From positions 1-55,077 of IMG/VR virus record IMGVR_UViG_3300027676_000003: a stretch of DNA of 55,077 bases; one strand, given 5' to 3'. Positions 1 through 55,077 of this stretch are shown here, piece by piece. Origin of the DNA: a virus. The number at the start of each line of letters is the position of its first letter. Position 1 is the first letter of the stretch. The notes beneath the pieces are model-generated. The model ran no database searches, had not been told where the DNA came from, and saw only the letters and a program-made list of their open reading frames with translations. The position numbers and the translations under genes were made by a program.

Positions 1-452
1 AAGCCTTTCATGACAGGCACCAGCGGAATCTCGATATCGCATTCGTCAAGAATCTCCTTGAGTACGACGGCGGTCTTGTCCCCGGAGGCGACCGCAGCGT
101 GGAAGGCAGCAAGGGTGTTCAACTTCACCCGCTTCGTATTGATGGCGACAAAGCTTTGAGCCTGCTGCTCGAAATCGAGCCCGCTGACGATGAGGCACGG
201 CAGCTCGGGAACATCCTTGCGAGACCGCGCGACGACGAGACGGTGATGTCCATCCAGAACGGCGTATTTCTTTTCCGCCGGCACTAAACAGACGATCAGC
301 GCACCACACAAAGACCACGAGAAGTTTTTCTTAAGATAATCGAGATTCGTCTCGCTCGCGCGCGATTTCGTATTCCGCTGATAGCGGCTGTCCACGTAGA
401 GCTTTTCCACGCTAACCCACTTCAGTTCCGGTTTCGGGCCAGGATCGCTCAC
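1..452 (-). CDS. ParB-like nuclease-fold protein, cut by the window edge
   Basis: The reverse strand from GTG at 452 stays open to the window edge (150 codons). It shows the ParB/sulfiredoxin-like fold signature: an N-terminal YVDSRYQR segment, then VLDGHHRLVVAR, then SFVAINTKR. Phage proteins of this kind are annotated as ParB-domain proteins; whether they bind DNA or act enzymatically is not settled here. It ends the minus-strand early operon. The start is odd: GTG 452 has no normal ribosome binding site, while an AGGAG with good spacing precedes ATG 484, which is out of frame because of a run of nine G. Ten or seven G would join the two frames. The C-terminus lies outside the window. Confidence 0.72.
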   Translation of the reverse strand, partial: MSDPGPKPELKWVSVEKLYVDSRYQRNTKSRASETNLDYLKKNFSWSLCGALIVCLVPAEKKYAVLDGHHRLVVARSRKDVPELPCLIVSGLDFEQQAQSFVAINTKRVKLNTLAAFHAAVASGDKTAVVLKEILDECDIEIPLVPVMKG

Positions 453-458
453 AGGCTG

Positions 459-477
459 CCCCCCCCCGCGTGTTTCA
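459..477. repeat. Homopolymer motif C9-GCGTGTTTC, copy 1
   Basis: Nine C residues followed by GCGTGTTTC. Near-identical strings recur at 23916-23932 (inside the primase gene) and 37674-37687 (intergenic, one GC pair shorter). Here the run sits between a good ribosome binding site and the open frame of the ParB-like gene, where its length decides the frame. Confidence 0.5.
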
Positions 478-504
478 TGGTCATACTTTTCTCCTGTTGA
501 TCGT

Positions 505-801
505 TCATTCGCTGTCCATGCTTTCCACCCGCGCGCGCAGGGTCTGAAGATCCCTCCGCATCCGGTTGAATTCCTTAAGGAACGAGTTCAATCCGCTGCC
601 GCAGTTGTGCCCCATTGAGTGCGTCTCGCGCAGCTCCGCGTCGCTCACACGGTGAATATGCTCAAGCGATTCGACGCGAACCCCCAGCGCCTGGATTGCC
701 GCTTCCATGGTTTGCGTCTGCGTCAGATGCATGCCTTTCGTGCGCGCGGCGATCGTTCCCAGCTTCTTTTTCTTCATGACGATATTCATGTGACTACCCA
801 T
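505..801 (-). CDS. Hypothetical coiled-coil protein
   Basis: A 98-residue protein I do not recognise. The middle and C-terminal parts are charged and helical with heptad-like leucines (LGVRVESL, LQTLRARVESM), suggesting a coiled coil. It lies in the minus-strand early operon. The start is ambiguous: ATG 801 has a GGGGAAG upstream, while ATG 789 gives the ATGA overlap with the upstream gene that is the rule in this operon. Confidence 0.6.
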   Translation of the reverse strand: MGSHMNIVMKKKKLGTIAARTKGMHLTQTQTMEAAIQALGVRVESLEHIHRVSDAELRETHSMGHNCGSGLNSFLKEFNRMRRDLQTLRARVESMDSE

Positions 802-1016
802 TCACGCTTCCCCGTGAACTGCGACTGTCCCAGCATCTTCCTGCGTTGGTTCGCGCGGCGCATAATGTCGTCCACATTCGCGTGAACGTACTGTCCGTTT
901 GTCCACAGAAAATAGGCGTGCCACTCCACACGCAGCACGTCACGCACGATGCGGAGGGCCAGATCGAAGTCGGCGGGGCGTTCGGGGGCTTCGCATGTCG
1001 CGGCCAGGTGCATCAT
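786..1016 (-). CDS. Hypothetical protein
   Basis: A 76-residue unrecognised protein, helical and rich in charged residues with a basic patch near the C-terminus (RRANQRRK). Its ATG overlaps the stop of the SNF2 helicase gene upstream and its end overlaps the next gene, so it is a true member of the operon and probably translationally coupled. Confidence 0.65.
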   Translation of the reverse strand: MMHLAATCEAPERPADFDLALRIVRDVLRVEWHAYFLWTNGQYVHANVDDIMRRANQRRKMLGQSQFTGKREWVVT

Positions 1017-2671
1017 GCGGCCCTCGCCTTCAGGTATTGCTGCGCGAGCAGCTTGATTCTCGATTCGTCCGAGTAGACCTGTTTCACGCCTGCGAGCGGG
1101 TCAGTAATACCCCGTGACTGACTGGCCTTGAGTCCGAGAACACCGATTATCAGAGGGTCGGAGCCGCCATTTGTCGGAAGATAGATCGCCGTGACTTCGC
1201 TCTCCTGTCCCGGCCGGTCAAGCCGTCCGATGAGTTGCTCATGGACCTTCGGGCTCCAGTCCAGCTCTCCAAGCACGGCGGTGTAGCACCGCTTCTGCAG
1301 GCCATCCAAACCGGCGCCAGACCGGAGGGAAATAATCAACAGGTTCGTCTCTCCTGCTGTGAATGCAGCCTTCGCGCGGTCCTTTGCCGCAGGACTTTCC
1401 GTGCCGGTATACATAACAGGGTTGAACTGCCCTAGCTCCTTCAGCCAGATGTCGTACACCTCGCGGTGCCAACCGGCGAGCAGGACCGGGATGCCGGATT
1501 CCAGCAGGATTCTGACGTAGGCCGCTACATGGCGGGCCTTCGCGACGCCGGTAATCTGCCGGGCGAGCATGTCCAATTCGCGTGCCGCCTGCCCGCGCTC
1601 AACAAAGCTTCCGGTCATTACCTTAAGAGCGAGTGTATTTGCAAGATCAGCGGCGCTATCGGCCACCTCCTGATCGAACGGAACCTCGTGAACGATGGTG
1701 TTTATCGGCCTCCCGGACCTCACCCTGCGCAGGACCAGATGTTGCTCACGCAGGTAGGTTCCAAGAGCGTCCGGATCTTTGACAACGTACTTTCCATTTC
1801 CGCTTCCGCTGCACCATTCCCGGATGAATTCATCACGGGCTCCAAGGGCACCGGGCTCGATCAGCTCGATGATGGGAAATATCTCGTCGCCGTAGTTGAA
1901 AATGGGCGTCGCGGAAAGCCCCATGCGCAACGTCCCCGCATGGTGCGCAAGTATTTGCGCCGCCGCCCCCTTGGCAGTGGACGGCCCGTGCCGGAGCTGT
2001 TGAATCTCATCGAAGATCACCGACCTGAATATGCCTTGGGCGAAGATATCCACCCATCCAGCGATATTGGAATAGCGGAAGATGTATACGTCTGCCGACG
2101 GCAGTGAATACGGTTTCATCCCTTTTATGACGTGGCATTTGAGTGTGGTGAACTTCGCCACGAAATCATCGCGCCATTGTGTCGCCAGATGCGGCTCGAC
2201 CACGATTGCCGCAGGAAGATAACGGCCTTCATTGATCGCCCCGAGCGCCGTCACGGTTTTCCCAAGACCAACATCATCCATCAGCAATAGCCGACCCCGC
2301 GCACGGGAAACCTCGATCGCCTGCAGTTGGTTGGGATAGGGCGCAAGGCCGTCCCGGAAGCCGCTGAACGCCGGCGGCTGGTAATCCGGCAACAGAATGC
2401 GCTCGACATGATCCCGCATCGCCTCGAAGCTGCGCTTGCCATTCGTGAGTCGTTTCATGTCTGGCACGGAAATCTCCACCGGATAGCGCTGGATGAACCA
2501 GTGAAGATCGGCGCAGATATCCGGCGTATCCGTAAGGGAATATGGCGCCGTGGATGTCTTCGGGATGCGCTGAAAATTGCTCTTTAGCCGGATCGCAACG
2601 TGGGGCGGAACGGCAGCCAGCTCCCATTTGCCTTTACTGTAGATCAATTGCCCGTAGGTGGTTTGCGTCAT
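1013..2671 (-). CDS. SNF2-family DEAD/DEAH helicase (phage type)
   Basis: A 552-residue SF2 ATPase of the phage SNF2 type. Walker A (DVGLGKT) is at about residue 133, the DExx motif (FDEIQQ) at about 220, motif III (SATP) at about 253, and a C-terminal helicase lobe ends in a motif VI-like QLIGRLDRPGQ. The start is set at ATG 2671 because it makes an ATGA overlap with the upstream PD-(D/E)XK gene; the longer open frame to 2785 overlaps that gene and looks non-coding. Phages often pair such a helicase with a VRR-NUC-like nuclease, as here, in recombination or replication-fork processing. The exact role is inferred. Confidence 0.9.
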   Translation of the reverse strand: MTQTTYGQLIYSKGKWELAAVPPHVAIRLKSNFQRIPKTSTAPYSLTDTPDICADLHWFIQRYPVEISVPDMKRLTNGKRSFEAMRDHVERILLPDYQPPAFSGFRDGLAPYPNQLQAIEVSRARGRLLLMDDVGLGKTVTALGAINEGRYLPAAIVVEPHLATQWRDDFVAKFTTLKCHVIKGMKPYSLPSADVYIFRYSNIAGWVDIFAQGIFRSVIFDEIQQLRHGPSTAKGAAAQILAHHAGTLRMGLSATPIFNYGDEIFPIIELIEPGALGARDEFIREWCSGSGNGKYVVKDPDALGTYLREQHLVLRRVRSGRPINTIVHEVPFDQEVADSAADLANTLALKVMTGSFVERGQAARELDMLARQITGVAKARHVAAYVRILLESGIPVLLAGWHREVYDIWLKELGQFNPVMYTGTESPAAKDRAKAAFTAGETNLLIISLRSGAGLDGLQKRCYTAVLGELDWSPKVHEQLIGRLDRPGQESEVTAIYLPTNGGSDPLIIGVLGLKASQSRGITDPLAGVKQVYSDESRIKLLAQQYLKARAA

Positions 2672-3018
2672 AGCCACCCCCTGCCAAGCTGGAGAAGCCA
2701 GAGACTCTTTCCGTTCACCGTGGCGGGCAGCCCGATGGCGATATTGCTGGCGAGAATCAGGTCCGTCACTTCCTCGTAGCGGCAATATCGCTTACATTGA
2801 CGGAAAATGGCGCTCTTGGAGCCGCCGACCTTGACCTCGATGAAGGCCGACCCAATTCGGAAGTCGGGTATGTCGTCTTCGCCAAGTCGGTATTCGCGGT
2901 CGAAGGCGGTTCCCGCATCCTCAAGGGCCTTCGCAATGGCCGCCTGGCACTGCTTCTCTGAAGTCAGAGGAAAACGGTGTAGTTGAAGAATGGCAATGAT
3001 TTCCTGAGGAGTGCTCAT
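2668..3018 (-). CDS. PD-(D/E)XK nuclease, VRR-NUC-like
   Basis: A 116-residue protein with a compact restriction-endonuclease core: PD at 51-52, then EVK at 61-63 followed by GGSKSA, matching PD-(D/E)XK spacing. Small phage nucleases of this type sit next to SNF2 helicases and RusA resolvases and are thought to process recombination intermediates. It overlaps both neighbours by four bases (ATGA). The subfamily assignment is tentative; a VRR-NUC or related Holliday-junction nuclease is most likely. Confidence 0.72.
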   Translation of the reverse strand: MSTPQEIIAILQLHRFPLTSEKQCQAAIAKALEDAGTAFDREYRLGEDDIPDFRIGSAFIEVKVGGSKSAIFRQCKRYCRYEEVTDLILASNIAIGLPATVNGKSLWLLQLGRGWL

Positions 3019-3371
3019 GCCAAATCCCTCAAAATGATTCGGGTTGCCTTCCGCTCCGCGCGCTCGAATTTCACGGGCAGCAGCTCCACGCCCTGACGGT
3101 TGTCATCGATGAGCATTCCGCAGCAAACCAAGGCGTCATTCAGGCTTTTGAAATACGAGTCAGGGTCACAAGCCCGCTGCCTTTTGGCGAGCGTGATGAC
3201 CACCTGGAGGGACCGTTTGCCGGTTGCCTTGGGAACCTGGGCGGAAACAGCATAGGCCCACACAATGCGGGCATCCGACTTCTTTTTCCGTGCGGCTTTG
3301 GCCCAATGCCCCAGCAGCTTATTGAGCGGGGTCGGATTCCAATCCGGAATCGTGATGACGTACTCGGCCAT
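3015..3371 (-). CDS. rusA: RusA-family Holliday junction resolvase
   Basis: A 118-residue protein with the RusA signature: a C-terminal DPDSYFKSLNDAL segment followed by a DD pair (LIDDNRQ), the conserved acidic residues that bind metal in this family. RusA cuts four-way DNA junctions. The start is placed at ATG 3371 (MAEYVITIP), where the RusA fold normally begins and a GGGGAG lies upstream; the open frame runs on to 3461 through a hairpin region that looks non-coding. It works with the neighbouring nuclease and SNF2 helicase. Confidence 0.88.
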   Translation of the reverse strand: MAEYVITIPDWNPTPLNKLLGHWAKAARKKKSDARIVWAYAVSAQVPKATGKRSLQVVITLAKRQRACDPDSYFKSLNDALVCCGMLIDDNRQGVELLPVKFERAERKATRIILRDLA

Positions 3372-3502
3372 TAGGCACGGCTCCCCTGTTTTGTCTTTTG
3401 CACAGCCGTTTCTGGCGAGACTGTGTTGTCCGGTGCCCGTTGAGGGCTTTTTGTTAGGCACGGCCCGGCTTTTGCCGGTGGTTTTTGTTGGGCACGTTTA
3501 GG
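3372..3502. repeat. Two repeated hairpin units with a GTTRGGCACG tail
   Basis: On the plus strand a short GC hairpin, a run of T and GTTAGGCACGGC appear (GCCC-GTTGA-GGGC-TTTTT at about 3445), then again (CCGG-CTTTTG-CCGG, TTTTT, GTTGGGCACG). A related unit lies at 3787-3814 (GCCCC...GGGGC, TTTC, ATTAGGCGGC). They look like intrinsic terminators pointing against the operon, or processed intergenic hairpins, and separate successive genes. Confidence 0.45.
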
Positions 3503-3703
3503 CTATTTTCTGCGAGGCTTCGGCTTTGCTTTCAGCGCCATCTGTGATGTTTTCGGCGTCAGATTGCCCTTCAGGAAGGTAAAGTAAGCGTTCGCCCGCT
3601 CTACTACCTGATCAGGCGTAAGGGTGATCGTGATGCTTGTCGAAGAAACCGCCAGGCGCAACGCCTCAAGCCGATTCTCATCGTCACTACAATGGATTGC
3701 CAC
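3503..3703 (-). CDS. Hypothetical basic protein
   Basis: A 66-residue unrecognised protein starting at GTG 3703 with a textbook AAGGAGG eight bases upstream. The C-terminal tail is lysine and arginine rich (KAKPKPRRK). It lies between hairpin units in the minus-strand operon. Confidence 0.62.
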   Translation of the reverse strand: MAIHCSDDENRLEALRLAVSSTSITITLTPDQVVERANAYFTFLKGNLTPKTSQMALKAKPKPRRK

Positions 3704-3786
3704 GCTATGTCCTCCTTTGGTTGATTGTTCGTAGGCACGGCACTCTGCCCGATATTTACTTACGCGTCGGGTGCCGCGCGTTGCCC

Positions 3787-3808
3787 CTTAGCCTGGGCGG
3801 GGCTTTCA
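3787..3808. repeat. Hairpin unit downstream of the homing endonuclease
   Basis: GCCCC-TTAGCCTGGGC-GGGGC-TTTC on the plus strand, ending at the stop of the HNH gene. It is the third member of the hairpin family at 3372-3502. Confidence 0.4.
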
Positions 3809-4480
3809 TTAGGCGGCTTTCTTCTCCGCTGAATCATCCTTGAAAAGCAGCGCCCGCACCGCACAATCCTTAGCCTCAAGCGCTCGCTCGATAGGCCATC
3901 CGTCCATGATTCTTCTCCTGAACTTCAAATAGGAAACACCGCTACGGCGGGACCACCCTGCCATCGTGTCGGTTATTCCGTTAAATTCTATGAATCTGAC
4001 AGTCGATCTATTTGCCGCCTGCGCACCAGGAAGCGCCCAGCAACAATTGGCGGGATTGTATCCCTCCTCGCCCTTTTTTCGCTCAACGGAGTGGCGCGGG
4101 CTTGGCCTCGGCCCCATATCTCGGTAGAATACTTCAAAAGAATCAATCCACTCCTGGCATATGGTAATGCCCCTTCCCCCGTACCGATGATAAAAGCGGC
4201 TCTTCGGGTTTAGGCACCTCGTCTTCATGTGGCACCAAGCTCGGTATTCAGCGGTTCTTCTCATTCCATGAGTCTTGAACACCCGCGATGGCATCTCCAC
4301 GCGCCAGCAACCGCAGGACTTCGTCAGACCGCGAAGTAACGCGCTGCTATAAACCACGCTTTGTGTGCCGCAATCACAGAGGCAATTGAACCGCGTCTTG
4401 CTTCCGCAGCCGTTCTGGGCGCGAGAGAGCACTACAAGCCGACTGAAGCGCTGCCCAATAAGGTCCGATGGGTTGGTCAT
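3809..4480 (-). CDS. AP2/HNH-type homing endonuclease
   Basis: A 223-residue protein of the phage AP2/HNH endonuclease class. The N-terminal module has GQRFSRLVVL, CLCDCG and KSCGCW (zinc-knuckle or AP2-like). The catalytic part has YGGRGI and the hallmark GYNPANCCWA. Such free-standing nucleases are selfish and insert between or into phage genes. Its ATG overlaps the stop of the Acb2-like gene upstream (ATGA). The C-terminus is unusual: after the nuclease it reads LEAKDCAVRALLFK and a charged tail, closely matching the C-terminus of the adjacent Acb2-like protein (LLEGKDAAVRAVIFK). The nuclease gene thus seems to carry a second, diverged copy of the Acb2 3' end, as expected if it inserted into an acb2-like gene. 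Confidence 0.85.
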   Translation of the reverse strand: MTNPSDLIGQRFSRLVVLSRAQNGCGSKTRFNCLCDCGTQSVVYSSALLRGLTKSCGCWRVEMPSRVFKTHGMRRTAEYRAWCHMKTRCLNPKSRFYHRYGGRGITICQEWIDSFEVFYRDMGPRPSPRHSVERKKGEEGYNPANCCWALPGAQAANRSTVRFIEFNGITDTMAGWSRRSGVSYLKFRRRIMDGWPIERALEAKDCAVRALLFKDDSAEKKAA

Positions 4481-4674
4481 TCTTTGAAAATCACGGCCCT
4501 TACGGCTGCGTCCTTTCCCTCCAAGAGTTTTCTCAGCGCCGTCGATTTCTCAGGATTGTTCGGCAGTGAAGCTTCAAGGGTCTGCGCCAACTCGCGGAAG
4601 GGGGCGCTTACCTCCTGAAGGTGAGGTGGCAGGTGACCATAGGCAAAGAACTGCATCAGGTAGGATTTCGACAT
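4477..4674 (-). CDS. Acb2/Tad1-hairpin-like protein, probable anti-CBASS
   Basis: A 65-residue all-helical protein with the pattern I associate with the Acb2/Tad1 hairpin family: YLMQFFAYGHLPPHLQEVS, an LP.NPE turn, then ALRKLLEGKDAAVRA. Acb2 proteins are hexameric phage sponges that bind the cyclic oligonucleotides made by CBASS cyclases and so block abortive defence. The start is ATG 4674, preceded by AAGAGGAG; the longer open frame to 4803 reads into the tRNA and is rejected. It is immediately followed by a homing endonuclease gene that repeats its C-terminus. The family call is from memory; which nucleotides it binds cannot be read from the sequence. Confidence 0.75.
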   Translation of the reverse strand: MSKSYLMQFFAYGHLPPHLQEVSAPFRELAQTLEASLPNNPEKSTALRKLLEGKDAAVRAVIFKE

Positions 4675-4779
4675 GGGCACTTCTCCTCTTGGTAGTCGGT
4701 TAATACGGTGATCGCCCCGCTGCCTTAGGAATTCCGACGTTTCGCGGCTGGTGAAACGGGAATTGCGGGGCGATCTTGG

Positions 4780-4856
4780 TGGTAGCGGGGGCTGGATTCG
4801 CACCAGCGACCTCTTGGTTATGAGCCAAGCGAGCTACTAGGCTGCTCTACCCCGCG
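4780..4856 (-). tRNA. tRNA-Met (CAU), initiator-like
   Basis: A complete 77-nt cloverleaf on the minus strand with encoded CCA. Acceptor CGCGGGG pairs with CCCCGC, leaving a C1-U72 mismatch; the D stem GAGC/GCTC gives an A11-U24 pair; the anticodon loop is CUCAUAA; the T stem is GCTGG/CCAGC. The 1-72 mismatch and A11-U24 are initiator tRNA hallmarks. The anticodon stem is CTTGG/CCAAG, so it has two rather than three of the usual consecutive G-C pairs. It lies inside the phage operon between an Acb2-like gene and a small hypothetical gene, so it is cargo rather than an attachment site. Confidence 0.92.
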
Positions 4857-4863
4857 ATAATCG

Positions 4864-5124
4864 TTATTCCTCCTCCTGTTTCACCGGCTCGATCTCGCAG
4901 AGCGAAACCGAAACACGGTATTGCTTTCCTGTTTCCTTGTTCCTGAAGGCTTTCTGCCAGCGCAAGCCGTCCTGATCCGCGAGCCCCGAATACTGCCGCA
5001 TCAGGGCAAGCATGAAGGCCTTGATGTCCAGGATCGGTTTTTCAACGACCTCGCGCTCCGGCTCAGCAGGGCGTCCATTCACCAGCACGTCGAGCATTTT
5101 GGCGAAGCTTTCAGTTCCGATCAT
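4864..5124 (-). CDS. Hypothetical phage protein
   Basis: An 86-residue unrecognised protein with an acidic C-terminus (PVKQEEE). ATG 5124 overlaps the stop of the DUF2312 gene (ATGA), supporting the start. It is directly upstream of the tRNA in the same transcript. Confidence 0.62.
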
Positions 5125-5468
5125 GCTTCGTCCCCTCCAAAGTTGAAACTGCTTTGCATGCCAAGCGCGGCGCAGTACGTCGCCAGCATATGCTCGGTCT
5201 CATCGCGCTCGGCAGGGTCGAGCTTACGGAGGGCGATTATTTTGCGGAGGGTCTTTACGTCGAAGCCTCCAGATTTCGCCTCGGCATATACCTCAGTGAT
5301 ATCGCTGGCGAGTTCGGCCTTTTCCTCATGCAGGCGCTCGATGCGTTCCACGATGGCGCGGAGCTGATCGGCGGCGATACCGCCAGTCCTCACCGGCTGT
5401 TTGCCTTCAGGGGAAACACGGTGGGGGGTATGGGGAGAGGTTTGGGGCGATGGAGAGGGTGTGCTCAT
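5121..5468 (-). CDS. DUF2312/GapR-like DNA-binding protein
   Basis: A 115-residue protein. After a Ser/Pro-rich N-terminal tail it carries the DUF2312 core: [35 protein letters not shown] and [17 protein letters not shown]. The Caulobacter member GapR is a nucleoid protein that encircles overtwisted DNA ahead of replication forks, so a role in replication of the element is plausible. The start is ATG 5468, which overlaps the GIY-YIG stop (ATGA); the longer frame to 5507 overlaps that gene. Confidence 0.88.
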
Positions 5469-6283
5469 GCGGCGGCCTTTCTTGCGTGCGAAAGCCAGCT
5501 CTCCCAACGCCTGCAGTCCATGACCACGAGTTTTTCTGCCGTATCCAAGAGCGGCAGGTAGTCCCGGCCGTCGCTGTCAAATCGGGCCATATAACTTTCG
5601 ATATAGTCATAAACCTTATTTGCAAGGCGCAACGATACGCCGGCGGCGCCCGGTGCTCGAATGGCATCTACAAAGCCGGCATCGCCTACCGCAGCTAGGC
5701 CGAACTCCTCCCGCTGGACGCGCGCGCATTCCAAAAACCGCTCAACAATGACTAGCAGCCCTTTATCATCGTTACGCATGCGGACCTTACAGATGAGATC
5801 GGATCGCCATTCCTCGATGAGAACTCGCTTCATTTGCTCGACCCTGGCGGCAACCGCACGCTGTTTCTCTTCCGCCTGAGCTGCAGCGGATGCCTCTTCA
5901 CGTTTCCGACGCTCCTTGCGCCCTCTGAGCGATTCGGTAACATTTGCCGGGACGATTCCGTTGTACGAGCGGTCCGCTTTGAAGGCATCTGAGATCAGCG
6001 TCGCCTCATGCATCTGCGCTTCTTCCTCGCTCCCGTACGTGGATATCACCGTGAATGTGAAGCTCGTTGCCCCATGGCGATTAAAGTCTTCCTGCATCTG
6101 CAGCCGAGGATGCTTGCCGGTGCGCAGCATCGAGCGGTGGGTGGAGAGGCGTGAGCGAACGTTGCGTGACCAGCCGGTATACGATTTTCCAGTCTCCGCA
6201 CAGATGATGGAATAGACGCCGATTGTAGAAGCAGGCGATGACGTCTCATTCTGGAAGCCTTCTAAATTACTGACAGCAATCAC
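5465..6283 (-). CDS. GIY-YIG nuclease
   Basis: A 272-residue protein with an N-terminal GIY-YIG domain: GVY at 22-24, YTG at 35-37, then an R-rich helix (RNVRSRL) and a HEATLI segment supplying the later acidic residue. The central part is a charged coiled coil ([17 protein letters not shown]); the C-terminal third is unassigned. It may be a homing or repair nuclease. It is the second gene of the minus-strand operon after the Cro-like gene. An inverted repeat GCCGC-GTT-GCGGC lies just upstream (about 6321-6333). Confidence 0.8.
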
Positions 6284-6370
6284 AACTTCATCCCCGTTTA
6301 TGCTTTTTTCTATTGACTTCGCCGCGTTGCGGCATATTTGTTAACGCCACCTCGTCACTTTAATGATTTC

Positions 6371-6592
6371 TTAAGGAGAATGCTCAATGCCTTCAGTCAC
6401 GACAAAATCGGGCGGTATCACTCTTTCAAGTTTGTTCAGGGTATCCAAAGTCGGATTCCACCTCTCGCAATCCATGCCACGTAGGATGCCCTCTGATACC
6501 TTCGCCTGCTTCGCCAAACGCGATTTCGGGATATTTCGGCTTATCCGGTATTGCCGGATTCGCTCAATGCTCACTGCGATGCTCTGGTTCAT
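6371..6592 (-). CDS. Cro-like XRE-family repressor
   Basis: A 73-residue helix-turn-helix protein (SRLAKQAKVSEGILRGMD spans the HTH). It is divergent from the S24 repressor and first in the minus-strand early operon, the position of cro in lambdoid phages. The start is ATG 6592: the promoter -10 box lies at 6603-6608, so the longer frame from 6607 would begin inside the promoter. With transcription expected near 6596 the message would be almost leaderless. Confidence 0.82.
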   Translation of the reverse strand: MNQSIAVSIERIRQYRISRNIPKSRLAKQAKVSEGILRGMDCERWNPTLDTLNKLERVIPPDFVVTEGIEHSP

Positions 6593-6602
6593 ATAGCGGC
6601 GC

Positions 6603-6632
6603 ATCATAATCGTAATGTATTGCGACTGTCAA
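6603..6632 (-). promoter_or_regulatory. Promoter of the Cro-like operon, overlapped by operator O1
   Basis: On the minus strand TTGACA (6632-6627), an 18-bp spacer and TATGAT (6608-6603). The 16-bp operator at 6610-6625 fills the spacer exactly, so repressor binding would exclude RNA polymerase. Confidence 0.75.
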
Positions 6633-6672
6633 CTGGATTTTCGCAATATATTGCGCTCGTAATTTGCTACGA
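6610..6672. promoter_or_regulatory. Operators O1-O3 between cro-like and repressor genes
   Basis: O1 TCGTAATGTATTGCGA at 6610-6625 and O2 TCGCAATATATTGCGC at 6641-6656 are near-palindromes of the form TCGYAAT-NN-ATTGCGA. A weaker O3 TCGTA-ATTTGC-TACGA at 6657-6672 abuts O2. O1 and O2 start 31 bp apart, about three helical turns. Confidence 0.8.
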
Positions 6673-6691
6673 AGACATTACCTTGCCGCTC

Positions 6692-7363
6692 ATGTCATTA
6701 ACTACCCTTGACCTTCCCTCAAACCCAGCCGAGCGCTGGCGCGTTTTGATTCGCGGCGTCATGCAACAGAAAAACATAAAACTGACCCCTTGGGCTCGAT
6801 CAGCTGGAATAAGCGAAGGAACCTTGAGAGCTTTTCTAAAAGGTGATACAAGAACTATGCAGATCGAGACAGTAGAGCGCCTATTAAGCGCCGCCGGTTC
6901 CTCACTTGAAGAGGCGCTGGGACACTCGCCAGGGAGGAGAAAAGTGCCGATTATTGGAACCGTCGGGGCTGGGGCTCAGGTCGTCCCTGTAGATGACCTC
7001 CCGCTTATTCCGAAACTCATAGCGGACACCGAGCGCGAGTACATCAACTGCGAGTGGGTTGATGCGCCGCCAGGTGTCGCTGATGAAGGAATCGTCGCGT
7101 TAAAGATAAAGGGCGATTCGATGATGCCGTATATGCGGGACGGCTCCATTGTCTATTACTCCGACCGGTTTTTAGGGGGCGCACCCGACCAGTGCCTTGA
7201 CCGGTTGTGCGTAGTCCAGATTGGAGACGGAGCCACCTTTGTCAAGATTGTTGAAAGGTCTCAACTGCACGGGAAGTTCGATCTGAAGAGCTACAATTTC
7301 CATACTATGCGCGATGTGACACTTGCATGGTGTGCTCCGGTAATCTTCATCAAGCCAGCTTGA
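6692..7363 (+). CDS. CI/LexA-type repressor with S24 autoprotease domain
   Basis: A 223-residue repressor. The N-terminal HTH spans about residues 30-52 (WARSAGISEGTLRAFLKGD). The self-cleavage site is Ala93-Gly94 in TVGAGAQ. The S24/LexA-like protease has the nucleophile Ser143 (GDSMMPYMRDGS) and the general-base Lys185 (TFVKIVER). It would keep the early operons off and be cleaved on RecA activation. The start is ATG 6692; upstream codons of the longer frame run through the operators. It lies divergent from the Cro-like gene, with matching operators also ahead of the RecET operon. Confidence 0.92.
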   Translation: MSLTTLDLPSNPAERWRVLIRGVMQQKNIKLTPWARSAGISEGTLRAFLKGDTRTMQIETVERLLSAAGSSLEEALGHSPGRRKVPIIGTVGAGAQVVPVDDLPLIPKLIADTEREYINCEWVDAPPGVADEGIVALKIKGDSMMPYMRDGSIVYYSDRFLGGAPDQCLDRLCVVQIGDGATFVKIVERSQLHGKFDLKSYNFHTMRDVTLAWCAPVIFIKPA

Positions 7364-7371
7364 GTGAGTAT

Positions 7372-7512
7372 ATGAATGACAATGAACCATTGATATTCGA
7401 CTGCATGGACCTGCTGGCCGTGGTTATCGTCTGCGTAATCGACCTACTTCTCTGCGTAGCTGTACTAAGTCTACCAGTCTGGATAGTTTGTAAGATCATA
7501 ACCCTGTTTTAA
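7372..7512 (+). CDS. Small membrane protein
   Basis: A 46-residue protein from ATG 7372 with one or two hydrophobic helices (LLAVVIVCVIDLLLCVAVLSL). It follows the repressor gene by eight bases and may be lysogenically expressed with it. Function unknown. Confidence 0.5.
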   Translation: MNDNEPLIFDCMDLLAVVIVCVIDLLLCVAVLSLPVWIVCKIITLF

Positions 7513-7581
7513 GAGCATAAGCTTCAACCGCAGCCAGATGTTGCTTCGTAACCATCTGAGCGTGCTTAATATGTCTCCAAA

Positions 7582-7628
7582 TCGTAATGTATTGCGATTT
7601 TTCCCTTGCGAATCGTAATAGATTGCGA
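7582..7628 (+). promoter_or_regulatory. Operators O4-O5 and promoter of the RecET operon
   Basis: O4 TCGTAATGTATTGCGA (7582-7597, identical to O1) and O5 TCGTAATAGATTGCGA (7613-7628), again 31 bp apart. A fair promoter is embedded: TTGCGA at 7592-7597, 18-bp spacer, TAATAG at 7616-7621, so both operators cover promoter elements. Confidence 0.75.
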
Positions 7629-7665
7629 TAGGGTGGCCTCGCTTGATTCAACCCGTGAGGTCCCA

Positions 7666-7899
7666 ATGTCTAACATCACCCCCGCCGAGTCTGCGAGTCG
7701 CGACGTTCTCGTGCGCGGCATCTATGAGGAGGCACGCAGGCGCCAGGCACCTCATATCGCCTACGCGCTTTTCCATGACCTGGGCGTGACGAGAGAGGAG
7801 GTGCATTCGCATCTCGGGTACGCCATCAGCGATTATTACCAGATTTACGTCACGGACAAGCGTCGTGCCGCCGCAACCCCCAAAGTCGAAGGAGCTTAA
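7666..7899 (+). CDS. Hypothetical protein, first gene of the RecET operon
   Basis: A 77-residue unrecognised helical protein from ATG 7666. The longer frame runs back into operator O5, so the shorter start is preferred. It is the promoter-proximal gene of the leftward-type early operon. Confidence 0.65.
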   Translation: MSNITPAESASRDVLVRGIYEEARRRQAPHIAYALFHDLGVTREEVHSHLGYAISDYYQIYVTDKRRAAATPKVEGA

Positions 7900-7901
7900 T
7901 C

Positions 7902-9140
7902 ATGACCGCGCTTGCATACACCCAACAGACAGAGAAGCCGGCGCATCCGATTTCCGCGCTTGCGCTGGTCGAAACCGTGACCGCCGTTGACGTATTCACG
8001 GAGAACGGCCTTGACCCCATCCTCGACCGCATCGAGCTGGAAGTGCGCTCCATCGCGCTCGACATATCAAGCAAGAAGGGCCGCGAGCAGGTAGCCTCCC
8101 TCGCGCATAAGGTTGCGAAGTCCAAAACCACCCTGGACAAGCTCGGCAAGGATCTCGTTTCTGGCTGGAAGGAGAAGGCAAAAAAGGTTGACGCCGAACG
8201 CTCCCGTGCGTGGGATCGCCTCGAAGCCCTGCAGAAAGAAGTCCGGCAACCCCTCACCGAATTGGAGAACCGGGATAAGCAGCGCATTGCAGACCATGAA
8301 GCGCGGCTGGTGACTATAGCCCTCATTGGTAGTCACGCCGCCGCCAACTGGCAAACCATGCCGCTTGCCGACATGAACGCCCGGCTTAAGGCGCTTATGG
8401 ACGACAAAACCAATTGGGAAGAATTCGCAACCAGAGCGAAGGAGGCGCGTGACACCGCTGCTGATGCCGTTGCTGGCGCCATCATCAAACGCGAGAAACA
8501 CGACGCGGACCAAGCTGAGCTTGCCCGACTCCGCAAGGAAGAAGAGGAACGGAAGCAGCGCGAGCATGAAGAGCGTATCGCCGCGCAAGCTGCCGAGAAA
8601 GCCCGCTTAGCTGCCGAGGAAAAGGCGCGCAAGGCAGCCGAGGAGGAAGCCGCCCGTGTACGGGCCGAGCAGGAGAAGGCGGAAAATGAACGCAAGCGGA
8701 TACAGAGGGAGAAAGAAGCAGCCGAGGCCAAGGCAAAGCGCGATGCCGAAGAGGCCGCCGCTCGTCAGGCGAAAATCGAACGCGAAAGAGCTGAGGCGGA
8801 AGCGCGCGCGGCACAGGCCGAGAAGGATCGGATTGCCGCTGATAAGAAGGCCAAGGAAGACGCCCGCATTGCCGCGGAGAAAGCCGCAGCAGACCGGAAG
8901 GCAGCGGAAGAGGCCGCGGCGAAGCATGAGCGTGACCGGATTGAGGTTGAGAACAAGGCCGTGGCGGAAGCAACCGCAAAGCGCGAGGCGGACAAGAAAC
9001 ACCGCGCCAAGATTGATGGCGAAGTGATGTCGGCGCTGGTAGTTGCCATCAATACAGCCATATCGCCGACAGACCAAGCCAAGGCCATCATCAGGGCCAT
9101 CGCAGAAGGCCACATTCCCCACATCAAGATCCAGTATTAG
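7902..9140 (+). CDS. Long coiled-coil phage protein (TolA-like low complexity)
   Basis: A 412-residue protein. Residues 1-200 are helical with a conserved look (DPILDRIELEVRSIALDISSK). Residues 205-370 are an almost uninterrupted Ala/Glu/Lys/Arg coiled coil that automatic tools tend to call TolA. A short globular C-terminus follows (AINTAISPTDQAKAIIRAI). Proteins of this shape recur just upstream of RecE/RecT-type genes in phages. No enzymatic motif is visible and a role in recombination is inferred only from position. Confidence 0.82.
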   Translation: MTALAYTQQTEKPAHPISALALVETVTAVDVFTENGLDPILDRIELEVRSIALDISSKKGREQVASLAHKVAKSKTTLDKLGKDLVSGWKEKAKKVDAERSRAWDRLEALQKEVRQPLTELENRDKQRIADHEARLVTIALIGSHAAANWQTMPLADMNARLKALMDDKTNWEEFATRAKEARDTAADAVAGAIIKREKHDADQAELARLRKEEEERKQREHEERIAAQAAEKARLAAEEKARKAAEEEAARVRAEQEKAENERKRIQREKEAAEAKAKRDAEEAAARQAKIERERAEAEARAAQAEKDRIAADKKAKEDARIAAEKAAADRKAAEEAAAKHERDRIEVENKAVAEATAKREADKKHRAKIDGEVMSALVVAINTAISPTDQAKAIIRAIAEGHIPHIKIQY

Positions 9141-9142
9141 CC

Positions 9143-9322
9143 ATGCAACACCTCCTCACCCTCCTTCAGCAACACACCCGCGACGTAGTCAACCGCAGCG
9201 CCGTGGCCTTACAAAACTGGCAGGCCGCCGAGGCGGACGCCGACGCCATCGCCCAGGCGGTCGAGCGCCGGGAGACGCATAGGGAGTGGAGTTGTTTCAC
9301 CGGCGAAGCGGGGAGGGCTTGA
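9143..9322 (+). CDS. Hypothetical small protein
   Basis: A 59-codon frame from ATG 9143, two bases after the previous stop: helical N-terminus (MQHLLTLLQQHTRDVVNRSA), no known motif. Its spacing in the operon is the main support. Confidence 0.5.
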   Translation: MQHLLTLLQQHTRDVVNRSAVALQNWQAAEADADAIAQAVERRETHREWSCFTGEAGRA

Positions 9323-9324
9323 CG

Positions 9325-9582
9325 ATGGCCAAAGTAGCCCACTCCTCAGACGACGCCGACATGGACGCCATCGAGCGCGATGCCCGCGCCCGCGAGGATG
9401 CTGAGTCCGCGGCGATGAATGAGGCGGAGCTTCGGGAGGAATACGCCCAATTCTGCGAGAACATCAAGCGCGATCTTTCGTCCGTCGAGGCAGAATACGG
9501 TGGCGTTCCGACCTTCAAGGAATGGCTGGCCGAGTATCGGAGCAATGAAACGGGATTCGAGGAGGTCCAGAAATATGCGTAA
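9325..9582 (+). CDS. Hypothetical acidic protein
   Basis: An 85-residue, strongly acidic, helical protein from ATG 9325 (SSDDADMDAIERDARARED). The longer frame upstream overlaps the previous gene. Not recognised. Confidence 0.6.
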   Translation: MAKVAHSSDDADMDAIERDARAREDAESAAMNEAELREEYAQFCENIKRDLSSVEAEYGGVPTFKEWLAEYRSNETGFEEVQKYA

Positions 9583-9829
9583 ACCCACCGAAACCCGCCT
9601 TTACCTGAGCGCCGCTGCCATCGTCCTTGCCGTGACCTGCATGACCTGCGCGTGGCAGGAAGGCCGCGTGTATGAGGCCGCGCATCGGCAGCGGGAGCAT
9701 GATGCCCTGCTTACGGCGTGCCGTGAAAACAACACGATTCTGCAAGAGAGATATGACTCGCTGGCGAGGGAGTCGGATTGGCTGACGACCGTGAGCGCAG
9801 AAGCCAAGTATCAGGGAGCAAACCCATGA
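9575..9829 (+). CDS. Hypothetical membrane-anchored protein
   Basis: An 84-residue protein whose first 30 residues form one membrane segment (LYLSAAAIVLAVTCMTCAW), followed by a soluble helical tail. It overlaps the previous gene by eight bases and has GGAGG about ten bases before ATG 9575. The type II orientation and an inner-membrane phage role are inferred. Confidence 0.6.
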   Translation: MRKPTETRLYLSAAAIVLAVTCMTCAWQEGRVYEAAHRQREHDALLTACRENNTILQERYDSLARESDWLTTVSAEAKYQGANP

Positions 9830-10206
9830 ACGACGCCCTCCTCGCAGAAATCAGCTTCGCCGAACACCGCTGGCTTGATCATGCCCATGATTCCGGCGAG
9901 ATCCGCGACGCCCTCAAGACCGTCCTCACCGCCCTTGCAGCCTTCATTGTGGCTATCGGCACGTTCGTCTGGCTGCTCAACCTTTGTAGGGCGTCTGATT
10001 TCTCGCTGTGGTGGGCCGGGGTTCCCTACATCGCCCTCTATGCCGTTTCGCTGTGGCGGGAGTGCGTGCTGGCCATTCCCTTTCTGCTTATGCTTTCCGG
10101 ACCCGTTCATGCGGATGGCGCGGTAAGCGCGGTTGTAGGCTTCGTCGTGGAAGCCATGCAGGACCCGGACAACACCAGCTATGGGGATGACGATGACGGA
10201 GATTAA
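9826..10206 (+). CDS. Hypothetical protein with two to three membrane segments
   Basis: A 126-residue protein with hydrophobic stretches at about 33-52 (TALAAFIVAIGTFVWLL), 63-77 and 80-95, and an acidic C-terminus ending DDDDGD. ATG 9826 overlaps the preceding TGA. Confidence 0.62.
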   Translation: MNDALLAEISFAEHRWLDHAHDSGEIRDALKTVLTALAAFIVAIGTFVWLLNLCRASDFSLWWAGVPYIALYAVSLWRECVLAIPFLLMLSGPVHADGAVSAVVGFVVEAMQDPDNTSYGDDDDGD

Positions 10207-10210
10207 GCCA

Positions 10211-10582
10211 ATGAGCGCCAAGCAATTCAACCGTGCCATGGGTGCAGCAATCAAGCGTCTTCGCAAGAAACGGGGGCTTTCGCTTCAGCAAGTGGGCGCG
10301 GCCCTCGGAGTCACCTACCAGCAGGCCGGGAAGTACACTGACGGCGCAAATGGTTTGTCGGCTTATTACCTTCCGAAGCTTGCGGCACTGTTCGGAATAT
10401 CCATTGAGCAGCTTTACGAGCAGGCCCGCATTAATGTCGCCGTTGAGCCAGCAGAGCCGACCCCCGCCGACAATGACGCCTTCCTCGCCGCCCGGTACGT
10501 GGCGCGCATCGAAGACGAGAAAGTGCGCGGGGCGTTCGTGGATTTCGCACGGAAGCTTGCATTTCAGGGAGGCGGGGCATGA
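10211..10582 (+). CDS. XRE-family HTH regulator
   Basis: A 123-residue protein with an N-terminal Cro/CI HTH (KRLRKKRGLSLQQVGAALGV) followed by a C-terminal helical part. GGAG nine bases before ATG 10211 supports this start; ATG 10193 or 10181 are alternatives. It lies inside the early operon, so it may set later timing rather than the lysogeny decision. Confidence 0.8.
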   Translation: MSAKQFNRAMGAAIKRLRKKRGLSLQQVGAALGVTYQQAGKYTDGANGLSAYYLPKLAALFGISIEQLYEQARINVAVEPAEPTPADNDAFLAARYVARIEDEKVRGAFVDFARKLAFQGGGA

Positions 10583-10821
10583 GCGACGTCACCATCATGC
10601 GCCCCACCCTCAACGCCGGCGACCGCGCCTTTGCGGCAATGCGGACGTTTTTAAATACCCTCGACGAGCTGAAGGCGCTGGCGGAATCCGACCCGACCGA
10701 GCTTCAGTTTTACCTGATGGAGATCGACAGGGCTGATACGGACATAAAGCTTCTGCTTACGCGGTTACGCACGAAGCCGACCACGTCGCAGCTTTGCGGC
10801 CAGTTTGGGAGGGGAACTTGA
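10579..10821 (+). CDS. Hypothetical protein
   Basis: An 80-residue unrecognised helical protein; ATG 10579 overlaps the preceding TGA. Its stop overlaps the TTG start of the next gene. Confidence 0.62.
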   Translation: MSDVTIMRPTLNAGDRAFAAMRTFLNTLDELKALAESDPTELQFYLMEIDRADTDIKLLLTRLRTKPTTSQLCGQFGRGT

Positions 10822-11264
10822 CTGTCACCTGCCCATATTGCAGCTCCCCCGCCGTGCTAACGGACAGCGTCGAGGTTTACCACGGGAATTCCTTCGGGAT
10901 GATCTGGCTGTGCCGCCCGTGCCAGGCGTGGGTTGGCGTCCACAAAGGCACCGACAAGCCCCTCGGGCGTCTCGCCAATAAGGAGCTGCGCGACTGGAAG
11001 ATCAAGGCGCATGCAGCCTTCGATCCAATATGGGAAGCAAAGCTACGTCACCGCCGCGCCGGCGGAAAAGGGAAAAGCGGCAAGGACAGCGGCGGTCCCG
11101 GTTACAAGAAAGAGTATGCACGGGGAGCTGGTTACAAGTGGCTGGCCGTGCAATTGGGAATCCCCAAAGCAGACTGCCACATCGGCATGTTCGACGTGGA
11201 AACCTGCAAGCGCGTCGTAGAGATATGCAAGCCCTATGCAGATAGATTGCGGAGGGCGGCATGA
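10818..11264 (+). CDS. Zinc-finger protein, DUF3268-like
   Basis: A 148-residue protein probably starting at TTG 10818, right after GAGGGG and overlapping the previous stop. It opens with CPYC and a second CRPC about 30 residues on, forming a zinc ribbon, then WVGVHKGTDKPLGRLAN, the pattern I know as the phage DUF3268 zinc-finger family. The second half is basic. DNA binding is plausible but unproven. Confidence 0.75.
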   Translation: MTVTCPYCSSPAVLTDSVEVYHGNSFGMIWLCRPCQAWVGVHKGTDKPLGRLANKELRDWKIKAHAAFDPIWEAKLRHRRAGGKGKSGKDSGGPGYKKEYARGAGYKWLAVQLGIPKADCHIGMFDVETCKRVVEICKPYADRLRRAA

Positions 11265-11530
11265 CCGAAGAAGAACCCCGCACACCGAAGCGCACCATCA
11301 CCATTGAAATTTACGATGGCATTGACTTCAACGTGAAGGAGGACGACCGCTATTCCGACCGGCTTTGTTGGGATGAAATGCTCGGCACGCTCGCGGAACT
11401 GACCCACCCGAGAATTGAAAAACCGCGCTATCAGATGCTTACCGAACAGGGATGGCGGCTGCAGCGCGAGAGGTGGAAATCAAGTGCCGCAAGTTCCCAT
11501 AACCCTATTGCCCAGGAGTCCAAACCATGA
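11261..11530 (+). CDS. Hypothetical protein
   Basis: An 89-residue protein, beta-rich at the N-terminus (TITIEIYDGIDFNV). ATG 11261 overlaps the preceding TGA and its end overlaps the RecE-like gene. Not recognised. Confidence 0.6.
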   Translation: MTEEEPRTPKRTITIEIYDGIDFNVKEDDRYSDRLCWDEMLGTLAELTHPRIEKPRYQMLTEQGWRLQRERWKSSAASSHNPIAQESKP

Positions 11531-12426
11531 CCTCCATTCCCGTCTCCACTCATAAACAGCCCACAGGCTTCGCACCCGGTATCTACCTTGGAATCAGCAA
11601 TGATGATTACCATGCCGATCCGGCTATCGGAAGCACAGGCTGCAAGCGCCTGATTCAATCCCCGCTTGATTACTGGTGGAATTCCTCGCTAAACCCCGAT
11701 CGCGAGGAGCAGGAAGTCACGGCCGCTATGCGTTTAGGGACCGCCTATCACTATAAGGTCCTCGAACCCCACAAGTTTACATACGAGGTAAAGAAAGGCG
11801 TCAAAACCAGCACTGTCGGTAACACTCTTGGCGAAGGCGACTACAAACGCCTCATAGCCATGTACGACCGGCTACAGAAGGTTCCCGAGCACGCCCAACT
11901 CTTCAAGAATGGCTTCGCGGAAGTGAGTATCTTCTGGCGCGACGAGCAAACCGGACTAATGTGCAAGTGCCGTTTCGACTATATGCGTCTGAAGTGGATT
12001 ACTGATCTTAAGACCTGCGATGACAGCAGCCGCAGGTCTATCTATTATGATTTCCCGAAGCTTGGATATGACATCTCCGCCGCGATGTACATGGAAGGCT
12101 CCGCCCAAGCCAAACGTATGATAAGGTCCGGCGAGTTCAAGCTATTAATCGATTCTCGGTTCGGTGAATTTCTCAATCAGTACAAGGACATCGAGGGAGA
12201 GCAGTTCGTCTTCTTCTTCCAATGCAAGAAAGCCCCCTATATCGCGCGCGCCCTTCCCATGGGGGCAGACATCGCGGTGGTCGGGCATGAAAAATTCCGT
12301 AACGCCCTGAACATCTATCTTGATAATCTCCAGCGCCACGGAACAAAGGAGGAATGGGATTTGGGGTTCCCGGCCTTTGAAGACCTCACCCTGAACGACG
12401 TAAGCAACTCAATCAACTACTTCTAA
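11527..12426 (+). CDS. RecE-like exonuclease, PD-(D/E)XK
   Basis: A 299-residue protein of the exodeoxyribonuclease VIII type (DUF3799-like). Landmarks: GTAYHYKVLEP near 71-81, an FDYM segment at 150-153 and the catalytic DLKT at 160-163, then Y.DISAAMY. It would resect double-stranded ends 5' to 3' for the RecT annealase encoded next. ATG 11527 overlaps the upstream stop. Confidence 0.9.
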   Translation: MTSIPVSTHKQPTGFAPGIYLGISNDDYHADPAIGSTGCKRLIQSPLDYWWNSSLNPDREEQEVTAAMRLGTAYHYKVLEPHKFTYEVKKGVKTSTVGNTLGEGDYKRLIAMYDRLQKVPEHAQLFKNGFAEVSIFWRDEQTGLMCKCRFDYMRLKWITDLKTCDDSSRRSIYYDFPKLGYDISAAMYMEGSAQAKRMIRSGEFKLLIDSRFGEFLNQYKDIEGEQFVFFFQCKKAPYIARALPMGADIAVVGHEKFRNALNIYLDNLQRHGTKEEWDLGFPAFEDLTLNDVSNSINYF

Positions 12427-12442
12427 TGAAAAGGAAAATGCC

Positions 12443-13396
12443 ATGAACGACCAGACAAATGCAATCTCTACCGCCGTGGACGCGCCCGCCATGAGCAAAT
12501 CCAGCTTCAGCGGCGTGCAGTTTGCCACCGCCGAAAGCAACGGAGGACTTCGTCTCGCGCTCACCAGCTTCGCCGAAGCGGAGAAATTCGCGAACCTGAT
12601 GTCAATCTCCAACGCGGTGCCGAAGCATCTCCGTGGGAAACCAGCGGATTGCCTTGCGGTGTTGCTTCAATCTCTCAGGTGGGAGATGGACCCGTTCGCA
12701 GTTGCGCAGAAGACGTACTTCGTCAATGACGGGATGGCTTATGAAGCGCAGCTCGTCAACGCCATCATTATATCGCGGGCGCCGTTGGTGGCGCGTCCGG
12801 ATATCAAATGGACCGGGGAAGGCGATAATCTCTGCTGCATCGCCTCCGGCCTGTTTAAGGGTGAGAGCGAGGCGAAGGTCCGCACCGCGCATTTCAAGAC
12901 CATCACCACGAAGAATTCACCGCTTTGGAAGCAGGACCCGCAGCAGCAGCTTGCGTATTTCACGCTTCGGGCATGGGCTCGTCTTTACTGCCCGGACATT
13001 CTTCTTGGCGTTTACACCAAAGAGGAGATGGAAAACAGCATGATCGACGTGACCAACTCCGCCGCGGCAACCATAGAGAACGAGCTGAAGCAGGAGATCG
13101 CCAAATCAAACGGCCACAACCCCGAAACCGGGGAAGTGATCGATCAGGCGGCCACCGACTCCTCGCCCCCTTCCCTCAGGGACTGGCTGGATGACATCGC
13201 CGCCGCACCCACACCGGAAGGCGTTGACCAAAAATATGGGCATGCATCCGAGCAGTTTCTCGCAGACCACAACGCCATGGCGCAGCTCACGCTTGCAAGG
13301 ACGCAGCGGAAGCAGGTGCTTGCCAAGCCGGAGGTAGGTAGCAAGACGAGGAAACTCTTCGAGGGCGCCAAGCCGGCCGAGGGAGCAGCGGCATGA
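12443..13396 (+). CDS. recT: RecT-family single-strand annealing protein
   Basis: A 317-residue annealase with the RecT pattern: KFANLMSISNAVPKHLRGKP, LRWEMDPFAVAQKTYFVNDG, YEAQLVNAII and a WARLYCPDILLGVYT segment. It anneals complementary strands exposed by the RecE-like partner upstream. The Pro/Ala-rich C-terminal 100 residues are variable. Its start is preceded by AAAAGGAAAA at good spacing. Confidence 0.93.
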   Translation: MNDQTNAISTAVDAPAMSKSSFSGVQFATAESNGGLRLALTSFAEAEKFANLMSISNAVPKHLRGKPADCLAVLLQSLRWEMDPFAVAQKTYFVNDGMAYEAQLVNAIIISRAPLVARPDIKWTGEGDNLCCIASGLFKGESEAKVRTAHFKTITTKNSPLWKQDPQQQLAYFTLRAWARLYCPDILLGVYTKEEMENSMIDVTNSAAATIENELKQEIAKSNGHNPETGEVIDQAATDSSPPSLRDWLDDIAAAPTPEGVDQKYGHASEQFLADHNAMAQLTLARTQRKQVLAKPEVGSKTRKLFEGAKPAEGAAA

Positions 13397-14061
13397 CCGG
13401 GCTCATATTCGATACCGAGAGCACGGGGATTGATGATCCTCACGTGATCGAGGCAGCGTGGCTCAAAATCCCTTCGCCCACCGACCTCGCACCGACCGAG
13501 CGCTTCCTGCAGCGTTATAATCCGGGCAAACCCATCGCCCTGGGAGCGCTCGCGACGCATCACATCATGGACGAGGATCTGGTGGATTGCCCGCCTTCGT
13601 CGGACTTCCGCCTTCCGCCCGATACCCAATACCTAATCGGTTACAACATCGACTATGACTGGAAAGTCGTCGGCCAGCCGGATGTGCGGCGGATCTGCGT
13701 TCTGGCGCTCTCGCGGTCAATATTCCCAGGACTCGACAGCTATTCCCAATCGGCGGTCCTCTATCACCTTGAACGCCACCGCGCCCGGGAGCTGCTGAAA
13801 AACGCTCATTCCGCAATGCAGGACGTGGAGAACTGCTGGCTGATTCTTCAGCGCCTCCTCTTCCGCATGGGGGAGGATTCTGCAAGCTGGGAAGCAGTAT
13901 GGCGCCGGAGCGAACACGCCCGAATCCCAACAGTCATGACCTTCGGCAAGCACAAGGGTATCCCAATCAAGGACGTGCCTGCCGATTACAAGCGCTGGCT
14001 TCTCGGGCAGCCGGACGTTGACCCGTATCTCATGAAGGCGTTGCGGGGAGAGGCGGCATGA
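13393..14061 (+). CDS. DnaQ/ExoX-like 3'-5' exonuclease
   Basis: A 222-residue DEDDh exonuclease: FDTES at the N-terminus (Asp7, Glu9), GYNIDYD in the middle, and NAHSAMQDV supplying the last His and Asp. The C-terminus carries the TFGKHKG...VPADYKRWLL segment (DUF3820/ExoX type). It would degrade single strands or trim ends in the RecE/RecT pathway. ATG 13393 overlaps the recT stop. Confidence 0.88.
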   Translation: MTGLIFDTESTGIDDPHVIEAAWLKIPSPTDLAPTERFLQRYNPGKPIALGALATHHIMDEDLVDCPPSSDFRLPPDTQYLIGYNIDYDWKVVGQPDVRRICVLALSRSIFPGLDSYSQSAVLYHLERHRARELLKNAHSAMQDVENCWLILQRLLFRMGEDSASWEAVWRRSEHARIPTVMTFGKHKGIPIKDVPADYKRWLLGQPDVDPYLMKALRGEAA

Positions 14062-14777
14062 AGGTCACGCCAATTATCATGTCGTCGCCCATGGTGGGGG
14101 CATTACTCGAAGGCCGAAAAACGATGACGCGTCGCATCATCAAGCCGCAGCCGTCGATAGTGCCTGACTGGTCCTGTCCTGGAAAAGATGGCATCCGATT
14201 CAAATGGGCAACGTATGCCCTCGATATGCTCGGGCAATTCATGGCCCAGATTGTCGAAAAGTGTCCCTATGGAAAGCCGGGCGAGTCGCTTCTGTGGGTG
14301 CGTGAGAACGGATGGCAACGACCGGAACGCACCGAGAGGATGATGCGCGATGGTGCCGACACGTGGCCTCCATTTGAGTATGACGCCAACGACTGCATGT
14401 CGGACGAAAGCCTTAAGGAATGGGGTTGGAAACGTCGCCCGTCAATCTATATGCCGCGCTGGGCATCGAGGCTGACGCTGGAATTGAGCGGCGTGCGAGT
14501 CGAGCGGTTACAGGACATCACCGAGGAAGATGCGATTGCTGAGGGCATCGAGCCGGTGTTCACAGGAGCCAAGGAGCGGTGCGGCTGGCTCGACTATCAG
14601 CACGCCGGAGCCGGTGTAGGCTATTTCCCGAACCCCATCGACTCTTACCACAGCCTCTTCAGATCGCTGCATGGCGACGACATAGTCGCGAAAAACCCTT
14701 GGCTCTGGGCGCTCAATTTTGTTCCCCATAGGCAAAATATCGACACCTTCCTCAAGACTCGGGAGGTGGCGGCATGA
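14058..14777 (+). CDS. ASCH-like phage protein
   Basis: A 239-residue protein with the pattern of phage ASCH-domain proteins: MSSPMVGALLEGRKTMTRRIIKPQP at the front, LLWVRE, then MPRWASRLTLELSGVRVERLQDITEEDAIAEG split across the middle. ASCH domains have a PUA-like fold and are thought to bind RNA or modified nucleic acid; the actual role is unknown. Start by ATGA overlap with the exonuclease. Confidence 0.78.
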   Translation: MKVTPIIMSSPMVGALLEGRKTMTRRIIKPQPSIVPDWSCPGKDGIRFKWATYALDMLGQFMAQIVEKCPYGKPGESLLWVRENGWQRPERTERMMRDGADTWPPFEYDANDCMSDESLKEWGWKRRPSIYMPRWASRLTLELSGVRVERLQDITEEDAIAEGIEPVFTGAKERCGWLDYQHAGAGVGYFPNPIDSYHSLFRSLHGDDIVAKNPWLWALNFVPHRQNIDTFLKTREVAA

Positions 14778-14986
14778 TTGTTCCCGCAAGCTATCCATCT
14801 GAAGCAATTGCAGCCTGCATAACCACACTCATCATGTCCGTCGTGATCATGCCCGTCTTTATTTTGGCTACCAGAAAGATCTTTGGCAAGAATGCTTGGT
14901 ATGAGGGCTTCCTATGGGGTTCTGCTATCGCCGGCCCGTGGGCCGTGCGCGTAATTTATCCCCTCGTTGATGTGTGGCTCAAATGA
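14774..14986 (+). CDS. Small membrane protein
   Basis: A 70-residue protein with two hydrophobic helices (IAACITTLIMSVVIMPVFIL and GFLWGSAIAGPWAV). ATG 14774 overlaps the preceding TGA. Function unknown. Confidence 0.58.
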   Translation: MIVPASYPSEAIAACITTLIMSVVIMPVFILATRKIFGKNAWYEGFLWGSAIAGPWAVRVIYPLVDVWLK

Positions 14987-15020
14987 ACAAATCCGCGACA
15001 TATACAAGGAGGCCTCCTGC

Positions 15021-15278
15021 ATGAACCCACCCCGCCGCCGCGCCATCGTTGACGGACTTCATGTGAAATTTGAGAGCCGTGACCCCAAGCTCGCTTCCGT
15101 CCGCTGGCATCCCCGGTTCAAGATGCGCTACCGCACGAAAGCGGACGCCATCGCGGCAAAGGCAGCGTGGGAGGAGCGGGGGAAGATATTGTGGCCAGCG
15201 GATCTGGTGAAAGCGCCGAAGGCAGAGAGGTCGTTGCGGCGGTATAGGGAAACGGGTCAGGGGGAGATGCGGCTATGA
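15021..15278 (+). CDS. Hypothetical basic protein
   Basis: An 85-residue basic protein from ATG 15021, preceded by AAGGAGG. It contains RWHPRFKMRYRTKADA and ends RRYRETGQGEMRL. Not recognised. It closes the RecET operon before a minus-strand gene. Confidence 0.62.
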   Translation: MNPPRRRAIVDGLHVKFESRDPKLASVRWHPRFKMRYRTKADAIAAKAAWEERGKILWPADLVKAPKAERSLRRYRETGQGEMRL

Positions 15279-15295
15279 GCGCAAAAACTCTAACC

Positions 15296-15883
15296 TCATC
15301 GACCCGGGCGAATGTAAACCGTCACGCTTGGAGACAGAAAAAGATTTGGAGAAATCGCTTTGATCTCGTCGAGACCACCATAGTGAGAGCCGATCTGAGA
15401 ACGATCATCAATTGCGAACGCCCATATATTTACGCTTTTCTTGGCGTCTCCGCTAATCGGAGCAGACGCCCAAGTGTCTTCACGGAATATAGTACGCGTT
15501 GGGTTCACGCTAAACGAAGGAAAGATTACATTGTAGTTGCCGTTCAACTCAGCAACAACCAATCCAACGGATTCGGACTCTGGGAGCGGCCGGGACGAAC
15601 GTACGACCACATCAGTCAGGAGCGAGCCGTGGTCGTATTCAATCATCGCATTCGAGCCAGGGCTAGTTATGTCGAGGACCACAGGCAGGGCAGGACATTC
15701 ATTGTTCGGCATCCAGCCGCTTCCTCTTGCGACCATCTGCCAGTCCACCTTCGGAGCGCTTCCAAACAGCGGGCTGGTCGAGAGCGCGGAATGTACTCCG
15801 TAGCCTGCGACAAAGCCCACCACAAGAACGCTTCCAAATATCACGACCGGGTGGTTCTCGATTCGTTCCTTCAGCGTGGGCAT
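15296..15883 (-). CDS. Membrane-anchored hypothetical protein on the opposite strand
   Basis: A 195-residue protein with an N-terminal signal anchor (VVIFGSVLVVGFVAGYGV), then a beta-rich extracytoplasmic domain. It runs against its neighbours, typical of a moron expressed independently. No family recognised. Confidence 0.62.
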   Translation of the reverse strand: MPTLKERIENHPVVIFGSVLVVGFVAGYGVHSALSTSPLFGSAPKVDWQMVARGSGWMPNNECPALPVVLDITSPGSNAMIEYDHGSLLTDVVVRSSRPLPESESVGLVVAELNGNYNVIFPSFSVNPTRTIFREDTWASAPISGDAKKSVNIWAFAIDDRSQIGSHYGGLDEIKAISPNLFLSPSVTVYIRPGR

Positions 15884-15996
15884 AGCAGTTTATGATACTC
15901 CGGCACCGCATTGAATGTCCTCCTCGGTGTTGCCTTCATTCGCCCGGCGCTCCGTCCCGATCCACCCTTCCGCCGCGAGCGCTAAAATGATCTGCC

Positions 15997-16275
15997 ATGA
16001 CCTTCCATCAGGCTTACGCATCCCTGGGCCGGGAGGAGTTCGATGCGTGGTTCGAGCGCAGGCTCCGGCGGAGAAGTATGATCTGGGGCGCTGTGGGGTG
16101 GGGTTGTCTCGGTATCGCCGCGGCCACCATCGTGTACTGGACGGTGCAGCTCGTGGCGCTCGTCTGCGGCGACGATTCCTGGCCGAGCGGGGTCTTCATC
16201 GGGCTTCTGGTTCTGTATTCCATATCAGTCTACTGGCGTTACCGGCACCCGAGCGAGCCGGAAGACTGGGATTAG
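15997..16275 (+). CDS. Small membrane protein
   Basis: A 92-residue protein with a basic N-terminal region and two hydrophobic helices (WGCLGIAAATIVYWTVQLVAL and SGVFIGLLVLYSISVYW). Not recognised. Confidence 0.58.
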   Translation: MTFHQAYASLGREEFDAWFERRLRRRSMIWGAVGWGCLGIAAATIVYWTVQLVALVCGDDSWPSGVFIGLLVLYSISVYWRYRHPSEPEDWD

Positions 16276-16450
16276 TTCCTTCCGTTGTTGCCGCTTTGCC
16301 CCCTAGCAGAACCGTCGCCCTGCGCAAGCACGCCTCCCCATCTTCGGCGGCGATAGTGGCCGCCTTGCAGACGGGTCCCGTCCGGCGAGGCTTGCTGGTG
16401 CGCCGTTTTCCGCTGCGGGGAGCGGTCAACAACTTCAGGAGTGAATATGC

Positions 16451-17629
16451 ATGACCGCCTATTACAACGAAATCGATCCATTCGCTGCCGCATGGCTCCG
16501 TCAACTCATAGCCGCCGAGCATATTGCTCCCGGCGATGTGGATGAAAGGAGCATTGAAGATGTCAAGCCAGATGAACTTCGACCTTACACCCAATGCCAC
16601 TTCTTCGCCGGCATCGGAATCTGGAGTTACGCGCTTCGCCTTGCGCGCTGGGACGATAGCCGTCCTGTGTGGACTGGTAGCTGCCCATGCCAGCCTTTCA
16701 GCGCGGCAGGCAAAGGTGACGGGTTCGATGACGAGCGGCACCTCTGGCCCGCATGGTTCCATCTCATCGAACACGCAAAACCGAGAGGCGTACCGATCTT
16801 TGGAGAACAGGTTGCGAGCCCAGACGGACTCGCTTGGCTCGACCTTGTTCAAGCTGACTTGGAAAACGCGTACCACACCCTCTGGCCGTTCGATCTCTGC
16901 GCTGCGGGCTTCGGCGCGCCCCATATCCGTCAGCGACTTTACTTCGTGGCAGAGCCCGAAGGTCAGCGATATCGCGCAAGAAACATACGAGGCCAAGATG
17001 GCGCGCAACGAACGTTTGAAGTCGGCGGGACAAACCAAGGGATGCGGATCTCCGAGCCTAGCGACCCAAGCAAGCTTGGCGAGTTGGCCGACACCGGATG
17101 CTTATCCGAGAGGGGGAGCGCAGGATGCGGAGAGCGCGGGAATGCGGCATTCAAGGGGAAAAGCGGATACTCTTACGGCCCAGGTAACGCATCTGGCATC
17201 ATGGCCGACTCCGATGGCCGGAACGCCAGCGCAGCACGGATACAATCAAGCGGGCAACACAGACAGCAGCAGGAAAACAGCGGCTCTATGCGGGGCCGAT
17301 CTTTCGGGATCGGGCATAACGGTGGACCAGAAGTGGAAGGGGCCGGCCCGGTTAACAGTCACTGGCGAGATTCTGATTGGCTCTTCTGCCGAGATGGAAA
17401 GTTCAGGCCAGTTAAATCCGGCACATTCCCGTTGGCTCATGGCACTCCCGCCTCAATGGGAGCACTCAGCCCCGCACTTCAGCGATTGGCAGAAGTGGCA
17501 GGACTTTCTAAAGACTCACTCAAAAGAGCCAAGTCCTACCGAGTCGGCAGCCTGCGCGGATTCGGGAACGGAATAGTTGCCGAACAAGCGGCAGCGTTCA
17601 TCACCGCCTATGACGGAGTGACAGCATGA
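16451..17629 (+). CDS. DNA (cytosine-5) methyltransferase, dual-coding
   Basis: A 392-residue phage C5-MTase. Motif I is [12 protein letters not shown], motif [14 protein letters not shown] (catalytic Cys in PCQ), motif VI is FGEQVAS in place of ENV, motif [12 protein letters not shown], and motif [16 protein letters not shown] at the C-terminus. The variable target-recognition region is low in complexity ([13 protein letters not shown]), and over most of the gene a second ORF lies in the +1 frame. AGGAG nine bases before ATG 16451. It would protect element DNA from restriction. Confidence 0.88.
16560..17576 (+). CDS. Overlapping gene inside the methyltransferase (+1 frame)
   Basis: A 338-residue frame entirely inside the C5-MTase gene. 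ATG 16560 is preceded by AAAGGAG at eight bases, an ideal ribosome binding site, while upstream TTG and ATG codons lack one. The product has recurring SWPTP motifs, [43 protein letters not shown] and [19 protein letters not shown] recall these as a recurrent phage protein pattern found overlapping such methyltransferases; that is memory, not a search. No enzymatic motif is evident and function is unknown. Confidence 0.65.
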
Positions 17630-18351
17630 ACACCAACGCACAGGACAAAGCGAATCCGCCGCCTACCAGGCCACTACATGACTTTGCTGCCACCGAAGAA
17701 ATTTGTACACGGAGAGCCCTCCGAGTCCTTGTCGCCTGCGAATTCTCCGGAATTGTGCGGGATGCGTTTCTTGAAAAAGGCCATGATGCGTGGTCATGCG
17801 ATCTCCTGCCGGCCGAGCACAACAGCAATCGCCATATTCAGTGCGATGTGCGCGACATCCTGAATGACGGCTGGGATTTCCTGATCGTCGCTCACCCGCC
17901 CTGTACCCGCCTATGCAATAGCGGCGTGCGATGGCTACACAAGGCGCCGCCCGGCAAAACCATCGACCAGATGTGGCAGGAACTCCGCGAAGGCGCCGAA
18001 CTGTTTTCCGACCTCTGGAATGCGCCTATCCCTCATATCTGTGTGGAAAATCCAGTCATGCATTCGCACGCCAAGAAGTTGATACGGAATTACGTCGAGT
18101 TTTCGCAGAGCGTGCAACCGTGGCAATTCGGGCATCCCGAGACCAAGCGCACCTGCTTCTGGCTCAAAAACCTTCCACCGCTCCGTCCGACGAATATCGT
18201 CGAGGGCCGCCAACCGCGCGTTCACCGAATGCCGCCGTCACCGGACAGGTGGCGTGAACGGTCGCGGTTTTTTCCGGGAATCGCGAAAGCGATGGCGGAC
18301 CAGTGGGTCGATCCTGCGAGTTGCACAGACACCCAGATGAGGCTGATATGA
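17626..18351 (+). CDS. C5-methyltransferase-like phage protein
   Basis: A 241-residue protein with a degenerate cytosine-methyltransferase plan: RVLVACEFSGIVRDAF (SAM-binding motif I), AHPPCTRLCNSG (PPC, motif IV-like) and HICVENPVMH (motif VI-like). The C-terminal IVEGRQPRVHRMPPSPDR.RERSRFF is characteristic of a phage family usually annotated as a DNA cytosine methyltransferase. ATG 17626 overlaps the previous TGA. Target unknown. Confidence 0.78.
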   Translation: MNTNAQDKANPPPTRPLHDFAATEEICTRRALRVLVACEFSGIVRDAFLEKGHDAWSCDLLPAEHNSNRHIQCDVRDILNDGWDFLIVAHPPCTRLCNSGVRWLHKAPPGKTIDQMWQELREGAELFSDLWNAPIPHICVENPVMHSHAKKLIRNYVEFSQSVQPWQFGHPETKRTCFWLKNLPPLRPTNIVEGRQPRVHRMPPSPDRWRERSRFFPGIAKAMADQWVDPASCTDTQMRLI

Positions 18352-18538
18352 CATCCTTCGCAGATCAGGCAAAGCCGCCCCCTCGCAAAATAATTTGCAA
18401 GTTGTTTGGCTTCACCCTTTGTCACCACTCATCCCCAGCTATCACGCTATCTCATTCTGTTTCATCTACTTACATCAGTTCGGCAGGAAACCGCTTAACC
18501 GCAGAACCCGTCACAGACCGCAGATGGAGCGCATTCAT

Positions 18539-19333
18539 ATGACGAAGGGTGATGCGCTTCCATATAGGCGGAAAGAGGTCATCGGATCGTGCGAACTTTA
18601 CCTTGCCAACTGTGTCGATTTGCTGCCCCATATCGGACCCGTTGATCACTGCATTACCGATCCGCCGTATGAAGAAGAGGCGCACACGAAAGGCCGCAGA
18701 CTTCTTGGCAAGCAACGCAACGGGAATCGCACGGTCGAGTACGGCGCACTCGATTTCGAGCCGATCGCCGAGAACTTGCGCAAGACGTTCGCAAGCCAGG
18801 TGAAAGTCATATGCTCCGGATGGGTGCTTGCGTTTTGCCAGGCCGAGGCAATTGGAGAGTGGCGAGCGGTACTCACCGAAGCAGGATGCAAGTGGAAGCG
18901 CGCGATGATCTGGACGAAGCCGGACGGGGCTCCTCAATTTACCGGGGACAGGCCGGGCATGGGCTATGAAAGCATTGCCGCGGCGTGGGCTGGCGAAGGC
19001 CGCTCTTCGTGGAATGGCGGCGGTCGACATGGTGTTTTCGTTCATGCGCAACGGGACGATAATCTCCCAAAACAACACATGACGCAAAAGCCCATCCGGC
19101 TCATGCTGGAGTTGGTGAACCTGTTTACCGACCCCGGCGAAACCGTCCTCGACCCGTTCATGGGCAGTGGCACGACACTAGTTGCCTGCTCCAAGCTGGG
19201 CCGCAGGGGTATCGGAGTCGAAATTTCCGAGCAGTATTTCGATATCGCCGTGAAACGTGTCAGGGATGGATACGCACAACCGAGCTTGTTTTCCCCGCCG
19301 GCATCGCCCATGATGCAGGAGACGCTTATTTAG
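18539..19333 (+). CDS. DNA adenine or N4-cytosine methyltransferase, beta class
   Basis: A 264-residue amino-methyltransferase. The catalytic motif DPPY is at 41-44 and the SAM motif LDPFMGSGTTLVAC lies toward the C-terminus, so the order is beta class. DPPY favours N6-adenine. GGAG nine bases before ATG 18539 supports this start; ATG 18524 is possible. No restriction partner is nearby, so it is probably a solitary anti-restriction or regulatory enzyme. Confidence 0.88.
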   Translation: MTKGDALPYRRKEVIGSCELYLANCVDLLPHIGPVDHCITDPPYEEEAHTKGRRLLGKQRNGNRTVEYGALDFEPIAENLRKTFASQVKVICSGWVLAFCQAEAIGEWRAVLTEAGCKWKRAMIWTKPDGAPQFTGDRPGMGYESIAAAWAGEGRSSWNGGGRHGVFVHAQRDDNLPKQHMTQKPIRLMLELVNLFTDPGETVLDPFMGSGTTLVACSKLGRRGIGVEISEQYFDIAVKRVRDGYAQPSLFSPPASPMMQETLI

Positions 19334-20088
19334 CTACTGGCTGGAGACTGCTTGTCCTTGCCAGAATCGAGGCCGGATATCTTTGGCGAATTCAGTCTGA
19401 CATCTCTCGTGTCACCAATTGACTCTCTTGAGCGGCGCAATTGCCTTTGAAGAGTGTATCCCACCATAGCTGCTGCCAACGTCGAAAGCGCGACGAGCGC
19501 AGGTAAGAAGACATCAAAGTGATCGCCAATCTTCGCCTCTGCACTGGGCAGTTTCCGCGAATTAAGGTATGCGAAAACCGTCATTGAGGCCGTCAACAGT
19601 CCGGCCATCACGCTCAACATTGACACATAGCGTTGGCGTAGCTCTGCCGATCTGCCCCTCTCCACAATTTCCATCGTGGCCTTCTCGGCGATCCGAACCA
19701 GAGTCTCACGTGGCGGCTCGACCATTGTGGACAGCTGCTCGCAAAACTCTGACTTCTTTCCCGAGGAGATGAAGCTGGAATCCATTACTTCTTTTATAAG
19801 CTCTTCGGACAACTGCTGTATCGTATAGATGTCACCGACATCGATACTGTAACGTCTCGCCGTAGAATGCCGCAACGCCTCGATTACTTGGCCTGACGGT
19901 ATTTGGCCTTCGGAGATACCGGGACGAATAGCATATATTACGTCTCGGTTTGCCCCAGCGACCTTCTGAAGGTACTCTCTGTCCTCTTTCTTGCTCAGAA
20001 AAAGGCGGGAAAGCCACGTAACGACGAGACCGCTAAGAATTCCGCCGCCAATCCCGATGAACCACGGATTGTTAAGCATTTGCCACAT
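19330..20088 (-). CDS. Membrane protein associated with the CBASS-like operon
   Basis: A 252-residue protein: one N-terminal membrane helix (FIGIGGGILSGLVVTWLSRLF), a soluble middle (ANRDVIYAIRPGISEGQIPS, DLYT-like and LIKEVMDSSFISS), then two more helices (MLSVMAGLLTASMTVFAYL and FLPALVALSTLAAAMVGYT). I recall similar proteins next to SMODS cyclases and SLATT effectors. It lies 12 bases after the cyclase stop, so it is cotranscribed as the third gene. It could be a second effector or a modulator. Confidence 0.72.
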   Translation of the reverse strand: MWQMLNNPWFIGIGGGILSGLVVTWLSRLFLSKKEDREYLQKVAGANRDVIYAIRPGISEGQIPSGQVIEALRHSTARRYSIDVGDIYTIQQLSEELIKEVMDSSFISSGKKSEFCEQLSTMVEPPRETLVRIAEKATMEIVERGRSAELRQRYVSMLSVMAGLLTASMTVFAYLNSRKLPSAEAKIGDHFDVFLPALVALSTLAAAMVGYTLQRQLRRSRESIGDTRDVRLNSPKISGLDSGKDKQSPASS

Positions 20089-20100
20089 TGTCGTGTCCGA

Positions 20101-21639
20101 CTAAGCGATATTCACCAGAAACGGATCGCTCCACCCAACGCAGTATCCATCTTTCACTATGAAGCACTGAATACTGTGAGTCCCTTTGAATCGAGTAGGC
20201 TCCCTCCTTACCAGCCTTCCTTCTTCGATGGCCGTCTCCTCAAATCTCCCGCGCAGTTGGTTGGCATTCCTCGCCTCAACTCCAGTGTTTACGACCTGCC
20301 AATAAACCTTGAATGGCCGCAGCACGTCTGTCTCGGCGACAAACTTAAGCTTAACATTCTTAGGAACAGCAGGTCCGTTGCTTTCAAAAGGTGTCGGTCG
20401 GAATCCATCACGCTCTACTAACGCAGAAACAATATTCACAGCCCCGTAGGGCACCTTCGGCCAAATAATGGGTTTCCTGTGCGGCGCATCGAGAATTCTC
20501 TGGAGCGCGCCGGCGGATTTACGAACCAAGGACTTTTCGAGCAGCGCACGGTGTCGTCTTCGTGCAGCTTTTTCAAGAATGTCGCGCCCTATGCGTGGTG
20601 ACAACGCCTCGATAAAGCCCTCAATATCATTTTGCTCCGCTGCCGTATTAAAGTCAGCGCGAACGGTTTCGAGCCAGTCATAGAAGGCATCTTTTCGCTT
20701 TGGCTCATCTTTCCACGCATCGGCGAAGTTCTCTCGTGGATCAGAAGGATTCGGAATCCAATACTGCCCGTTCCGAACCTTGATGTAGTCTTCCATCCTC
20801 GTCAGGATGCTCAACAATGCACCCGTTATATTCGCTTCTTGTTGATAGGCTGCCGCCGCAAGAGTGCTTATAACTATCGATGTCGGACGCCCATCGGCGT
20901 CTTCGGAAAATCGTACGTTCCTGTGGTGCTTTAATATCTGGATGGCTGCCTGTAAAGGAGTCTTTACCCGAAATGCCGGGATTTCCGCTACGGATGCCCG
21001 CTTTTCCATGAGCATCATAGCTCGCCGTTTGGCCTCGAAAGTGGTCTTCATTCGCTCGTAGAACCACTCTGCATAGCCATTCGGATTGCTAACTGGCCAG
21101 TCATCGGTGAGCCGAACATAATTCGGGTGCTGTTTGTCCGTTATCGATACTGATTTCTCGACGAACGCTTGAGATAGCGAAGCTTCTACCCGAAGGCGCC
21201 GCTGCCGCTGCCCATCCGGTACGCAGGGCAGTAGATCCATATGGAATTGCGCCTCGTCAGCATAATTCAATGTCCAGCACCTGTCCCACCCCGCCGGAGT
21301 TTCCATGCTGTGGGCATCCGAATACAGCCCTAACTCATAACCCAGATCATCGAACAGTTTCTTTTGAGTGGTCAAAAGCTTGTTCTTGGAAAATTCGCAC
21401 ACAATATCCAGGTCATAGTCTTCTCTGCCGTCAAAGGGCCTGATGGCTGTACCCAGCCTGAACGACCCTTGTATGTACACATTGAAAGTGGTGCTAGCGA
21501 AGCGCGAGCCAGGTCGATCTAGCCAATCGCTGACGGACTTATAGCTGCGCTCCGCGGATTCGTATCGGCTTGGTGGAACATCGAGAGTGTCGGCAAGATC
21601 TGAGATTAGGTCTTCAGCCGTCTTTGTCAGGTTTGCCAT
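20101..21639 (-). CDS. CD-NTase (SMODS-type cyclase) with C-terminal sensor domain
   Basis: A 512-residue nucleotidyltransferase. The polymerase-beta core shows QGSFRLGTAIRP (G58-S59) and the metal-binding DYDLDIV (Asp76, Asp78) with a third acidic residue at Asp135 (HMDLLP). The middle is helical. The C-terminal ~100 residues (KVYWQVVNTG.EA, LRGRFEE, SIQCFIVKDGYCVGWSDPFLV) fit the AGS-C sensor attached to SMODS enzymes. CD-NTases make cyclic or linear oligonucleotide signals in CBASS. ATG 21639 overlaps the SLATT gene by 26 bases; the longer frame to 21708 is inside it. Confidence 0.88.
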   Translation of the reverse strand: MANLTKTAEDLISDLADTLDVPPSRYESAERSYKSVSDWLDRPGSRFASTTFNVYIQGSFRLGTAIRPFDGREDYDLDIVCEFSKNKLLTTQKKLFDDLGYELGLYSDAHSMETPAGWDRCWTLNYADEAQFHMDLLPCVPDGQRQRRLRVEASLSQAFVEKSVSITDKQHPNYVRLTDDWPVSNPNGYAEWFYERMKTTFEAKRRAMMLMEKRASVAEIPAFRVKTPLQAAIQILKHHRNVRFSEDADGRPTSIVISTLAAAAYQQEANITGALLSILTRMEDYIKVRNGQYWIPNPSDPRENFADAWKDEPKRKDAFYDWLETVRADFNTAAEQNDIEGFIEALSPRIGRDILEKAARRRHRALLEKSLVRKSAGALQRILDAPHRKPIIWPKVPYGAVNIVSALVERDGFRPTPFESNGPAVPKNVKLKFVAETDVLRPFKVYWQVVNTGVEARNANQLRGRFEETAIEEGRLVRREPTRFKGTHSIQCFIVKDGYCVGWSDPFLVNIA

Positions 21640-22192
21640 TGTTTGTTTTTCGGAGCGCTTCCGGAACGAACTTGTCGATCTCTTCCGCCGAAAAAGTATA
21701 CTCTTCACAGTCTTTCAGCGCTTTCTGCGCCGCGCTGTATGCTTTTCCGTTCGTTTGAGGCGCGCCCTTGTAAATCGCGGCTAGCCGAGTTTGAAGAGCA
21801 TCGCGACGTTTGATCGCGTCCTTATCGTCTAACGATTTCATCCGAAGCTCTGCCAATAATGACAAATAGGATTCGCGTATATCCCACAGGCTTGCAGCGG
21901 CATCACGATGCTTTTGCGCCGTGGCCCCTGGGTCGAAATTCTTCACGTAGCCGGCCAGCCAGGCGCTAAAAATTGAAATTATCGCCGTTACGATTCGCAT
22001 CCAAAACTTATCGGCCAGAAGCGTCGATAGGGCACCAGCCGCTGTGACTGACGATGCGAAAATCTGCCCGTACTTGTACCATTTGAGCGTTCCAGCGCAC
22101 TGATCCGCCATTTTCTCGTGCGTCTTATGGGTGTATACGACACGACCGAAACATTCTCGGACCTGCTCTTCAAGTGGTGTAAACGGAGCCAT
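21614..22192 (-). CDS. SLATT-domain membrane effector
   Basis: A 192-residue protein with two adjacent membrane helices (YGQIFASSVTAAGALSTLLA and IVTAIISIFSAWLAGYV), an N-terminal helical segment with YTHKTHEKMAD, and a cytoplasmic helical tail. This is the SLATT plan predicted to form pores when a nucleotide signal is made. It is the first gene of the CBASS-like operon and overlaps the cyclase start. A TATAAT box about 12 bases before the ATG suggests a very short leader. Confidence 0.82.
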   Translation of the reverse strand: MAPFTPLEEQVRECFGRVVYTHKTHEKMADQCAGTLKWYKYGQIFASSVTAAGALSTLLADKFWMRIVTAIISIFSAWLAGYVKNFDPGATAQKHRDAAASLWDIRESYLSLLAELRMKSLDDKDAIKRRDALQTRLAAIYKGAPQTNGKAYSAAQKALKDCEEYTFSAEEIDKFVPEALRKTNNGKPDKDG

Positions 22193-22203
22193 CGAAAGTG
22201 TTA

Positions 22204-22209
22204 ATTATA
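22204..22209 (-). promoter_or_regulatory. TATAAT -10 box of the CBASS-like operon
   Basis: A perfect TATAAT on the minus strand ends 11 bases before the SLATT ATG at 22192. No clear -35 is seen 17 bp upstream. Transcription would begin about five bases before the start codon, giving a leaderless or near-leaderless mRNA. Confidence 0.45.
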
Positions 22210-22385
22210 TCACTGTTCGAAGCGCCTTTCTTCCGGGAACACAGCTAACTGTTGGCCAAGCAGCAGCTTACGGGCTCTTGCCTCACGCGCGCGCGTCATT
22301 ATACGGCTAGCTTTCCTTCGTTCAACATCCAGCGCCGATTTTCTCGCCGCCGTACTTCTCCAAACCACCGTTTGGGCTTGCGAAT

Positions 22386-22401
22386 TGCCCCAGCTGGGGC
22401 A
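22386..22401. promoter_or_regulatory. Perfect 16-bp palindrome upstream of the recombinase gene
   Basis: TGCCCCAGCTGGGGCA is a perfect palindrome, followed nine bases later by TTGACA (22411-22416). It may be an operator or part of a recombination site for the serine recombinase that starts at 22439. No good -10 is seen. Confidence 0.5.
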
Positions 22402-22438
22402 TATTTCCCTTTGACAATTCGCGTGCAGTTGACCTCGG

Positions 22439-24211
22439 ATGCCAATGGATACCAACGCCTACATAGCGTATTTTCGCGTCTCCACTCCCCGCCAAGGCGT
22501 CAGCGGCCTCGGGCTGGAAGCACAACGCGCGGCAGCGCTACGCCATATCGGCGGCAGCCAGCTCATCGCGGAATACACGGACGTGGAAAGCGGCAAGCGG
22601 CATGAGAACCGGCCCCAGCTCAAAGCCGCGCTGGAGCACTGCCGGCGAATACGGGCCACGCTCCTGATAGCCACGCTCGACCGCCTGGCTCGTAAGGTCC
22701 ACTTCATCTCTGGCCTCATGGAAAGCGGCGTCCCGTTCGTCATGGCCGACTTGCCAAACGCCACACCGTTCGAAATCCACATCCGGGCGGCTATGGCGGA
22801 AGAGGAAGGCCGCAAAATCAGCGAGAGGACAAAAGCGGCTCTGGCCGCCGCAAAGGCCCGAGGCGTGAAGCTCGGTAATCCAAGGCTCGATGAAGCCCGT
22901 GCGCGTGCCGCGGAGGCGTTGAAGAAGAACCGCGTGTCAGATTCCACCCTCCGGCTGATGCTGGATCTCCGTGCCAACATGACCCTGCGTCAGGTCGCCG
23001 CGCAGCTCAATGCGTACCAATTCAAGGGCCCGCGCGGCGGAAGATGGCACGCCAGCACCGTTCATCGCACGCTATTGCGCGTAACCACCGAAGCGCTGAA
23101 TGACGGATTGACGCAAAAGCGCTTTGACGCAACCGTCAATCCACGCAATAACGCAACGGCGCTTGAGTGTAGCCACGGAACCACGCAAGAGCGAAACCGC
23201 GCATGCGCTCAAACGTCACACTTGCAGGATCGGGAAATGGCGACTATTCCTCCAGTTTTTAGCCCCAGCGCAGGGCGAGGGCCAAAAACAGGAGGAATGC
23301 CTATGCCGTCAGAGATCCGTGAAGCCGAGCGCATGCTCGATTTGTTCACCAGCGTCGGCGCGCGTGATTTCGTCGTGACGAAGACCGACGTCGAGCAGAA
23401 GCTCAAGTGGGGCAAGACGTATTCGGCGCCAGAACTGCGACGCCTCCTGCCGGCGATGGTTCGCACGGCGGAAATCAGGCATCCGCACCAGCTTGCTACA
23501 GGGGAGACGGTCATGGCCGGCGAGAATCTGATTATCCGGCCGACTGGTCCCGATGCCGTATTTGTACAGCTCGATGACCTGAGCGCCGAGCAGCTTGACC
23601 GCGTCCGGCCGGCGGCATTCATCATCCATGCCACATCACCGGGAAACCATCAATGCTGGATTGCGGTTTCCGGCGTCTCGAAGCTGGAGAGCAAGGATTT
23701 CATTCGGCGCGTGCGGAAGGCTGTAGGAGGAGTTGACGGAGCCGCATCAGGGGCAACGAGAATAGCCGGATCGGAGAATTTTAAGCTGAAGTACGGCCCG
23801 GACTATCCGATGGTCCAGATCGTTTCAGGAGTGCCAGGCCGGGTGATGACGCCGGAGCGCCTGCAGGATATGGGATTGCTTGCGGAGCCGGAGCCGATAA
23901 AGGAAGTGCATTTCGCCCCCCCGCGTGTTTCCACAATTTCAGGACGACAATGGCCCAGCTATGAAAAGGCCCTTGCCGGAGCGCCGCCGAATTCAGAAGG
24001 TACAGGTCCAAGCCGAAGTCATGCGGACTATTGGTTTTGCTTTTTGGCGCAACAGCGGGGCCACGGACTGCAGGAGACAGCCGAGAAGCTGCTGGAATTC
24101 AGCCCGAATGCCAGAGAACGCGCCGCGCGGGGCGATACCGGATATGCTCTAATAACGGCGCAGAACGCCGCTTCGGCTGTGGAGAGAGGGCGAAACCGAG
24201 CGCGTGCTTAG
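22439..24211 (+). CDS. Serine recombinase reading through into RepB-type primase
   Basis: One 590-codon ORF with two modules. Residues 1-210 are a small serine recombinase: [12 protein letters not shown] with nucleophile Ser15, [30 protein letters not shown], and a C-terminal HTH ([14 protein letters not shown]). From residue 289 on it is a plasmid RepB-family primase: [21 protein letters not shown] and [11 protein letters not shown]. The ~75 residues between look like untranslated DNA read in frame and hold repeats and a hairpin with an internal ribosome binding site. Whether the fusion protein is made is open. The start could be ATG 22445. Confidence 0.8.
23111..23187. repeat. Iteron-like ACGCAA repeats
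   Basis: Five ACGCAA hexamers on the same strand at 23111, 23127, 23143, 23151 and 23182; the first three are 16 bp apart, the next 8 bp on. The first two extend to TTGACGCAA and TTTGACGCAA. They precede the primase part of the fused ORF, where an origin with iterons would be expected. Confidence 0.45.
23246..23298 (+). promoter_or_regulatory. Stable hairpin sequestering the primase Shine-Dalgarno
   Basis: Left arm 23246-23265 (ATTCCTCCAGTTTTTAGCCC) pairs with right arm 23279-23298 at 18 of 20 positions, with a 13-nt loop. The right arm contains AGGAGGAAT, the Shine-Dalgarno for the primase start at 23303. In RNA it would block primase translation unless melted, for example by ribosomes arriving from the recombinase frame. 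Confidence 0.7.
23303..24211 (+). CDS. RepB-family DNA primase, internal start of the fused ORF
   Basis: A 302-residue product from ATG 23303 ([12 protein letters not shown]), seven bases after AGGAGG. ATG 23297 is also in frame but too close. It corresponds in length and content to stand-alone plasmid RepB-type primases: [38 protein letters not shown], and a C-terminal [19 protein letters not shown]. It would prime replication of the element. It shares its frame with the upstream recombinase, so it may also be made as a fusion. Confidence 0.72.
23916..23932. repeat. Homopolymer motif C7-GCGTGTTTC, copy 2
   Basis: CCCCCCCGCGTGTTTC, a 16-nt match to the motif at 461-476, here inside the primase coding sequence (encoding APPRVS). 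Confidence 0.4.
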
Positions 24212-24218
24212 ACCATTT

Positions 24219-24734
24219 TTACTGGCGCACTAGAATCAAATCCTGGTCGGGAAAGCAGGATTTCTTAAAGTGCGTTTTGATTCTCATTGTTTTTTGATCA
24301 TGGTCAACCATACCAGTCCACGAAACGTCCGAGTCGCATGTACCCCACGTGCCCGACCCACTTCCTGAGAAGACGTTGCCTGATAAGTGAAAGCTAAAAC
24401 CATACGGTGTGCCAACACCATCGCACTTTCCTTCGTCTTGGGAAAATGTGAAGACAGTTCCGCTCCAATTGCCGTTTGCGTCCTTCTGATCTTTCCCATC
24501 GATAGTCCTGACCTGCCAGTTCCCAGCTATTTGCGCGCAACCCCCGCGTCCGCCAAGAATGCATGTAAGTATCAAGACAACGCCCAGAGCAGCCAGCAGG
24601 GCCTGACGCGGCCGAGAGCTTATTACAGGCACTTTCACGCCCAATATTTCCAAGCCGCCACCGATTATCGCTACGATGACGCACGCTAACCCGACCCAGC
24701 ACAACGGCGGCATTGCCGACAGGAAGTCCGACAT
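24219..24734 (-). CDS. Membrane protein with extracytoplasmic beta-rich domain
   Basis: A 171-residue protein from ATG 24734, which has GGAGGG just upstream; the frame to 25028 overlaps a divergent gene. Two membrane helices (VGLACVIVAIIGGGLEILGV and LLAALGVVLILTCILGG) precede a beta-rich domain with IAGNWQVRTIDG, SGSGTWGTCDSDVSW and a final LILVR. The layout recalls the lipocalin-like protein at 53197-53826. Function unknown. It is convergent with the primase gene. Confidence 0.62.
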   Translation of the reverse strand: MSDFLSAMPPLCWVGLACVIVAIIGGGLEILGVKVPVISSRPRQALLAALGVVLILTCILGGRGGCAQIAGNWQVRTIDGKDQKDANGNWSGTVFTFSQDEGKCDGVGTPYGFSFHLSGNVFSGSGSGTWGTCDSDVSWTGMVDHDQKTMRIKTHFKKSCFPDQDLILVRQ

Positions 24735-24752
24735 TGTTCCCTCCGACATTAG

Positions 24753-24777
24753 ATTGTTACATTTTTCACATAACAAT
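24753..24777. promoter_or_regulatory. Inverted repeat between divergent genes
   Basis: ATTGTTA at 24753-24759 and TAACAAT at 24771-24777 form a 7-bp inverted repeat with an 11-nt spacer, between the membrane protein and the 24889 gene. A possible operator. Confidence 0.4.
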
Positions 24778-24828
24778 AGGCTGCCCGCGCAATGCCCAAG
24801 GGGGAGCAAGCATCGCCCAATAACACGC

Positions 24829-24856
24829 TTGACGGTTGCGCTCGCGCCTTTATACT
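24829..24856 (+). promoter_or_regulatory. Promoter of the 24889 gene
   Basis: TTGACG (24829-24834), a 16-bp spacer and TATACT (24851-24856), with an expected start about 25 bases before the AUG. Confidence 0.65.
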
Positions 24857-24888
24857 CGCGCGGCCAAAACAACCAATGGAGGAAAATC

Positions 24889-25176
24889 ATGGCACAATCC
24901 AACGCGGCCCGAACGGCCGACGACGAACCGCAGGGCGGCACCCGTCCGGTGGCGAAGTTCAGGCATGGCGGCATCGAGCTGGCGGTCTGGTCGAATCCAG
25001 GCGAAAGCGGCGCGATGTACAACACCACGATCCGAAACAGCTACAAGGACGAGAAGAGTGGGGAATGGAAGGAGGCGACCAGCTTCAGCCCTACCGATCT
25101 ACTCGTGGTCGGGGAACTCGCCCGCGAGGCATTCGCGGAAATCACCCGCCTGAAGCAGCAGGGCCGCGCTCGCTAA
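24889..25176 (+). CDS. Hypothetical plasmid/ICE protein
   Basis: A 95-residue protein from ATG 24889, with TGGAGG upstream and its own promoter. The core reads KFRHGGIELAVWSN, TTIRNSYKDEKSGEWKEA and SFSPTDLLVVGELAREA. I recall such a conserved small protein on integrating plasmids and ICEs, function unknown; a nucleic-acid binding fold is possible. Confidence 0.68.
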   Translation: MAQSNAARTADDEPQGGTRPVAKFRHGGIELAVWSNPGESGAMYNTTIRNSYKDEKSGEWKEATSFSPTDLLVVGELAREAFAEITRLKQQGRAR

Positions 25177-25201
25177 ATTCACGAAGGGGAGGGCCGCTGA
25201 C

Positions 25202-25444
25202 TCAGTGGCCCGTTCTCTTGAGTCGCACGCCGGGCTGGCCGTCATCCAGGAACTCGACTCCGACCTTTTCGAGCGTCCCGGTGATTTTGGCAAGCGTATC
25301 GGTCCTCGCCACGACCGGGCCATCAAATCCTTCCATTCGCTTCACAGTTCCCAAGGCTACCCGTGATTTCTTGGAAAGCTCGATTTGCGTCCAGCCAACG
25401 AGGGCGCGCGCGGCGCGTATGTGCCTGCCAGTTATGGAGATCAA
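25202..25444 (-). CDS. XRE-family HTH regulator
   Basis: An 80-residue protein: RHIRAARALVGWTQIELSKKSRVALGTVKRME is a classic Cro/CI HTH (only the pattern matters), followed by a short tail (VGVEFLDDGQPGVRLK) typical of small XRE regulators. It is divergent from the secreted protein gene at 25541, whose start codon is covered by a 20-bp palindrome, its likely target. Confidence 0.82.
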   Translation of the reverse strand: MISITGRHIRAARALVGWTQIELSKKSRVALGTVKRMEGFDGPVVARTDTLAKITGTLEKVGVEFLDDGQPGVRLKRTGH

Positions 25445-25523
25445 AGCCCGACGCTACCACGAACGGCACCGCAAGCCCAAACAAATGAACTAGATAGCCA
25501 ACGTATTGTACTTTTTGGACATT

Positions 25524-25543
25524 CATGCGATCCTGATCGCATG
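25524..25543. promoter_or_regulatory. 20-bp palindrome overlapping the secreted-protein start codon
   Basis: CATGCGATC-CT-GATCGCATG, a palindrome with perfect 9-bp arms. Its right end is the ATG at 25541-25543. Either an operator for the divergent XRE protein or a hairpin hiding the start codon. Confidence 0.65.
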
Positions 25544-26902
25544 CCAAGACCACATCCAGCGCCTGCCCTGCTGGCAGTCATTTTCTGTTTCTGCGCGACT
25601 TCGCTTTACGCGCAGCCGACAATCGCAAACGGCTCCTTTGAAACCCCAAATCTCGGCGCGTGCCCCAACCTTGTCGTCGCTCCGCCCGGATCGTCATGGA
25701 CCTTCGTAAACAGCGCCGGGATCACCTCCACCGGATGCAACCTCCTGTTCGCAATCGTTCCCCCTCCGCCCGGAGGCGGGCAGCAGGAGGCGTTTCTCCA
25801 AGCCGGCTCCGAGAGCGCAGGCGTGATTTCCAGCGTTAACACCGCCGCCGTCACTCAAACGGTTACCGGCTTTGAGGCCGGGCACTCCTACACCATCTCT
25901 TTCTATGCCGCCGGCCATGCCGAGGGCGTCAATTGCAACGACAACTGCACCGAACTCAACTTTTCGGTGATGGTCGGATCGACGGACGTGCTCGACGTAT
26001 CCAATCCGCCGACCGCTGCCTTTCAGCAATACACCACCGGCTCGTTCACGGCATCCGGCAGCGCCGAAATCGGCTTCTTTGGGAGCGCTCCCACCGGCGT
26101 CAATGCCATTTCATTCATCGATCTCGTAAGCATCCAGGATCTTGGACTGTCGTCGTTGCCCTCCATTGGCTCGGGCGGCGTTGTGAGCGCGAGCGCTTTC
26201 GGCGAGTTCACTTCCGCCGCTCCGGGGACGTGGATTGAGATTTACGGCACCAACCTCGCGACCGAAACGGCCAGCTGGACCGGAGCTGACTTCAACGGCA
26301 TCAACGCCCCGACCTCGCTCGACGGCACCTATGTCACCATCGCTGGAATACAGGCTTTCGTTGACTTCATCAGCCCCGGCCAGGTCAACGCCCTCATTCC
26401 GTCCAATGTTCCAACCGGCCAGCAACAGCTCACCGTCACCACGCCTGCCGGAACCAGCGCGCCCTACAACCTCACCATCAATGCCGTAGAACCCGGACTC
26501 CTCGCTCCCCCGAATTTTAACGTGGGCGGCACGCAGTACGTCGTGGCGCAGTTTGCCAATGGCACTTATGCACTGCCTACCGGCGCCATTGCCGGGCTTA
26601 CCTCGCGGCCCGCCGAGGCGGGCGACATCCTCGTTATTTACGGCGTAGGCTTCGGGCCGGTAACACCGGATATCCCCGCAGGCCAGCTCGTTCAGGAGGC
26701 GAACACCCTGGCCTCCGATTTCAGCATTTCCATCGGCGGAGTGCAGTGTCAGGTCGAGTACGATGGCCTCGCCCCCGGATACACCGGCCTGTATCAGCTA
26801 AATGTCGTCGTTCCGTCCGGAATTCCGAGCGGGCCAGCGCCTCTTACCCTGACCGTTGACGGGGTTTCAGGAACGCAGACGCTCCTTGTCGCTATCGAGT
26901 GA
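25541..26902 (+). CDS. Secreted protein with TIGR03437-type C-terminus
   Basis: A 453-residue protein with a signal peptide (LLAVIFCFCATSLYAQP). The N-terminal domain opens IANGSFETPNLG and has QTVTGFEAGHSYTISFYAAG, resembling PEP-CTERM-linked beta-sandwich domains. The C-terminal ~230 residues start GGVVSASAFGEF and contain WIEIYGTNLA, SPGQVNALIPSNVPTGQQ, VYGVGFGPV-like and YQLNVVVPSGI, the TIGR03437 pattern expanded in Solibacter-type acidobacteria. It is the best host indicator in the window. The start is ATG 25541; the frame upstream to 25385 overlaps the divergent regulator. Confidence 0.8.
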   Translation: MPRPHPAPALLAVIFCFCATSLYAQPTIANGSFETPNLGACPNLVVAPPGSSWTFVNSAGITSTGCNLLFAIVPPPPGGGQQEAFLQAGSESAGVISSVNTAAVTQTVTGFEAGHSYTISFYAAGHAEGVNCNDNCTELNFSVMVGSTDVLDVSNPPTAAFQQYTTGSFTASGSAEIGFFGSAPTGVNAISFIDLVSIQDLGLSSLPSIGSGGVVSASAFGEFTSAAPGTWIEIYGTNLATETASWTGADFNGINAPTSLDGTYVTIAGIQAFVDFISPGQVNALIPSNVPTGQQQLTVTTPAGTSAPYNLTINAVEPGLLAPPNFNVGGTQYVVAQFANGTYALPTGAIAGLTSRPAEAGDILVIYGVGFGPVTPDIPAGQLVQEANTLASDFSISIGGVQCQVEYDGLAPGYTGLYQLNVVVPSGIPSGPAPLTLTVDGVSGTQTLLVAIE

Positions 26903-26911
26903 GGAGGAACC

Positions 26912-27112
26912 ATGGAAAAGCAACCAGAAGAGAAACCTTGGGGGCCGGTCGAATACGGCCTGACAGGAGCAGGCATCGGCGCTGCCGGAGTAGGAAGCTC
27001 CATCGGGCTCATCGGACTTTCGACCGGACTCGCTGCGCTACCCGTGTCAGTCGTCGTGGGTGTCGTTGGCGGACTCGCGTGGTGGGCCGTCAAAACGATT
27101 GCCAGCGAATGA
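26912..27112 (+). CDS. Small glycine-rich membrane protein
   Basis: A 66-residue protein from ATG 26912 (GAGGAGG just upstream). Two hydrophobic Gly/Ala-rich helices (GAGIGAAGVGSSIGLIGLST and LPVSVVVGVVGGLAWWAV). It follows the secreted protein by nine bases and may be cotranscribed. The shape is bacteriocin- or holin-like, but no family is recognised. Confidence 0.6.
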   Translation: MEKQPEEKPWGPVEYGLTGAGIGAAGVGSSIGLIGLSTGLAALPVSVVVGVVGGLAWWAVKTIASE

Positions 27113-27314
27113 AGGATCGTGTTCGAACTTAATCCGTTGAAGGCAAGCCCTCGCTTCCCCGGCGCGATAGCAGGCCGTGCTCCCGCGTCAATGACGGTTC
27201 TCGACTTCCGCACCAGCGACCGGGAAGTCTGCGAGCCTATGACGCGCTGCACTCGGCCCGCTAAAAGTGCGCCGAAGCGAGGCCATCCCGGCCTTGCACG
27301 ACACAGAGGCCTGC

Positions 27315-30300
27315 ATGAAAAAACACCCGCTTGCAATCGACGCGAACATTATTACACTGCCTCGCGCAACCAACGCGAGAGAAGTCATGGCCCTTCCCCA
27401 ACGCGCGCGCCGCTGGATTCCCAAAACCGTGATCACGCCGGATTTCACTAACCAGCTTGATCTTTTCTCCGAAGCGGTTACAGATACTCCCGCACCGGTT
27501 GAAACCGCTCCGGCGCGCACATCCGGTATATCTCATGCCCGACCACGACCGCCTCAGCAGCTTGATTTTGGAACACTGGACGCGCTACCACCCCTCGATG
27601 CTGGTCCAGCTCCAGATGGAGAGGCGGCTCGCGCAGGAACTGGAGAGAACTGCGGAGATGTTCGCAGAGATGATGTACCAGCTGGTATCGGTTCAGGGGA
27701 TGGAATACAGCCAGGCGTGGGAGCTGGCGATCCAGGAATTCCTGTTACCGGCAGAGTCTTCGTCGACGAACCCGACGAAAAGCCCTCCCGAGACTTCCGA
27801 ATCACCGACGCCCATTCTATCGGGATGGGAGGCGCGCATGAGAAAGCGCGCGCGAACATCGAAGCCATCCGGCTCCTGAAGAAACTCGAAGGGGAAAACC
27901 GGGACGCAACTGACGAAGAGAAGGCGATCCTGTCCAGATACGTCGGCTGGGGAGCGCTAGCTAACTCGCTCTTCGACTACTACGTCGCGCCTGAATGGAA
28001 GAGTACCGCGGCAGAGGTGCGGGACGTGCTCACTCCCGAAGAATACGCATCCGCGCGCGCATCAACGCCCAACGCACATTTCACCTCCCCGATGGTCATA
28101 AAGGCCATCTGGGACGGCCTGGGCCGTATGGGGCTGGGCAAGGGGCAGGTTCTCGAACCCGCCATGGGAGTCGGGCATTTCTTCGGGCTGCAACCGGAAT
28201 CCATGGTGGGCCGGAGGACGGGCATCGAACTCGATTCCATCACGGCCCGCATCGCCCAGAAGCTTTATCCCGATTCCACAATATTCGCCAAAGGCTTTGA
28301 GGAAACGCCGCTTCCGGATAATTACTTCGATGCCGTCGTCGGAAATGTTCCTTTCGGGGATTATGCGGTCCACGACCCCAAAATGAAGCACCAGCTCACG
28401 CGCTCCATCCACGACTATTTCTTCGCCAAATCGCTTGAGAAGGTCAGGCCCGGGGGGGGCATGGCGCTCATCACCAGCCGGTACACCATGGACAAACAGG
28501 ATGAAACGGTGAGGAAGTACCTTTCGGAGAAAGCCGATCTCCTGGGCGCCATCCGCCTTCCCAATACTGCTTTCAAAGGTAATGCCGGAACGGAAGTCAC
28601 GACCGATATTCTCTTCCTCAAAAAGCGCGCGCCCGGCGAACCCTCAGGTGAATCGTGGCTGCACCTGGAGCCGGTCGATACTCCCGACGGGGTCATCCAT
28701 GTCAATGAATATTTCGCCCGCCATCCCGAGATGATGCTGGGAAAAATGAAACTCGAAGGGACGATGTACCGCGGGGCCGAGCCCACACTGGAGGGCCAGC
28801 TTACCCCGGAATTGCTCGCGCAGGCCGTAAGCCGGTTGCCCAAAGGCGCATTCGTCCCGCGAGACCTGCAGCGGCCACCACCCAAGCCGATCCTCGACGC
28901 GGAAGCCTTTAAGGGTATCAAGGACGGGGCTTATGCCATCAGGGATGGTGCGATAGTCATCCGAAACGGCAGCAGCTTCGAGCCCGCCAGCCTTTCGGAG
29001 ACCACCACCGGCAGGGTCCGCGGCATGATGGCGATCCGCGATGCGGTAAGACTTGTGTTTCAAACCCAGTTGGAGGACGCCCCGGAAAGCCAAATTACCC
29101 AAGCCAGGCAGATTCTCAACAGCATCTACGACAGCTACGCAAGGAAGTACGGACCCCTCTCTTCGCGTGAGAATATCCGGGCATTTGCAGGAGACCCCGA
29201 CGCGCCACTTCTTCTCTCCCTTGAACATTACGATCCCGACAGCAAGAGAGCCGTGAAGATGCCCATCTTCACCCGCCGCACTCTTGACAAGCGAAGACCG
29301 GCGGAGCATGTCGAGACTGCCGCCGAGGCGCTCGCGATTTCCCTGAATGAAACAGGTGGAATCCACTGGCCAACACTGGTGCGGCTTACCGGACGGCAAA
29401 ACACGCAACTCCAGCAGGAACTCGACGGGCTGGTTTATCGCAATCCCGAAGGCGAGTGGGAAACGGCGGATCGCTACTTAAGCGGCGACGTCCGCGCGAA
29501 ACTCAAAGCCGCCGAGGCCGCGGTTGCCATCGATCCTTGCTACAAGCGCAACCTTGAGGCGCTGAAGGCGGTCCAGCCGGCGGATCTCCTCCCGGGAGAT
29601 ATCAGCGCAAGGCTTGGCTCTTCCTGGATTCCGGCCAGCGACGTTAGGCGCTTCATCGCGGAATTGCTCGATACCCCGGAAAGCGGTATCAACATCAGCC
29701 ATTCCGGCGCAATAGCCTCATGGGCGGTGACGCTCGACTATACTGCCAAGACCGCCGTGGCAAACACGACCACGTGGGGAACCCCGCGCATTACCGCTGC
29801 CGAACTGATAGACGACGCCCTGAACGGTCGCACACCCACCATCTACGACCAGGTCGACAAGGATACTCGTGTCGTCAACCAGCAGGAAACCATCGCCGCA
29901 AGGGAAGCGCAGCAGAAGATCAAGGACAGATTCTCAGAGTGGATATGGCAGGACGAGGAACGCGCTCAGAGACTTTCCCGCCTCTACAACGACCGCTTCA
30001 ACAATATCCGGCTCAGAACCTATGACGGGTCGCACCTGACCTTCCCCGGAATGAACCGTTCCATGCTCCGGAAGGCTGATCTCGATAAGCACCAGAAGGA
30101 CGCAATATGGCGCACGTTGCAGAGCGACAATACGATGCTCGCACATTGCGTTGGAGCGGGAAAGACCTGGGAAATGGTGGCCGCCGCCATGGAAATGAAA
30201 CGCCTGGGCCTTGCGCATAAGCCCATGATCGTCGTCCCGAACCACCTGGTCGAGCAATGGGGCGCGGCCTTCTTACAGCTCTACCCCCACGCCAACATCC

Positions 30301-32585
30301 TCGTCGCCGGTAAGGATTTCTTCGCCTCAGGCAACCGGCAGAAAGCCATGGCGCGCATCGCCACTGGAAATTACGACGCGGTGATCGTCTCTCATAAATC
30401 GTTTGAGTTTCTGCCGGTATCAGATGAGACCTTCGAGAGATTCGTCGGAAAACAGATCGACCAGTTGGAAGATGCCATCCGGGAGGTGAAAGCTGAAAAG
30501 GGCGACAACCGCAGGATCGTCAAGGAACTGGAGAAGGCGAAGAAGCGACTCACGGCAAAACTGAAGGAGCGTGCCGACCGCGAGCGGAAGGATGACGGCA
30601 TCACCTTCGAGCAGATGGGGATAGACCGGATTTTCGTTGACGAAAGTGATCTTTTCAAGAATCTCGGGGTGCAATCCAAGATGACGCGCGTGGCGGGGAT
30701 CTCGAATACCGAAAGCAACCGCGCGCTCGATATGTACATGAAGACCCGCTATATCGCGGAGCGGGGAGGCGGTATCGTGTTCGCCACCGGGACGCCGATT
30801 TCAAACACCATGGCCGAGATGTATATCCTACAGCGCTACCTCGCGCCAGAACTCTTGCAGGCGGCGGGTGTTGAACACTTCGACGCATGGGCTGCCAACT
30901 TCGGCGAAGCGGTCACGGCACTGGAACTGGCACCCGACGGCTCCGGATACCGGATGCATACCCGGTTCTCCAAATTCGTCAACCTGCCCGAGCTGCTCTC
31001 GATGTTCCGCACCTTCGCTGACGTGCAGACGGCGGACATGCTGCACCTTCCGAGACCCGAAATCGACGGCGGCAAGCCGCATATTACGGCCGCCCCGGCA
31101 TCACCAGCGCTTAAGGATTTTGTCGCAAGTCTCGTGGAGCGCGCCCAGAAACTTAAGACCGTCAAAGACCCGCGCGCCGACAACATGCTGAAAATCACAG
31201 GAGACGGACGCAAGGCCGCGCTCGACATGCGCCTGGTCGGCGGTGTTGTGGATGAAGGCGTGGATACGAAGGTTTCCCGCGCCATCACGAAAATCTACGA
31301 CACCTGGGCGGCCACCCACGGCAAGAAATCGACCCAGCTCGTCTTCTGTGACTTATCCACCCCGAACGCCGACAAGTTCAATGTCTATGACGAAATCCGC
31401 GAGAAGCTTATCGCCAAAGGCGTTCCTGAGAAGGAAATCGCCTACATCCACGACGCCGATACGGATATCCAGAAGAAGAACCTCTTTGACGCGGTGAATG
31501 CCGGGAAGGTCCGCATCCTGCTTGGCTCGACGGAAAAAATGGGCGCCGGGACGAACGTGCAGAAGCGCCTCGTGGCACTGCATCATCTCGATGCGCCATG
31601 GAGACCTCGTGATATCGAACAACGGGAGGGCCGGATACTCCGGCAGGGCAATGAAAATCCGAGCATCCAGATTCATCGTTACGTTACAGAGGGTTCGTTC
31701 GATGCCTATATGTGGCAATGCTTGGAAACAAAAGCGAGATTTATCAATCAGGTGATGAACGGCAGCGTCACTGTGCGGCAGGCCGAAGACTTGGAAGGCG
31801 GCGCGCTTACCTACGCCGAAATCAAAGCCATCGCATCCGGCAATCCGGCGGTGATGGAGAAGGTCAAAGTCGATACCGAAGTCCGCAAGCTCGACCAGCT
31901 CCGGGCTTCCCATGTGAACCAGCAGTACAAAATCCGCAGGGAATTGGCGAGTCTGCCGGACCAGATTGACCGGCTGAAGAAGTACCACGCCGCCGTCAGT
32001 TCCGATATTGCTACACGCGATACGCACGCCGACGAAGACTTCGTGATGAAGGTCGGGAATCGGGAGTTCTCGGGCAAGGGCGCGCGTGAGGAGGCTGGGA
32101 ATGCACTCAACACCGTGGTCATGTCATGGCGAGACGACAAGACGCTCAGAGTTCGCGGGCACTACCGGGGATTCGAGATACTGAGCCGGGGCAGCGACTT
32201 CAAGGACGGCAGACCTGACATCTACGTCCGAGGCAAGGCCACTTATGAGGCAAACCTGAATCCGGAAAGCCCGCTCGGCACGATCGCCAGTATCGATCAT
32301 GTCCTGCGCAGCCTGGATAAGCGCGCTGAGGATGAGCAGCACGACATTGAGCGCCACGAGAAGGCCCTGTCCGATTACAGGGCGCAGCTTGGGAAGCCCT
32401 TCGAGCATGAGCTGCGGTTGAAGGAACTGCTGGCGAAGCAGGCGCAGCTTAACGCGGTACTTGATCTCGACAAGCACGATGCCCAAGTCGTTGCCGAAAG
32501 CCCGGATGCCGACACCAGAGAGGTTCCCTCCACATTCGCCGGTCGGGTGTCCCAGGGCGCGACCGCCGCACTGGCGCCGCAGTAG
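27315..32585 (+). CDS. Giant methyltransferase-helicase, DarB-like
   Basis: A 1756-residue protein. Residues 1-170 are disordered and overlap another frame. An N6-MTase module follows: [11 protein letters not shown], motif [14 protein letters not shown] (~280) and motif IV VGNVPFG (~345). An SF2 helicase follows: [11 protein letters not shown] (~945), [10 protein letters not shown] (~1107), [10 protein letters not shown], and motif [15 protein letters not shown] (~1438). The C-terminal part is coiled coil. P1 DarB and large plasmid proteins have this plan and protect incoming DNA from type I restriction. ATG 27315 has AGAGG upstream. Confidence 0.88.
27535..27879 (+). CDS. Gene embedded out of frame in the DarB-like N-terminus
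   Basis: A 114-residue frame inside the DarB-like ORF. It reads as a compact helical protein: [42 protein letters not shown] and EFLLPAE, a pattern I recall from small conserved plasmid proteins. The overlapping DarB-like frame here is Gly/Pro/Asp-rich low complexity, so this frame may be the older coding sequence. No strong ribosome binding site precedes ATG 27535. Confidence 0.6.
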
Positions 32586-32606
32586 CTTCACGAAAGGAAA
32601 CAGCAT

Positions 32607-33560
32607 ATGAACCCGAACGACAAACCGCCGCCGCGCGACTACCGCCAGGAAGTCACCAACGACATCATACGGATGCTTCAGGAGGGCACGGCCCCCTGGC
32701 AGAAGCCATGGGAAGCCGGCGAGCTTGGCCGGTCACCGTACAACCCCACCACCAACAAGCCGTATCGCGGCGGCAACGTGCTCGGCCTGATGATCGCAAG
32801 CATCCGGAAGGGCTATACGGACCCGCGCTGGTGTACCTATAAACAGGCGGCGGATCAGGGCTGGCAGGTACGAAAGGGCGAGAAATCCACCGCCATTGAA
32901 TTCTGGGAAATCGGGCACGGCAAAGACGATGAGGGAGAATCCGACGCGGACAAACCCCGCTCCCGGATGATTCACCGCGTCTATTCCGTCTTCAATGCCC
33001 AGCAGATAGACGGCATCCCGCCCCTGCATGTCGAGCCGCGCAGAGCCTTCGAACTCATCGAAGCCGGAGAGAACATGCTCCGGAACTCCGGGGCCGACAT
33101 CCGGCACGGCGGCGCGAAGGCATACTACAACCCCGGCACCGACCATATCCAGCTGCCCCCGAAAGACTGCTTCACGGACGAGCCCCGGTACTACAGCACC
33201 GCCCTCCACGAGCTGGCGCACTGGACGGGCGCGAAGCACCGGCTTAACCGGCTCACGGACAACCAGCCGTTCGGCAGCCCCGAGTATGCCAAGGAGGAAA
33301 TCCGGGCCGACCTGTCGAGCCTCTTCCTTGCCGCCGAGCTGGGTATCCCCTACGATCCGAAGGACCAGGCCGCCTACATCCAGAGCTGGATAAAGGTGCT
33401 GAAGAACGACAAGAATGAAGTGTTCAGGGCCGCTGCCGACGCATCAAAGGCGTGCGATTATCTGCATTCGCTGGAAAACGGGCAGGTGAAGACCGCGGAG
33501 CCTGGCCCGCACACCGAGCGCATCAGCGCGGAGGCACAGGAGCGGCGGAGATATCGGTGA
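32607..33560 (+). CDS. ardC: ArdC-like anti-restriction protein
   Basis: A 317-residue protein with the ArdC plan: an N-terminal ssDNA-binding domain (DIIRMLQEGTAPWQKPW, YRGGNVLGLM, QGWQVRKGEKS) and a C-terminal zincin-like metallopeptidase with HELAHWTG at 201-208 and an EEIRADLSS helix supplying the third ligand. ArdC protects single-stranded DNA entering by conjugation. AAAGGAA before ATG 32607. It follows the DarB-like gene by 21 bases, so both anti-restriction genes form one unit. Confidence 0.92.
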   Translation: MNPNDKPPPRDYRQEVTNDIIRMLQEGTAPWQKPWEAGELGRSPYNPTTNKPYRGGNVLGLMIASIRKGYTDPRWCTYKQAADQGWQVRKGEKSTAIEFWEIGHGKDDEGESDADKPRSRMIHRVYSVFNAQQIDGIPPLHVEPRRAFELIEAGENMLRNSGADIRHGGAKAYYNPGTDHIQLPPKDCFTDEPRYYSTALHELAHWTGAKHRLNRLTDNQPFGSPEYAKEEIRADLSSLFLAAELGIPYDPKDQAAYIQSWIKVLKNDKNEVFRAAADASKACDYLHSLENGQVKTAEPGPHTERISAEAQERRRYR

Positions 33561-33569
33561 CGATTTTCC

Positions 33570-33597
33570 TTGACTAGGGCCAGCGGCCCTCTATCAT
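33570..33597 (+). promoter_or_regulatory. Promoter with operator-like hairpin
   Basis: TTGACT (33570-33575), a 16-bp spacer and TATCAT (33592-33597). The spacer is filled by the inverted repeat AGGGCC-AGC-GGCCCT, a likely operator. It drives the phosphoesterase/nucleotidyltransferase genes. Confidence 0.7.
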
Positions 33598-33604
33598 CCC
33601 TCGC

Positions 33605-34105
33605 ATGAGCGAAGTATTTTTCATAGCCGATACCCACTTCGGGCATCGCGGGATCATCGAATTCAGCGAGACGAAGTCGCATCGCCCGTTCGACTGCATC
33701 GAAGACCACGACGAGGAATTAGTACGCCGCTGGAACGCCACCGTCGCGCCCAAGGATACTGTATGGCACCTTGGCGATTTCTGCTTCGGCAAACGGAATC
33801 TCGAAATAGCGGGGCGATTGAACGGCAACAAAAAACTCGTCATGGGCAATCACGATATGTACGCAACGGAGGATTACCTTCGCTATTTCACGCGCCTGGC
33901 TGGCGTCGTGGAATACAAGGGGCTTTCGCTCTCCCATGCACCACTCCATGAAAACCAGTTCCCGCGCTGGTACATGAATGTGCATGGGCATCTCCATACA
34001 AAGACGGTGCCGGACCCGCGCTATGTCTGCGTCTCATGCGAACAGACTGACCTTACACCGGTTCCCTTCGACTGGATTCTCAACAAATGGGCGGAGCGCA
34101 ACTAA
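33605..34105 (+). CDS. Calcineurin-like metallophosphoesterase
   Basis: A 166-residue phosphoesterase with the full metal-binding motif set: ADTHFGH at the start, HLGDFCFG in the middle, MGNHD, then LSHAPLH and NVHGHLHT. Such small phage enzymes act on phosphomonoesters or diesters. It overlaps a nucleotidyltransferase of the RlaP type, and in RNA-repair systems a phosphatase of this class can heal damaged ends, so an RNA-end-processing role is inferred. Confidence 0.88.
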   Translation: MSEVFFIADTHFGHRGIIEFSETKSHRPFDCIEDHDEELVRRWNATVAPKDTVWHLGDFCFGKRNLEIAGRLNGNKKLVMGNHDMYATEDYLRYFTRLAGVVEYKGLSLSHAPLHENQFPRWYMNVHGHLHTKTVPDPRYVCVSCEQTDLTPVPFDWILNKWAERN

Positions 34106-35091
34106 TGACCAGAACCATCGTGAAAATGCAGTTTGGCAGCCACATCTACGGCACAAACCTGCCTACCAGCGACCTCGACTACAAGGCGGTGCATATTCCG
34201 GTCGCGGGCGACATTCTCCTTCAGCGCGTCAAGCCCGCCATTTCCATAAAGACGAAGCAGGATGACACCAAGAAAAATACTGCATCTGATATCGACTTTG
34301 AATCGTTCGCCTTGCAGAAATATATGGCGATGCTCATGGAAGGGCAGACCGTTGCCCTCTCGATGCTCTATACGCCCGAGCAATGGATCATCGAGCGCAC
34401 AGAAGTCTGGGACGGCATAATTGCACAGAAAGAAAAGTGGCTTCATCGCGGCGTCAGCGCGTTTGCCGGTTACTGCCGTCAACAGGCCAACAAGTATGGG
34501 ATCAAGGGAAGCCGCGTGGCTGCTGCACGGGCCGCTGTCGCGCTATTCGAGGGCCTTGTGGCCCAGCACACCGCCCAAACCAAGATTATCGATGTCTGGA
34601 ACGAAATCGAAGCCTTCGTAAAACAAGGTCATGAACACGTCGCCATAGTCGTTGAGGCCCAATTCGATGACCGGCCACCGGCCACAATGCTTGAGGTTTG
34701 CAACCGAAAAGTCCAGCAGCATGCCAACCTGAAAATGGGCTTGAGTATTTACAAGAAAGTCTTTGAGGAGTACGGCGCCCGCGCACTTCAGGCCGAAAAC
34801 AACGAGAACGTGGACTGGAAGGCGATGATGCACGCCCTCCGCGTCTGCCGCGAGGCCGAGGAGTTATTGCTCCGCCACAGCATCACGTACCCACGACCGG
34901 AGGCGGAATTGCTCTTGAAAGTACGCACGGGCGAACTGCCCTATAAAGAGGTCGCGGAGATGCTTGAGCACGGCCTGGTGCGACTGGAGGAGTGCCAGCG
35001 CCTTTCGACACTGCCGGAAAAGGCTGACGCCCTGGAGGCCGAGAGGCTTGTCACGGCAGCCTATACCCAGGAAATCCTGAAGGCCACATGA
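34105..35091 (+). CDS. RlaP-like nucleotidyltransferase
   Basis: A 328-residue protein whose first 30 residues carry GSHIYGTNLPTSDLDYKAV, the polymerase-beta GS...DxD motif in the form seen in COG3541/RlaP nucleotidyltransferases, followed by a long helical C-terminus (KGSRVAAARAAVALF). RlaP proteins are linked to RNA repair. The ATG shares one base with the phosphoesterase stop. A second reading is a phage tRNA or end-tailing enzyme. Confidence 0.82.
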   Translation: MTRTIVKMQFGSHIYGTNLPTSDLDYKAVHIPVAGDILLQRVKPAISIKTKQDDTKKNTASDIDFESFALQKYMAMLMEGQTVALSMLYTPEQWIIERTEVWDGIIAQKEKWLHRGVSAFAGYCRQQANKYGIKGSRVAAARAAVALFEGLVAQHTAQTKIIDVWNEIEAFVKQGHEHVAIVVEAQFDDRPPATMLEVCNRKVQQHANLKMGLSIYKKVFEEYGARALQAENNENVDWKAMMHALRVCREAEELLLRHSITYPRPEAELLLKVRTGELPYKEVAEMLEHGLVRLEECQRLSTLPEKADALEAERLVTAAYTQEILKAT

Positions 35092-35261
35092 CGCCCGACG
35101 AGTTGGCCGAAATTGGGCAACGGCTTTACGGTAAGCGCTGGCAGACTGCTTTGGCCAGAAGGATAAAAGTGGATGCCAGAACGGTACGCCGCTGGCTAAA
35201 AGGCGACCGGGAGATCAGGCCACAGGTAGCAGAGCATCTCCGGAGCTTGCGCCCGCAGTGA
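35088..35261 (+). CDS. Small HTH protein
   Basis: A 57-residue frame from ATG 35088, overlapping the nucleotidyltransferase stop (ATGA). It reads ELAEIGQRLYGKRWQTALAR, then VDARTVRRWLKGDREI, a compact helix-turn-helix. As the last gene of the unit it may repress the operator at 33576-33590. Confidence 0.65.
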   Translation: MTPDELAEIGQRLYGKRWQTALARRIKVDARTVRRWLKGDREIRPQVAEHLRSLRPQ

Positions 35262-35454
35262 ATTCCGGGTCGGGCGTTTCATCCTCGAAGCCGGAGCCCG
35301 CGAGGGGTTCAGCGCCTAAATCGTCAAGCACGCCCTGCATCTGCTTAGTCATCGGTATCTTCGGCTGTCGTGGCTGCATGCCCAAACCTACTATTTTGTT
35401 TCCCGAATAGGCAAGCCTTTTCCTGCATAAGTCCGCTTGCGTCACATGGGTCAC
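35215..35454 (-). CDS. Possible small protein, uncertain
   Basis: A frame on the minus strand between the HTH gene and the first histone-like gene. From ATG 35379 it would encode 54 acidic, Gly/Asp-rich residues (TKQMQGVLDDLGAEPLAGS). No clear ribosome binding site, and it overlaps the 3' end of the HTH gene. Listed only because the 220-bp gap is otherwise empty. Confidence 0.3.
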   Translation of the reverse strand: MTHVTQADLCRKRLAYSGNKIVGLGMQPRQPKIPMTKQMQGVLDDLGAEPLAGSGFEDETPDPEFTAGASSGDALLPVA

Positions 35455-35482
35455 GAATTATGGCATGATGGCGTTAATCGCC

Positions 35483-35848
35483 ATGGCCAAAACAAAAATA
35501 ACGCCAGATCTCCTTCAGGCTGCGTTGGTAGGTTTTGAGGTTGAGAAGCAACGGATCGAGGCCAAGATTGCCGAACTACGGGCCATATTGGGTTCCGCTC
35601 CAGTACCCGCCACAAGATCCGCCAAGCCCAAGCGTACACTTAGCGCCGCCGCGAGAAAGAGAATCGCCGAAGCCCAGAAGCAAAGATGGGCAAAGTTCCG
35701 GTCGGAAGCTCACGCTGCCGGACCAACCAAGCGCGTTTTAAGCGCAGCTGGCCGAAAGGCGATTGTCGCCGCCACCAAGAAGCGATGGGCTGAAAAAAGG
35801 GCGGTAAGGAGTGGCACAGACGGCACCGGCCCCAGAGAAACCGAATGA
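35483..35848 (+). CDS. Histone H1-like basic protein, paralogue A
   Basis: A 121-residue protein: an N-terminal helical or coiled-coil part (LLQAALVGFEVEKQRIEAKI), then two copies of a basic repeat of the form KR.LSAAARKRI..A.K.RWA and KRVLSAAGRKAI.AATKKRWA. It closely matches the protein at 36316-36684. A nucleoid-associated or DNA-bridging role is inferred from the basic repeats. ATG 35483 is chosen by alignment to the paralogue. Confidence 0.72.
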   Translation: MAKTKITPDLLQAALVGFEVEKQRIEAKIAELRAILGSAPVPATRSAKPKRTLSAAARKRIAEAQKQRWAKFRSEAHAAGPTKRVLSAAGRKAIVAATKKRWAEKRAVRSGTDGTGPRETE

Positions 35849-35861
35849 GGTTCGTACATCC

Positions 35862-36257
35862 ATGACAAAAGCGGATGCAAAGAAGGCATACGAAGACCTC
35901 TCGGCCAAGGCAAGTGACATCGTGCGGCAGCTTTCGTTTGGCGGAATAGCGTTGATCTGGCTCTTTCGGCTCGGCACAGATAAGGTCTTTACTTTGGATC
36001 AAACGATGCTGAATGCCGCTCTCTTCATCTTCCTGGCGCTCTTTTTCGACTTCTTGCAGTATCTTTGCAGTACTCTGATCTGGTTTATATACTTCAGATA
36101 TAAAGAGAAGAAGAATATTCCGGCGGCCGAAGACTTCAAAGCTCCGGAACAACTGAACTGGCCAGGCTGGGTGTTCTTCGGCGCGAAAGCGGTAATGATT
36201 CTTGTTGCCTATCTGGGATTCATCATCCCATTCCTGTTCCGAAAATTCGTCGGATAA
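35862..36257 (+). CDS. Membrane protein with three helices
   Basis: A 131-residue protein with hydrophobic segments LSFGGIALIWLFRLG, MLNAALFIFLALFFDFLQYL and AKAVMILVAYLGFIIPFLF. It sits exactly between the two histone-like paralogues. A GTG start at 35811 is possible; ATG 35862 has GAGG at a somewhat long distance. Function unknown; the shape could suit a small effector. Confidence 0.6.
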   Translation: MTKADAKKAYEDLSAKASDIVRQLSFGGIALIWLFRLGTDKVFTLDQTMLNAALFIFLALFFDFLQYLCSTLIWFIYFRYKEKKNIPAAEDFKAPEQLNWPGWVFFGAKAVMILVAYLGFIIPFLFRKFVG

Positions 36258-36315
36258 AATGAGACTCTCGCCGCTTCCCCATATGCCAAAATGGTCCAGG
36301 GGAATCAAAGGAACC

Positions 36316-36684
36316 ATGGCTAAACTCACGAACACCATCATCGAAGCCGCCATTGCGGGTTTCGAGGCACAGAAGAAAAGCATCGACGGCCAGATCGCGC
36401 AACTGCGCGGGATGCTGATCGGCGCAGCGGTACCCGCCGAGGAGGCACCGGCAAAAGGAACGCGTAGGAAATTCAGCGCGGCAGCCCGCAAGAGGATGCG
36501 GGAGGCTCAGCAGGCCAGGTGGGCGAAGATCCGGGGTGAATCATCTCAACCCAGCAAGAACGCCGATCCCGCGAAAACCGCTCCGGCAGCCAAGCCCAAG
36601 CGCAAACTGTCTGCCGCGGGTCGGAAGGCGATCAGCGCAGCAATGAAGAAGCGCTGGGCTGCTAAAAGAGTTGGCCGTGTTTAG
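36316..36684 (+). CDS. Histone H1-like basic protein, paralogue B
   Basis: A 122-residue paralogue of the protein at 35483: IIEAAIAGFEAQKKSIDGQIAQLR, then KFSAAARKRMREAQQARWAKI and KLSAAGRKAISAAMKKRWAAK, separated by a Lys/Pro/Ala linker. GGAACC precedes ATG 36316; the longer frame overlaps the membrane gene. Confidence 0.75.
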   Translation: MAKLTNTIIEAAIAGFEAQKKSIDGQIAQLRGMLIGAAVPAEEAPAKGTRRKFSAAARKRMREAQQARWAKIRGESSQPSKNADPAKTAPAAKPKRKLSAAGRKAISAAMKKRWAAKRVGRV

Positions 36685-36708
36685 CGCTGCGAATGAGTTG
36701 CGATGAAT

Positions 36709-37614
36709 CTATTTACTCCGGCGACTTCCAAAGTCCCCATCGCAAACTAGAGCCAGAGGGCTCTGGTCAAACCACCATTCGTCATATTCGGACTTCGCGG
36801 CAATGATGGCAGCATCACCCTGTGGGTCGCCAATCTTACTCCAGAAGAATTCCTTCGAGATACCGCGACGAAGACACATCTCTGTGACCATCTCGTCACG
36901 CTCGGCGTCCGTAGTCACGAGAGCCTGTGGGATCACTAAGTCAGTAACTGGAGGCTCGCCCGGCTTCAGAAACACCTTATGTATGAGGTCAAAATACGAC
37001 GGCTTCGACCAATATTCATACAACTCAAAGGTCAAATCTCCATTGTCGATCTTGATGAAGTCTAGTCCACTTTCGTCCTCAAAAAAGTGAACGGTGACGG
37101 CACGTGGGGCGAAGTATTCTGCAAGCTTCCGTTTGAAATCCCCTGCCTTTATCATTTTGCGTCCCGACCACCGTTCTGAATTCTCCGGATCTACGCCGAC
37201 CGCCTTAACCACCTGCTTAATTGACCGATCGAAAATCTCATGGCTGTTTTTTCTCCTTTTCGCTTTGCTCCAATCCGTGAAGTCTATGTATTTCTTTCCC
37301 TTCAAAAAACTCGGGATTTTACAATCGCGAAATAAGATCGAAATTACCCTGAGTCGTGCCTGCTTGATTTGGTTCCCGAGCGCAAGCTCCAGTTCTTCCT
37401 GAACCCACCGTGAGTTTACAGAATTTGGTGTGAGGATAATTGCCAAAAAGGCCATCTCCTCGATGGCCGCCGATATCGTTCGTATCAGACTCGAACCGGC
37501 CTTAATTTCATCTTCATCCACCCACACGCGAATATCAAACCGCTCAAGGCGGCTCTTTAGCATACGAACAAACGGCTTGTCGATGGAGCTGTGGCAAATG
37601 AATATCGATGACAT
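36709..37614 (-). CDS. TIR-domain protein
   Basis: A 301-residue protein. The N-terminal TIR domain reads SSIFICHSSIDKPFV, IRVWVDEDEIKAGSSL, IILTPNSVNSRWVQEEL, with the probable NADase glutamate Glu74. The C-terminal ~170 residues are unassigned and could be a sensor. Many prokaryotic TIR proteins degrade or cyclise NAD in phage defence. It is alone on its strand. ATG 37614 is preferred over 37632 because the TIR fold starts there. Confidence 0.85.
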   Translation of the reverse strand: MSSIFICHSSIDKPFVRMLKSRLERFDIRVWVDEDEIKAGSSLIRTISAAIEEMAFLAIILTPNSVNSRWVQEELELALGNQIKQARLRVISILFRDCKIPSFLKGKKYIDFTDWSKAKRRKNSHEIFDRSIKQVVKAVGVDPENSERWSGRKMIKAGDFKRKLAEYFAPRAVTVHFFEDESGLDFIKIDNGDLTFELYEYWSKPSYFDLIHKVFLKPGEPPVTDLVIPQALVTTDAERDEMVTEMCLRRGISKEFFWSKIGDPQGDAAIIAAKSEYDEWWFDQSPLALVCDGDFGSRRSK

Positions 37615-37673
37615 TGGCCTTCCAATACGCACATTCTATCAACCAGCCGGCCACGAGGAACAGTGCTTATTTG

Positions 37674-37709
37674 CCCCCCCGTGTTTCCGGGTGTTGAACG
37701 CCGGTTCAA
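37674..37709. repeat. Homopolymer motif C7-GTGTTTC (copy 3) and a 16-bp inverted repeat
   Basis: CCCCCCCGTGTTTCCGG is followed by the palindrome TTGAAC-GCCG-GTTCAA (37694-37709). Both lie in the 330-bp gap between the TIR gene and the DUF736 gene. The gap otherwise contains TTGACG at about 37870 that may be a -35 box of the DUF736 gene; no other ORF is convincing. Confidence 0.5.
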
Positions 37710-37945
37710 AGCGCTGATTTCTTCAAGCCCCTTCCTTTCACCTTCATCAGGCCAGCCACATCAATTCCGATCCTTTGCTCGAAACCTGCCACAAATCGGC
37801 CTTAGGGACGTCAAGCCGCGGCCCGCTCCATTCGCCGCGCCGGTAGTCGCACGTCTCCCGTGTAACGCCTTGACGTCAGTCCGATCCATGACCGGTTCTT
37901 CGCAAGGTCGGCAATGATGCCGGCCTGAAATCGAAAGGAAAGTTT

Positions 37946-38272
37946 ATGAAGAAGTCAGCTCTACCGATCGGCCAGTTCACCAAGACGGAACACGGCTACA
38001 CCGGGAAACTCGAAACCCTCGCGGTTAAGGCGAACATCACGCTCCAGCCGAACGACGACAAGGAGAAGGATTCGCACCCGGATTTCATCGTCCTTCACGG
38101 ACAGACCGAGATCGGCGTGGCGTGGAACCAGGAGGACGACCGCGGATTCTATGTGTCCATCGTCTTCGAGGAGCCTAGCCTCGCGCCCGGTTCATACAAG
38201 CTCATCAAGACCGGCGTGGAAAAGGGTTACGAGCTGCGGTATCGCAAGCCTTACAACAAGAAGGACAAATAG
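37946..38272 (+). CDS. DUF736-family protein
   Basis: A 108-residue protein with the DUF736 pattern: PIGQFTKTEHGYTGKLETL, a central PNDDKEKDSHPDFIV, GQTEIGVAWNQ and VEKGYELRY. DUF736 proteins are conserved next to replication and transfer genes of proteobacterial plasmids and ICEs; their biochemical role is unknown. GAAAGGAAAG precedes ATG 37946. An intrinsic terminator follows directly, so it is a single-gene transcript. Confidence 0.88.
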   Translation: MKKSALPIGQFTKTEHGYTGKLETLAVKANITLQPNDDKEKDSHPDFIVLHGQTEIGVAWNQEDDRGFYVSIVFEEPSLAPGSYKLIKTGVEKGYELRYRKPYNKKDK

Positions 38273-38281
38273 GCCTCGGGA

Positions 38282-38308
38282 GGGGCGGCTCCGGTCGCCC
38301 CTTTTTTT
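38282..38308 (+). terminator. Intrinsic terminator after the DUF736 gene
   Basis: GGGGCG-GCTCCGGT-CGCCCC followed by seven T: a 6-bp GC stem and U tract, ten bases after the stop. Confidence 0.85.
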
Positions 38309-38312
38309 CCTC

Positions 38313-38341
38313 TTGACGTATACGCATACACACTGTATGCA
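38313..38341 (+). promoter_or_regulatory. Promoter with internal inverted repeat
   Basis: TTGACG (38313-38318), a 17-bp spacer and TATGCA (38336-38341). The inverted repeat GCATAC-ACACT-GTATGC ends at 38340, spanning spacer and -10, and is a likely operator. It drives the train of small phage genes that follows. Confidence 0.7.
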
Positions 38342-38364
38342 TATCGAAACAAAAGGAGCCATCC

Positions 38365-38547
38365 ATGCCGCGCAAAACGATTTATCTCTCGGAAGATGAA
38401 GCAAAGATATGGGCACAGGCCAGCCGCGTAATCCGCTACAACCACAGTGTCGGACTCGGCAAGTTTCTGACGCCCCATCTGAAGCAGGTCTTGCTATGGG
38501 AGCCCAAACCGACAAAATGCGGAAAGCCGACCACAAAGAAACATTAA
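38365..38547 (+). CDS. Small protein, possibly a DNA-binding regulator
   Basis: A 60-residue protein from ATG 38365, with AAAAGGAG upstream. RKTIYLSEDEAKIWAQAS looks like the beta strand and first helix of a ribbon-helix-helix protein. If so it may act on the inverted repeat in its own promoter. The tail is lysine rich. Confidence 0.6.
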   Translation: MPRKTIYLSEDEAKIWAQASRVIRYNHSVGLGKFLTPHLKQVLLWEPKPTKCGKPTTKKH

Positions 38548-38569
38548 CCGACTGCCACGGAGAAAAACC

Positions 38570-38785
38570 ATGACCGAAGAAATCACACTGGATGCCGAAA
38601 GCGTCGCCCACATGAAGGCCGTCAGCGATTCGGGCCGCGCTTTTGGCAAAGCCATAGACGAAGGCCGGTTGAGCGATGACGAAGACGCGCCGAATTACGC
38701 TGGGAACTTCATGTTCATGGGTTACCAGGGCGTCACCGGGAAGGCGTTGTTCAAGCACATCGACTCCCGGCAGTACCTCGACTGA
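38570..38785 (+). CDS. Hypothetical protein
   Basis: A 71-residue acidic protein, 23 bases after the previous gene, with GGAG upstream. Not recognised. Confidence 0.6.
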   Translation: MTEEITLDAESVAHMKAVSDSGRAFGKAIDEGRLSDDEDAPNYAGNFMFMGYQGVTGKALFKHIDSRQYLD

Positions 38786-38841
38786 ATCAACCAGCATCAC
38801 GCGATGCAGCGCGCCTCGGCTTGCAGGGGTGGAGAACGAAC

Positions 38842-38997
38842 GTGAGAATCCTACTCAACCTAATCGTCTGGCCGTCCATGTTAATCGGCATTCTCTATGC
38901 GTATGTGCGTATGGGGTTCACTGCCGGATTGCTGTGTGCTGCGGACATGATAAAGAAGGACTTGCCCGACGAATCAGACACCGGACGCGCATCATGA
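38842..38997 (+). CDS. Small membrane protein
   Basis: A 51-residue frame from GTG 38842 (GGAG upstream), hydrophobic at the N-terminus (ILLNLIVWPSMLIGILYAYV). Its stop overlaps the next ATG (ATGA), which supports it. Confidence 0.5.
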   Translation: MRILLNLIVWPSMLIGILYAYVRMGFTAGLLCAADMIKKDLPDESDTGRAS

Positions 38998-39215
38998 CCC
39001 AGCCACTCCCCTCAGAAACCATCGACTACGAGCGGTATGTGGATGGCCTGCGCTGGAGCAATGCCAAGATGCTCATGGCCATGAAGGACATCATCCTCTG
39101 GACCGAACGCCACGGACTGACGAAAGCCGACCTCATTACCGGCGGCCACGCGGAAGTACCGGTGATAACGCACGCGCGGGCGGCGATTGCGCTGGCGGAA
39201 GGGCGTGCGTCATGA
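38994..39215 (+). CDS. Hypothetical protein
   Basis: A 73-residue unrecognised helical protein from ATG 38994; both ends overlap neighbours by four bases. Confidence 0.58.
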   Translation: MTQPLPSETIDYERYVDGLRWSNAKMLMAMKDIILWTERHGLTKADLITGGHAEVPVITHARAAIALAEGRAS

Positions 39216-39646
39216 GCAAGCCAATCCACACGGCAGGACCCATCGCAGTAGATGAATTCTCGAATCTCTACCTCGCGAGGCACATCGCAAACGGCTCGGC
39301 AATCTCTGGCGCACCATCGTTGGCCGTGACCACAAACGGTAGTGATTCATGGCCAGAGGATGAGAAGTTCAAATGCAAGGCCAACGCCCGCCTCCTCGCC
39401 GCCGCCTACAATGCGTTTGACTCCGCCGGGAAAAAGCTTGGCCTGAATGCCGTATTACTCGCAGAAGGACTCCAGCACGGCGCTATCGCAGACCTGATCG
39501 GAGCCTTGGAGCAAGCCCGCGAGCACATCGACGGCGAAATCGACGTAGTGGACGGCGACTACGGTGTTCCTGCTCCCAACAAGGCGATGAGTCTGGCGCA
39601 CGAGATAGACGTGGCGCTGGCGAAGGTGAAGGGCGGTGCAGCATGA
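39212..39646 (+). CDS. Hypothetical phage protein
   Basis: A 144-residue protein, ATGA-overlapped at both ends. It contains KFKCKANARLLAAAYNAFDSAGKKLG, a segment common in phage hypothetical proteins of early operons. No enzymatic motif. Confidence 0.65.
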   Translation: MSKPIHTAGPIAVDEFSNLYLARHIANGSAISGAPSLAVTTNGSDSWPEDEKFKCKANARLLAAAYNAFDSAGKKLGLNAVLLAEGLQHGAIADLIGALEQAREHIDGEIDVVDGDYGVPAPNKAMSLAHEIDVALAKVKGGAA

Positions 39647-39882
39647 GGAAAACAGCAATAAAACTGGGGGCTGGCAGGAATCAGAAAACAACCGAATGCC
39701 CTCCCGCACTGTTTGAGATGGCGGACAGGCTTGCCCGAGAGTATGTGCAACGAGCTTTCTATAGCGATAGGCCCATGTCGGAAGTGTTCGGAACTATATA
39801 TCTCATGGGCTTCATGCACGCCTTCCAGGGTATGGATGAGGTGGAGAAGCGTGCCAAAGCGAAGGAGGCCGCCAATGGCTAA
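39643..39882 (+). CDS. Hypothetical protein
   Basis: A 79-residue unrecognised helical protein; ATG overlaps the previous TGA. Confidence 0.6.
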   Translation: MRKTAIKLGAGRNQKTTECPPALFEMADRLAREYVQRAFYSDRPMSEVFGTIYLMGFMHAFQGMDEVEKRAKAKEAANG

Positions 39883-40084
39883 ACGCACCGCCAAAGTCCT
39901 CGCCGCCAACGCCAGGCGCCACCTGAACACCATCAGAACCGCATCGCTGAAGCTCGCGGCGGAGTTCGGGGATGTTGACGCGTTCTTTGAGAAGCGGGCG
40001 GAGGACATCATTACGCTTGCCAACGATATCGAAGCCGAGATTAACGAGTGGCTGCCGGAGCAGGCGGAGGGGAGTGTGTTATGA
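39875..40084 (+). CDS. Hypothetical basic/helical protein
   Basis: A 69-residue protein from ATG 39875 with AAGGAGG upstream; a basic N-terminus (KRTAKVLAANARRHL) and acidic C-terminus. Overlaps neighbours at both ends. Confidence 0.6.
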   Translation: MAKRTAKVLAANARRHLNTIRTASLKLAAEFGDVDAFFEKRAEDIITLANDIEAEINEWLPEQAEGSVL

Positions 40085-40344
40085 GCGATATGAGGGTAAG
40101 CAAACGATATGCCGAGTTACAAGCAATTTTCAAGAGCGGCGGCACAAGTACATTGCGAGATTATCTGTTTGGCCCCGCCGATGCGCTTATTTCCATAGAC
40201 CTGCTGCGAACATCCGCAGAACAATGGGCGGAGCAGATCAAAGATTCTCGCCACAGGGCCACTTGGGATGCCGTTGCAAATGCATACAGAACTGCTCACG
40301 ACCTTCTGCAACAAGCGATGGCAGGGGAGGAAACGTCATCATGA
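40081..40344 (+). CDS. Hypothetical protein
   Basis: An 87-residue unrecognised helical protein; ATG 40081 overlaps the preceding TGA and its end overlaps the next start. Confidence 0.58.
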   Translation: MSDMRVSKRYAELQAIFKSGGTSTLRDYLFGPADALISIDLLRTSAEQWAEQIKDSRHRATWDAVANAYRTAHDLLQQAMAGEETSS

Positions 40345-40634
40345 CCGACAAACACCCCGAAGCCTTCGAGAAGTGGTTTCCTGCTGGCCGGAAACTCTTG
40401 GAATATCCCAATTCCGGCGATGCGCCTACGGGATTCAAAGCGGGCTGGCAAGCCTGCGCTGCCCACTACGCGCCGAAGCTGACGGAGAAGGACGCCGTGA
40501 AAATTGCCTTCAACGCCTCCGTGGGTAAATGGACGCCCTTCGGCAAAGATACGGCGGAAGGATGGGGGGCCTATATGAGCGAGATAATTGCCGCCCTCCG
40601 CGCCGCAGGCGTGCGGTTCAAGGAGGAAGCATGA
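40341..40634 (+). CDS. Hypothetical phage protein
   Basis: A 97-residue protein from ATG 40341. FKAGWQACAAHYAPK is reminiscent of the EW.AG.Q...A...... helix common in phage early hypothetical proteins. Overlaps neighbours by four bases. Confidence 0.6.
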   Translation: MTDKHPEAFEKWFPAGRKLLEYPNSGDAPTGFKAGWQACAAHYAPKLTEKDAVKIAFNASVGKWTPFGKDTAEGWGAYMSEIIAALRAAGVRFKEEA

Positions 40635-40786
40635 GCGACATCCTGATTGCGATTGTGCCTGTTTACGTTGGTTTTGCTCTTATAGCATTCACGAGAGCGC
40701 CCGTTTGGATCGTTATGCCAATTAGTATGTCCGGAATACTCTACGCGGGGTATAAGACGTTTATCGAGACCGGAGTGATTCGATGA
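40631..40786 (+). CDS. Small membrane protein
   Basis: A 51-residue protein from ATG 40631 with two hydrophobic helices (ILIAIVPVYVGFALIAF and IVMPISMSGILYAGY). ATGA overlaps on both sides. Confidence 0.55.
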   Translation: MSDILIAIVPVYVGFALIAFTRAPVWIVMPISMSGILYAGYKTFIETGVIR

Positions 40787-41262
40787 CCGACCTCCTCACC
40801 AAGCTCGCGGCGCTCACGCAGCCCGACAAGCACGGTCTTCTTCCGTGTCCGATTTGCGGCGGCAAAGCTGCGCCTGACTATAAAGCAACATTTGGATACG
40901 CGTTTATCTTCAAGTGTTTGCTGGGCCATGTAACAGTAACGGCAAACAGCGAAGACCGCTCCAAGCAGTTCTGGAACAACCGCCCCCGCGAAGCCGCCCT
41001 AATCGCGCTGGTGCAGGAAGCCGCTGCGGAGATTGAGCGCTATAGGGAGGTATTAAGCAAATCCATCGTGCCGGTGGACGAGGATCAGTGCAATTGGCTG
41101 ATTTTCTACGACGACCATGACCGCCGCCCGGAAATATTCCAGAACGAGCAGATCGCTCTGCATGTTTACGAGCAGCGGCAGATCAGTTGGAATTGTTATC
41201 TGTTCAAGCAGCTTACGAAGGCGAACGGAAAACCACTCAACCCCCAGGAGTCCGCCACATGA
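40783..41262 (+). CDS. Lar-like restriction-alleviation protein
   Basis: A 159-residue protein whose first 70 residues fit the Lar family: LLPCPICGGKA, a second zinc-ribbon half built on FKCLLGH, and the FWNNR signature. Lar proteins relieve type I restriction, partly by modulating the host enzyme. The second zinc pair is imperfect (C..GH), so zinc binding may be altered. The C-terminal half is unassigned. Confidence 0.65.
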   Translation: MTDLLTKLAALTQPDKHGLLPCPICGGKAAPDYKATFGYAFIFKCLLGHVTVTANSEDRSKQFWNNRPREAALIALVQEAAAEIERYREVLSKSIVPVDEDQCNWLIFYDDHDRRPEIFQNEQIALHVYEQRQISWNCYLFKQLTKANGKPLNPQESAT

Positions 41263-41639
41263 CCAAGCGCTTCTTTTATACCGATCCTCTGGCAGCTGCG
41301 TGGATGATGAAACACCACAAAATGCACATCGTTGATAAATATGGCGATGAAATCGAGGAGGCATACCGTCGCGATCCTCAGGTATGGCTAGATCCGCCGT
41401 ACTACATCCACCCCGACTCGCTGCACCTGCTGGAGCCGCAGATCGGGGATCTGGTCGCGACGAGAAGGGGCAACGAATCCACCACCTTATATCAGCCGAT
41501 TGAACTCGGCGGCCCCAAGTTCTTTATAGAAGAGTTCATACTTTTCGGAAAGACATTTAAATGGGAAGAGATTGTCAGGGTCGTTCTACGCAATGGCATC
41601 GCCTTTATGTGGCCGGAAAGCGAAGAAGCCCATGGGTGA
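41259..41639 (+). CDS. Hypothetical protein
   Basis: A 126-residue protein with TDPLAAAWMMKHHKM at the front and repeated acidic/aromatic segments. I recall similar phage proteins beginning FYTDPLAAAWM with unknown function. ATG overlaps the previous TGA. Confidence 0.65.
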   Translation: MTKRFFYTDPLAAAWMMKHHKMHIVDKYGDEIEEAYRRDPQVWLDPPYYIHPDSLHLLEPQIGDLVATRRGNESTTLYQPIELGGPKFFIEEFILFGKTFKWEEIVRVVLRNGIAFMWPESEEAHG

Positions 41640-41937
41640 CATTGGCGACTACTGGCGCGAGCACCGCGAATATGCCCGCGACCGCAAGGTGGCTGAATCG
41701 CTCGGCATGAGCCTCGGCCAGTACCGTCGGAGGATGCGGAAGATGGAAGCCGATGACCGCGCCGCCACCAAAGCTGCCAATCTGGCGAAATGCACTATCC
41801 AGTGCGAATGCGGCCGCTGGCTGCTCGGCCCGAACGACCACGCCAATCACGTCCAAAGCCAAGGCAAAAAGGGGCACGCCATTGCGCTCACCCGCGAGGT
41901 GCCGAAGGCAGAACCGGCGGATTGGGCGATTTTCTGA
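41632..41937 (+). CDS. Hypothetical protein with CxC...H motif
   Basis: A 101-residue protein from ATG 41632. N-terminus DIGDYWREHREYARDRK; a later CECGRWLLGPNDHANHV could bind zinc. Last gene of the small-gene train. Overlaps the previous gene by eight bases. Confidence 0.65.
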   Translation: MGDIGDYWREHREYARDRKVAESLGMSLGQYRRRMRKMEADDRAATKAANLAKCTIQCECGRWLLGPNDHANHVQSQGKKGHAIALTREVPKAEPADWAIF

Positions 41938-41962
41938 TAACCAAAGAAGACGGCATCAATTC

Positions 41963-41990
41963 TGGACAGAAGCGGGTTTCGCGATAGAAT
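41963..41990 (+). promoter_or_regulatory. Promoter of the 42006 ORF
   Basis: TGGACA (41963-41968), a 16-bp spacer and TAGAAT (41985-41990), about 15 bases before the TTG codon at 42006. Confidence 0.55.
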
Positions 41991-42005
41991 AGAGGTTTCA
42001 CGAGC

Positions 42006-42299
42006 TTGGGTAAGGCAACAGTTGTGCTGGGCTTGGTGATTAGCTTGATTGGGGGCATTCCTCCTCGATTGATCAAAGCTGACGGAAACATCGATATAAC
42101 GGTCAAGGGTCAAGCCAATGTGGCTTTAGGCTTCGGCGAGGCGAAAGCCAAACCGAAGGCCAAGGCAAAATCAGTGGCGGGTTCTAAGGCGGATATTCGG
42201 AAGAGTACGAAGGCGGTCAAAAAAGGAGACAAAACAATGACAACAATCGGTTCCATTTTGAATGGCGTTGGGAAAGCATCGTCGCTTCCGGGAGAGTAA
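42006..42299 (+). CDS. Uncertain basic secreted or membrane protein
   Basis: A 97-codon frame starting at TTG 42006 with a hydrophobic N-terminus (VVLGLVISLIGG) and a Lys/Ala-rich middle. A promoter-like sequence precedes it. Within it, AAAGGAG at good spacing precedes ATG 42237, which would give a 20-residue peptide (MTTIGSILNGVGKASSLPGE). Either product is possible. Confidence 0.42.
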   Translation: MGKATVVLGLVISLIGGIPPRLIKADGNIDITVKGQANVALGFGEAKAKPKAKAKSVAGSKADIRKSTKAVKKGDKTMTTIGSILNGVGKASSLPGE

Positions 42300-42361
42300 T
42301 GCCCCCAATCGAGGCTGATCATCGGGTCCGTTCAGCATAATTCGCGCCTCCAGGGAGAAGC

Positions 42362-42383
42362 GAGGGGGTGAAATTACCCCCTC
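42362..42383. terminator. GC-rich hairpin
   Basis: GAGGGGGT-GAAATT-ACCCCCTC, a perfect 8-bp stem 60 bases after the previous ORF; no T tract, so a bidirectional hairpin rather than a classic terminator. Confidence 0.45.
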
Positions 42384-42438
42384 TCCCGCCATCCTTCTTC
42401 TTGACCAAACCTTCCCTGCGGCATAACCTACGCGCGAA

Positions 42439-42711
42439 ATGAACCCGCGCGCAGCACAACCATATTCCTCCGATGTGGACGCCCAACCCCGCCAGGCGTT
42501 CCACAATCCCCACACCTTCATGGGCGCCGGGCACTGGATTCGCACCGCCGGGATTCTGGCCCCCCTGCTTATAGGGGAGCTAATCAAGGAGCCGGACAAG
42601 CGGTGGCGATGGATCAGAATTGCCTCCGTCGCCACGGCGCTTGTGTCCGAGGGGATGTACACCCATCGAATAAACCGGGAGCGTCAGGATCAGGCCCAGC
42701 GCTGCCGTTAG
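42439..42711 (+). CDS. Hypothetical protein with membrane helix
   Basis: A 90-residue protein; a hydrophobic stretch IRTAGILAPLLIGELI and a second weaker one (IASVATALVSEGM). Convergent with the secreted protein at 42712, with stops abutting. Confidence 0.52.
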   Translation: MNPRAAQPYSSDVDAQPRQAFHNPHTFMGAGHWIRTAGILAPLLIGELIKEPDKRWRWIRIASVATALVSEGMYTHRINRERQDQAQRCR

Positions 42712-43350
42712 TCACTTCCTGACGATGGTAAGGGTCTCAACTTCGAGCGTGCCTGCCGTGGCGTGCCAGTAGTCTCCCACCCGGCTGAAGCCGAATCCGT
42801 TTGTGTTAACGTTACCCGCTACATTGGTCGTAGGTACCGGCTTTCGCCAGTCGGGGTCGGTTGTTATGGGACGTTTCGGATCCTTCGGGACCACGGCGAT
42901 GTTGATACCGTACGTATCCGATGGGATCACCCTGTCATAGACGTTCATGATGACGACACTCTCGGAACATGCCGTGGCGATATGCCGAAGGACATCAGAA
43001 GATCTGAACGTTGTTGCGCCAAAAGCAAGTGTCTTTCCCCCAATTGTGATGGTGGCCTTTCCCGGCGAATCAGTTCCCCCTCCCTCGATGCCGGTGCCTG
43101 CGTCCGGACAGGTGTTACCGGGAGGTTGCGGCTTGCCCTTCGTGTCATCGAAAGTAAATACGGCAACGAAAGGCTGCCCATGGAGGTTCGGCCCGACGCC
43201 GAAGATACCGAAGGTATCCTGGCCGTTGTTTACGGTTCCGGTAACCGTCGCCACCACTTCTGCGGCGGAGAGTGATAGGGTCATTGCCAAAAACATGCCG
43301 GACCTTCGCCCGGCGCTTTTAAGCACACGTGTAGTAAGCATTGTTTTCAC
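42712..43350 (-). CDS. Secreted beta-rich protein
   Basis: A 212-residue protein with a signal peptide (GMFLAMTLSLSAAEVVATV), then GTVNNGQDTFGIFGVG and FVAVFTFDDTKG, resembling PEP-CTERM-linked or adhesion-type domains of Acidobacteria and Planctomycetes. No C-terminal anchor is visible. It sits alone on its strand, as expected for cargo. The start could be ATG 43341. Confidence 0.65.
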   Translation of the reverse strand: MKTMLTTRVLKSAGRRSGMFLAMTLSLSAAEVVATVTGTVNNGQDTFGIFGVGPNLHGQPFVAVFTFDDTKGKPQPPGNTCPDAGTGIEGGGTDSPGKATITIGGKTLAFGATTFRSSDVLRHIATACSESVVIMNVYDRVIPSDTYGINIAVVPKDPKRPITTDPDWRKPVPTTNVAGNVNTNGFGFSRVGDYWHATAGTLEVETLTIVRK

Positions 43351-43491
43351 CTCGGTTGATTGCCGCTTGGTGCGGCTTTTATTGGGAAGGAGCCCCTTCC
43401 CTGACTTCAGGCCTTTGGCCTTACGTCACCCATCCCAACGGGCCTGCCGCCCGTAACGCCCGCTATGAGCGCTGGCTTGGCCAGTGCGATT

Positions 43492-44049
43492 CTAGGGGCA
43501 GTTTCCGTAATAGAACGAACTGATCAAGGCTCGCTGTTCTTTCGAGGCGCTTCGGAATACATCGTGCAGACCACCAATCGTAAATCCCGCAGATTTGAGT
43601 CTTACTACCACCTCTCTCAGAACATCCGCTTCAGTATGGATTAATATCTGCCGATTTTCGTATTTTGAAAGCCGAGACGAGCGTTGCTTAGTTCGTGGCC
43701 GACACTTAATCTTCATTGGGCTGCTTCCTTTTGGCGTAACATCGCAGCGGTCCTCTTTCACACGGCGCCCCCGTTTATCCCATCCCTTTTTGGATTTCTC
43801 ATGCGGATTTCCCGCTTTGTTTGAGCAGTCCCTACTGCAAAACCGGCGTTCTCCATAGCCAGTGAATTCCTTTTTGCATGACGGGTTTGCGCAGACATAT
43901 CGCACCTTCTTCTGTCTGACGCTCGCAAAGTATTCTGCCGACTTCCGCCGATGATCATCGCAATGGACCTGATTTGCAAAGGCCTTCACTCCGCAGATCA
44001 CGCAGTGACCACGTGCTTTTCTGTCAAGATACTGGCGGTTCGTTGGCAA
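43492..44049 (-). CDS. Cys-rich zinc-binding protein, HNH-like
   Basis: A 185-residue protein, probably from TTG 44049 (AAGGAGAGG upstream). Two zinc-binding clusters: CVICGVKA with CDDH, and CANPSCKKEFTGYGERRFCSRDC, a treble-clef layout seen in HNH-like and phage zinc-finger proteins. The C-terminal half is basic then helical. No intact HNH catalytic triad is evident. Confidence 0.62.
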   Translation of the reverse strand: MPTNRQYLDRKARGHCVICGVKAFANQVHCDDHRRKSAEYFASVRQKKVRYVCANPSCKKEFTGYGERRFCSRDCSNKAGNPHEKSKKGWDKRGRRVKEDRCDVTPKGSSPMKIKCRPRTKQRSSRLSKYENRQILIHTEADVLREVVVRLKSAGFTIGGLHDVFRSASKEQRALISSFYYGNCP

Positions 44050-44113
44050 TCAATGCCTCTCCTTGGGTGTGCGAGAACTATAGCCGAACGGTGTAGCGAA
44101 ATCCAAAAACAAT

Positions 44114-44443
44114 TCATGTGACCTCCACCGCCTTCCCGCCCTCCGCTTCCAATGCTGTCAGCCAGCCCGGCTTTTTGCCTTTGCCGTTATACGTCAGGGT
44201 CTTATTGGCGGGATGCTGATATTGCGTCCCGCCATGGTAAACGCTCTTGCCGTTTCCCTTATGGGCTTTTCCGGCGACGTCTTTCAGGCTCAGGCCCACC
44301 GATGCAAGAAGAGTCCGGGCCTGTTCCAGTGCTTTTGCCTTCCGGTCGTCGTCCCTTTGCTTCAGCAGGGCTTGAGAATGCTCGATGACGGCCTGCAGTT
44401 CGCTATCGCTCAAACCGTCGAGCGTGTCCAGTTTCATGTTCAT
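44114..44443 (-). CDS. H-NS-like nucleoid protein
   Basis: A 109-residue protein with the H-NS plan: N-terminal coiled coil for oligomerisation (LSDSELQAVIEHSQALLKQ), a linker, and a C-terminal DNA-binding part (YQHPANKTLTYNGKGKKPGWL). Plasmid H-NS relatives silence newly acquired AT-rich DNA and hide transfer genes from the host. It ends the relaxase operon, overlapping the previous gene by about 40 bases. ATG 44437 is an alternative start. Confidence 0.78.
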   Translation of the reverse strand: MNMKLDTLDGLSDSELQAVIEHSQALLKQRDDDRKAKALEQARTLLASVGLSLKDVAGKAHKGNGKSVYHGGTQYQHPANKTLTYNGKGKKPGWLTALEAEGGKAVEVT

Positions 44444-44858
44444 CCCCCTTGATCTCTTTCAAAATGTCGCCAAAATCCGGGTACGACTTCACGCTGCTGA
44501 TAATGGGTTCCTTTTCCGCGTTGGCTTCTTTCAGCGTTGCCTGCGCCGTGGTCATTTCCTTAATGCCGTTTAACTGCCCCTCCCGGATCTCGCCCACCAG
44601 CACGCCGAGATTATGGCCTTCAATCTCAACGGCGCGCGTCCCGAACAAAACCACCAGCGTTTCGTGGGCGCCGTCATCAGTCCACTGGTAGCCGCTGTAA
44701 TGCGACCACGGGAAGCCTTCGGAATGCCTGCCGTCCCTTCTCTCCACGTGCAGACTGAACGCCTGCGCCGTAAGCTGGCGCTCGCTGGTAAAGGCCTTTG
44801 CTTCGTCGGCCTTCCCGTCGAGAATCCGCTCTACAATCCTGCTGCGCGCCTCAGGCAT
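44403..44858 (-). CDS. Hypothetical protein in the relaxase operon
   Basis: A 151-residue protein from ATG 44858, overlapping the relaxase stop by eight bases. The N-terminal half is beta-rich (VERRDGRHSEGFPWSHY, LVVLFGTRAVEIEG); the C-terminal half is helical. Not recognised; position suggests a relaxosome or regulatory accessory role. Confidence 0.65.
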   Translation of the reverse strand: MPEARSRIVERILDGKADEAKAFTSERQLTAQAFSLHVERRDGRHSEGFPWSHYSGYQWTDDGAHETLVVLFGTRAVEIEGHNLGVLVGEIREGQLNGIKEMTTAQATLKEANAEKEPIISSVKSYPDFGDILKEIKGDEHETGHARRFER

Positions 44859-47619
44859 AACCCACCTCGCGCCCGCGCCAGCGATCGGCAATCGCCGCCG
44901 CACGCTGTTTCAGAAAGCGCCCCACCCTATTGCGCTCCAGCGTTTGATGGAACCGCTCGCGCCAGGCGGGCCGGAGTTTCGTTTTCGTCAGCTCCACCGC
45001 CGACAACCGCTCGGCGGTCCGGGAAATAGCGTTTCGGACATTGTCCTTGGAAGCGATGTAAATCTTGGCCTGTTCCCGTCCACGGGACGCCGCCACATAC
45101 CAGCCCTGCCGATTTACGGCCGGTAACGATTCATCGCCCACAGAAATAAATACCCGGTCTGCGGTTTTACCCTGTGCGGCGTAACTGGTATCGGTGTAGC
45201 CGAGACTCAGATGGCCCCAGTTCTTCGGTAGCAGCCTGCCCTTTTCCAGCCGGATATCGCCCTCTTTCGTAAAGCCCTCGACAGTGAAGATGTCGCCGTT
45301 GTTGAGGCGCGTTCCTTTCGCTTGTCCCTCGACTTTGGCCTCGCCGTTTTTGGTGATTCGCAGGAGATCACCCTTTGCAATCGCAACCTCCCGTGTCCGG
45401 AAGACATCGAAGCGGTTCACCTGACTCAGGGGTAAAGACGTTTGCGTGCCGTCCTGTTTCTGCAAGGTTAAGACGCCGGATTGTAAGGTTTCGCTGGAGT
45501 ATTTTAATAGCGCAGCCTTCTCACCGCGCCTAAAGCCCTTGGCATTCTGATGGAATTCCAGCACCATGCCCGGCTCGTAATTCCTGGAATCTGATTTTTG
45601 GGCATCCGTCCAGCCGGTCGATTTCCGGGCGATGAATTGCCGCTCCTCACCAAGGGCGCCGCGTTCTTTCAATGCCCCGCGCAGCTCATCCGTTACCTTC
45701 GCGGCTTCCGCATGCGTGGGAACGACGATTAACGCGCGGCGGCCTTCGTCACGGGCATTCAGGTAATCAGCAACCAGCATCCCATGGCGTTCATCTCCGG
45801 AGGCCTCGATAACGCAGCCGAGGCGGTCGAGGTAGTCGAAGCCCTTTTGCGCCGACTTCCCGGTGCCTTCAGCAATCTCCTCGACGGCCTTTTTATACCC
45901 CGGAGTCGTCTGCCGGCGGATCTCTGTCAGTTTTGCAAACTTCACGCCGCCTTCTTTTTCCAGAAGGCGGAATGCATCACCGGCGGAAACACTATTGTGT
46001 TGAGCATAGTCGCCCGACAGGATAAGCCGGTTCCCATTACGTTTCGCCAAATCAGTGAGGCGCCGCATGTCCTTTGCGGAAACGAGACCGGCTTCGTCAA
46101 CCCAGAGAATCTGGCCTTTCGTTTTCTCCTGAAGCTTTTCGTTTTTCAGGAGCATTTCGAGTGTCTCGGCGTCCTTGAATCCCTCCTTCGCCAGTACATT
46201 TCGAGAGGCCTGTGACGATGGCGCAAATGCGAATACGTGTTGCCCGGTGCCTTCGATTGCATCGCGAGTTGCGCGCATCATGGTGGTTTTACCGGTTCCC
46301 GCTTTGCCGGAGATTGCGCTGATGGCGTCACGGCTGGTGAGAATATGGACGGCAGCTTTCTTTTGCTCGGCGGAAAGTCCGTTCAACGATACAAACTCGC
46401 CGGGTTTGTTTGCATGCAACTCCGAGATCGATACAAACCCCCTGAACTTCCGCTGCCCGTCTTTCCCGAACTGGAGAAACGCCACTTCGTTATTGAGCAC
46501 CGTCTTCGTGGTCATCATCAGCTGGCCTTCGTGCTTTACCGGAATGGCTTCCGGGTGCTGTGCCAAATCGGCAACATCTTCGGGTAGGATGGAGCCGACG
46601 CCATGCATCAGGGCTTCGGCTTTGACCTTGGGTTCCGAGACGGCACTGGCGCGTTCGAATGAATGCTCCAGCGCGTATGTTTTCGCCTGCTCGGGCGTAA
46701 TGGCGTTATCGCCCTTCGTCCAGCCGTCGCCCGCCGTTTGAATCGCAAGACGCTCTTCACGGGTAAGGCGGCTGTCCCATTCCTTTCGCAGCTCCGCCAT
46801 GGATTGCGGCTCTTTCGATTTCTTCTCGCGAGTCTTCCGGCCAAGATCCGCTTTTGCAGCCGGGTCGCTAATTCCCAGCCGTTCCGCTTCAGCCTCGATA
46901 ATGGCAGTCCGGCGGGAGAATTTCGCCGTCGTCTCTTTCGATATCCCGGCGATTCGGAAGCCCGAGCCTTCCTTTTCTATGCCGTAGCCGATAGCTTTCA
47001 GCTTCGACGCCAGACGCGCATGAAACGCCGATTGATGCCATGCCTTGTCCCGCACGATGTTTCCCCACTGGCAGGCCTTAAGGATGTTTTCTTTCGGGTC
47101 TAGCGAAACGTTCAGACAGGTTACGTGCCGATGTTTCTGAGGATCGACCGTTCCATCTTCCAAAGGGCGGGTGGTTTCGTGCGGCCACATCACATAAATG
47201 ATGTTGCCGCTCTTGCGGTCCTCATCCTTTCCGCCTTTCCTGACCCGCACGGCCATTTCCGATTCGATATCGGCCATCGTTTCGCGGATAGAATCATCCA
47301 CCAGGCCGTTAATTCGTTTGTCGTAGAGCGCCGCCAGCGTTACCGATTTGCCCACATCGAAGGTAACGTCCGTCATGATTCTGCGGTCATCCCGTGTCCG
47401 TGAGGTAAGCCTCTCGGATGTCAAAGGATTTCGGTTTTCACAGAGGGAATAGAAGCTTTCCTTCGTGGCCTCCATTCCCCCAATTCCAAGCTGCGTTGCC
47501 GTCTTGCCCTCGTACACCGGAATCTCCCTTGCATCCTTCCCGAAATAGTCGTCCCGACTCAGGTGGGCGTGGTAGTCCTTCGCTTCTTTCGTATTCGTGA
47601 AATGCGTGATCGAAATCAT
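44851..47619 (-). CDS. MobF-family relaxase-helicase (TrwC/TraI-like)
   Basis: A 922-residue conjugative relaxase. The N-terminal domain has MISITHF, catalytic Tyr16 and Tyr25 (DYHAHLSRDDYF) and the histidine triad His147, His163, His165 (MWPHETT, KHRHVT). The C-terminal RecD-like helicase has Walker A GKAGTGKTT at 438-446 and Walker B WVDEAG at 506-511, and ends in a basic tail. It would nick oriT and unwind the transferred strand. The start is ATG 47619, where MobF proteins begin; the longer frame to 47745 is not typical. Confidence 0.93.
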   Translation of the reverse strand: MISITHFTNTKEAKDYHAHLSRDDYFGKDAREIPVYEGKTATQLGIGGMEATKESFYSLCENRNPLTSERLTSRTRDDRRIMTDVTFDVGKSVTLAALYDKRINGLVDDSIRETMADIESEMAVRVRKGGKDEDRKSGNIIYVMWPHETTRPLEDGTVDPQKHRHVTCLNVSLDPKENILKACQWGNIVRDKAWHQSAFHARLASKLKAIGYGIEKEGSGFRIAGISKETTAKFSRRTAIIEAEAERLGISDPAAKADLGRKTREKKSKEPQSMAELRKEWDSRLTREERLAIQTAGDGWTKGDNAITPEQAKTYALEHSFERASAVSEPKVKAEALMHGVGSILPEDVADLAQHPEAIPVKHEGQLMMTTKTVLNNEVAFLQFGKDGQRKFRGFVSISELHANKPGEFVSLNGLSAEQKKAAVHILTSRDAISAISGKAGTGKTTMMRATRDAIEGTGQHVFAFAPSSQASRNVLAKEGFKDAETLEMLLKNEKLQEKTKGQILWVDEAGLVSAKDMRRLTDLAKRNGNRLILSGDYAQHNSVSAGDAFRLLEKEGGVKFAKLTEIRRQTTPGYKKAVEEIAEGTGKSAQKGFDYLDRLGCVIEASGDERHGMLVADYLNARDEGRRALIVVPTHAEAAKVTDELRGALKERGALGEERQFIARKSTGWTDAQKSDSRNYEPGMVLEFHQNAKGFRRGEKAALLKYSSETLQSGVLTLQKQDGTQTSLPLSQVNRFDVFRTREVAIAKGDLLRITKNGEAKVEGQAKGTRLNNGDIFTVEGFTKEGDIRLEKGRLLPKNWGHLSLGYTDTSYAAQGKTADRVFISVGDESLPAVNRQGWYVAASRGREQAKIYIASKDNVRNAISRTAERLSAVELTKTKLRPAWRERFHQTLERNRVGRFLKQRAAAIADRWRGREVGYA

Positions 47620-47732
47620 CGACGCCGCCTGTAGGGGGAAGCCGATCCGATACAACCAAAACGTGAGCGCTGCAACATGAAAAAGCAACCCATGGAAGCG
47701 TATAGACTCGTCCCCGATCAGAGCTCGGAACA

Positions 47733-48086
47733 TCAGCGCTCCCATGACGGCGCGGGCCTGCGGATCTTATCCGGAGCAGCCCCCGGTTGCTGTTTGTCCT
47801 TCAGATGGGCCTGGTGTTCCCCAACCCATTTATTAAACGCGCTGTAGCTTTCCTGCATTGCGTGATCGCGTCGTTGCATCGGCCTGTGCCACGTCGTTTT
47901 CGCCTCACCCCCAGCAGGGGTGAATGTGAGCCCGGCGTGATACCCTTTTTCGCTCATCCCCAGACACGCCTGAACCGAATAGCCTGATGCCTGATCTGCG
48001 TAAGCCCCGCCTCTCCAGACGGTCCTTATCGCGTGATCCGCCTGATAGGCGTGCTCCGGCCCTTTCATCCAATCGAGGAATGACAT
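47733..48086 (-). CDS. Hypothetical protein in the relaxase operon
   Basis: A 117-residue protein from ATG 48086. Aromatic-rich, with WHRPMQRRDHAMQESYSAFNKWV. Not recognised. It sits directly before the relaxase gene and could be a relaxosome accessory factor, which is inference only. Confidence 0.6.
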   Translation of the reverse strand: MSFLDWMKGPEHAYQADHAIRTVWRGGAYADQASGYSVQACLGMSEKGYHAGLTFTPAGGEAKTTWHRPMQRRDHAMQESYSAFNKWVGEHQAHLKDKQQPGAAPDKIRRPAPSWER

Positions 48087-48087
48087 A

Positions 48088-48282
48088 TCACCGCTCCAAT
48101 CCCAACGACCGGCCACGTGCCGGGCTTGGTGTTGATTGCGGTTGAACCGGCGCGTCTTGGGGGACGGCTCCGTTTCCAGCCATCTCCGCTATCGGTTTGG
48201 CGGCCTCAACGGCCTGCGCCTTTACGTTTTCTGGAAGGTTTTGAACGGACTGTGCGTATTCTTTGATGAAATCGAGAAACAT
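48088..48282 (-). CDS. Small protein, first gene of the relaxase operon
   Basis: A 64-residue protein (FLDFIKEYAQSVQNLPENVK, then a Pro/Gln-rich tail). Its Shine-Dalgarno GAGGAG lies within an 11-bp perfect hairpin (48290-48318), so its translation is probably structure-controlled. Confidence 0.58.
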   Translation of the reverse strand: MFLDFIKEYAQSVQNLPENVKAQAVEAAKPIAEMAGNGAVPQDAPVQPQSTPSPARGRSLGLER

Positions 48283-48289
48283 TGCAAAA

Positions 48290-48318
48290 GCTCCTCGTAA
48301 TTATTATTTACGAGGAGC
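48290..48318 (-). promoter_or_regulatory. Perfect 11-bp hairpin containing a Shine-Dalgarno
   Basis: Arms GCTCCTCGTAA (48290-48300) and TTACGAGGAGC (48308-48318) around the AT loop TTATTAT. Read on the minus strand, the distal arm carries GAGGAG about nine bases before ATG 48282. It may be an RNA switch, an operator, or the inverted repeat of an oriT near the relaxase operon. Confidence 0.7.
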
Positions 48319-48364
48319 CTCGCTTTGCCCTAATAGTCCACTGTGACCTATCGTGACTTAAGGT

Positions 48365-49588
48365 TTATTCCATGAACCGCTGAAACTGCCGGTAGCAACG
48401 AAGCACAGGGCGGCCGGGTTTATCGTCCTGACCAGTAGCACCGAGGCGCACGCTGAAGAGTCCCTGGAAATAGCGCGGGAATCCGTTCTTCATATCCAGA
48501 TCCACTTCCGCGAATGTCTCAGCGAATAGCTCCCTGCTTGTAAGAGTTTGGGCTAGGGTTTCCAACGCCTTCGAATAACCGGCGTTCAATATGGTGATGG
48601 CACTCTTCTTGTCATAAGGATTCGGCATGCGGGTGACCACGCAGAACACGATTTTGTCGGGCCTTGGGTCATAGCGAATTGTCAGATTGCCATCAGAGAC
48701 AGTGGCACCATACCTGTCCGCCAGGACGGCCCTTTCCTTCTCCGTGTATCCGATCACTTCCAAGGTGCGGAAGTCCTGCTTATCGACAAAATATCCGAAT
48801 CGGCCATACTGATGCAGCATAGTAAGCTCCGCCAGTATCTTGCTGGTCCGGACACTGCCCAGCACAATCGGTGAACACCCGGAGAGGTCCGAGAAGTCGC
48901 GCATTAGCCGGCTGACTAAAGAATTCACTTTCATTCCGTATTCATCGGCAAACCAACCTGCAATCCGATCCCGCGCCGCTATTTCCCCGCTCAACGTGTA
49001 AAGGTGACAAGGATGAAGGTTCTCCGCCGCTTCATTCCGGAACAGTCGTTGCAGCTCATCGCTTGCGCCTTTGAACGACTTCTCGCCCTCACCCGTTTCA
49101 ACTTGTGGCACCCGCAGTACCGTTCCGCGAACGTCATCGCGGTAAAACATAGGCTCGTCGTATACGATAGTGACGGGTCTAGCGGGTTCGAGATGGCCAT
49201 ACCAGAAGTGATGATCTGCTCCCCTCATTGCGCGAATATTGACCACGCGCAACTGATATCCTGATCTATCCGCCGGTGGCAGGAAGAAGCGCCAGTCACC
49301 CTTCACAACGTCGTTGTCTGCATATTCGATTAGAGACTGTCGTACGTGGCCGCACAGCTTTCTCACCTTACTGTTGTCTACCTTTGTGCCGTCTTCGATA
49401 CCGAAATGCTCAATGGCTATGTCAACCTCCGTTAGCCGCGTGGACCGATGTTCATACAGGTAGCGCAGTAACTCCATGCGTTGCGGAGCACCGCTAAAGA
49501 ACCGCGACCCTCCAATATTCTCCAGCACCTGCCTTTGTTCCAGCTCTTCACCGGACACTATGTCCCTTGGGGCGTCAGACATAAACAT
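48365..49588 (-). CDS. Putative winged-helix transcriptional regulator
   Basis: A 407-residue protein. The N-terminal ~100 residues look like a winged helix (APQRMELLRYLYEHRSTRL, IAIEHFGIED, VDNSKVRKLCGHVRQSL) with SGYQLRV as the wing. The rest is an unassigned mixed alpha/beta domain. I recall this N-terminal type in regulators from Acidobacteria. It precedes the relaxase operon on the same strand and may regulate it. ATG 49582 is an alternative start. Confidence 0.6.
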   Translation of the reverse strand: MFMSDAPRDIVSGEELEQRQVLENIGGSRFFSGAPQRMELLRYLYEHRSTRLTEVDIAIEHFGIEDGTKVDNSKVRKLCGHVRQSLIEYADNDVVKGDWRFFLPPADRSGYQLRVVNIRAMRGADHHFWYGHLEPARPVTIVYDEPMFYRDDVRGTVLRVPQVETGEGEKSFKGASDELQRLFRNEAAENLHPCHLYTLSGEIAARDRIAGWFADEYGMKVNSLVSRLMRDFSDLSGCSPIVLGSVRTSKILAELTMLHQYGRFGYFVDKQDFRTLEVIGYTEKERAVLADRYGATVSDGNLTIRYDPRPDKIVFCVVTRMPNPYDKKSAITILNAGYSKALETLAQTLTSRELFAETFAEVDLDMKNGFPRYFQGLFSVRLGATGQDDKPGRPVLRCYRQFQRFME

Positions 49589-49858
49589 CCTCCTCTCTGG
49601 AGATATTATCCATCAGTAGTCCACCGAAAATAACCCCAGATCACTCAACGCCACGGTATTCGGTTTGCTTTTCCCCCGCCAGAGGATTCACAATTCATTT
49701 CAAGGATGCTGTTCCTAGTAAATGACGAATCGTGATTACTAATACACAACCTCGTCAAGTGCGGCTTCCGCTGGGACAGACCTCGAACAAATAGGACGAA
49801 GCAACAGGGCGTTACGTTTCATGCGCTGGAGCTGCGCCCAAATGCAAAGGAGCGTTTT

Positions 49859-50272
49859 ATGAACGCATTCTGGAAGACGAATCTCATCACGGCCACCCTG
49901 CTTACTTCCGCAGTCGGCCAAACCGCTCAACCCCAAGAGCCCGCTCCACGGGCCTCTCCTGTTCAGACGACGGCACAGCCCCAACCGCTTCCGGACTGCC
50001 CACCAGGAACGAAGCCTAAAGCTGCCGGGATCGTTCCGCCATGGGTTCAGAGAAGGCTTAACCAACTAGCCGCCCAGAAGTGTTTGAAATACGGCATCTG
50101 TGTAGACCCCACCGCACCGCCCCCCGTGGTCATTGGAAAGGACCCGCAGACGGGAAAGGCGTGCCGGATCATGGTGGCGAAACCCCCGGCTACGCCGTCA
50201 TGTGTCACCGTAGTTCCGCAGCCCGGTCAGCCCCCCGTGACCGTCTGCGGCACGCCGCAATCAAGCAAATGA
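49859..50272 (+). CDS. Secreted proline-rich protein
   Basis: A 137-residue protein with a short signal peptide (LITATLLTSAVGQTAQ), then a Pro/Gln-rich linker and six cysteines toward the C-terminus. AAAGGAG precedes ATG 49859. A periplasmic or surface role near transfer genes is possible. The 270-bp gap upstream is AT-rich around 49700-49745 with no gene. Confidence 0.6.
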   Translation: MNAFWKTNLITATLLTSAVGQTAQPQEPAPRASPVQTTAQPQPLPDCPPGTKPKAAGIVPPWVQRRLNQLAAQKCLKYGICVDPTAPPPVVIGKDPQTGKACRIMVAKPPATPSCVTVVPQPGQPPVTVCGTPQSSK

Positions 50273-50285
50273 ACTTGGTTCTTAG

Positions 50286-50317
50286 GGGCGCATGCCGGTA
50301 TGGATGCGCCCACTTTT
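50286..50317 (+). terminator. Terminator-like hairpin
   Basis: GGGCGCAT-GCCGGTATGG-ATGCGCCC, then ACTTTT: an 8-bp stem, 14 bases after the stop of the proline-rich gene, with a short T tract. Confidence 0.65.
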
Positions 50318-50333
50318 CAGAAAAGGAGATCAC

Positions 50334-50894
50334 ATGAAGTCACTCATTATTTTCTCGATACTGGCCTGTAGTGGATTCGCACAGCGCTACGACTTTACGA
50401 CTTTGGTGCAGCCAGGCGACTCGATTGACGGCCACACCTTTACGTCCGATACCCGGATTGAAGCCGTCGCCCTGAACGACGACGGTGAAATAGCCTTTTT
50501 GGCCAGATGGTCGAATCCCCTGTTTGCCGAGAGAGCCCTGTTTACGGCCAAGCGTTTGGTTACTGGCGAGCAATTCGGCGAGCACGATTGCCGGACGATT
50601 CTTTTCATCCTGCCCGACTCAATTACGATACGCGGGGATCATGTTGCCTATCGCGCCTGGTACGAATCCTGCGACAGCCCTACCCGAAAGATCGGGCTGT
50701 TCCTTGATGACCACCTGATGACGAATGGGAACGACTCGCCTTTAGCCGCTCTCACAAACAATTTCATAATCCCGCTTTACGATCCCCCGAAACCGCCGAG
50801 CCCATTCGTGCGGAACTCCAAGGGCCAAATCTTGATCCCCGTAAACCTTGAGCGCGGCTTTCTGCTTCTACTGGGGACGCCGGTAACGCATTAA
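50334..50894 (+). CDS. Secreted protein, beta-propeller-like
   Basis: A 186-residue protein from ATG 50334 (AAAAGGAG upstream) with a signal peptide (LIIFSILACSGFAQ). The mature part has FTTLVQPGDSIDG, EAVALNDDGEIAFLARW and a repeated DH.A.RAW style seen in repetitive extracellular domains of Acidobacteria. It lies alone between two hairpins. Likely cargo. Function unknown. Confidence 0.62.
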   Translation: MKSLIIFSILACSGFAQRYDFTTLVQPGDSIDGHTFTSDTRIEAVALNDDGEIAFLARWSNPLFAERALFTAKRLVTGEQFGEHDCRTILFILPDSITIRGDHVAYRAWYESCDSPTRKIGLFLDDHLMTNGNDSPLAALTNNFIIPLYDPPKPPSPFVRNSKGQILIPVNLERGFLLLLGTPVTH

Positions 50895-50903
50895 CGATTA
50901 ACC

Positions 50904-50936
50904 GGGCGCGCTGGCTCCCTTTATGGCCGCGCGCCC
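50904..50936. terminator. GC-rich hairpin before the coupling-protein gene
   Basis: GGGCGCGC (50904-50911) pairs with GCGCGCCC (50929-50936) around a 17-nt loop; followed by TTAAGGAG, the ribosome binding site of the next gene. Confidence 0.5.
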
Positions 50937-50948
50937 TTAAGGAGCTAT

Positions 50949-52397
50949 ATGGCAAAACCAGATCCCGTGCTAGACCGGCCCATTCTTTGGCTCTCCGACC
51001 GCGATGTTCTCACATTTAGATCGCTCATTGAGGGTGGGTGCCTAATAACTGGCGGGTTAGGTAGCGGTAAGTCTAGTACTAGCGGTAGGGCCTTAGCTCT
51101 TGGATTTCTCAGGGCGGGCCTTGGCGGGCTCGTGCTAACCGTGAAATCGGACGAAACACAGCACTGGAAAGAGTACGCCAAAATTTGTGGACGAGAACGC
51201 GATCTAATCATCTTCAACGCAGAAAGCGGCCTGATGTTTGATCCATTGGCTTATTGTTGGAATCAGCTCGGCAGGGCGGGCGGACTAATCGAATCGATAA
51301 TCGAGTTGTTCCTTACGCTTCTTGGTATCGGAAAGCAGCAGGTAAAAGACAGCAGCGAGGGGCGCTATTTCGAATTGGCGGTCGAAGAGTTGATGCGCTC
51401 GGCCCTCGTAATGCAATCGGCCACGAAGAAGCCGCCGTCCATCTTGAAACTCCACCAGATTATCTCATCGCTACCCAGCGAACCGGCGCAACTGGAAGAT
51501 CCGGATTGGCAACACAAGTCGGAGTGCGGGCAGCTCATATGCTTCATCCGCGATAACAAGGACTCTTTTACAGAGTCGCAATGGAAGGATATCGTTACAG
51601 CTCTCTCTTTCGTAGAGATGTGGTCATGGCTAGATCCAAGGACAAAGGGGAACATCCTCTCCACTTGGTCGGGAATGGCAAGTAAGTTCACGTACTCACC
51701 CTTAAGAGAACTGTTCTGCAGCGGAAGCTATAGCTTCACACCCGAGCAGATAACCCACGAACGCAAAATCATTATTCTCGATATTCCCGTACTCGAATTC
51801 AGCAGGGCCGTGGCGATTCTCTGCCAGGTCATGATCAAGATCGTCTTCCAGCGCGCATGGTTGAAACACCAGTATGCTTCCGGTTGCTGCAACGGCGCGT
51901 TTCTGTTTCAAGACGAGTTTTCCATGCTGATCCACCGATTGGAGAACCATTTCCATCAGGTCGTTCGCGGGAGCGCAATTGCGCCGGTGTGCCTTACACC
52001 CAATATCAACAACATCGCTGCCGACGAATTCGGCGAGCATTCCCCTGGATCGCGGACACTTGGATTCCTCGGGAATCTTTCCGTAAAAATCTTTCACTCT
52101 CAAACGGATATATCGACCTGTAAGTATGCTGCGGATTTGATCGGAAGTGAATATCGATACCTGGACTCCTTCAACGCCAGTTCGGCCGAAGGCGCTCGTG
52201 CAAGCGTCGGAGGCACGCAACACCTCGCGCATATCATCGAACCGATCGAATTAACAAGGCTTCTAAAACCCGACGGCGAGAACCCATGCGCCGAAGCAAT
52301 AGTTCATATGGCGGGCCGAACGTTCGAGGCCACTAAAACAGCAGCCAATCCGAAAGGGCTTAATTACCTGCGCGTGCTCTTCTCACGCGACATCTGA
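50949..52397 (+). CDS. Type IV coupling ATPase without membrane anchor (VirD4/TraD-like)
   Basis: A 482-residue ATPase. Walker A GGLGSGKSS is at 35-43 and Walker B FLFQDEFSM at 318-326, with WSGMASKFTY and VCLTPNINNI between and after, fitting VirD4/TraD ATPases. Typical coupling proteins begin with two membrane helices; here Walker A is reached after 35 residues and no helix precedes it. The next gene encodes a polytopic membrane protein that could supply the anchor. GGAG before ATG 50949. It would link the relaxosome to a secretion channel, which may come from a helper element. Confidence 0.82.
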   Translation: MAKPDPVLDRPILWLSDRDVLTFRSLIEGGCLITGGLGSGKSSTSGRALALGFLRAGLGGLVLTVKSDETQHWKEYAKICGRERDLIIFNAESGLMFDPLAYCWNQLGRAGGLIESIIELFLTLLGIGKQQVKDSSEGRYFELAVEELMRSALVMQSATKKPPSILKLHQIISSLPSEPAQLEDPDWQHKSECGQLICFIRDNKDSFTESQWKDIVTALSFVEMWSWLDPRTKGNILSTWSGMASKFTYSPLRELFCSGSYSFTPEQITHERKIIILDIPVLEFSRAVAILCQVMIKIVFQRAWLKHQYASGCCNGAFLFQDEFSMLIHRLENHFHQVVRGSAIAPVCLTPNINNIAADEFGEHSPGSRTLGFLGNLSVKIFHSQTDISTCKYAADLIGSEYRYLDSFNASSAEGARASVGGTQHLAHIIEPIELTRLLKPDGENPCAEAIVHMAGRTFEATKTAANPKGLNYLRVLFSRDI

Positions 52398-52412
52398 AAG
52401 GAGAACAACACT

Positions 52413-53213
52413 ATGATGCCGTCTCAAGCTAAATCGCAACCATCTGCTGGCGTTGATCACTGGCACGACCAGTATATCTACCTCGTCTATAACTTCTGCT
52501 CGATTGTCACGACGCCTCTGGAGCTGGCGATTCGCCCGTTCCAAGGAACTCGGTATGTGCCGCCACTAATTTTGCTGATGAGCGCGGCCCTGATGATCGT
52601 GCTTCCCGTCTTCGTGAGTTTTATCGGAGTCGTCGAGAATTTCATCCCATTCGTTCGACTCCATGCGTCTGCCGGGATGATCGGAATGTGGGGCCTCTCG
52701 AAGCTGTTCTTCCTCGGCTGCGTGGTTCAAAACGTCCGCAAATGGGGCTTGATGAACCATCCCGAAAGAGAACGCTACAGCTATTACGAAGGGCCGCCGC
52801 TCTTCATCTTCAACTGGCTGCCCAACCCCTCGTACGTCCGCGTGCGAATCGTTTACGAGCCGCTGTTTCTGCTCGCGCTCGCGATCATACTGCCCAACTT
52901 CCTTGTGATCGAACCAAGCGTCGCCAATTACCTCGTCTTCGCCTCGATGTTTCTGGCGATGAAAGGTTACGCGGAATGGTACATCGGCTGGGCATATTTG
53001 CGTGACGTTATGGATGCCCAGGCAATCGGCCCGGTGATAGCGGCCATCATCCAGAACCGCGCCACAGACGAACAACGCGCCGAGATCCACATGGCGGCGT
53101 TTCCCAAGGATACATCTCCGGACATCTGCCAGCGCGCATTATCCCATTTGGCGCGGTTATATCCGGTGGACAACAAATTCTCTCAAGGAGAAGAAGATGG
53201 AAAACACGACTAA
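52413..53213 (+). CDS. Polytopic membrane protein of the transfer cluster
   Basis: A 266-residue protein with at least four hydrophobic helices (LILLMSAALMIVLPVFVSFIG, IGMWGLSKLFFLGCVV, LFLLALAIILPNFLVI, YLVFASMFLAMKGYAEW) and a soluble C-terminal tail (NRATDEQRAEIHMAAFP). It follows the coupling ATPase by 15 bases with GAAAGGAG upstream. A membrane partner of that ATPase is the simplest guess. ATG 52416 is possible. Confidence 0.68.
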   Translation: MMPSQAKSQPSAGVDHWHDQYIYLVYNFCSIVTTPLELAIRPFQGTRYVPPLILLMSAALMIVLPVFVSFIGVVENFIPFVRLHASAGMIGMWGLSKLFFLGCVVQNVRKWGLMNHPERERYSYYEGPPLFIFNWLPNPSYVRVRIVYEPLFLLALAIILPNFLVIEPSVANYLVFASMFLAMKGYAEWYIGWAYLRDVMDAQAIGPVIAAIIQNRATDEQRAEIHMAAFPKDTSPDICQRALSHLARLYPVDNKFSQGEEDGKHD

Positions 53214-53826
53214 CAACCGCAAGAAAATATGGGTATGCGTAGGCATAGCCCTGGCACTCTATGTCGGCCGTAATTACTTCATGATGCAGTCGATGCAGCA
53301 AGAAAGGGCCGTGCGGATCATACACGCCCTACAGGGCCAGCTGCAACAGGCGAAGGCTGCTTCCTCGAATCCAGCCGCTCCCGCTGCCCTTAAACCCGCG
53401 CCGCCCGAGCTTACGGCGCTCGCGGGTAAATGGCAAGGCGGCTTAATGGTCCCCAAGCGCGGGATGTGCACGCTCAGCCTCGAAGTCGATCCCATCCGCG
53501 ACAAGGAGGGTCAGTTTTCCGGGTATTCGACGCTCGGATGTATCTTCAACACGACGCTGGATATGTTAACCCACAAGCCCGACCCTCAGGCCATGGTGGA
53601 GCGCATGGGGAAGGCCAACAGCCCCACCTCCGCGATTCTGAGCGGCCAGGTGAATGGCGGCGTCATCGCCTTCACGGCGGATAAGAACGTGGGAGTCTCC
53701 GAGGTTCCGGGAGCCTGCGACATGAAGTCCATCACGATCAGGCCCTTCGGTGTAAACCAGGTCGCCGTTGATTTTCAAAACCCGCCCTGCTCGGACGGAC
53801 AACTCGTCATGAGGAGGATGTGGTGA
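53197..53826 (+). CDS. Membrane-anchored protein with lipocalin-like domain
   Basis: A 209-residue protein: signal anchor (WVCVGIALALYVGRNYF), Ala/Pro linker, then a beta-rich domain with LAGKWQGG, GMCTLSLEV, GYSTLGC and CSDGQLVMRR. The layout resembles the protein at 24219-24734. It overlaps the previous gene by 17 bases and has AAGGAG upstream. Periplasmic role in transfer is inferred. Confidence 0.65.
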   Translation: MENTTNNRKKIWVCVGIALALYVGRNYFMMQSMQQERAVRIIHALQGQLQQAKAASSNPAAPAALKPAPPELTALAGKWQGGLMVPKRGMCTLSLEVDPIRDKEGQFSGYSTLGCIFNTTLDMLTHKPDPQAMVERMGKANSPTSAILSGQVNGGVIAFTADKNVGVSEVPGACDMKSITIRPFGVNQVAVDFQNPPCSDGQLVMRRMW

Positions 53827-54032
53827 ACGCCCTTCGCGCGCACGACTTCGTCATTCCCAAAGCCCCTGAGCCGGATCTCCGGGGCCTCAGGCGAATTCTC
53901 GCCATTTTCATCATCGGCGTTGTCGCCAGCGCCGTCGTCTGCGCCATTCTCCTGGTACGGGAAGCACGGCGGGGGCACACGCAGAGCGTACAGATCCCCT
54001 GCACCTGCATGGGCAGATGCCTGCGGCACTAA
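53820..54032 (+). CDS. Small single-pass membrane protein
   Basis: A 70-residue protein from GTG 53820 (GAGGAGG upstream) with one membrane helix (ILAIFIIGVVASAVVCAILLV) and a Cys-containing tail (IPCTCMGRC). It overlaps the preceding stop. Confidence 0.6.
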   Translation: MVNALRAHDFVIPKAPEPDLRGLRRILAIFIIGVVASAVVCAILLVREARRGHTQSVQIPCTCMGRCLRH

Positions 54033-54041
54033 GGAGGAGCG

Positions 54042-54242
54042 ATGGACAAGCTCATCGACATCAACGAGCTTTCAAACCGGCTCAGCGTTCCCAAGGGTAC
54101 CCTTTACAACTGGGTCTATCTGCGCCGTATTCCGTTCATCAAGGCCGGCAGGTCCTTGCGGTTCGACCCAGACGAGGTGATCCAGTCGCTGCCCCACTGC
54201 GCTATGATCGGAGCGGCTGGCCAGAGGTGGAAAGGTCATTAA
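54042..54242 (+). CDS. Excisionase / HTH_17 DNA-binding protein
   Basis: A 66-residue MerR-like HTH_17 protein: IDINELSNRLSVPKGTLYNWV, then RRIPFIKAGRSLRFDPDEVI. Small proteins of this form adjacent to a tyrosine integrase act as excisionase or as activators of it. AAGGAGG precedes ATG 54042; the integrase ATG lies two bases after its stop. Confidence 0.85.
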   Translation: MDKLIDINELSNRLSVPKGTLYNWVYLRRIPFIKAGRSLRFDPDEVIQSLPHCAMIGAAGQRWKGH

Positions 54243-54243
54243 C

Positions 54244-55077
54244 ATGGCACTCTACCGACGAGGCCAATTCTGGTATGCAAGCTACAGCGCGGACGGACGA
54301 CGTATTCAGGAATCGACCGGAACCGCAAACCGGCGTGAGGCGGAGAAATTTCTTGCCTTGCGCGTTTCAGAAGTGCAGCGGGGCGTCTATGTCAAACCTG
54401 TCAACGTTCCGCTGCTCGAACTCTGGGAACGTTACATCGCCTATTCCAAGGCCCATAAACGTTCCTGGAAGCGTGACGAACAAATGTACGCGAAGCTGCA
54501 AGGATTCTTCGGGCCGGTGAATCTGGATTCCATCACGCCATTGCGGGTCGAGGACTTCCAGCAGCACCGCGTCCGGGAAGTCTCGCCGGCAACCGTAAAC
54601 CGCGAATGCGCCCTCCTTAAGCACATGTTCAACATCGCCGAGCGCTGGGGCATGCACCGCGGCTCGAATCCGGTCCGACTGGTAAAATTCCTGCCCGAGA
54701 ACAACCTTCAGTTTCAAACCATCAGCGAGGAAGACCAGCAGCGTCTTCTTGAAGCCTCGCCCCCGTATCTTCGGGAGCTGCTTCTATTCGCGGTAAACAC
54801 AGGCCTGAGGTGCGGCGACATTTTCGACCTGATGTGGGAGGAGGTGGATTTAGAGAAACAACGACTATCGATCATCATGGGGAAGACGCGCCGCAGGCTC
54901 GACGTACCGCTCAATGAGACCGCCTTTGCCGTGCTCGAAGCGAAGGCGGCGGCCAAGCACGGGCCATACGTCTTCTACAACCCGGTGACGGGTGATCGCT
55001 TCTACGATCTCAAGGCCGGATGGAAGGCGGCGATCCGGCGGGCAGGCCTCGCCAACCTGACCTGGCACACCCTACGG
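54244..55077 (+). CDS. int: Tyrosine recombinase (integrase), cut by the window edge
   Basis: An open frame from ATG 54244 to the edge (278 codons). The N-terminal arm domain reads YRRGQFWYASYSADGRR, followed by a SAM-like core-binding domain (VSPATVNRECALLKHMFNIA) and the catalytic domain with NTGLRCGDIFDLMW (first catalytic Arg) and MGKTRRRLDVPL (Lys hairpin). The window ends at TWHTLR, the HxLR motif with the second Arg; the tyrosine lies beyond. The attachment site is probably downstream. Confidence 0.92.
   Translation, partial: MALYRRGQFWYASYSADGRRIQESTGTANRREAEKFLALRVSEVQRGVYVKPVNVPLLELWERYIAYSKAHKRSWKRDEQMYAKLQGFFGPVNLDSITPLRVEDFQQHRVREVSPATVNRECALLKHMFNIAERWGMHRGSNPVRLVKFLPENNLQFQTISEEDQQRLLEASPPYLRELLLFAVNTGLRCGDIFDLMWEEVDLEKQRLSIIMGKTRRRLDVPLNETAFAVLEAKAAAKHGPYVFYNPVTGDRFYDLKAGWKAAIRRAGLANLTWHTLR

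What the first reader, a model, noticed from the sequence alone, without database searches (positions are those of the whole stretch)
3809..4674. Homing endonuclease ends in a diverged copy of the neighbouring Acb2-like C-terminus
The HNH/AP2 endonuclease ends LEAKDCAVRALLFK plus a charged tail; the Acb2-like protein just upstream ends LLEGKDAAVRAVIFK. The DNA is also similar over about 45 bp (3838-3885 against 4482-4530). The endonuclease ATG overlaps the Acb2-like stop. This fits a selfish gene inserted at the 3' end of an acb2-like gene, regenerating a stop for one copy and capturing the original end as its own tail. It implies that anti-defence genes are homing targets, and the nuclease may be tethered to a nucleotide-binding helix.
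Basis: seen in the sequence. Interest (0 to 1): 0.72.

Follow-up and report, generated by a model that had tools for sequence, protein, structure and literature searches.

The report
Homing nuclease that replaces gene ends
A selfish DNA-cutting gene in this phage appears to have landed in the tail end of a small phage gene, supplied that gene with a differently spelled replacement end and kept the original end as its own tail; nine phage loci with related nucleases show the same layout, previously described mainly in fungal mitochondria.

Summary
The HNH ORF (4480-3809, minus strand) ends LEAKDCAVRALLFK and the small gene just upstream ends LEGKDAAVRAVIFK; no shuffle of 20,000 matches this. 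The DNA copies are only 27/42 identical, so this is not a recent duplication. In a scan blind to the tail, the 80 nearest relatives of the small gene carry the HNH-type tail (75/80 have A and 0/80 have G at the diagnostic residue). The native gene end therefore sits on the nuclease, and the gene carries a foreign or recoded one. The closest HNH found (59% identical, L158) sits at the same codon of an acb2-like gene, in the opposite orientation, with the native end again displaced. A survey of about 180 related HNH loci gave nine independent cases (six 3'-end, three 5'-end), hitting DNA ligase, NinX, MazG-like, macro-domain and other genes. Both copies keep the protein sequence, but their codons are essentially unrelated (18/67 identical). 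The 'Acb2' label is weak, anti-defence genes are not the special target, and the tethered-helix idea is not supported. Best reading: phage HNH homing cassettes that carry a cleavage-resistant end of the target gene, as fungal mitochondrial mORFs do.

The parts
4528..4674 (-). Native body (residues 1-49) of the acb2-like target gene
   Evidence: 46 and 80 relatives found; top relatives 33-36 of 49 body residues identical
4477..4527 (-). Replacement (foreign or recoded) 3' end of the acb2-like gene, ...LEGKDAAVRAVIFKE + stop
   Evidence: G at the diagnostic residue in 0/80 tail-blind relatives; 27/42 nt to the displaced copy; at most 30/42 nt to any relative
4477..4480 (-). ATGA overlap of the acb2-like stop and the HNH start
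   Evidence: sequence
3881..4480 (-). HNH endonuclease core (residues 1-200), phrog_374 HNH endonuclease
   Evidence: E 5.9e-61 to phrog_374; 59% identical L158 HNH aligned to A200, then diverges
3809..3880 (-). Displaced native 3' end of the acb2-like gene, in frame as the HNH tail (LEAKDCAVRALLFKDDSAEKKAA + stop)
   Evidence: Of 80 relatives, 63 resemble this tail more than the gene's own end, 14 equal, 3 less; AKDC in 52/80
4780..4856 (-). tRNA-Met immediately upstream of the target gene (context)
   Evidence: ARAGORN

Best explanation
It is a free-standing HNH homing-type gene that inserted into the 3' end of an acb2-like phage gene by end replacement. Inferred steps: the nuclease cleaves uninterrupted alleles at or near the codons for LL-E-A-KD; during repair the cassette (a differently spelled copy of the gene end, a stop, and the HNH ORF) is copied in; upstream it joins in frame, so the target protein stays intact with a new end, and downstream the original end is pushed beyond the nuclease, here fused in frame as an apparently functionless tail. 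The differently spelled end would keep the gene working, deny the nuclease its site, and prevent recombination between the copies. Shown: the layout, which end is native here and in two parallels, the shared breakpoint in two acb2-like genes, the codon divergence, and recurrence in nine HNH loci. Inferred: cleavage site, mobility, and immunity of the replaced end.
For: Tail homology. Native end on the nuclease by tail-blind family comparison. HNH homologues lack the tail; the closest one diverges exactly after residue 200. L158/L243: same target gene and breakpoint, HNH antisense; the gene's own end LRFLLQSKDAAVRAKIYK changes residue 52 (E in 76/76 relatives) to Q and residue 49 (K or R) to F; displaced FEAKDAAVRSRLYT beyond the HNH. 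Parallels: L180 (DUF7484; 15/16 aa, 33/48 nt), L201 (ATP-dependent DNA ligase), L157 (MazG-like; HNH tail matches homologues' VFIKESDPAYA better than the gene's own end), L298 (NinX; HNH tail SKLGDEVEIPEELMT* matches homologue ends, the gene has an aberrant extension), and 5'-end versions L055, L267, L282. Same-aa codons identical in 18/67 (about 23 expected at random) in six cases. In one six-frame test 7 of about 181 HNH loci scored z>4.5 against 2/422 control ORFs, neither control a gene-end duplication (Fisher p 0.004).
Against: No uninterrupted allele from a close relative of this phage was found; no phage record shares the locus. The window and L157 do not stand out in the broad six-frame test (z 3.2 and 1.9) and rest on targeted and family evidence. 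Codon saturation cannot separate an end imported from a distant donor from one recoded by selection. For L180 and L201 the native copy cannot be told apart. Nuclease activity and mobility are untested. The opposite HNH orientation in L158 means simple allelic homing alone does not explain all events.
Confidence: 0.8

Rival explanations
1. An ordinary local tandem duplication of the acb2-like 3' end, with the HNH gene lodged between the copies and both drifting since.
For: Two copies of one gene end flank the HNH; tandem duplications are common in phages (own knowledge).
Against: Codons are randomised while protein is kept (18/67; L180 has 15/16 aa but 33/48 nt). A non-functional copy drifting alone should decay first, yet here and in L157 and L298 the displaced copy is the more canonical. 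The pattern recurs at nine unrelated genes next to this HNH family.
Confidence: 0.08
2. A functional fusion: the HNH acquired an Acb2-type helix for binding, regulation or tethering.
For: The tail is in frame and conserved in sequence; model helix at residues 216-222.
Against: pLDDT 46-47 over the tail; only the second half of the second hairpin helix is present; no other HNH with this tail in IMG/VR; in L158, L180 and L201 the displaced end lies outside the nuclease ORF.
Confidence: 0.06
3. The gene's current end was recoded in place by selection against self-cleavage rather than brought in with the cassette from a distant allele.
For: Changes at highly conserved residues next to the breakpoint in both acb2 cases (A53G; K49F and E52Q).
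Against: Does not by itself explain the displaced second copy; fungal mitochondrial mORFs show imported ends (PMC3630166).
Confidence: 0.2

Closest known systems
Fungal mitochondrial mobile ORFs (mORFs) with C-terminal duplication: Allomyces macrogynus atp6, Glomus sp. atp6/atp9/cox2/nad3 (PMC3630166)
   Same: Free-standing endonuclease inserted near a gene's 3' end; a divergent inserted C-terminus in phase with the host gene (63.5% nt between the atp6 copies); native C-terminus displaced beyond the nuclease and closer to relatives.
   Different: LAGLIDADG or GIY-YIG rather than HNH; organelle genomes rather than phages; here the native end can be fused to the nuclease ORF, 5'-end versions exist, and one acb2 case has the nuclease antisense.
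T4-type free-standing homing endonucleases (seg and mob genes; PMC2988022)
   Same: Free-standing phage HEGs, some inserted inside coding genes (mobE in Aeh1 nrdA, mobA in gene 60).
   Different: The reviewed T4 cases lie between genes or split the host gene into two polypeptides; end replacement with a differently spelled copy is not mentioned in the passages read.
Acb2/Tad1 hairpin family (PF24729)
   Same: Small helical-hairpin protein; weak profile match at residues 22-61.
   Different: Below Pfam's cut-off, no Foldseek match; function unproven.
SegB and anti-defence genes (PMC13096335)
   Same: A phage homing endonuclease coupled to anti-defence loci.
   Different: SegB amplifies loci; no amplification or specific anti-defence link is seen here.
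Synthetic home-and-rescue gene drives (own knowledge)
   Same: A nuclease cassette inserted in a target gene with a recoded 3' end that restores function and resists cutting.
   Different: Engineered; here only the anatomy is shown.

Membership tests
HNH homing endonuclease (phrog_374) | Sequence match to the HNH profile | tested here: met
   E 5.9e-61; no Pfam or NCBIfam match
HNH homing endonuclease (phrog_374) | Site-specific cleavage of the uninterrupted allele and mobility | not testable with these tools
   needs biochemistry or phage crosses
C-terminus-replacing mobile ORF (fungal mORF type) | Host gene keeps an intact ORF with a divergent C-terminus | tested here: met
   10/14 aa, 27/42 nt
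C-terminus-replacing mobile ORF (fungal mORF type) | Displaced copy beyond the nuclease is the native one | tested here: met
   63 of 80 relatives closer to the displaced copy, 3 closer to the gene's own end
C-terminus-replacing mobile ORF (fungal mORF type) | Uninterrupted allele in a close relative | tested here: inconclusive
   relatives lack the HNH but are too divergent and not syntenic
C-terminus-replacing mobile ORF (fungal mORF type) | Endonuclease class LAGLIDADG or GIY-YIG | tested here: not met
   HNH-type by PHROGs
Acb2/Tad1 (PF24729) | Pfam gathering score | tested here: not met
   17 bits against a cut-off of 27; 2 of 24 members at E<0.01
Acb2/Tad1 (PF24729) | Fold match to solved Acb2 | tested here: inconclusive
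   model pLDDT 95.5, no Foldseek match at E<0.001; profile hit to 'Acb2 homolog 43' only at E 0.71
Acb2/Tad1 (PF24729) | Cyclic nucleotide binding | not testable with these tools
   needs a binding assay

The most novel reading that the evidence does not exclude
Phage HNH homing genes form a widespread class of natural home-and-rescue elements: each carries a recoded 3' or 5' end of its target gene, selected to keep the host protein working while destroying the cut site, so they can invade coding sequences of conserved genes harmlessly. The displaced native ends mark past target sites to within a codon.
Probability: 0.55. Interest if true: 0.85.

Novelty: new variant of a known kind. Interest (0 to 1): 0.72.

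Why it matters
It would explain how free-standing phage homing endonucleases can enter coding genes without breaking them, a step usually attributed to introns, inteins or intergenic insertion. It gives a sequence signature (a protein-level, codon-randomised repeat of a gene end flanking an HEG) from which targets and cut sites of uncharacterised HEGs can be predicted. It also shows that chimeric gene ends in phages can be footprints of homing, and it is a natural counterpart of recoded-rescue gene drives.

Tried and rejected
Chance similarity: rejected (0/20,000). Recent DNA duplication: rejected (27/42 nt). Tail as a general part of this HNH family: rejected. Other HNH-tail fusions by degenerate DNA pattern: none in IMG/VR. 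Relatives of the window: no near match to the locus; only a methyltransferase stretch is listed as matching phages; the RusA-like neighbour gave none. Acb2 fold by Foldseek: no match; HNH model gave no match. Uninterrupted E. coli allele of the APEC phage locus: none. The neighbouring GIY-YIG gene was tested for the same pattern: negative (z 0.3). L153 and L155, with HNH starts at or near the upstream stop, show no convincing end duplication. Literature: no paper joins Acb2 and homing endonucleases, and searches for phage end replacement found only the fungal case; the library lacks most subscription journals, so this is not proof of absence.

Full report
OBSERVATION. On the minus strand, a 65-aa ORF (4674-4477) is followed by a 223-aa HNH ORF (4480-3809) with an ATGA overlap. 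The small protein ends LRKLLEGKDAAVRAVIFKE and the HNH ends IERALEAKDCAVRALLFKDDSAEKKAA. The protein match scores 56 (BLOSUM62), and none of 20,000 shuffles of the HNH reached it. The nucleotide match is weak: 27/42 identical with 6/14 third positions, no better than chance matches elsewhere in the window.

WHICH END IS NATIVE. I scanned IMG/VR with an alignment of the small protein's first 49 residues only, so the tail could not bias the result. In the 80 best loci the residue after LE is A in 75, S in 5 and G in none; AKDC, the HNH form, occurs in 52. Tail identity is higher to the HNH tail in 63, equal in 14 and higher to the window gene's own end in 3. The closest relatives end LLEAKDCAVRAQLFK (L002) and LLEAKDCAVRAVLFK (Bradyrhizobium phage, L051). 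The EGKDAA form is seen only in more distant relatives, found by an earlier scan whose patterns included that tail. The gene's body thus matches the end that now sits on the nuclease, and its present end is the odd one.

WHERE THE NUCLEASE ENDS. HNH relatives end at or near GWxxxRA(L) plus a short unrelated tail, or continue into another repeat of their own domain. The closest found (L158, 59% identical) matches through A200 and then diverges to FDPHL*. The acb2-like tail begins at residue 201.

INDEPENDENT PARALLEL IN THE SAME GENE. L158 (L243 is identical over the compared stretches) carries its HNH at the 3' end of another acb2-like gene, in the opposite orientation. That gene ends LRFLLQSKDAAVRAKIYK*, altering residue 52 (E in 76/76 relatives) and residue 49 (K in 73, R in 3 of 76, partly conditioned by the scan pattern). 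Beyond the HNH lies the displaced end FEAKDAAVRSRLYT*. The displaced copies in the window and L158 begin at the same codon (CTTGAGGCTAAGGAT and TTTGAGGCGAAGGAC), which points to the insertion or cut site.

GENERALITY. The flanks of related HNH genes were searched for protein-level repeats. Clear cases: L180 (DUF7484; 15/16 aa, 33/48 nt), L201 (ATP-dependent DNA ligase), L298 (NinX; native SKLGDEVEIPEELMT* now the HNH's own C-terminus, matching homologue ends), L157 (Escherichia phage APEC, MazG-like gp24; HNH tail VFIKESDPAYA as in Acinetobacter phage homologues), and 5'-end versions L055 (Xanthomonas phage LucasX, macro-domain gene), L267 and L282. With the window and L158 this makes nine independent loci. 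In one uniform six-frame test, 7 of about 181 HNH loci exceed z 4.5 against 2 of 422 control ORFs; of the controls, one is a 46/51-nt DNA repeat and the other a long low-quality alignment (Fisher p 0.004). The window (z 3.2) and L157 (z 1.9) fall below that threshold and rest on the narrower test (z 8.5 and 4.8) plus the family evidence.

SIGNATURE. In six cases examined codon by codon, positions encoding the same amino acid use the identical codon 18 times in 67, against about 23 expected for uniformly random choice. Protein is kept and DNA is scrambled. This fits an end taken from a distant allele, or one selected to differ; these data do not separate the two.

MECHANISM (inferred). The nuclease cuts uninterrupted alleles near the gene end. 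Repair copies in a cassette of replacement end plus HNH, and the native end is left stranded on the far side. The replacement end keeps the protein working and removes the target site. Changes at highly conserved residues next to the breakpoint in both acb2 cases (A to G; K to F and E to Q) favour cleavage resistance. The stranded end has no evident function: it is disordered in the model and lies outside the nuclease ORF in several cases.

WHAT IS NOT SUPPORTED. The Acb2 label rests on a sub-threshold profile match (17 against 27 bits) and a profile hit to 'Acb2 homolog 43' at E 0.71; Foldseek finds no Acb2. Targets across the HNH family are varied phage genes, so the data do not make anti-defence genes a special target.

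KNOWN PRECEDENT. Fungal mitochondrial mORFs show the same anatomy: a divergent inserted C-terminus, an endonuclease ORF and a displaced native C-terminus, with 63.5% nt identity between the Glomus atp6 copies (PMC3630166). T4 free-standing HEGs are described as lying between genes or splitting genes (PMC2988022). I found no description of end replacement in phages in the held library, which omits most subscription journals. I therefore class this as a new variant of a known kind.

Noticed in passing
window 5465-6283 (-): A GIY-YIG homing-type gene lies about 0.8 kb upstream of the acb2-like gene, its stop overlapping the start of a GapR-like gene; no end duplication was detected around it.
   Followed up: partly
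window 4780-4856 (-): A lone tRNA-Met (CAT), the only tRNA in the window, sits directly upstream of the acb2-like gene.
   Followed up: no
window about 3374, 3460, 3735: A short motif (GCCGTGCCTA on the minus strand) recurs before successive small genes; seen by eye only.
   Followed up: no
window 16443-16956: The only stretch of the first 25 kb listed as matching phage records: a cytosine DNA methyltransferase, about 74-76% identical to Edwardsiella, Klebsiella and Salmonella phage genes.
   Followed up: no
L055 2322-2384 and 3256-3318: Xanthomonas phage LucasX: the same trick at a 5' end; the native start of a macro-domain gene is stranded upstream of the HNH and a recoded start lies at the HNH stop.
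   Followed up: yes
L057 2980-4248; L061; L062; L044: Other HNH genes of this family lie within about 2 kb of acb2-like genes without end duplication; possible recurrent association, not tested for enrichment.
   Followed up: partly
L022 3001-3570: An acb2-like protein fused to a longer C-terminal domain of about 130 aa.
   Followed up: no

Follow-up and report, generated by a model that had tools for sequence, protein, structure and literature searches.

Why does a viral C5-cytosine methyltransferase (MTase) gene carry a second long open reading frame (ORF) in its +1 frame, and what does the product of that frame do? The locus lies in a window, by which we mean the whole analysed stretch of 55,077 nucleotides (IMG/VR record IMGVR_UViG_3300027676_000003, positions 1 to 55,077). 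A preliminary description had noted that an MTase with PCQ and GFGNGIV motifs contains a nested ORF preceded by AAAGGAG at eight bases, had held that both frames are under selection and that the nested product is a recurrent phage protein, and had proposed a homology search with that product and a test of synonymous sites. The arrangement was confirmed from the sequence: the nested ORF runs from the ATG at 16560 to a stop codon at 17574-17576 and encodes 338 residues, with 8 bases between AAAGGAG and the ATG (Table 1).

Table 1. Features of the overlapping genes and substitution rates along the MTase codons. Rates are per opportunity x1000 between close relatives (changes silent in frame 0 alone / changes silent in +1 alone) and come from 14 window-group pairs in which some loci are repeated, so that the pairs are not all independent.
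Feature	Position	Strand	Rates	Basis or remark
C5-cytosine MTase ORF, frame 0, proposed catalytic subunit	16451..17629	+		392 aa; PF00145, phrog_363
AAAGGAG Shine-Dalgarno of nested ORF	16545..16551	+		within MTase codons for DERS; sequence
Nested ORF, frame +1, proposed recognition / motif IX subunit	16560..17576	+		PHROG matches, openness, constraint
Motif IV, catalytic PCQ (in SCPCQPF), frame 0	16685..16693	+		sequence; near-invariant in alignment A2
Nested N-terminal hairpin, over frame 0 motifs VI-VIII	16836..16913	+		best-modelled nested part; both frames constrained
Nested module 1 (SWQSP...)	16944..17081	+		module split
Frame 0 linker, motifs VIII to X; read-through of nested modules	17003..17356	+		pLDDT <50; substitution rates
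Nested module 2 (SWPTPDA...)	17082..17198	+		module split
Nested module 3, of a cassette type shared with many other phages	17199..17345	+		module split and module clusters
Motif IX, 17 residues, nested frame	17409..17459	+		in-frame motif IX HMM
Motif X, GFGNGIV, near C terminus, frame 0	17558..17578	+		sequence; GN invariant in alignment A2
MTase codons	1-36		39.7/0	MTase frame only constrained
MTase codons	37-100		32.3/6.0	
MTase codons	101-178		22.7/14.8	both frames constrained (motifs VI-VIII)
MTase codons	179-300		5.7/66.6	nested frame only constrained (motifs VIII to X)
MTase codons	301-345		12.1/20.3	both frames constrained
MTase codons	346-375		40.3/0	last 30 nested-ORF codons free

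The frame 0 product matches PF00145 (E 3e-9) and phrog_363 (E 1e-76), an M.HhaI profile match to it spans motifs IV-VIII, and its structure model, with a confident catalytic domain, retrieved C5-MTases from the PDB (E 2e-7). Motifs I-VIII, among them the catalytic motifs I, IV (PCQ), VI and VIII, lie in this one frame together with motif X; motif IX is absent from the polypeptide and is present in frame +1 only. Residues 185-302 are modelled as disordered (pLDDT <50), and amino-acid changes in frame 0 are nearly free along the linker. Among relatives, the MTase of EBPR siphovirus 2 (L097:1001-3496) is apparently split by an intein exactly at PC/Q (SCP-CFPAGALVLT...VVHN-CQPFS), inside which its nested frame begins, and loci from Cupriavidus gilardii (L393) and Consotaella salsifontis (L360) combine an intact nested ORF with a damaged MTase frame (SCPRQ for SCPCQ; early stop after motif VIII). 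In the window itself, two further MTase-like genes follow directly downstream (17626-18351 and 18395-19333; phrog_757 and an N6/N4 MTase, PF01555), giving a cluster of three MTases, and ORFs of 206 aa (15275-15895, +) and 195 aa (15296-15883, -) overlap almost fully on opposite strands.

The +1 frame is open over a length that synonymous codon choice does not reproduce. When the synonymous codons of the window gene were permuted, none of 300 permutations reached the real +1 ORF length (354 open codons; the permuted mean was 158), and in 87 genes (the window gene and its homologues) the longest +1 open stretch averaged 324 codons against 162 expected, compared with 61 against 73 for the +2 frame. 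All 80 IMG/VR homologue loci that had been selected by the MTase protein only kept +1, and not +2, open over almost the whole gene. Synonymous sites were compared over 71 non-redundant genes as the probability that the codon is identical where the amino acid is, and this probability reached 0.53, 0.71, 0.60, 0.79 and 0.57 in the bins of the overlap (expected 0.31-0.38), the peaks being codons 101-180 (0.71 vs 0.37) and codons 301-345 (0.79 vs 0.36); the corresponding values were 0.43 vs 0.39 at codons 1-36 and 0.48 vs 0.40 after the overlap. Excess synonymous constraint is largely limited to the overlap, and the claim that both frames are under selection is borne out by the very test that had been proposed.

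Codon-position rates switch frame along the gene (Table 1), and a distant Paenibacillus-type (Firmicute) group, represented by 12 pairs without a common locus, repeated this crossover; there, constraint confined to the nested frame lay at codons 176-200. Dual coding with a region-by-region pattern of selection is observed at this locus. The preliminary description had also expected the overlap to tie the evolution of the two proteins together, which holds at codons 101-178 and 301-345 and fails at codons 179-300, where the nested frame alone is constrained. Its assignment of the target-recognition part to the MTase frame calls for revision: because codons 179-300 are constrained only in the nested frame and frame 0 is modelled as disordered there, the target-recognition domain (TRD) most likely resides in the nested protein.

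Selection also appears to reach the nested start. The codon AGG is used at MTase Arg33, over the nested Shine-Dalgarno sequence, in 37% of homologues, as against 9% at other Arg codons and 4% at Arg17. This preference suggests selection for internal initiation of the nested ORF. On the other side, by a simple rule a strong Shine-Dalgarno sequence precedes the nested ORF in only 27 of 71 loci.

The search with the nested product found homologues of its own, as expected of a recurrent phage protein: relatives occur in 202 phage records (tblastn), and the product matches phrog_1008 (E 5e-26) and phrog_31772 (E 3e-37), both labelled "DNA methyltransferase." Neither refuting outcome named in the preliminary description, a lack of nested homologues or of excess synonymous constraint, occurred. 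Pfam and NCBIfam gave it no name and yielded chance matches only, so that membership in a known family of either database was ruled out. Exact peptide patterns taken from the window protein alone confirmed no relatives, but an alignment of the nested family did recover relatives in genome contigs. The family consensus begins with a conserved N-terminal part (GSTLYKLTWK..TPSGRSI.ALRAS), continues with W-P-T-P modules, which vary in number, and ends in a conserved stretch of 37 residues. The structure model has a pLDDT of 59 overall and 82-91 in blocks 91-120, with a helix and hairpin at residues 73-119; confidence was too low for comparison by fold, and neither sequence nor fold produced a significant match in the PDB.

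What the C-terminal end of this protein is became apparent from MTases in which the homologous segment is not nested. In mycobacteriophage ShiLan and relatives, a segment of the form "LLPTP...D...NPRLAPAFSEWMMGWPAGWVT" stands in frame with the MTase, immediately before motif X, and this in-frame TRD + IX + X segment can be aligned with motif IX in its canonical form (RKLTPKECWRLQGFP-DW) and with motif X of streptococcal phage MTases; in the in-frame form of Gordonia phage CheeseTouch, residues 1-328 are covered by PF00145. Nested profiles match the in-frame MTase segment (E 1e-11 for the Paenibacillus type, 8e-9 for the window type) and each other (E 2e-23); neither type matches the MTase that its own locus encodes in frame 0. 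Judged by this homology, the 17-residue motif of the nested frame is C5-MTase motif IX, an identity that the preliminary description missed. A motif IX HMM built from the streptococcal MTases gave no signal from the nested motif on its own, and the link to canonical motif IX therefore runs via the actinophage in-frame forms.

The location of motif IX is consistent across the family. Searched against all six frames of the 55-kb window, the in-frame motif IX HMM had the nested segment (17403-17459) as its top match, which is weak by itself (8.8 bits, E 0.13); a six-frame search of homologous loci likewise put the top match in +1 within the final third of the MTase gene, for the window type in 62 of 64 loci and for the Paenibacillus type in 58 of 58. 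Among 165 non-redundant genes, motif IX was found in frame 0 in 21, in +1 in 142 (including 58/58 window relatives and 58/58 Paenibacillus-group genes), in both frames in none, and in neither in 2. Other arrangements exist as well. When the contiguous ShiLan MTase is mapped to loci L152 and L153, residues 30-175 (30-156 in L153) match in frame 0, 335-355 in +1, and 358-378/380 in frame 0 again, the motif IX and motif X stretches overlapping in the DNA. In mycobacteriophage relatives L114 and L115, one ORF has motifs I-VIII and a second, overlapping it in +1, has the modules together with motifs IX and X. One and the same enzyme thus occurs in nature unsplit, with only IX split off, and with IX and X split off together. 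The nested C-terminal half, being homologous to in-frame MTase segments, is unlike a de novo overprinted gene without relatives; the N-terminal hairpin may have arisen de novo.

Between motifs VIII and IX sit tandem variable units, on which selection acts in the +1 frame. In 154 nested proteins from phages and prophages we delimited 424 modules of the form W-x-T-P... (median 38 residues, mostly 1-5 per protein), and 34 recurring families account for 264 of them. Several families occupy different positions in backbones of low similarity, and modules have been shuffled between phages; close relatives also differ by whole modules (L034, L054, L069, L072). The same family was never seen twice in one protein, against 7.1 occurrences expected, a value as low being reached in 1 of 2000 shuffles. 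Modules behave as would be expected of tandem target-recognition cassettes, and by analogy they probably recognise DNA.

We consider it highly probable that the two frames encode a two-subunit C5-MTase, frame 0 the catalytic subunit and the internally initiated nested frame a subunit that carries exchangeable target-recognition cassettes together with motif IX. The frame 0 protein would supply AdoMet binding, the PCQ loop, motifs VI-VIII and motif X, with a disordered linker in place of the usual TRD and motif IX. Initiation at AAAGGAG-8-ATG would yield the second subunit, consisting in order of a hairpin written over catalytic codons, a row of W-x-T-P modules, and motif IX; since this motif is nested and missing from the MTase frame, the nested protein most likely makes up the remaining half of the enzyme. 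Both proteins may then assemble into one active MTase, by analogy with M.EcoHK31I. Weighing against this reading are the poor structure model of the nested protein and its lack of a significant PDB match, the silence of the streptococcal motif IX HMM on the nested motif, the missing Pfam and NCBIfam names, and the limited share of loci with a strong Shine-Dalgarno sequence. If the modules are indeed exchangeable specificity cassettes, each phage would have its own set of methylated sites, probably serving escape from host restriction.

Other explanations of the long +1 frame were weighed against this two-subunit reading. G+C-rich genes often have long alternative frames, and the ORF might be a by-product of G+C-rich codon use combined with MTase conservation. 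We give this explanation almost no credence, since it is contradicted by the codon permutation, by synonymous constraint that is limited to the overlap and by rates that switch frame, and since low-GC Firmicute phages show the same pattern; a chance product of G+C bias was ruled out on the permutation and codon-position rates. It is also very improbable that ribosomes shift from frame 0 to +1 and back to produce one polypeptide, with no separate nested protein. Frameshifting would restore the ordinary MTase order VIII-TRD-IX-X; however, it requires two shifts, the +1 frame shows conservation as early as codons 101-178, before any point at which a shift could be of use, and the nested ORF has a selected Shine-Dalgarno sequence and start of its own.

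A real nested gene with a product independent of the MTase, such as a regulator or an anti-restriction protein, is unlikely, although somewhat less so than frameshifting. It would account for a nested protein without structural match to an MTase domain and for an N-terminal hairpin whose conservation extends to MTases with motif IX in frame 0, which points to a role of its own. Against it, motif IX and the modules are homologous to part of in-frame C5-MTases, nested and frame 0 motif IX are mutually exclusive, and all 80 genome loci picked by the nested protein retain a recognisable overlying MTase frame, a few of them damaged; nested homologues without an MTase frame were not found among these 80 loci. 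The hairpin is also a difficulty for the two-subunit reading. In streptococcal phages the MTase has its motif IX in frame 0, yet a constrained +1 ORF with the nested hairpin (phrog_16143) is present, so the hairpin must have a role beyond delivering motif IX, perhaps contact with the catalytic domain. In these streptococcal loci (L267-L345 and L092), where all motifs including IX are in frame 0, the stop-free +1 ORF covers codons ~51-195 with excess synonymous constraint, which makes it a second, different kind of nested product.

The arrangement was found in phages of Proteobacteria, Firmicutes and Actinobacteria (among them Paenibacillus, Lactobacillus, Microbacterium and Mycobacterium phages). 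The chances seem about even that it represents a broad phage class in which catalytic and specificity halves lie in overlapping frames and 38-residue cassettes, necessarily open in both frames, are swapped. A single recombination event would then alter specificity in the nested subunit, while the catalytic one would change only in the length of its tolerant linker, and the nested subunit might act in trans with MTases from other phages. Of the phage and prophage genes that are annotated as "DNA cytosine methyltransferase," thousands may each encode only half an enzyme, in which case testing such an ORF by itself for expression or specificity would fail or give misleading results. The loci also form a large collection of long overlaps on the same strand, verified by selection, in which labour is divided between the frames by region. 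They yield a ready list of recognition cassettes with which phage methylation specificity could be decoded, and their split and unsplit forms make up a natural series in which the movement of a protein segment from one reading frame to another can be studied.

A few existing records list the nested products but leave them unexplained, and a search of the open-access literature turned up no paper that describes these phage genes as dual-coding. The families phrog_1008, phrog_31772 and phrog_16143 are the nested products themselves under the label "DNA methyltransferase," which is silent on nesting and role. Escherichia phage K1G has the same arrangement, with ORF30 ("Mte8-like") within ORF31 and no function or mechanism in the record; in Paenibacillus phage Lily both frames are annotated, gp63 as "g62 internal gene," again without a role.

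In the two-polypeptide C5-MTase M.EcoHK31I, the gene of the small subunit lies within that of the large one, in another frame. In the multispecific C5-MTases that Bacillus phages encode (SPbeta, phi3T, SPR, H2), recognition units stand in tandem between motif VIII and motif IX; these enzymes were reportedly treated by Trautner 1996 and Behrens 1987, which PMC12707154 and PMC4081073 list among their references. The Bacillus-phage enzymes resemble the window locus in having tandem units at the same place in a phage orphan MTase, but they are one polypeptide in one frame, whereas the units described here are in a second, overlapping frame. In M.AquI (CYCGRG), a two-subunit C5-MTase, the natural split falls in the variable region (PMC3404938), and its I-VIII / IX-X division is paralleled, with overlapping frames, by the mycobacteriophage relatives L114 and L115; M.AquI keeps motif X together with IX, whereas at the window locus motif X stays in frame 0. 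The closest precedent is M.EcoHK31I (YGGCCR), whose large subunit has motifs I-VIII and X while motif IX sits by itself on the small one (PMC3404938), the same motif split as is seen here. That enzyme, however, belongs to a restriction-modification system and has its TRD placed in the large subunit, whereas the window type belongs to phages and prophages, has several modules, and has its selected recognition region in the nested frame. Nested-only selection on the recognition region, exchangeable cassettes and wide occurrence distinguish the phage arrangement from the M.EcoHK31I precedent.
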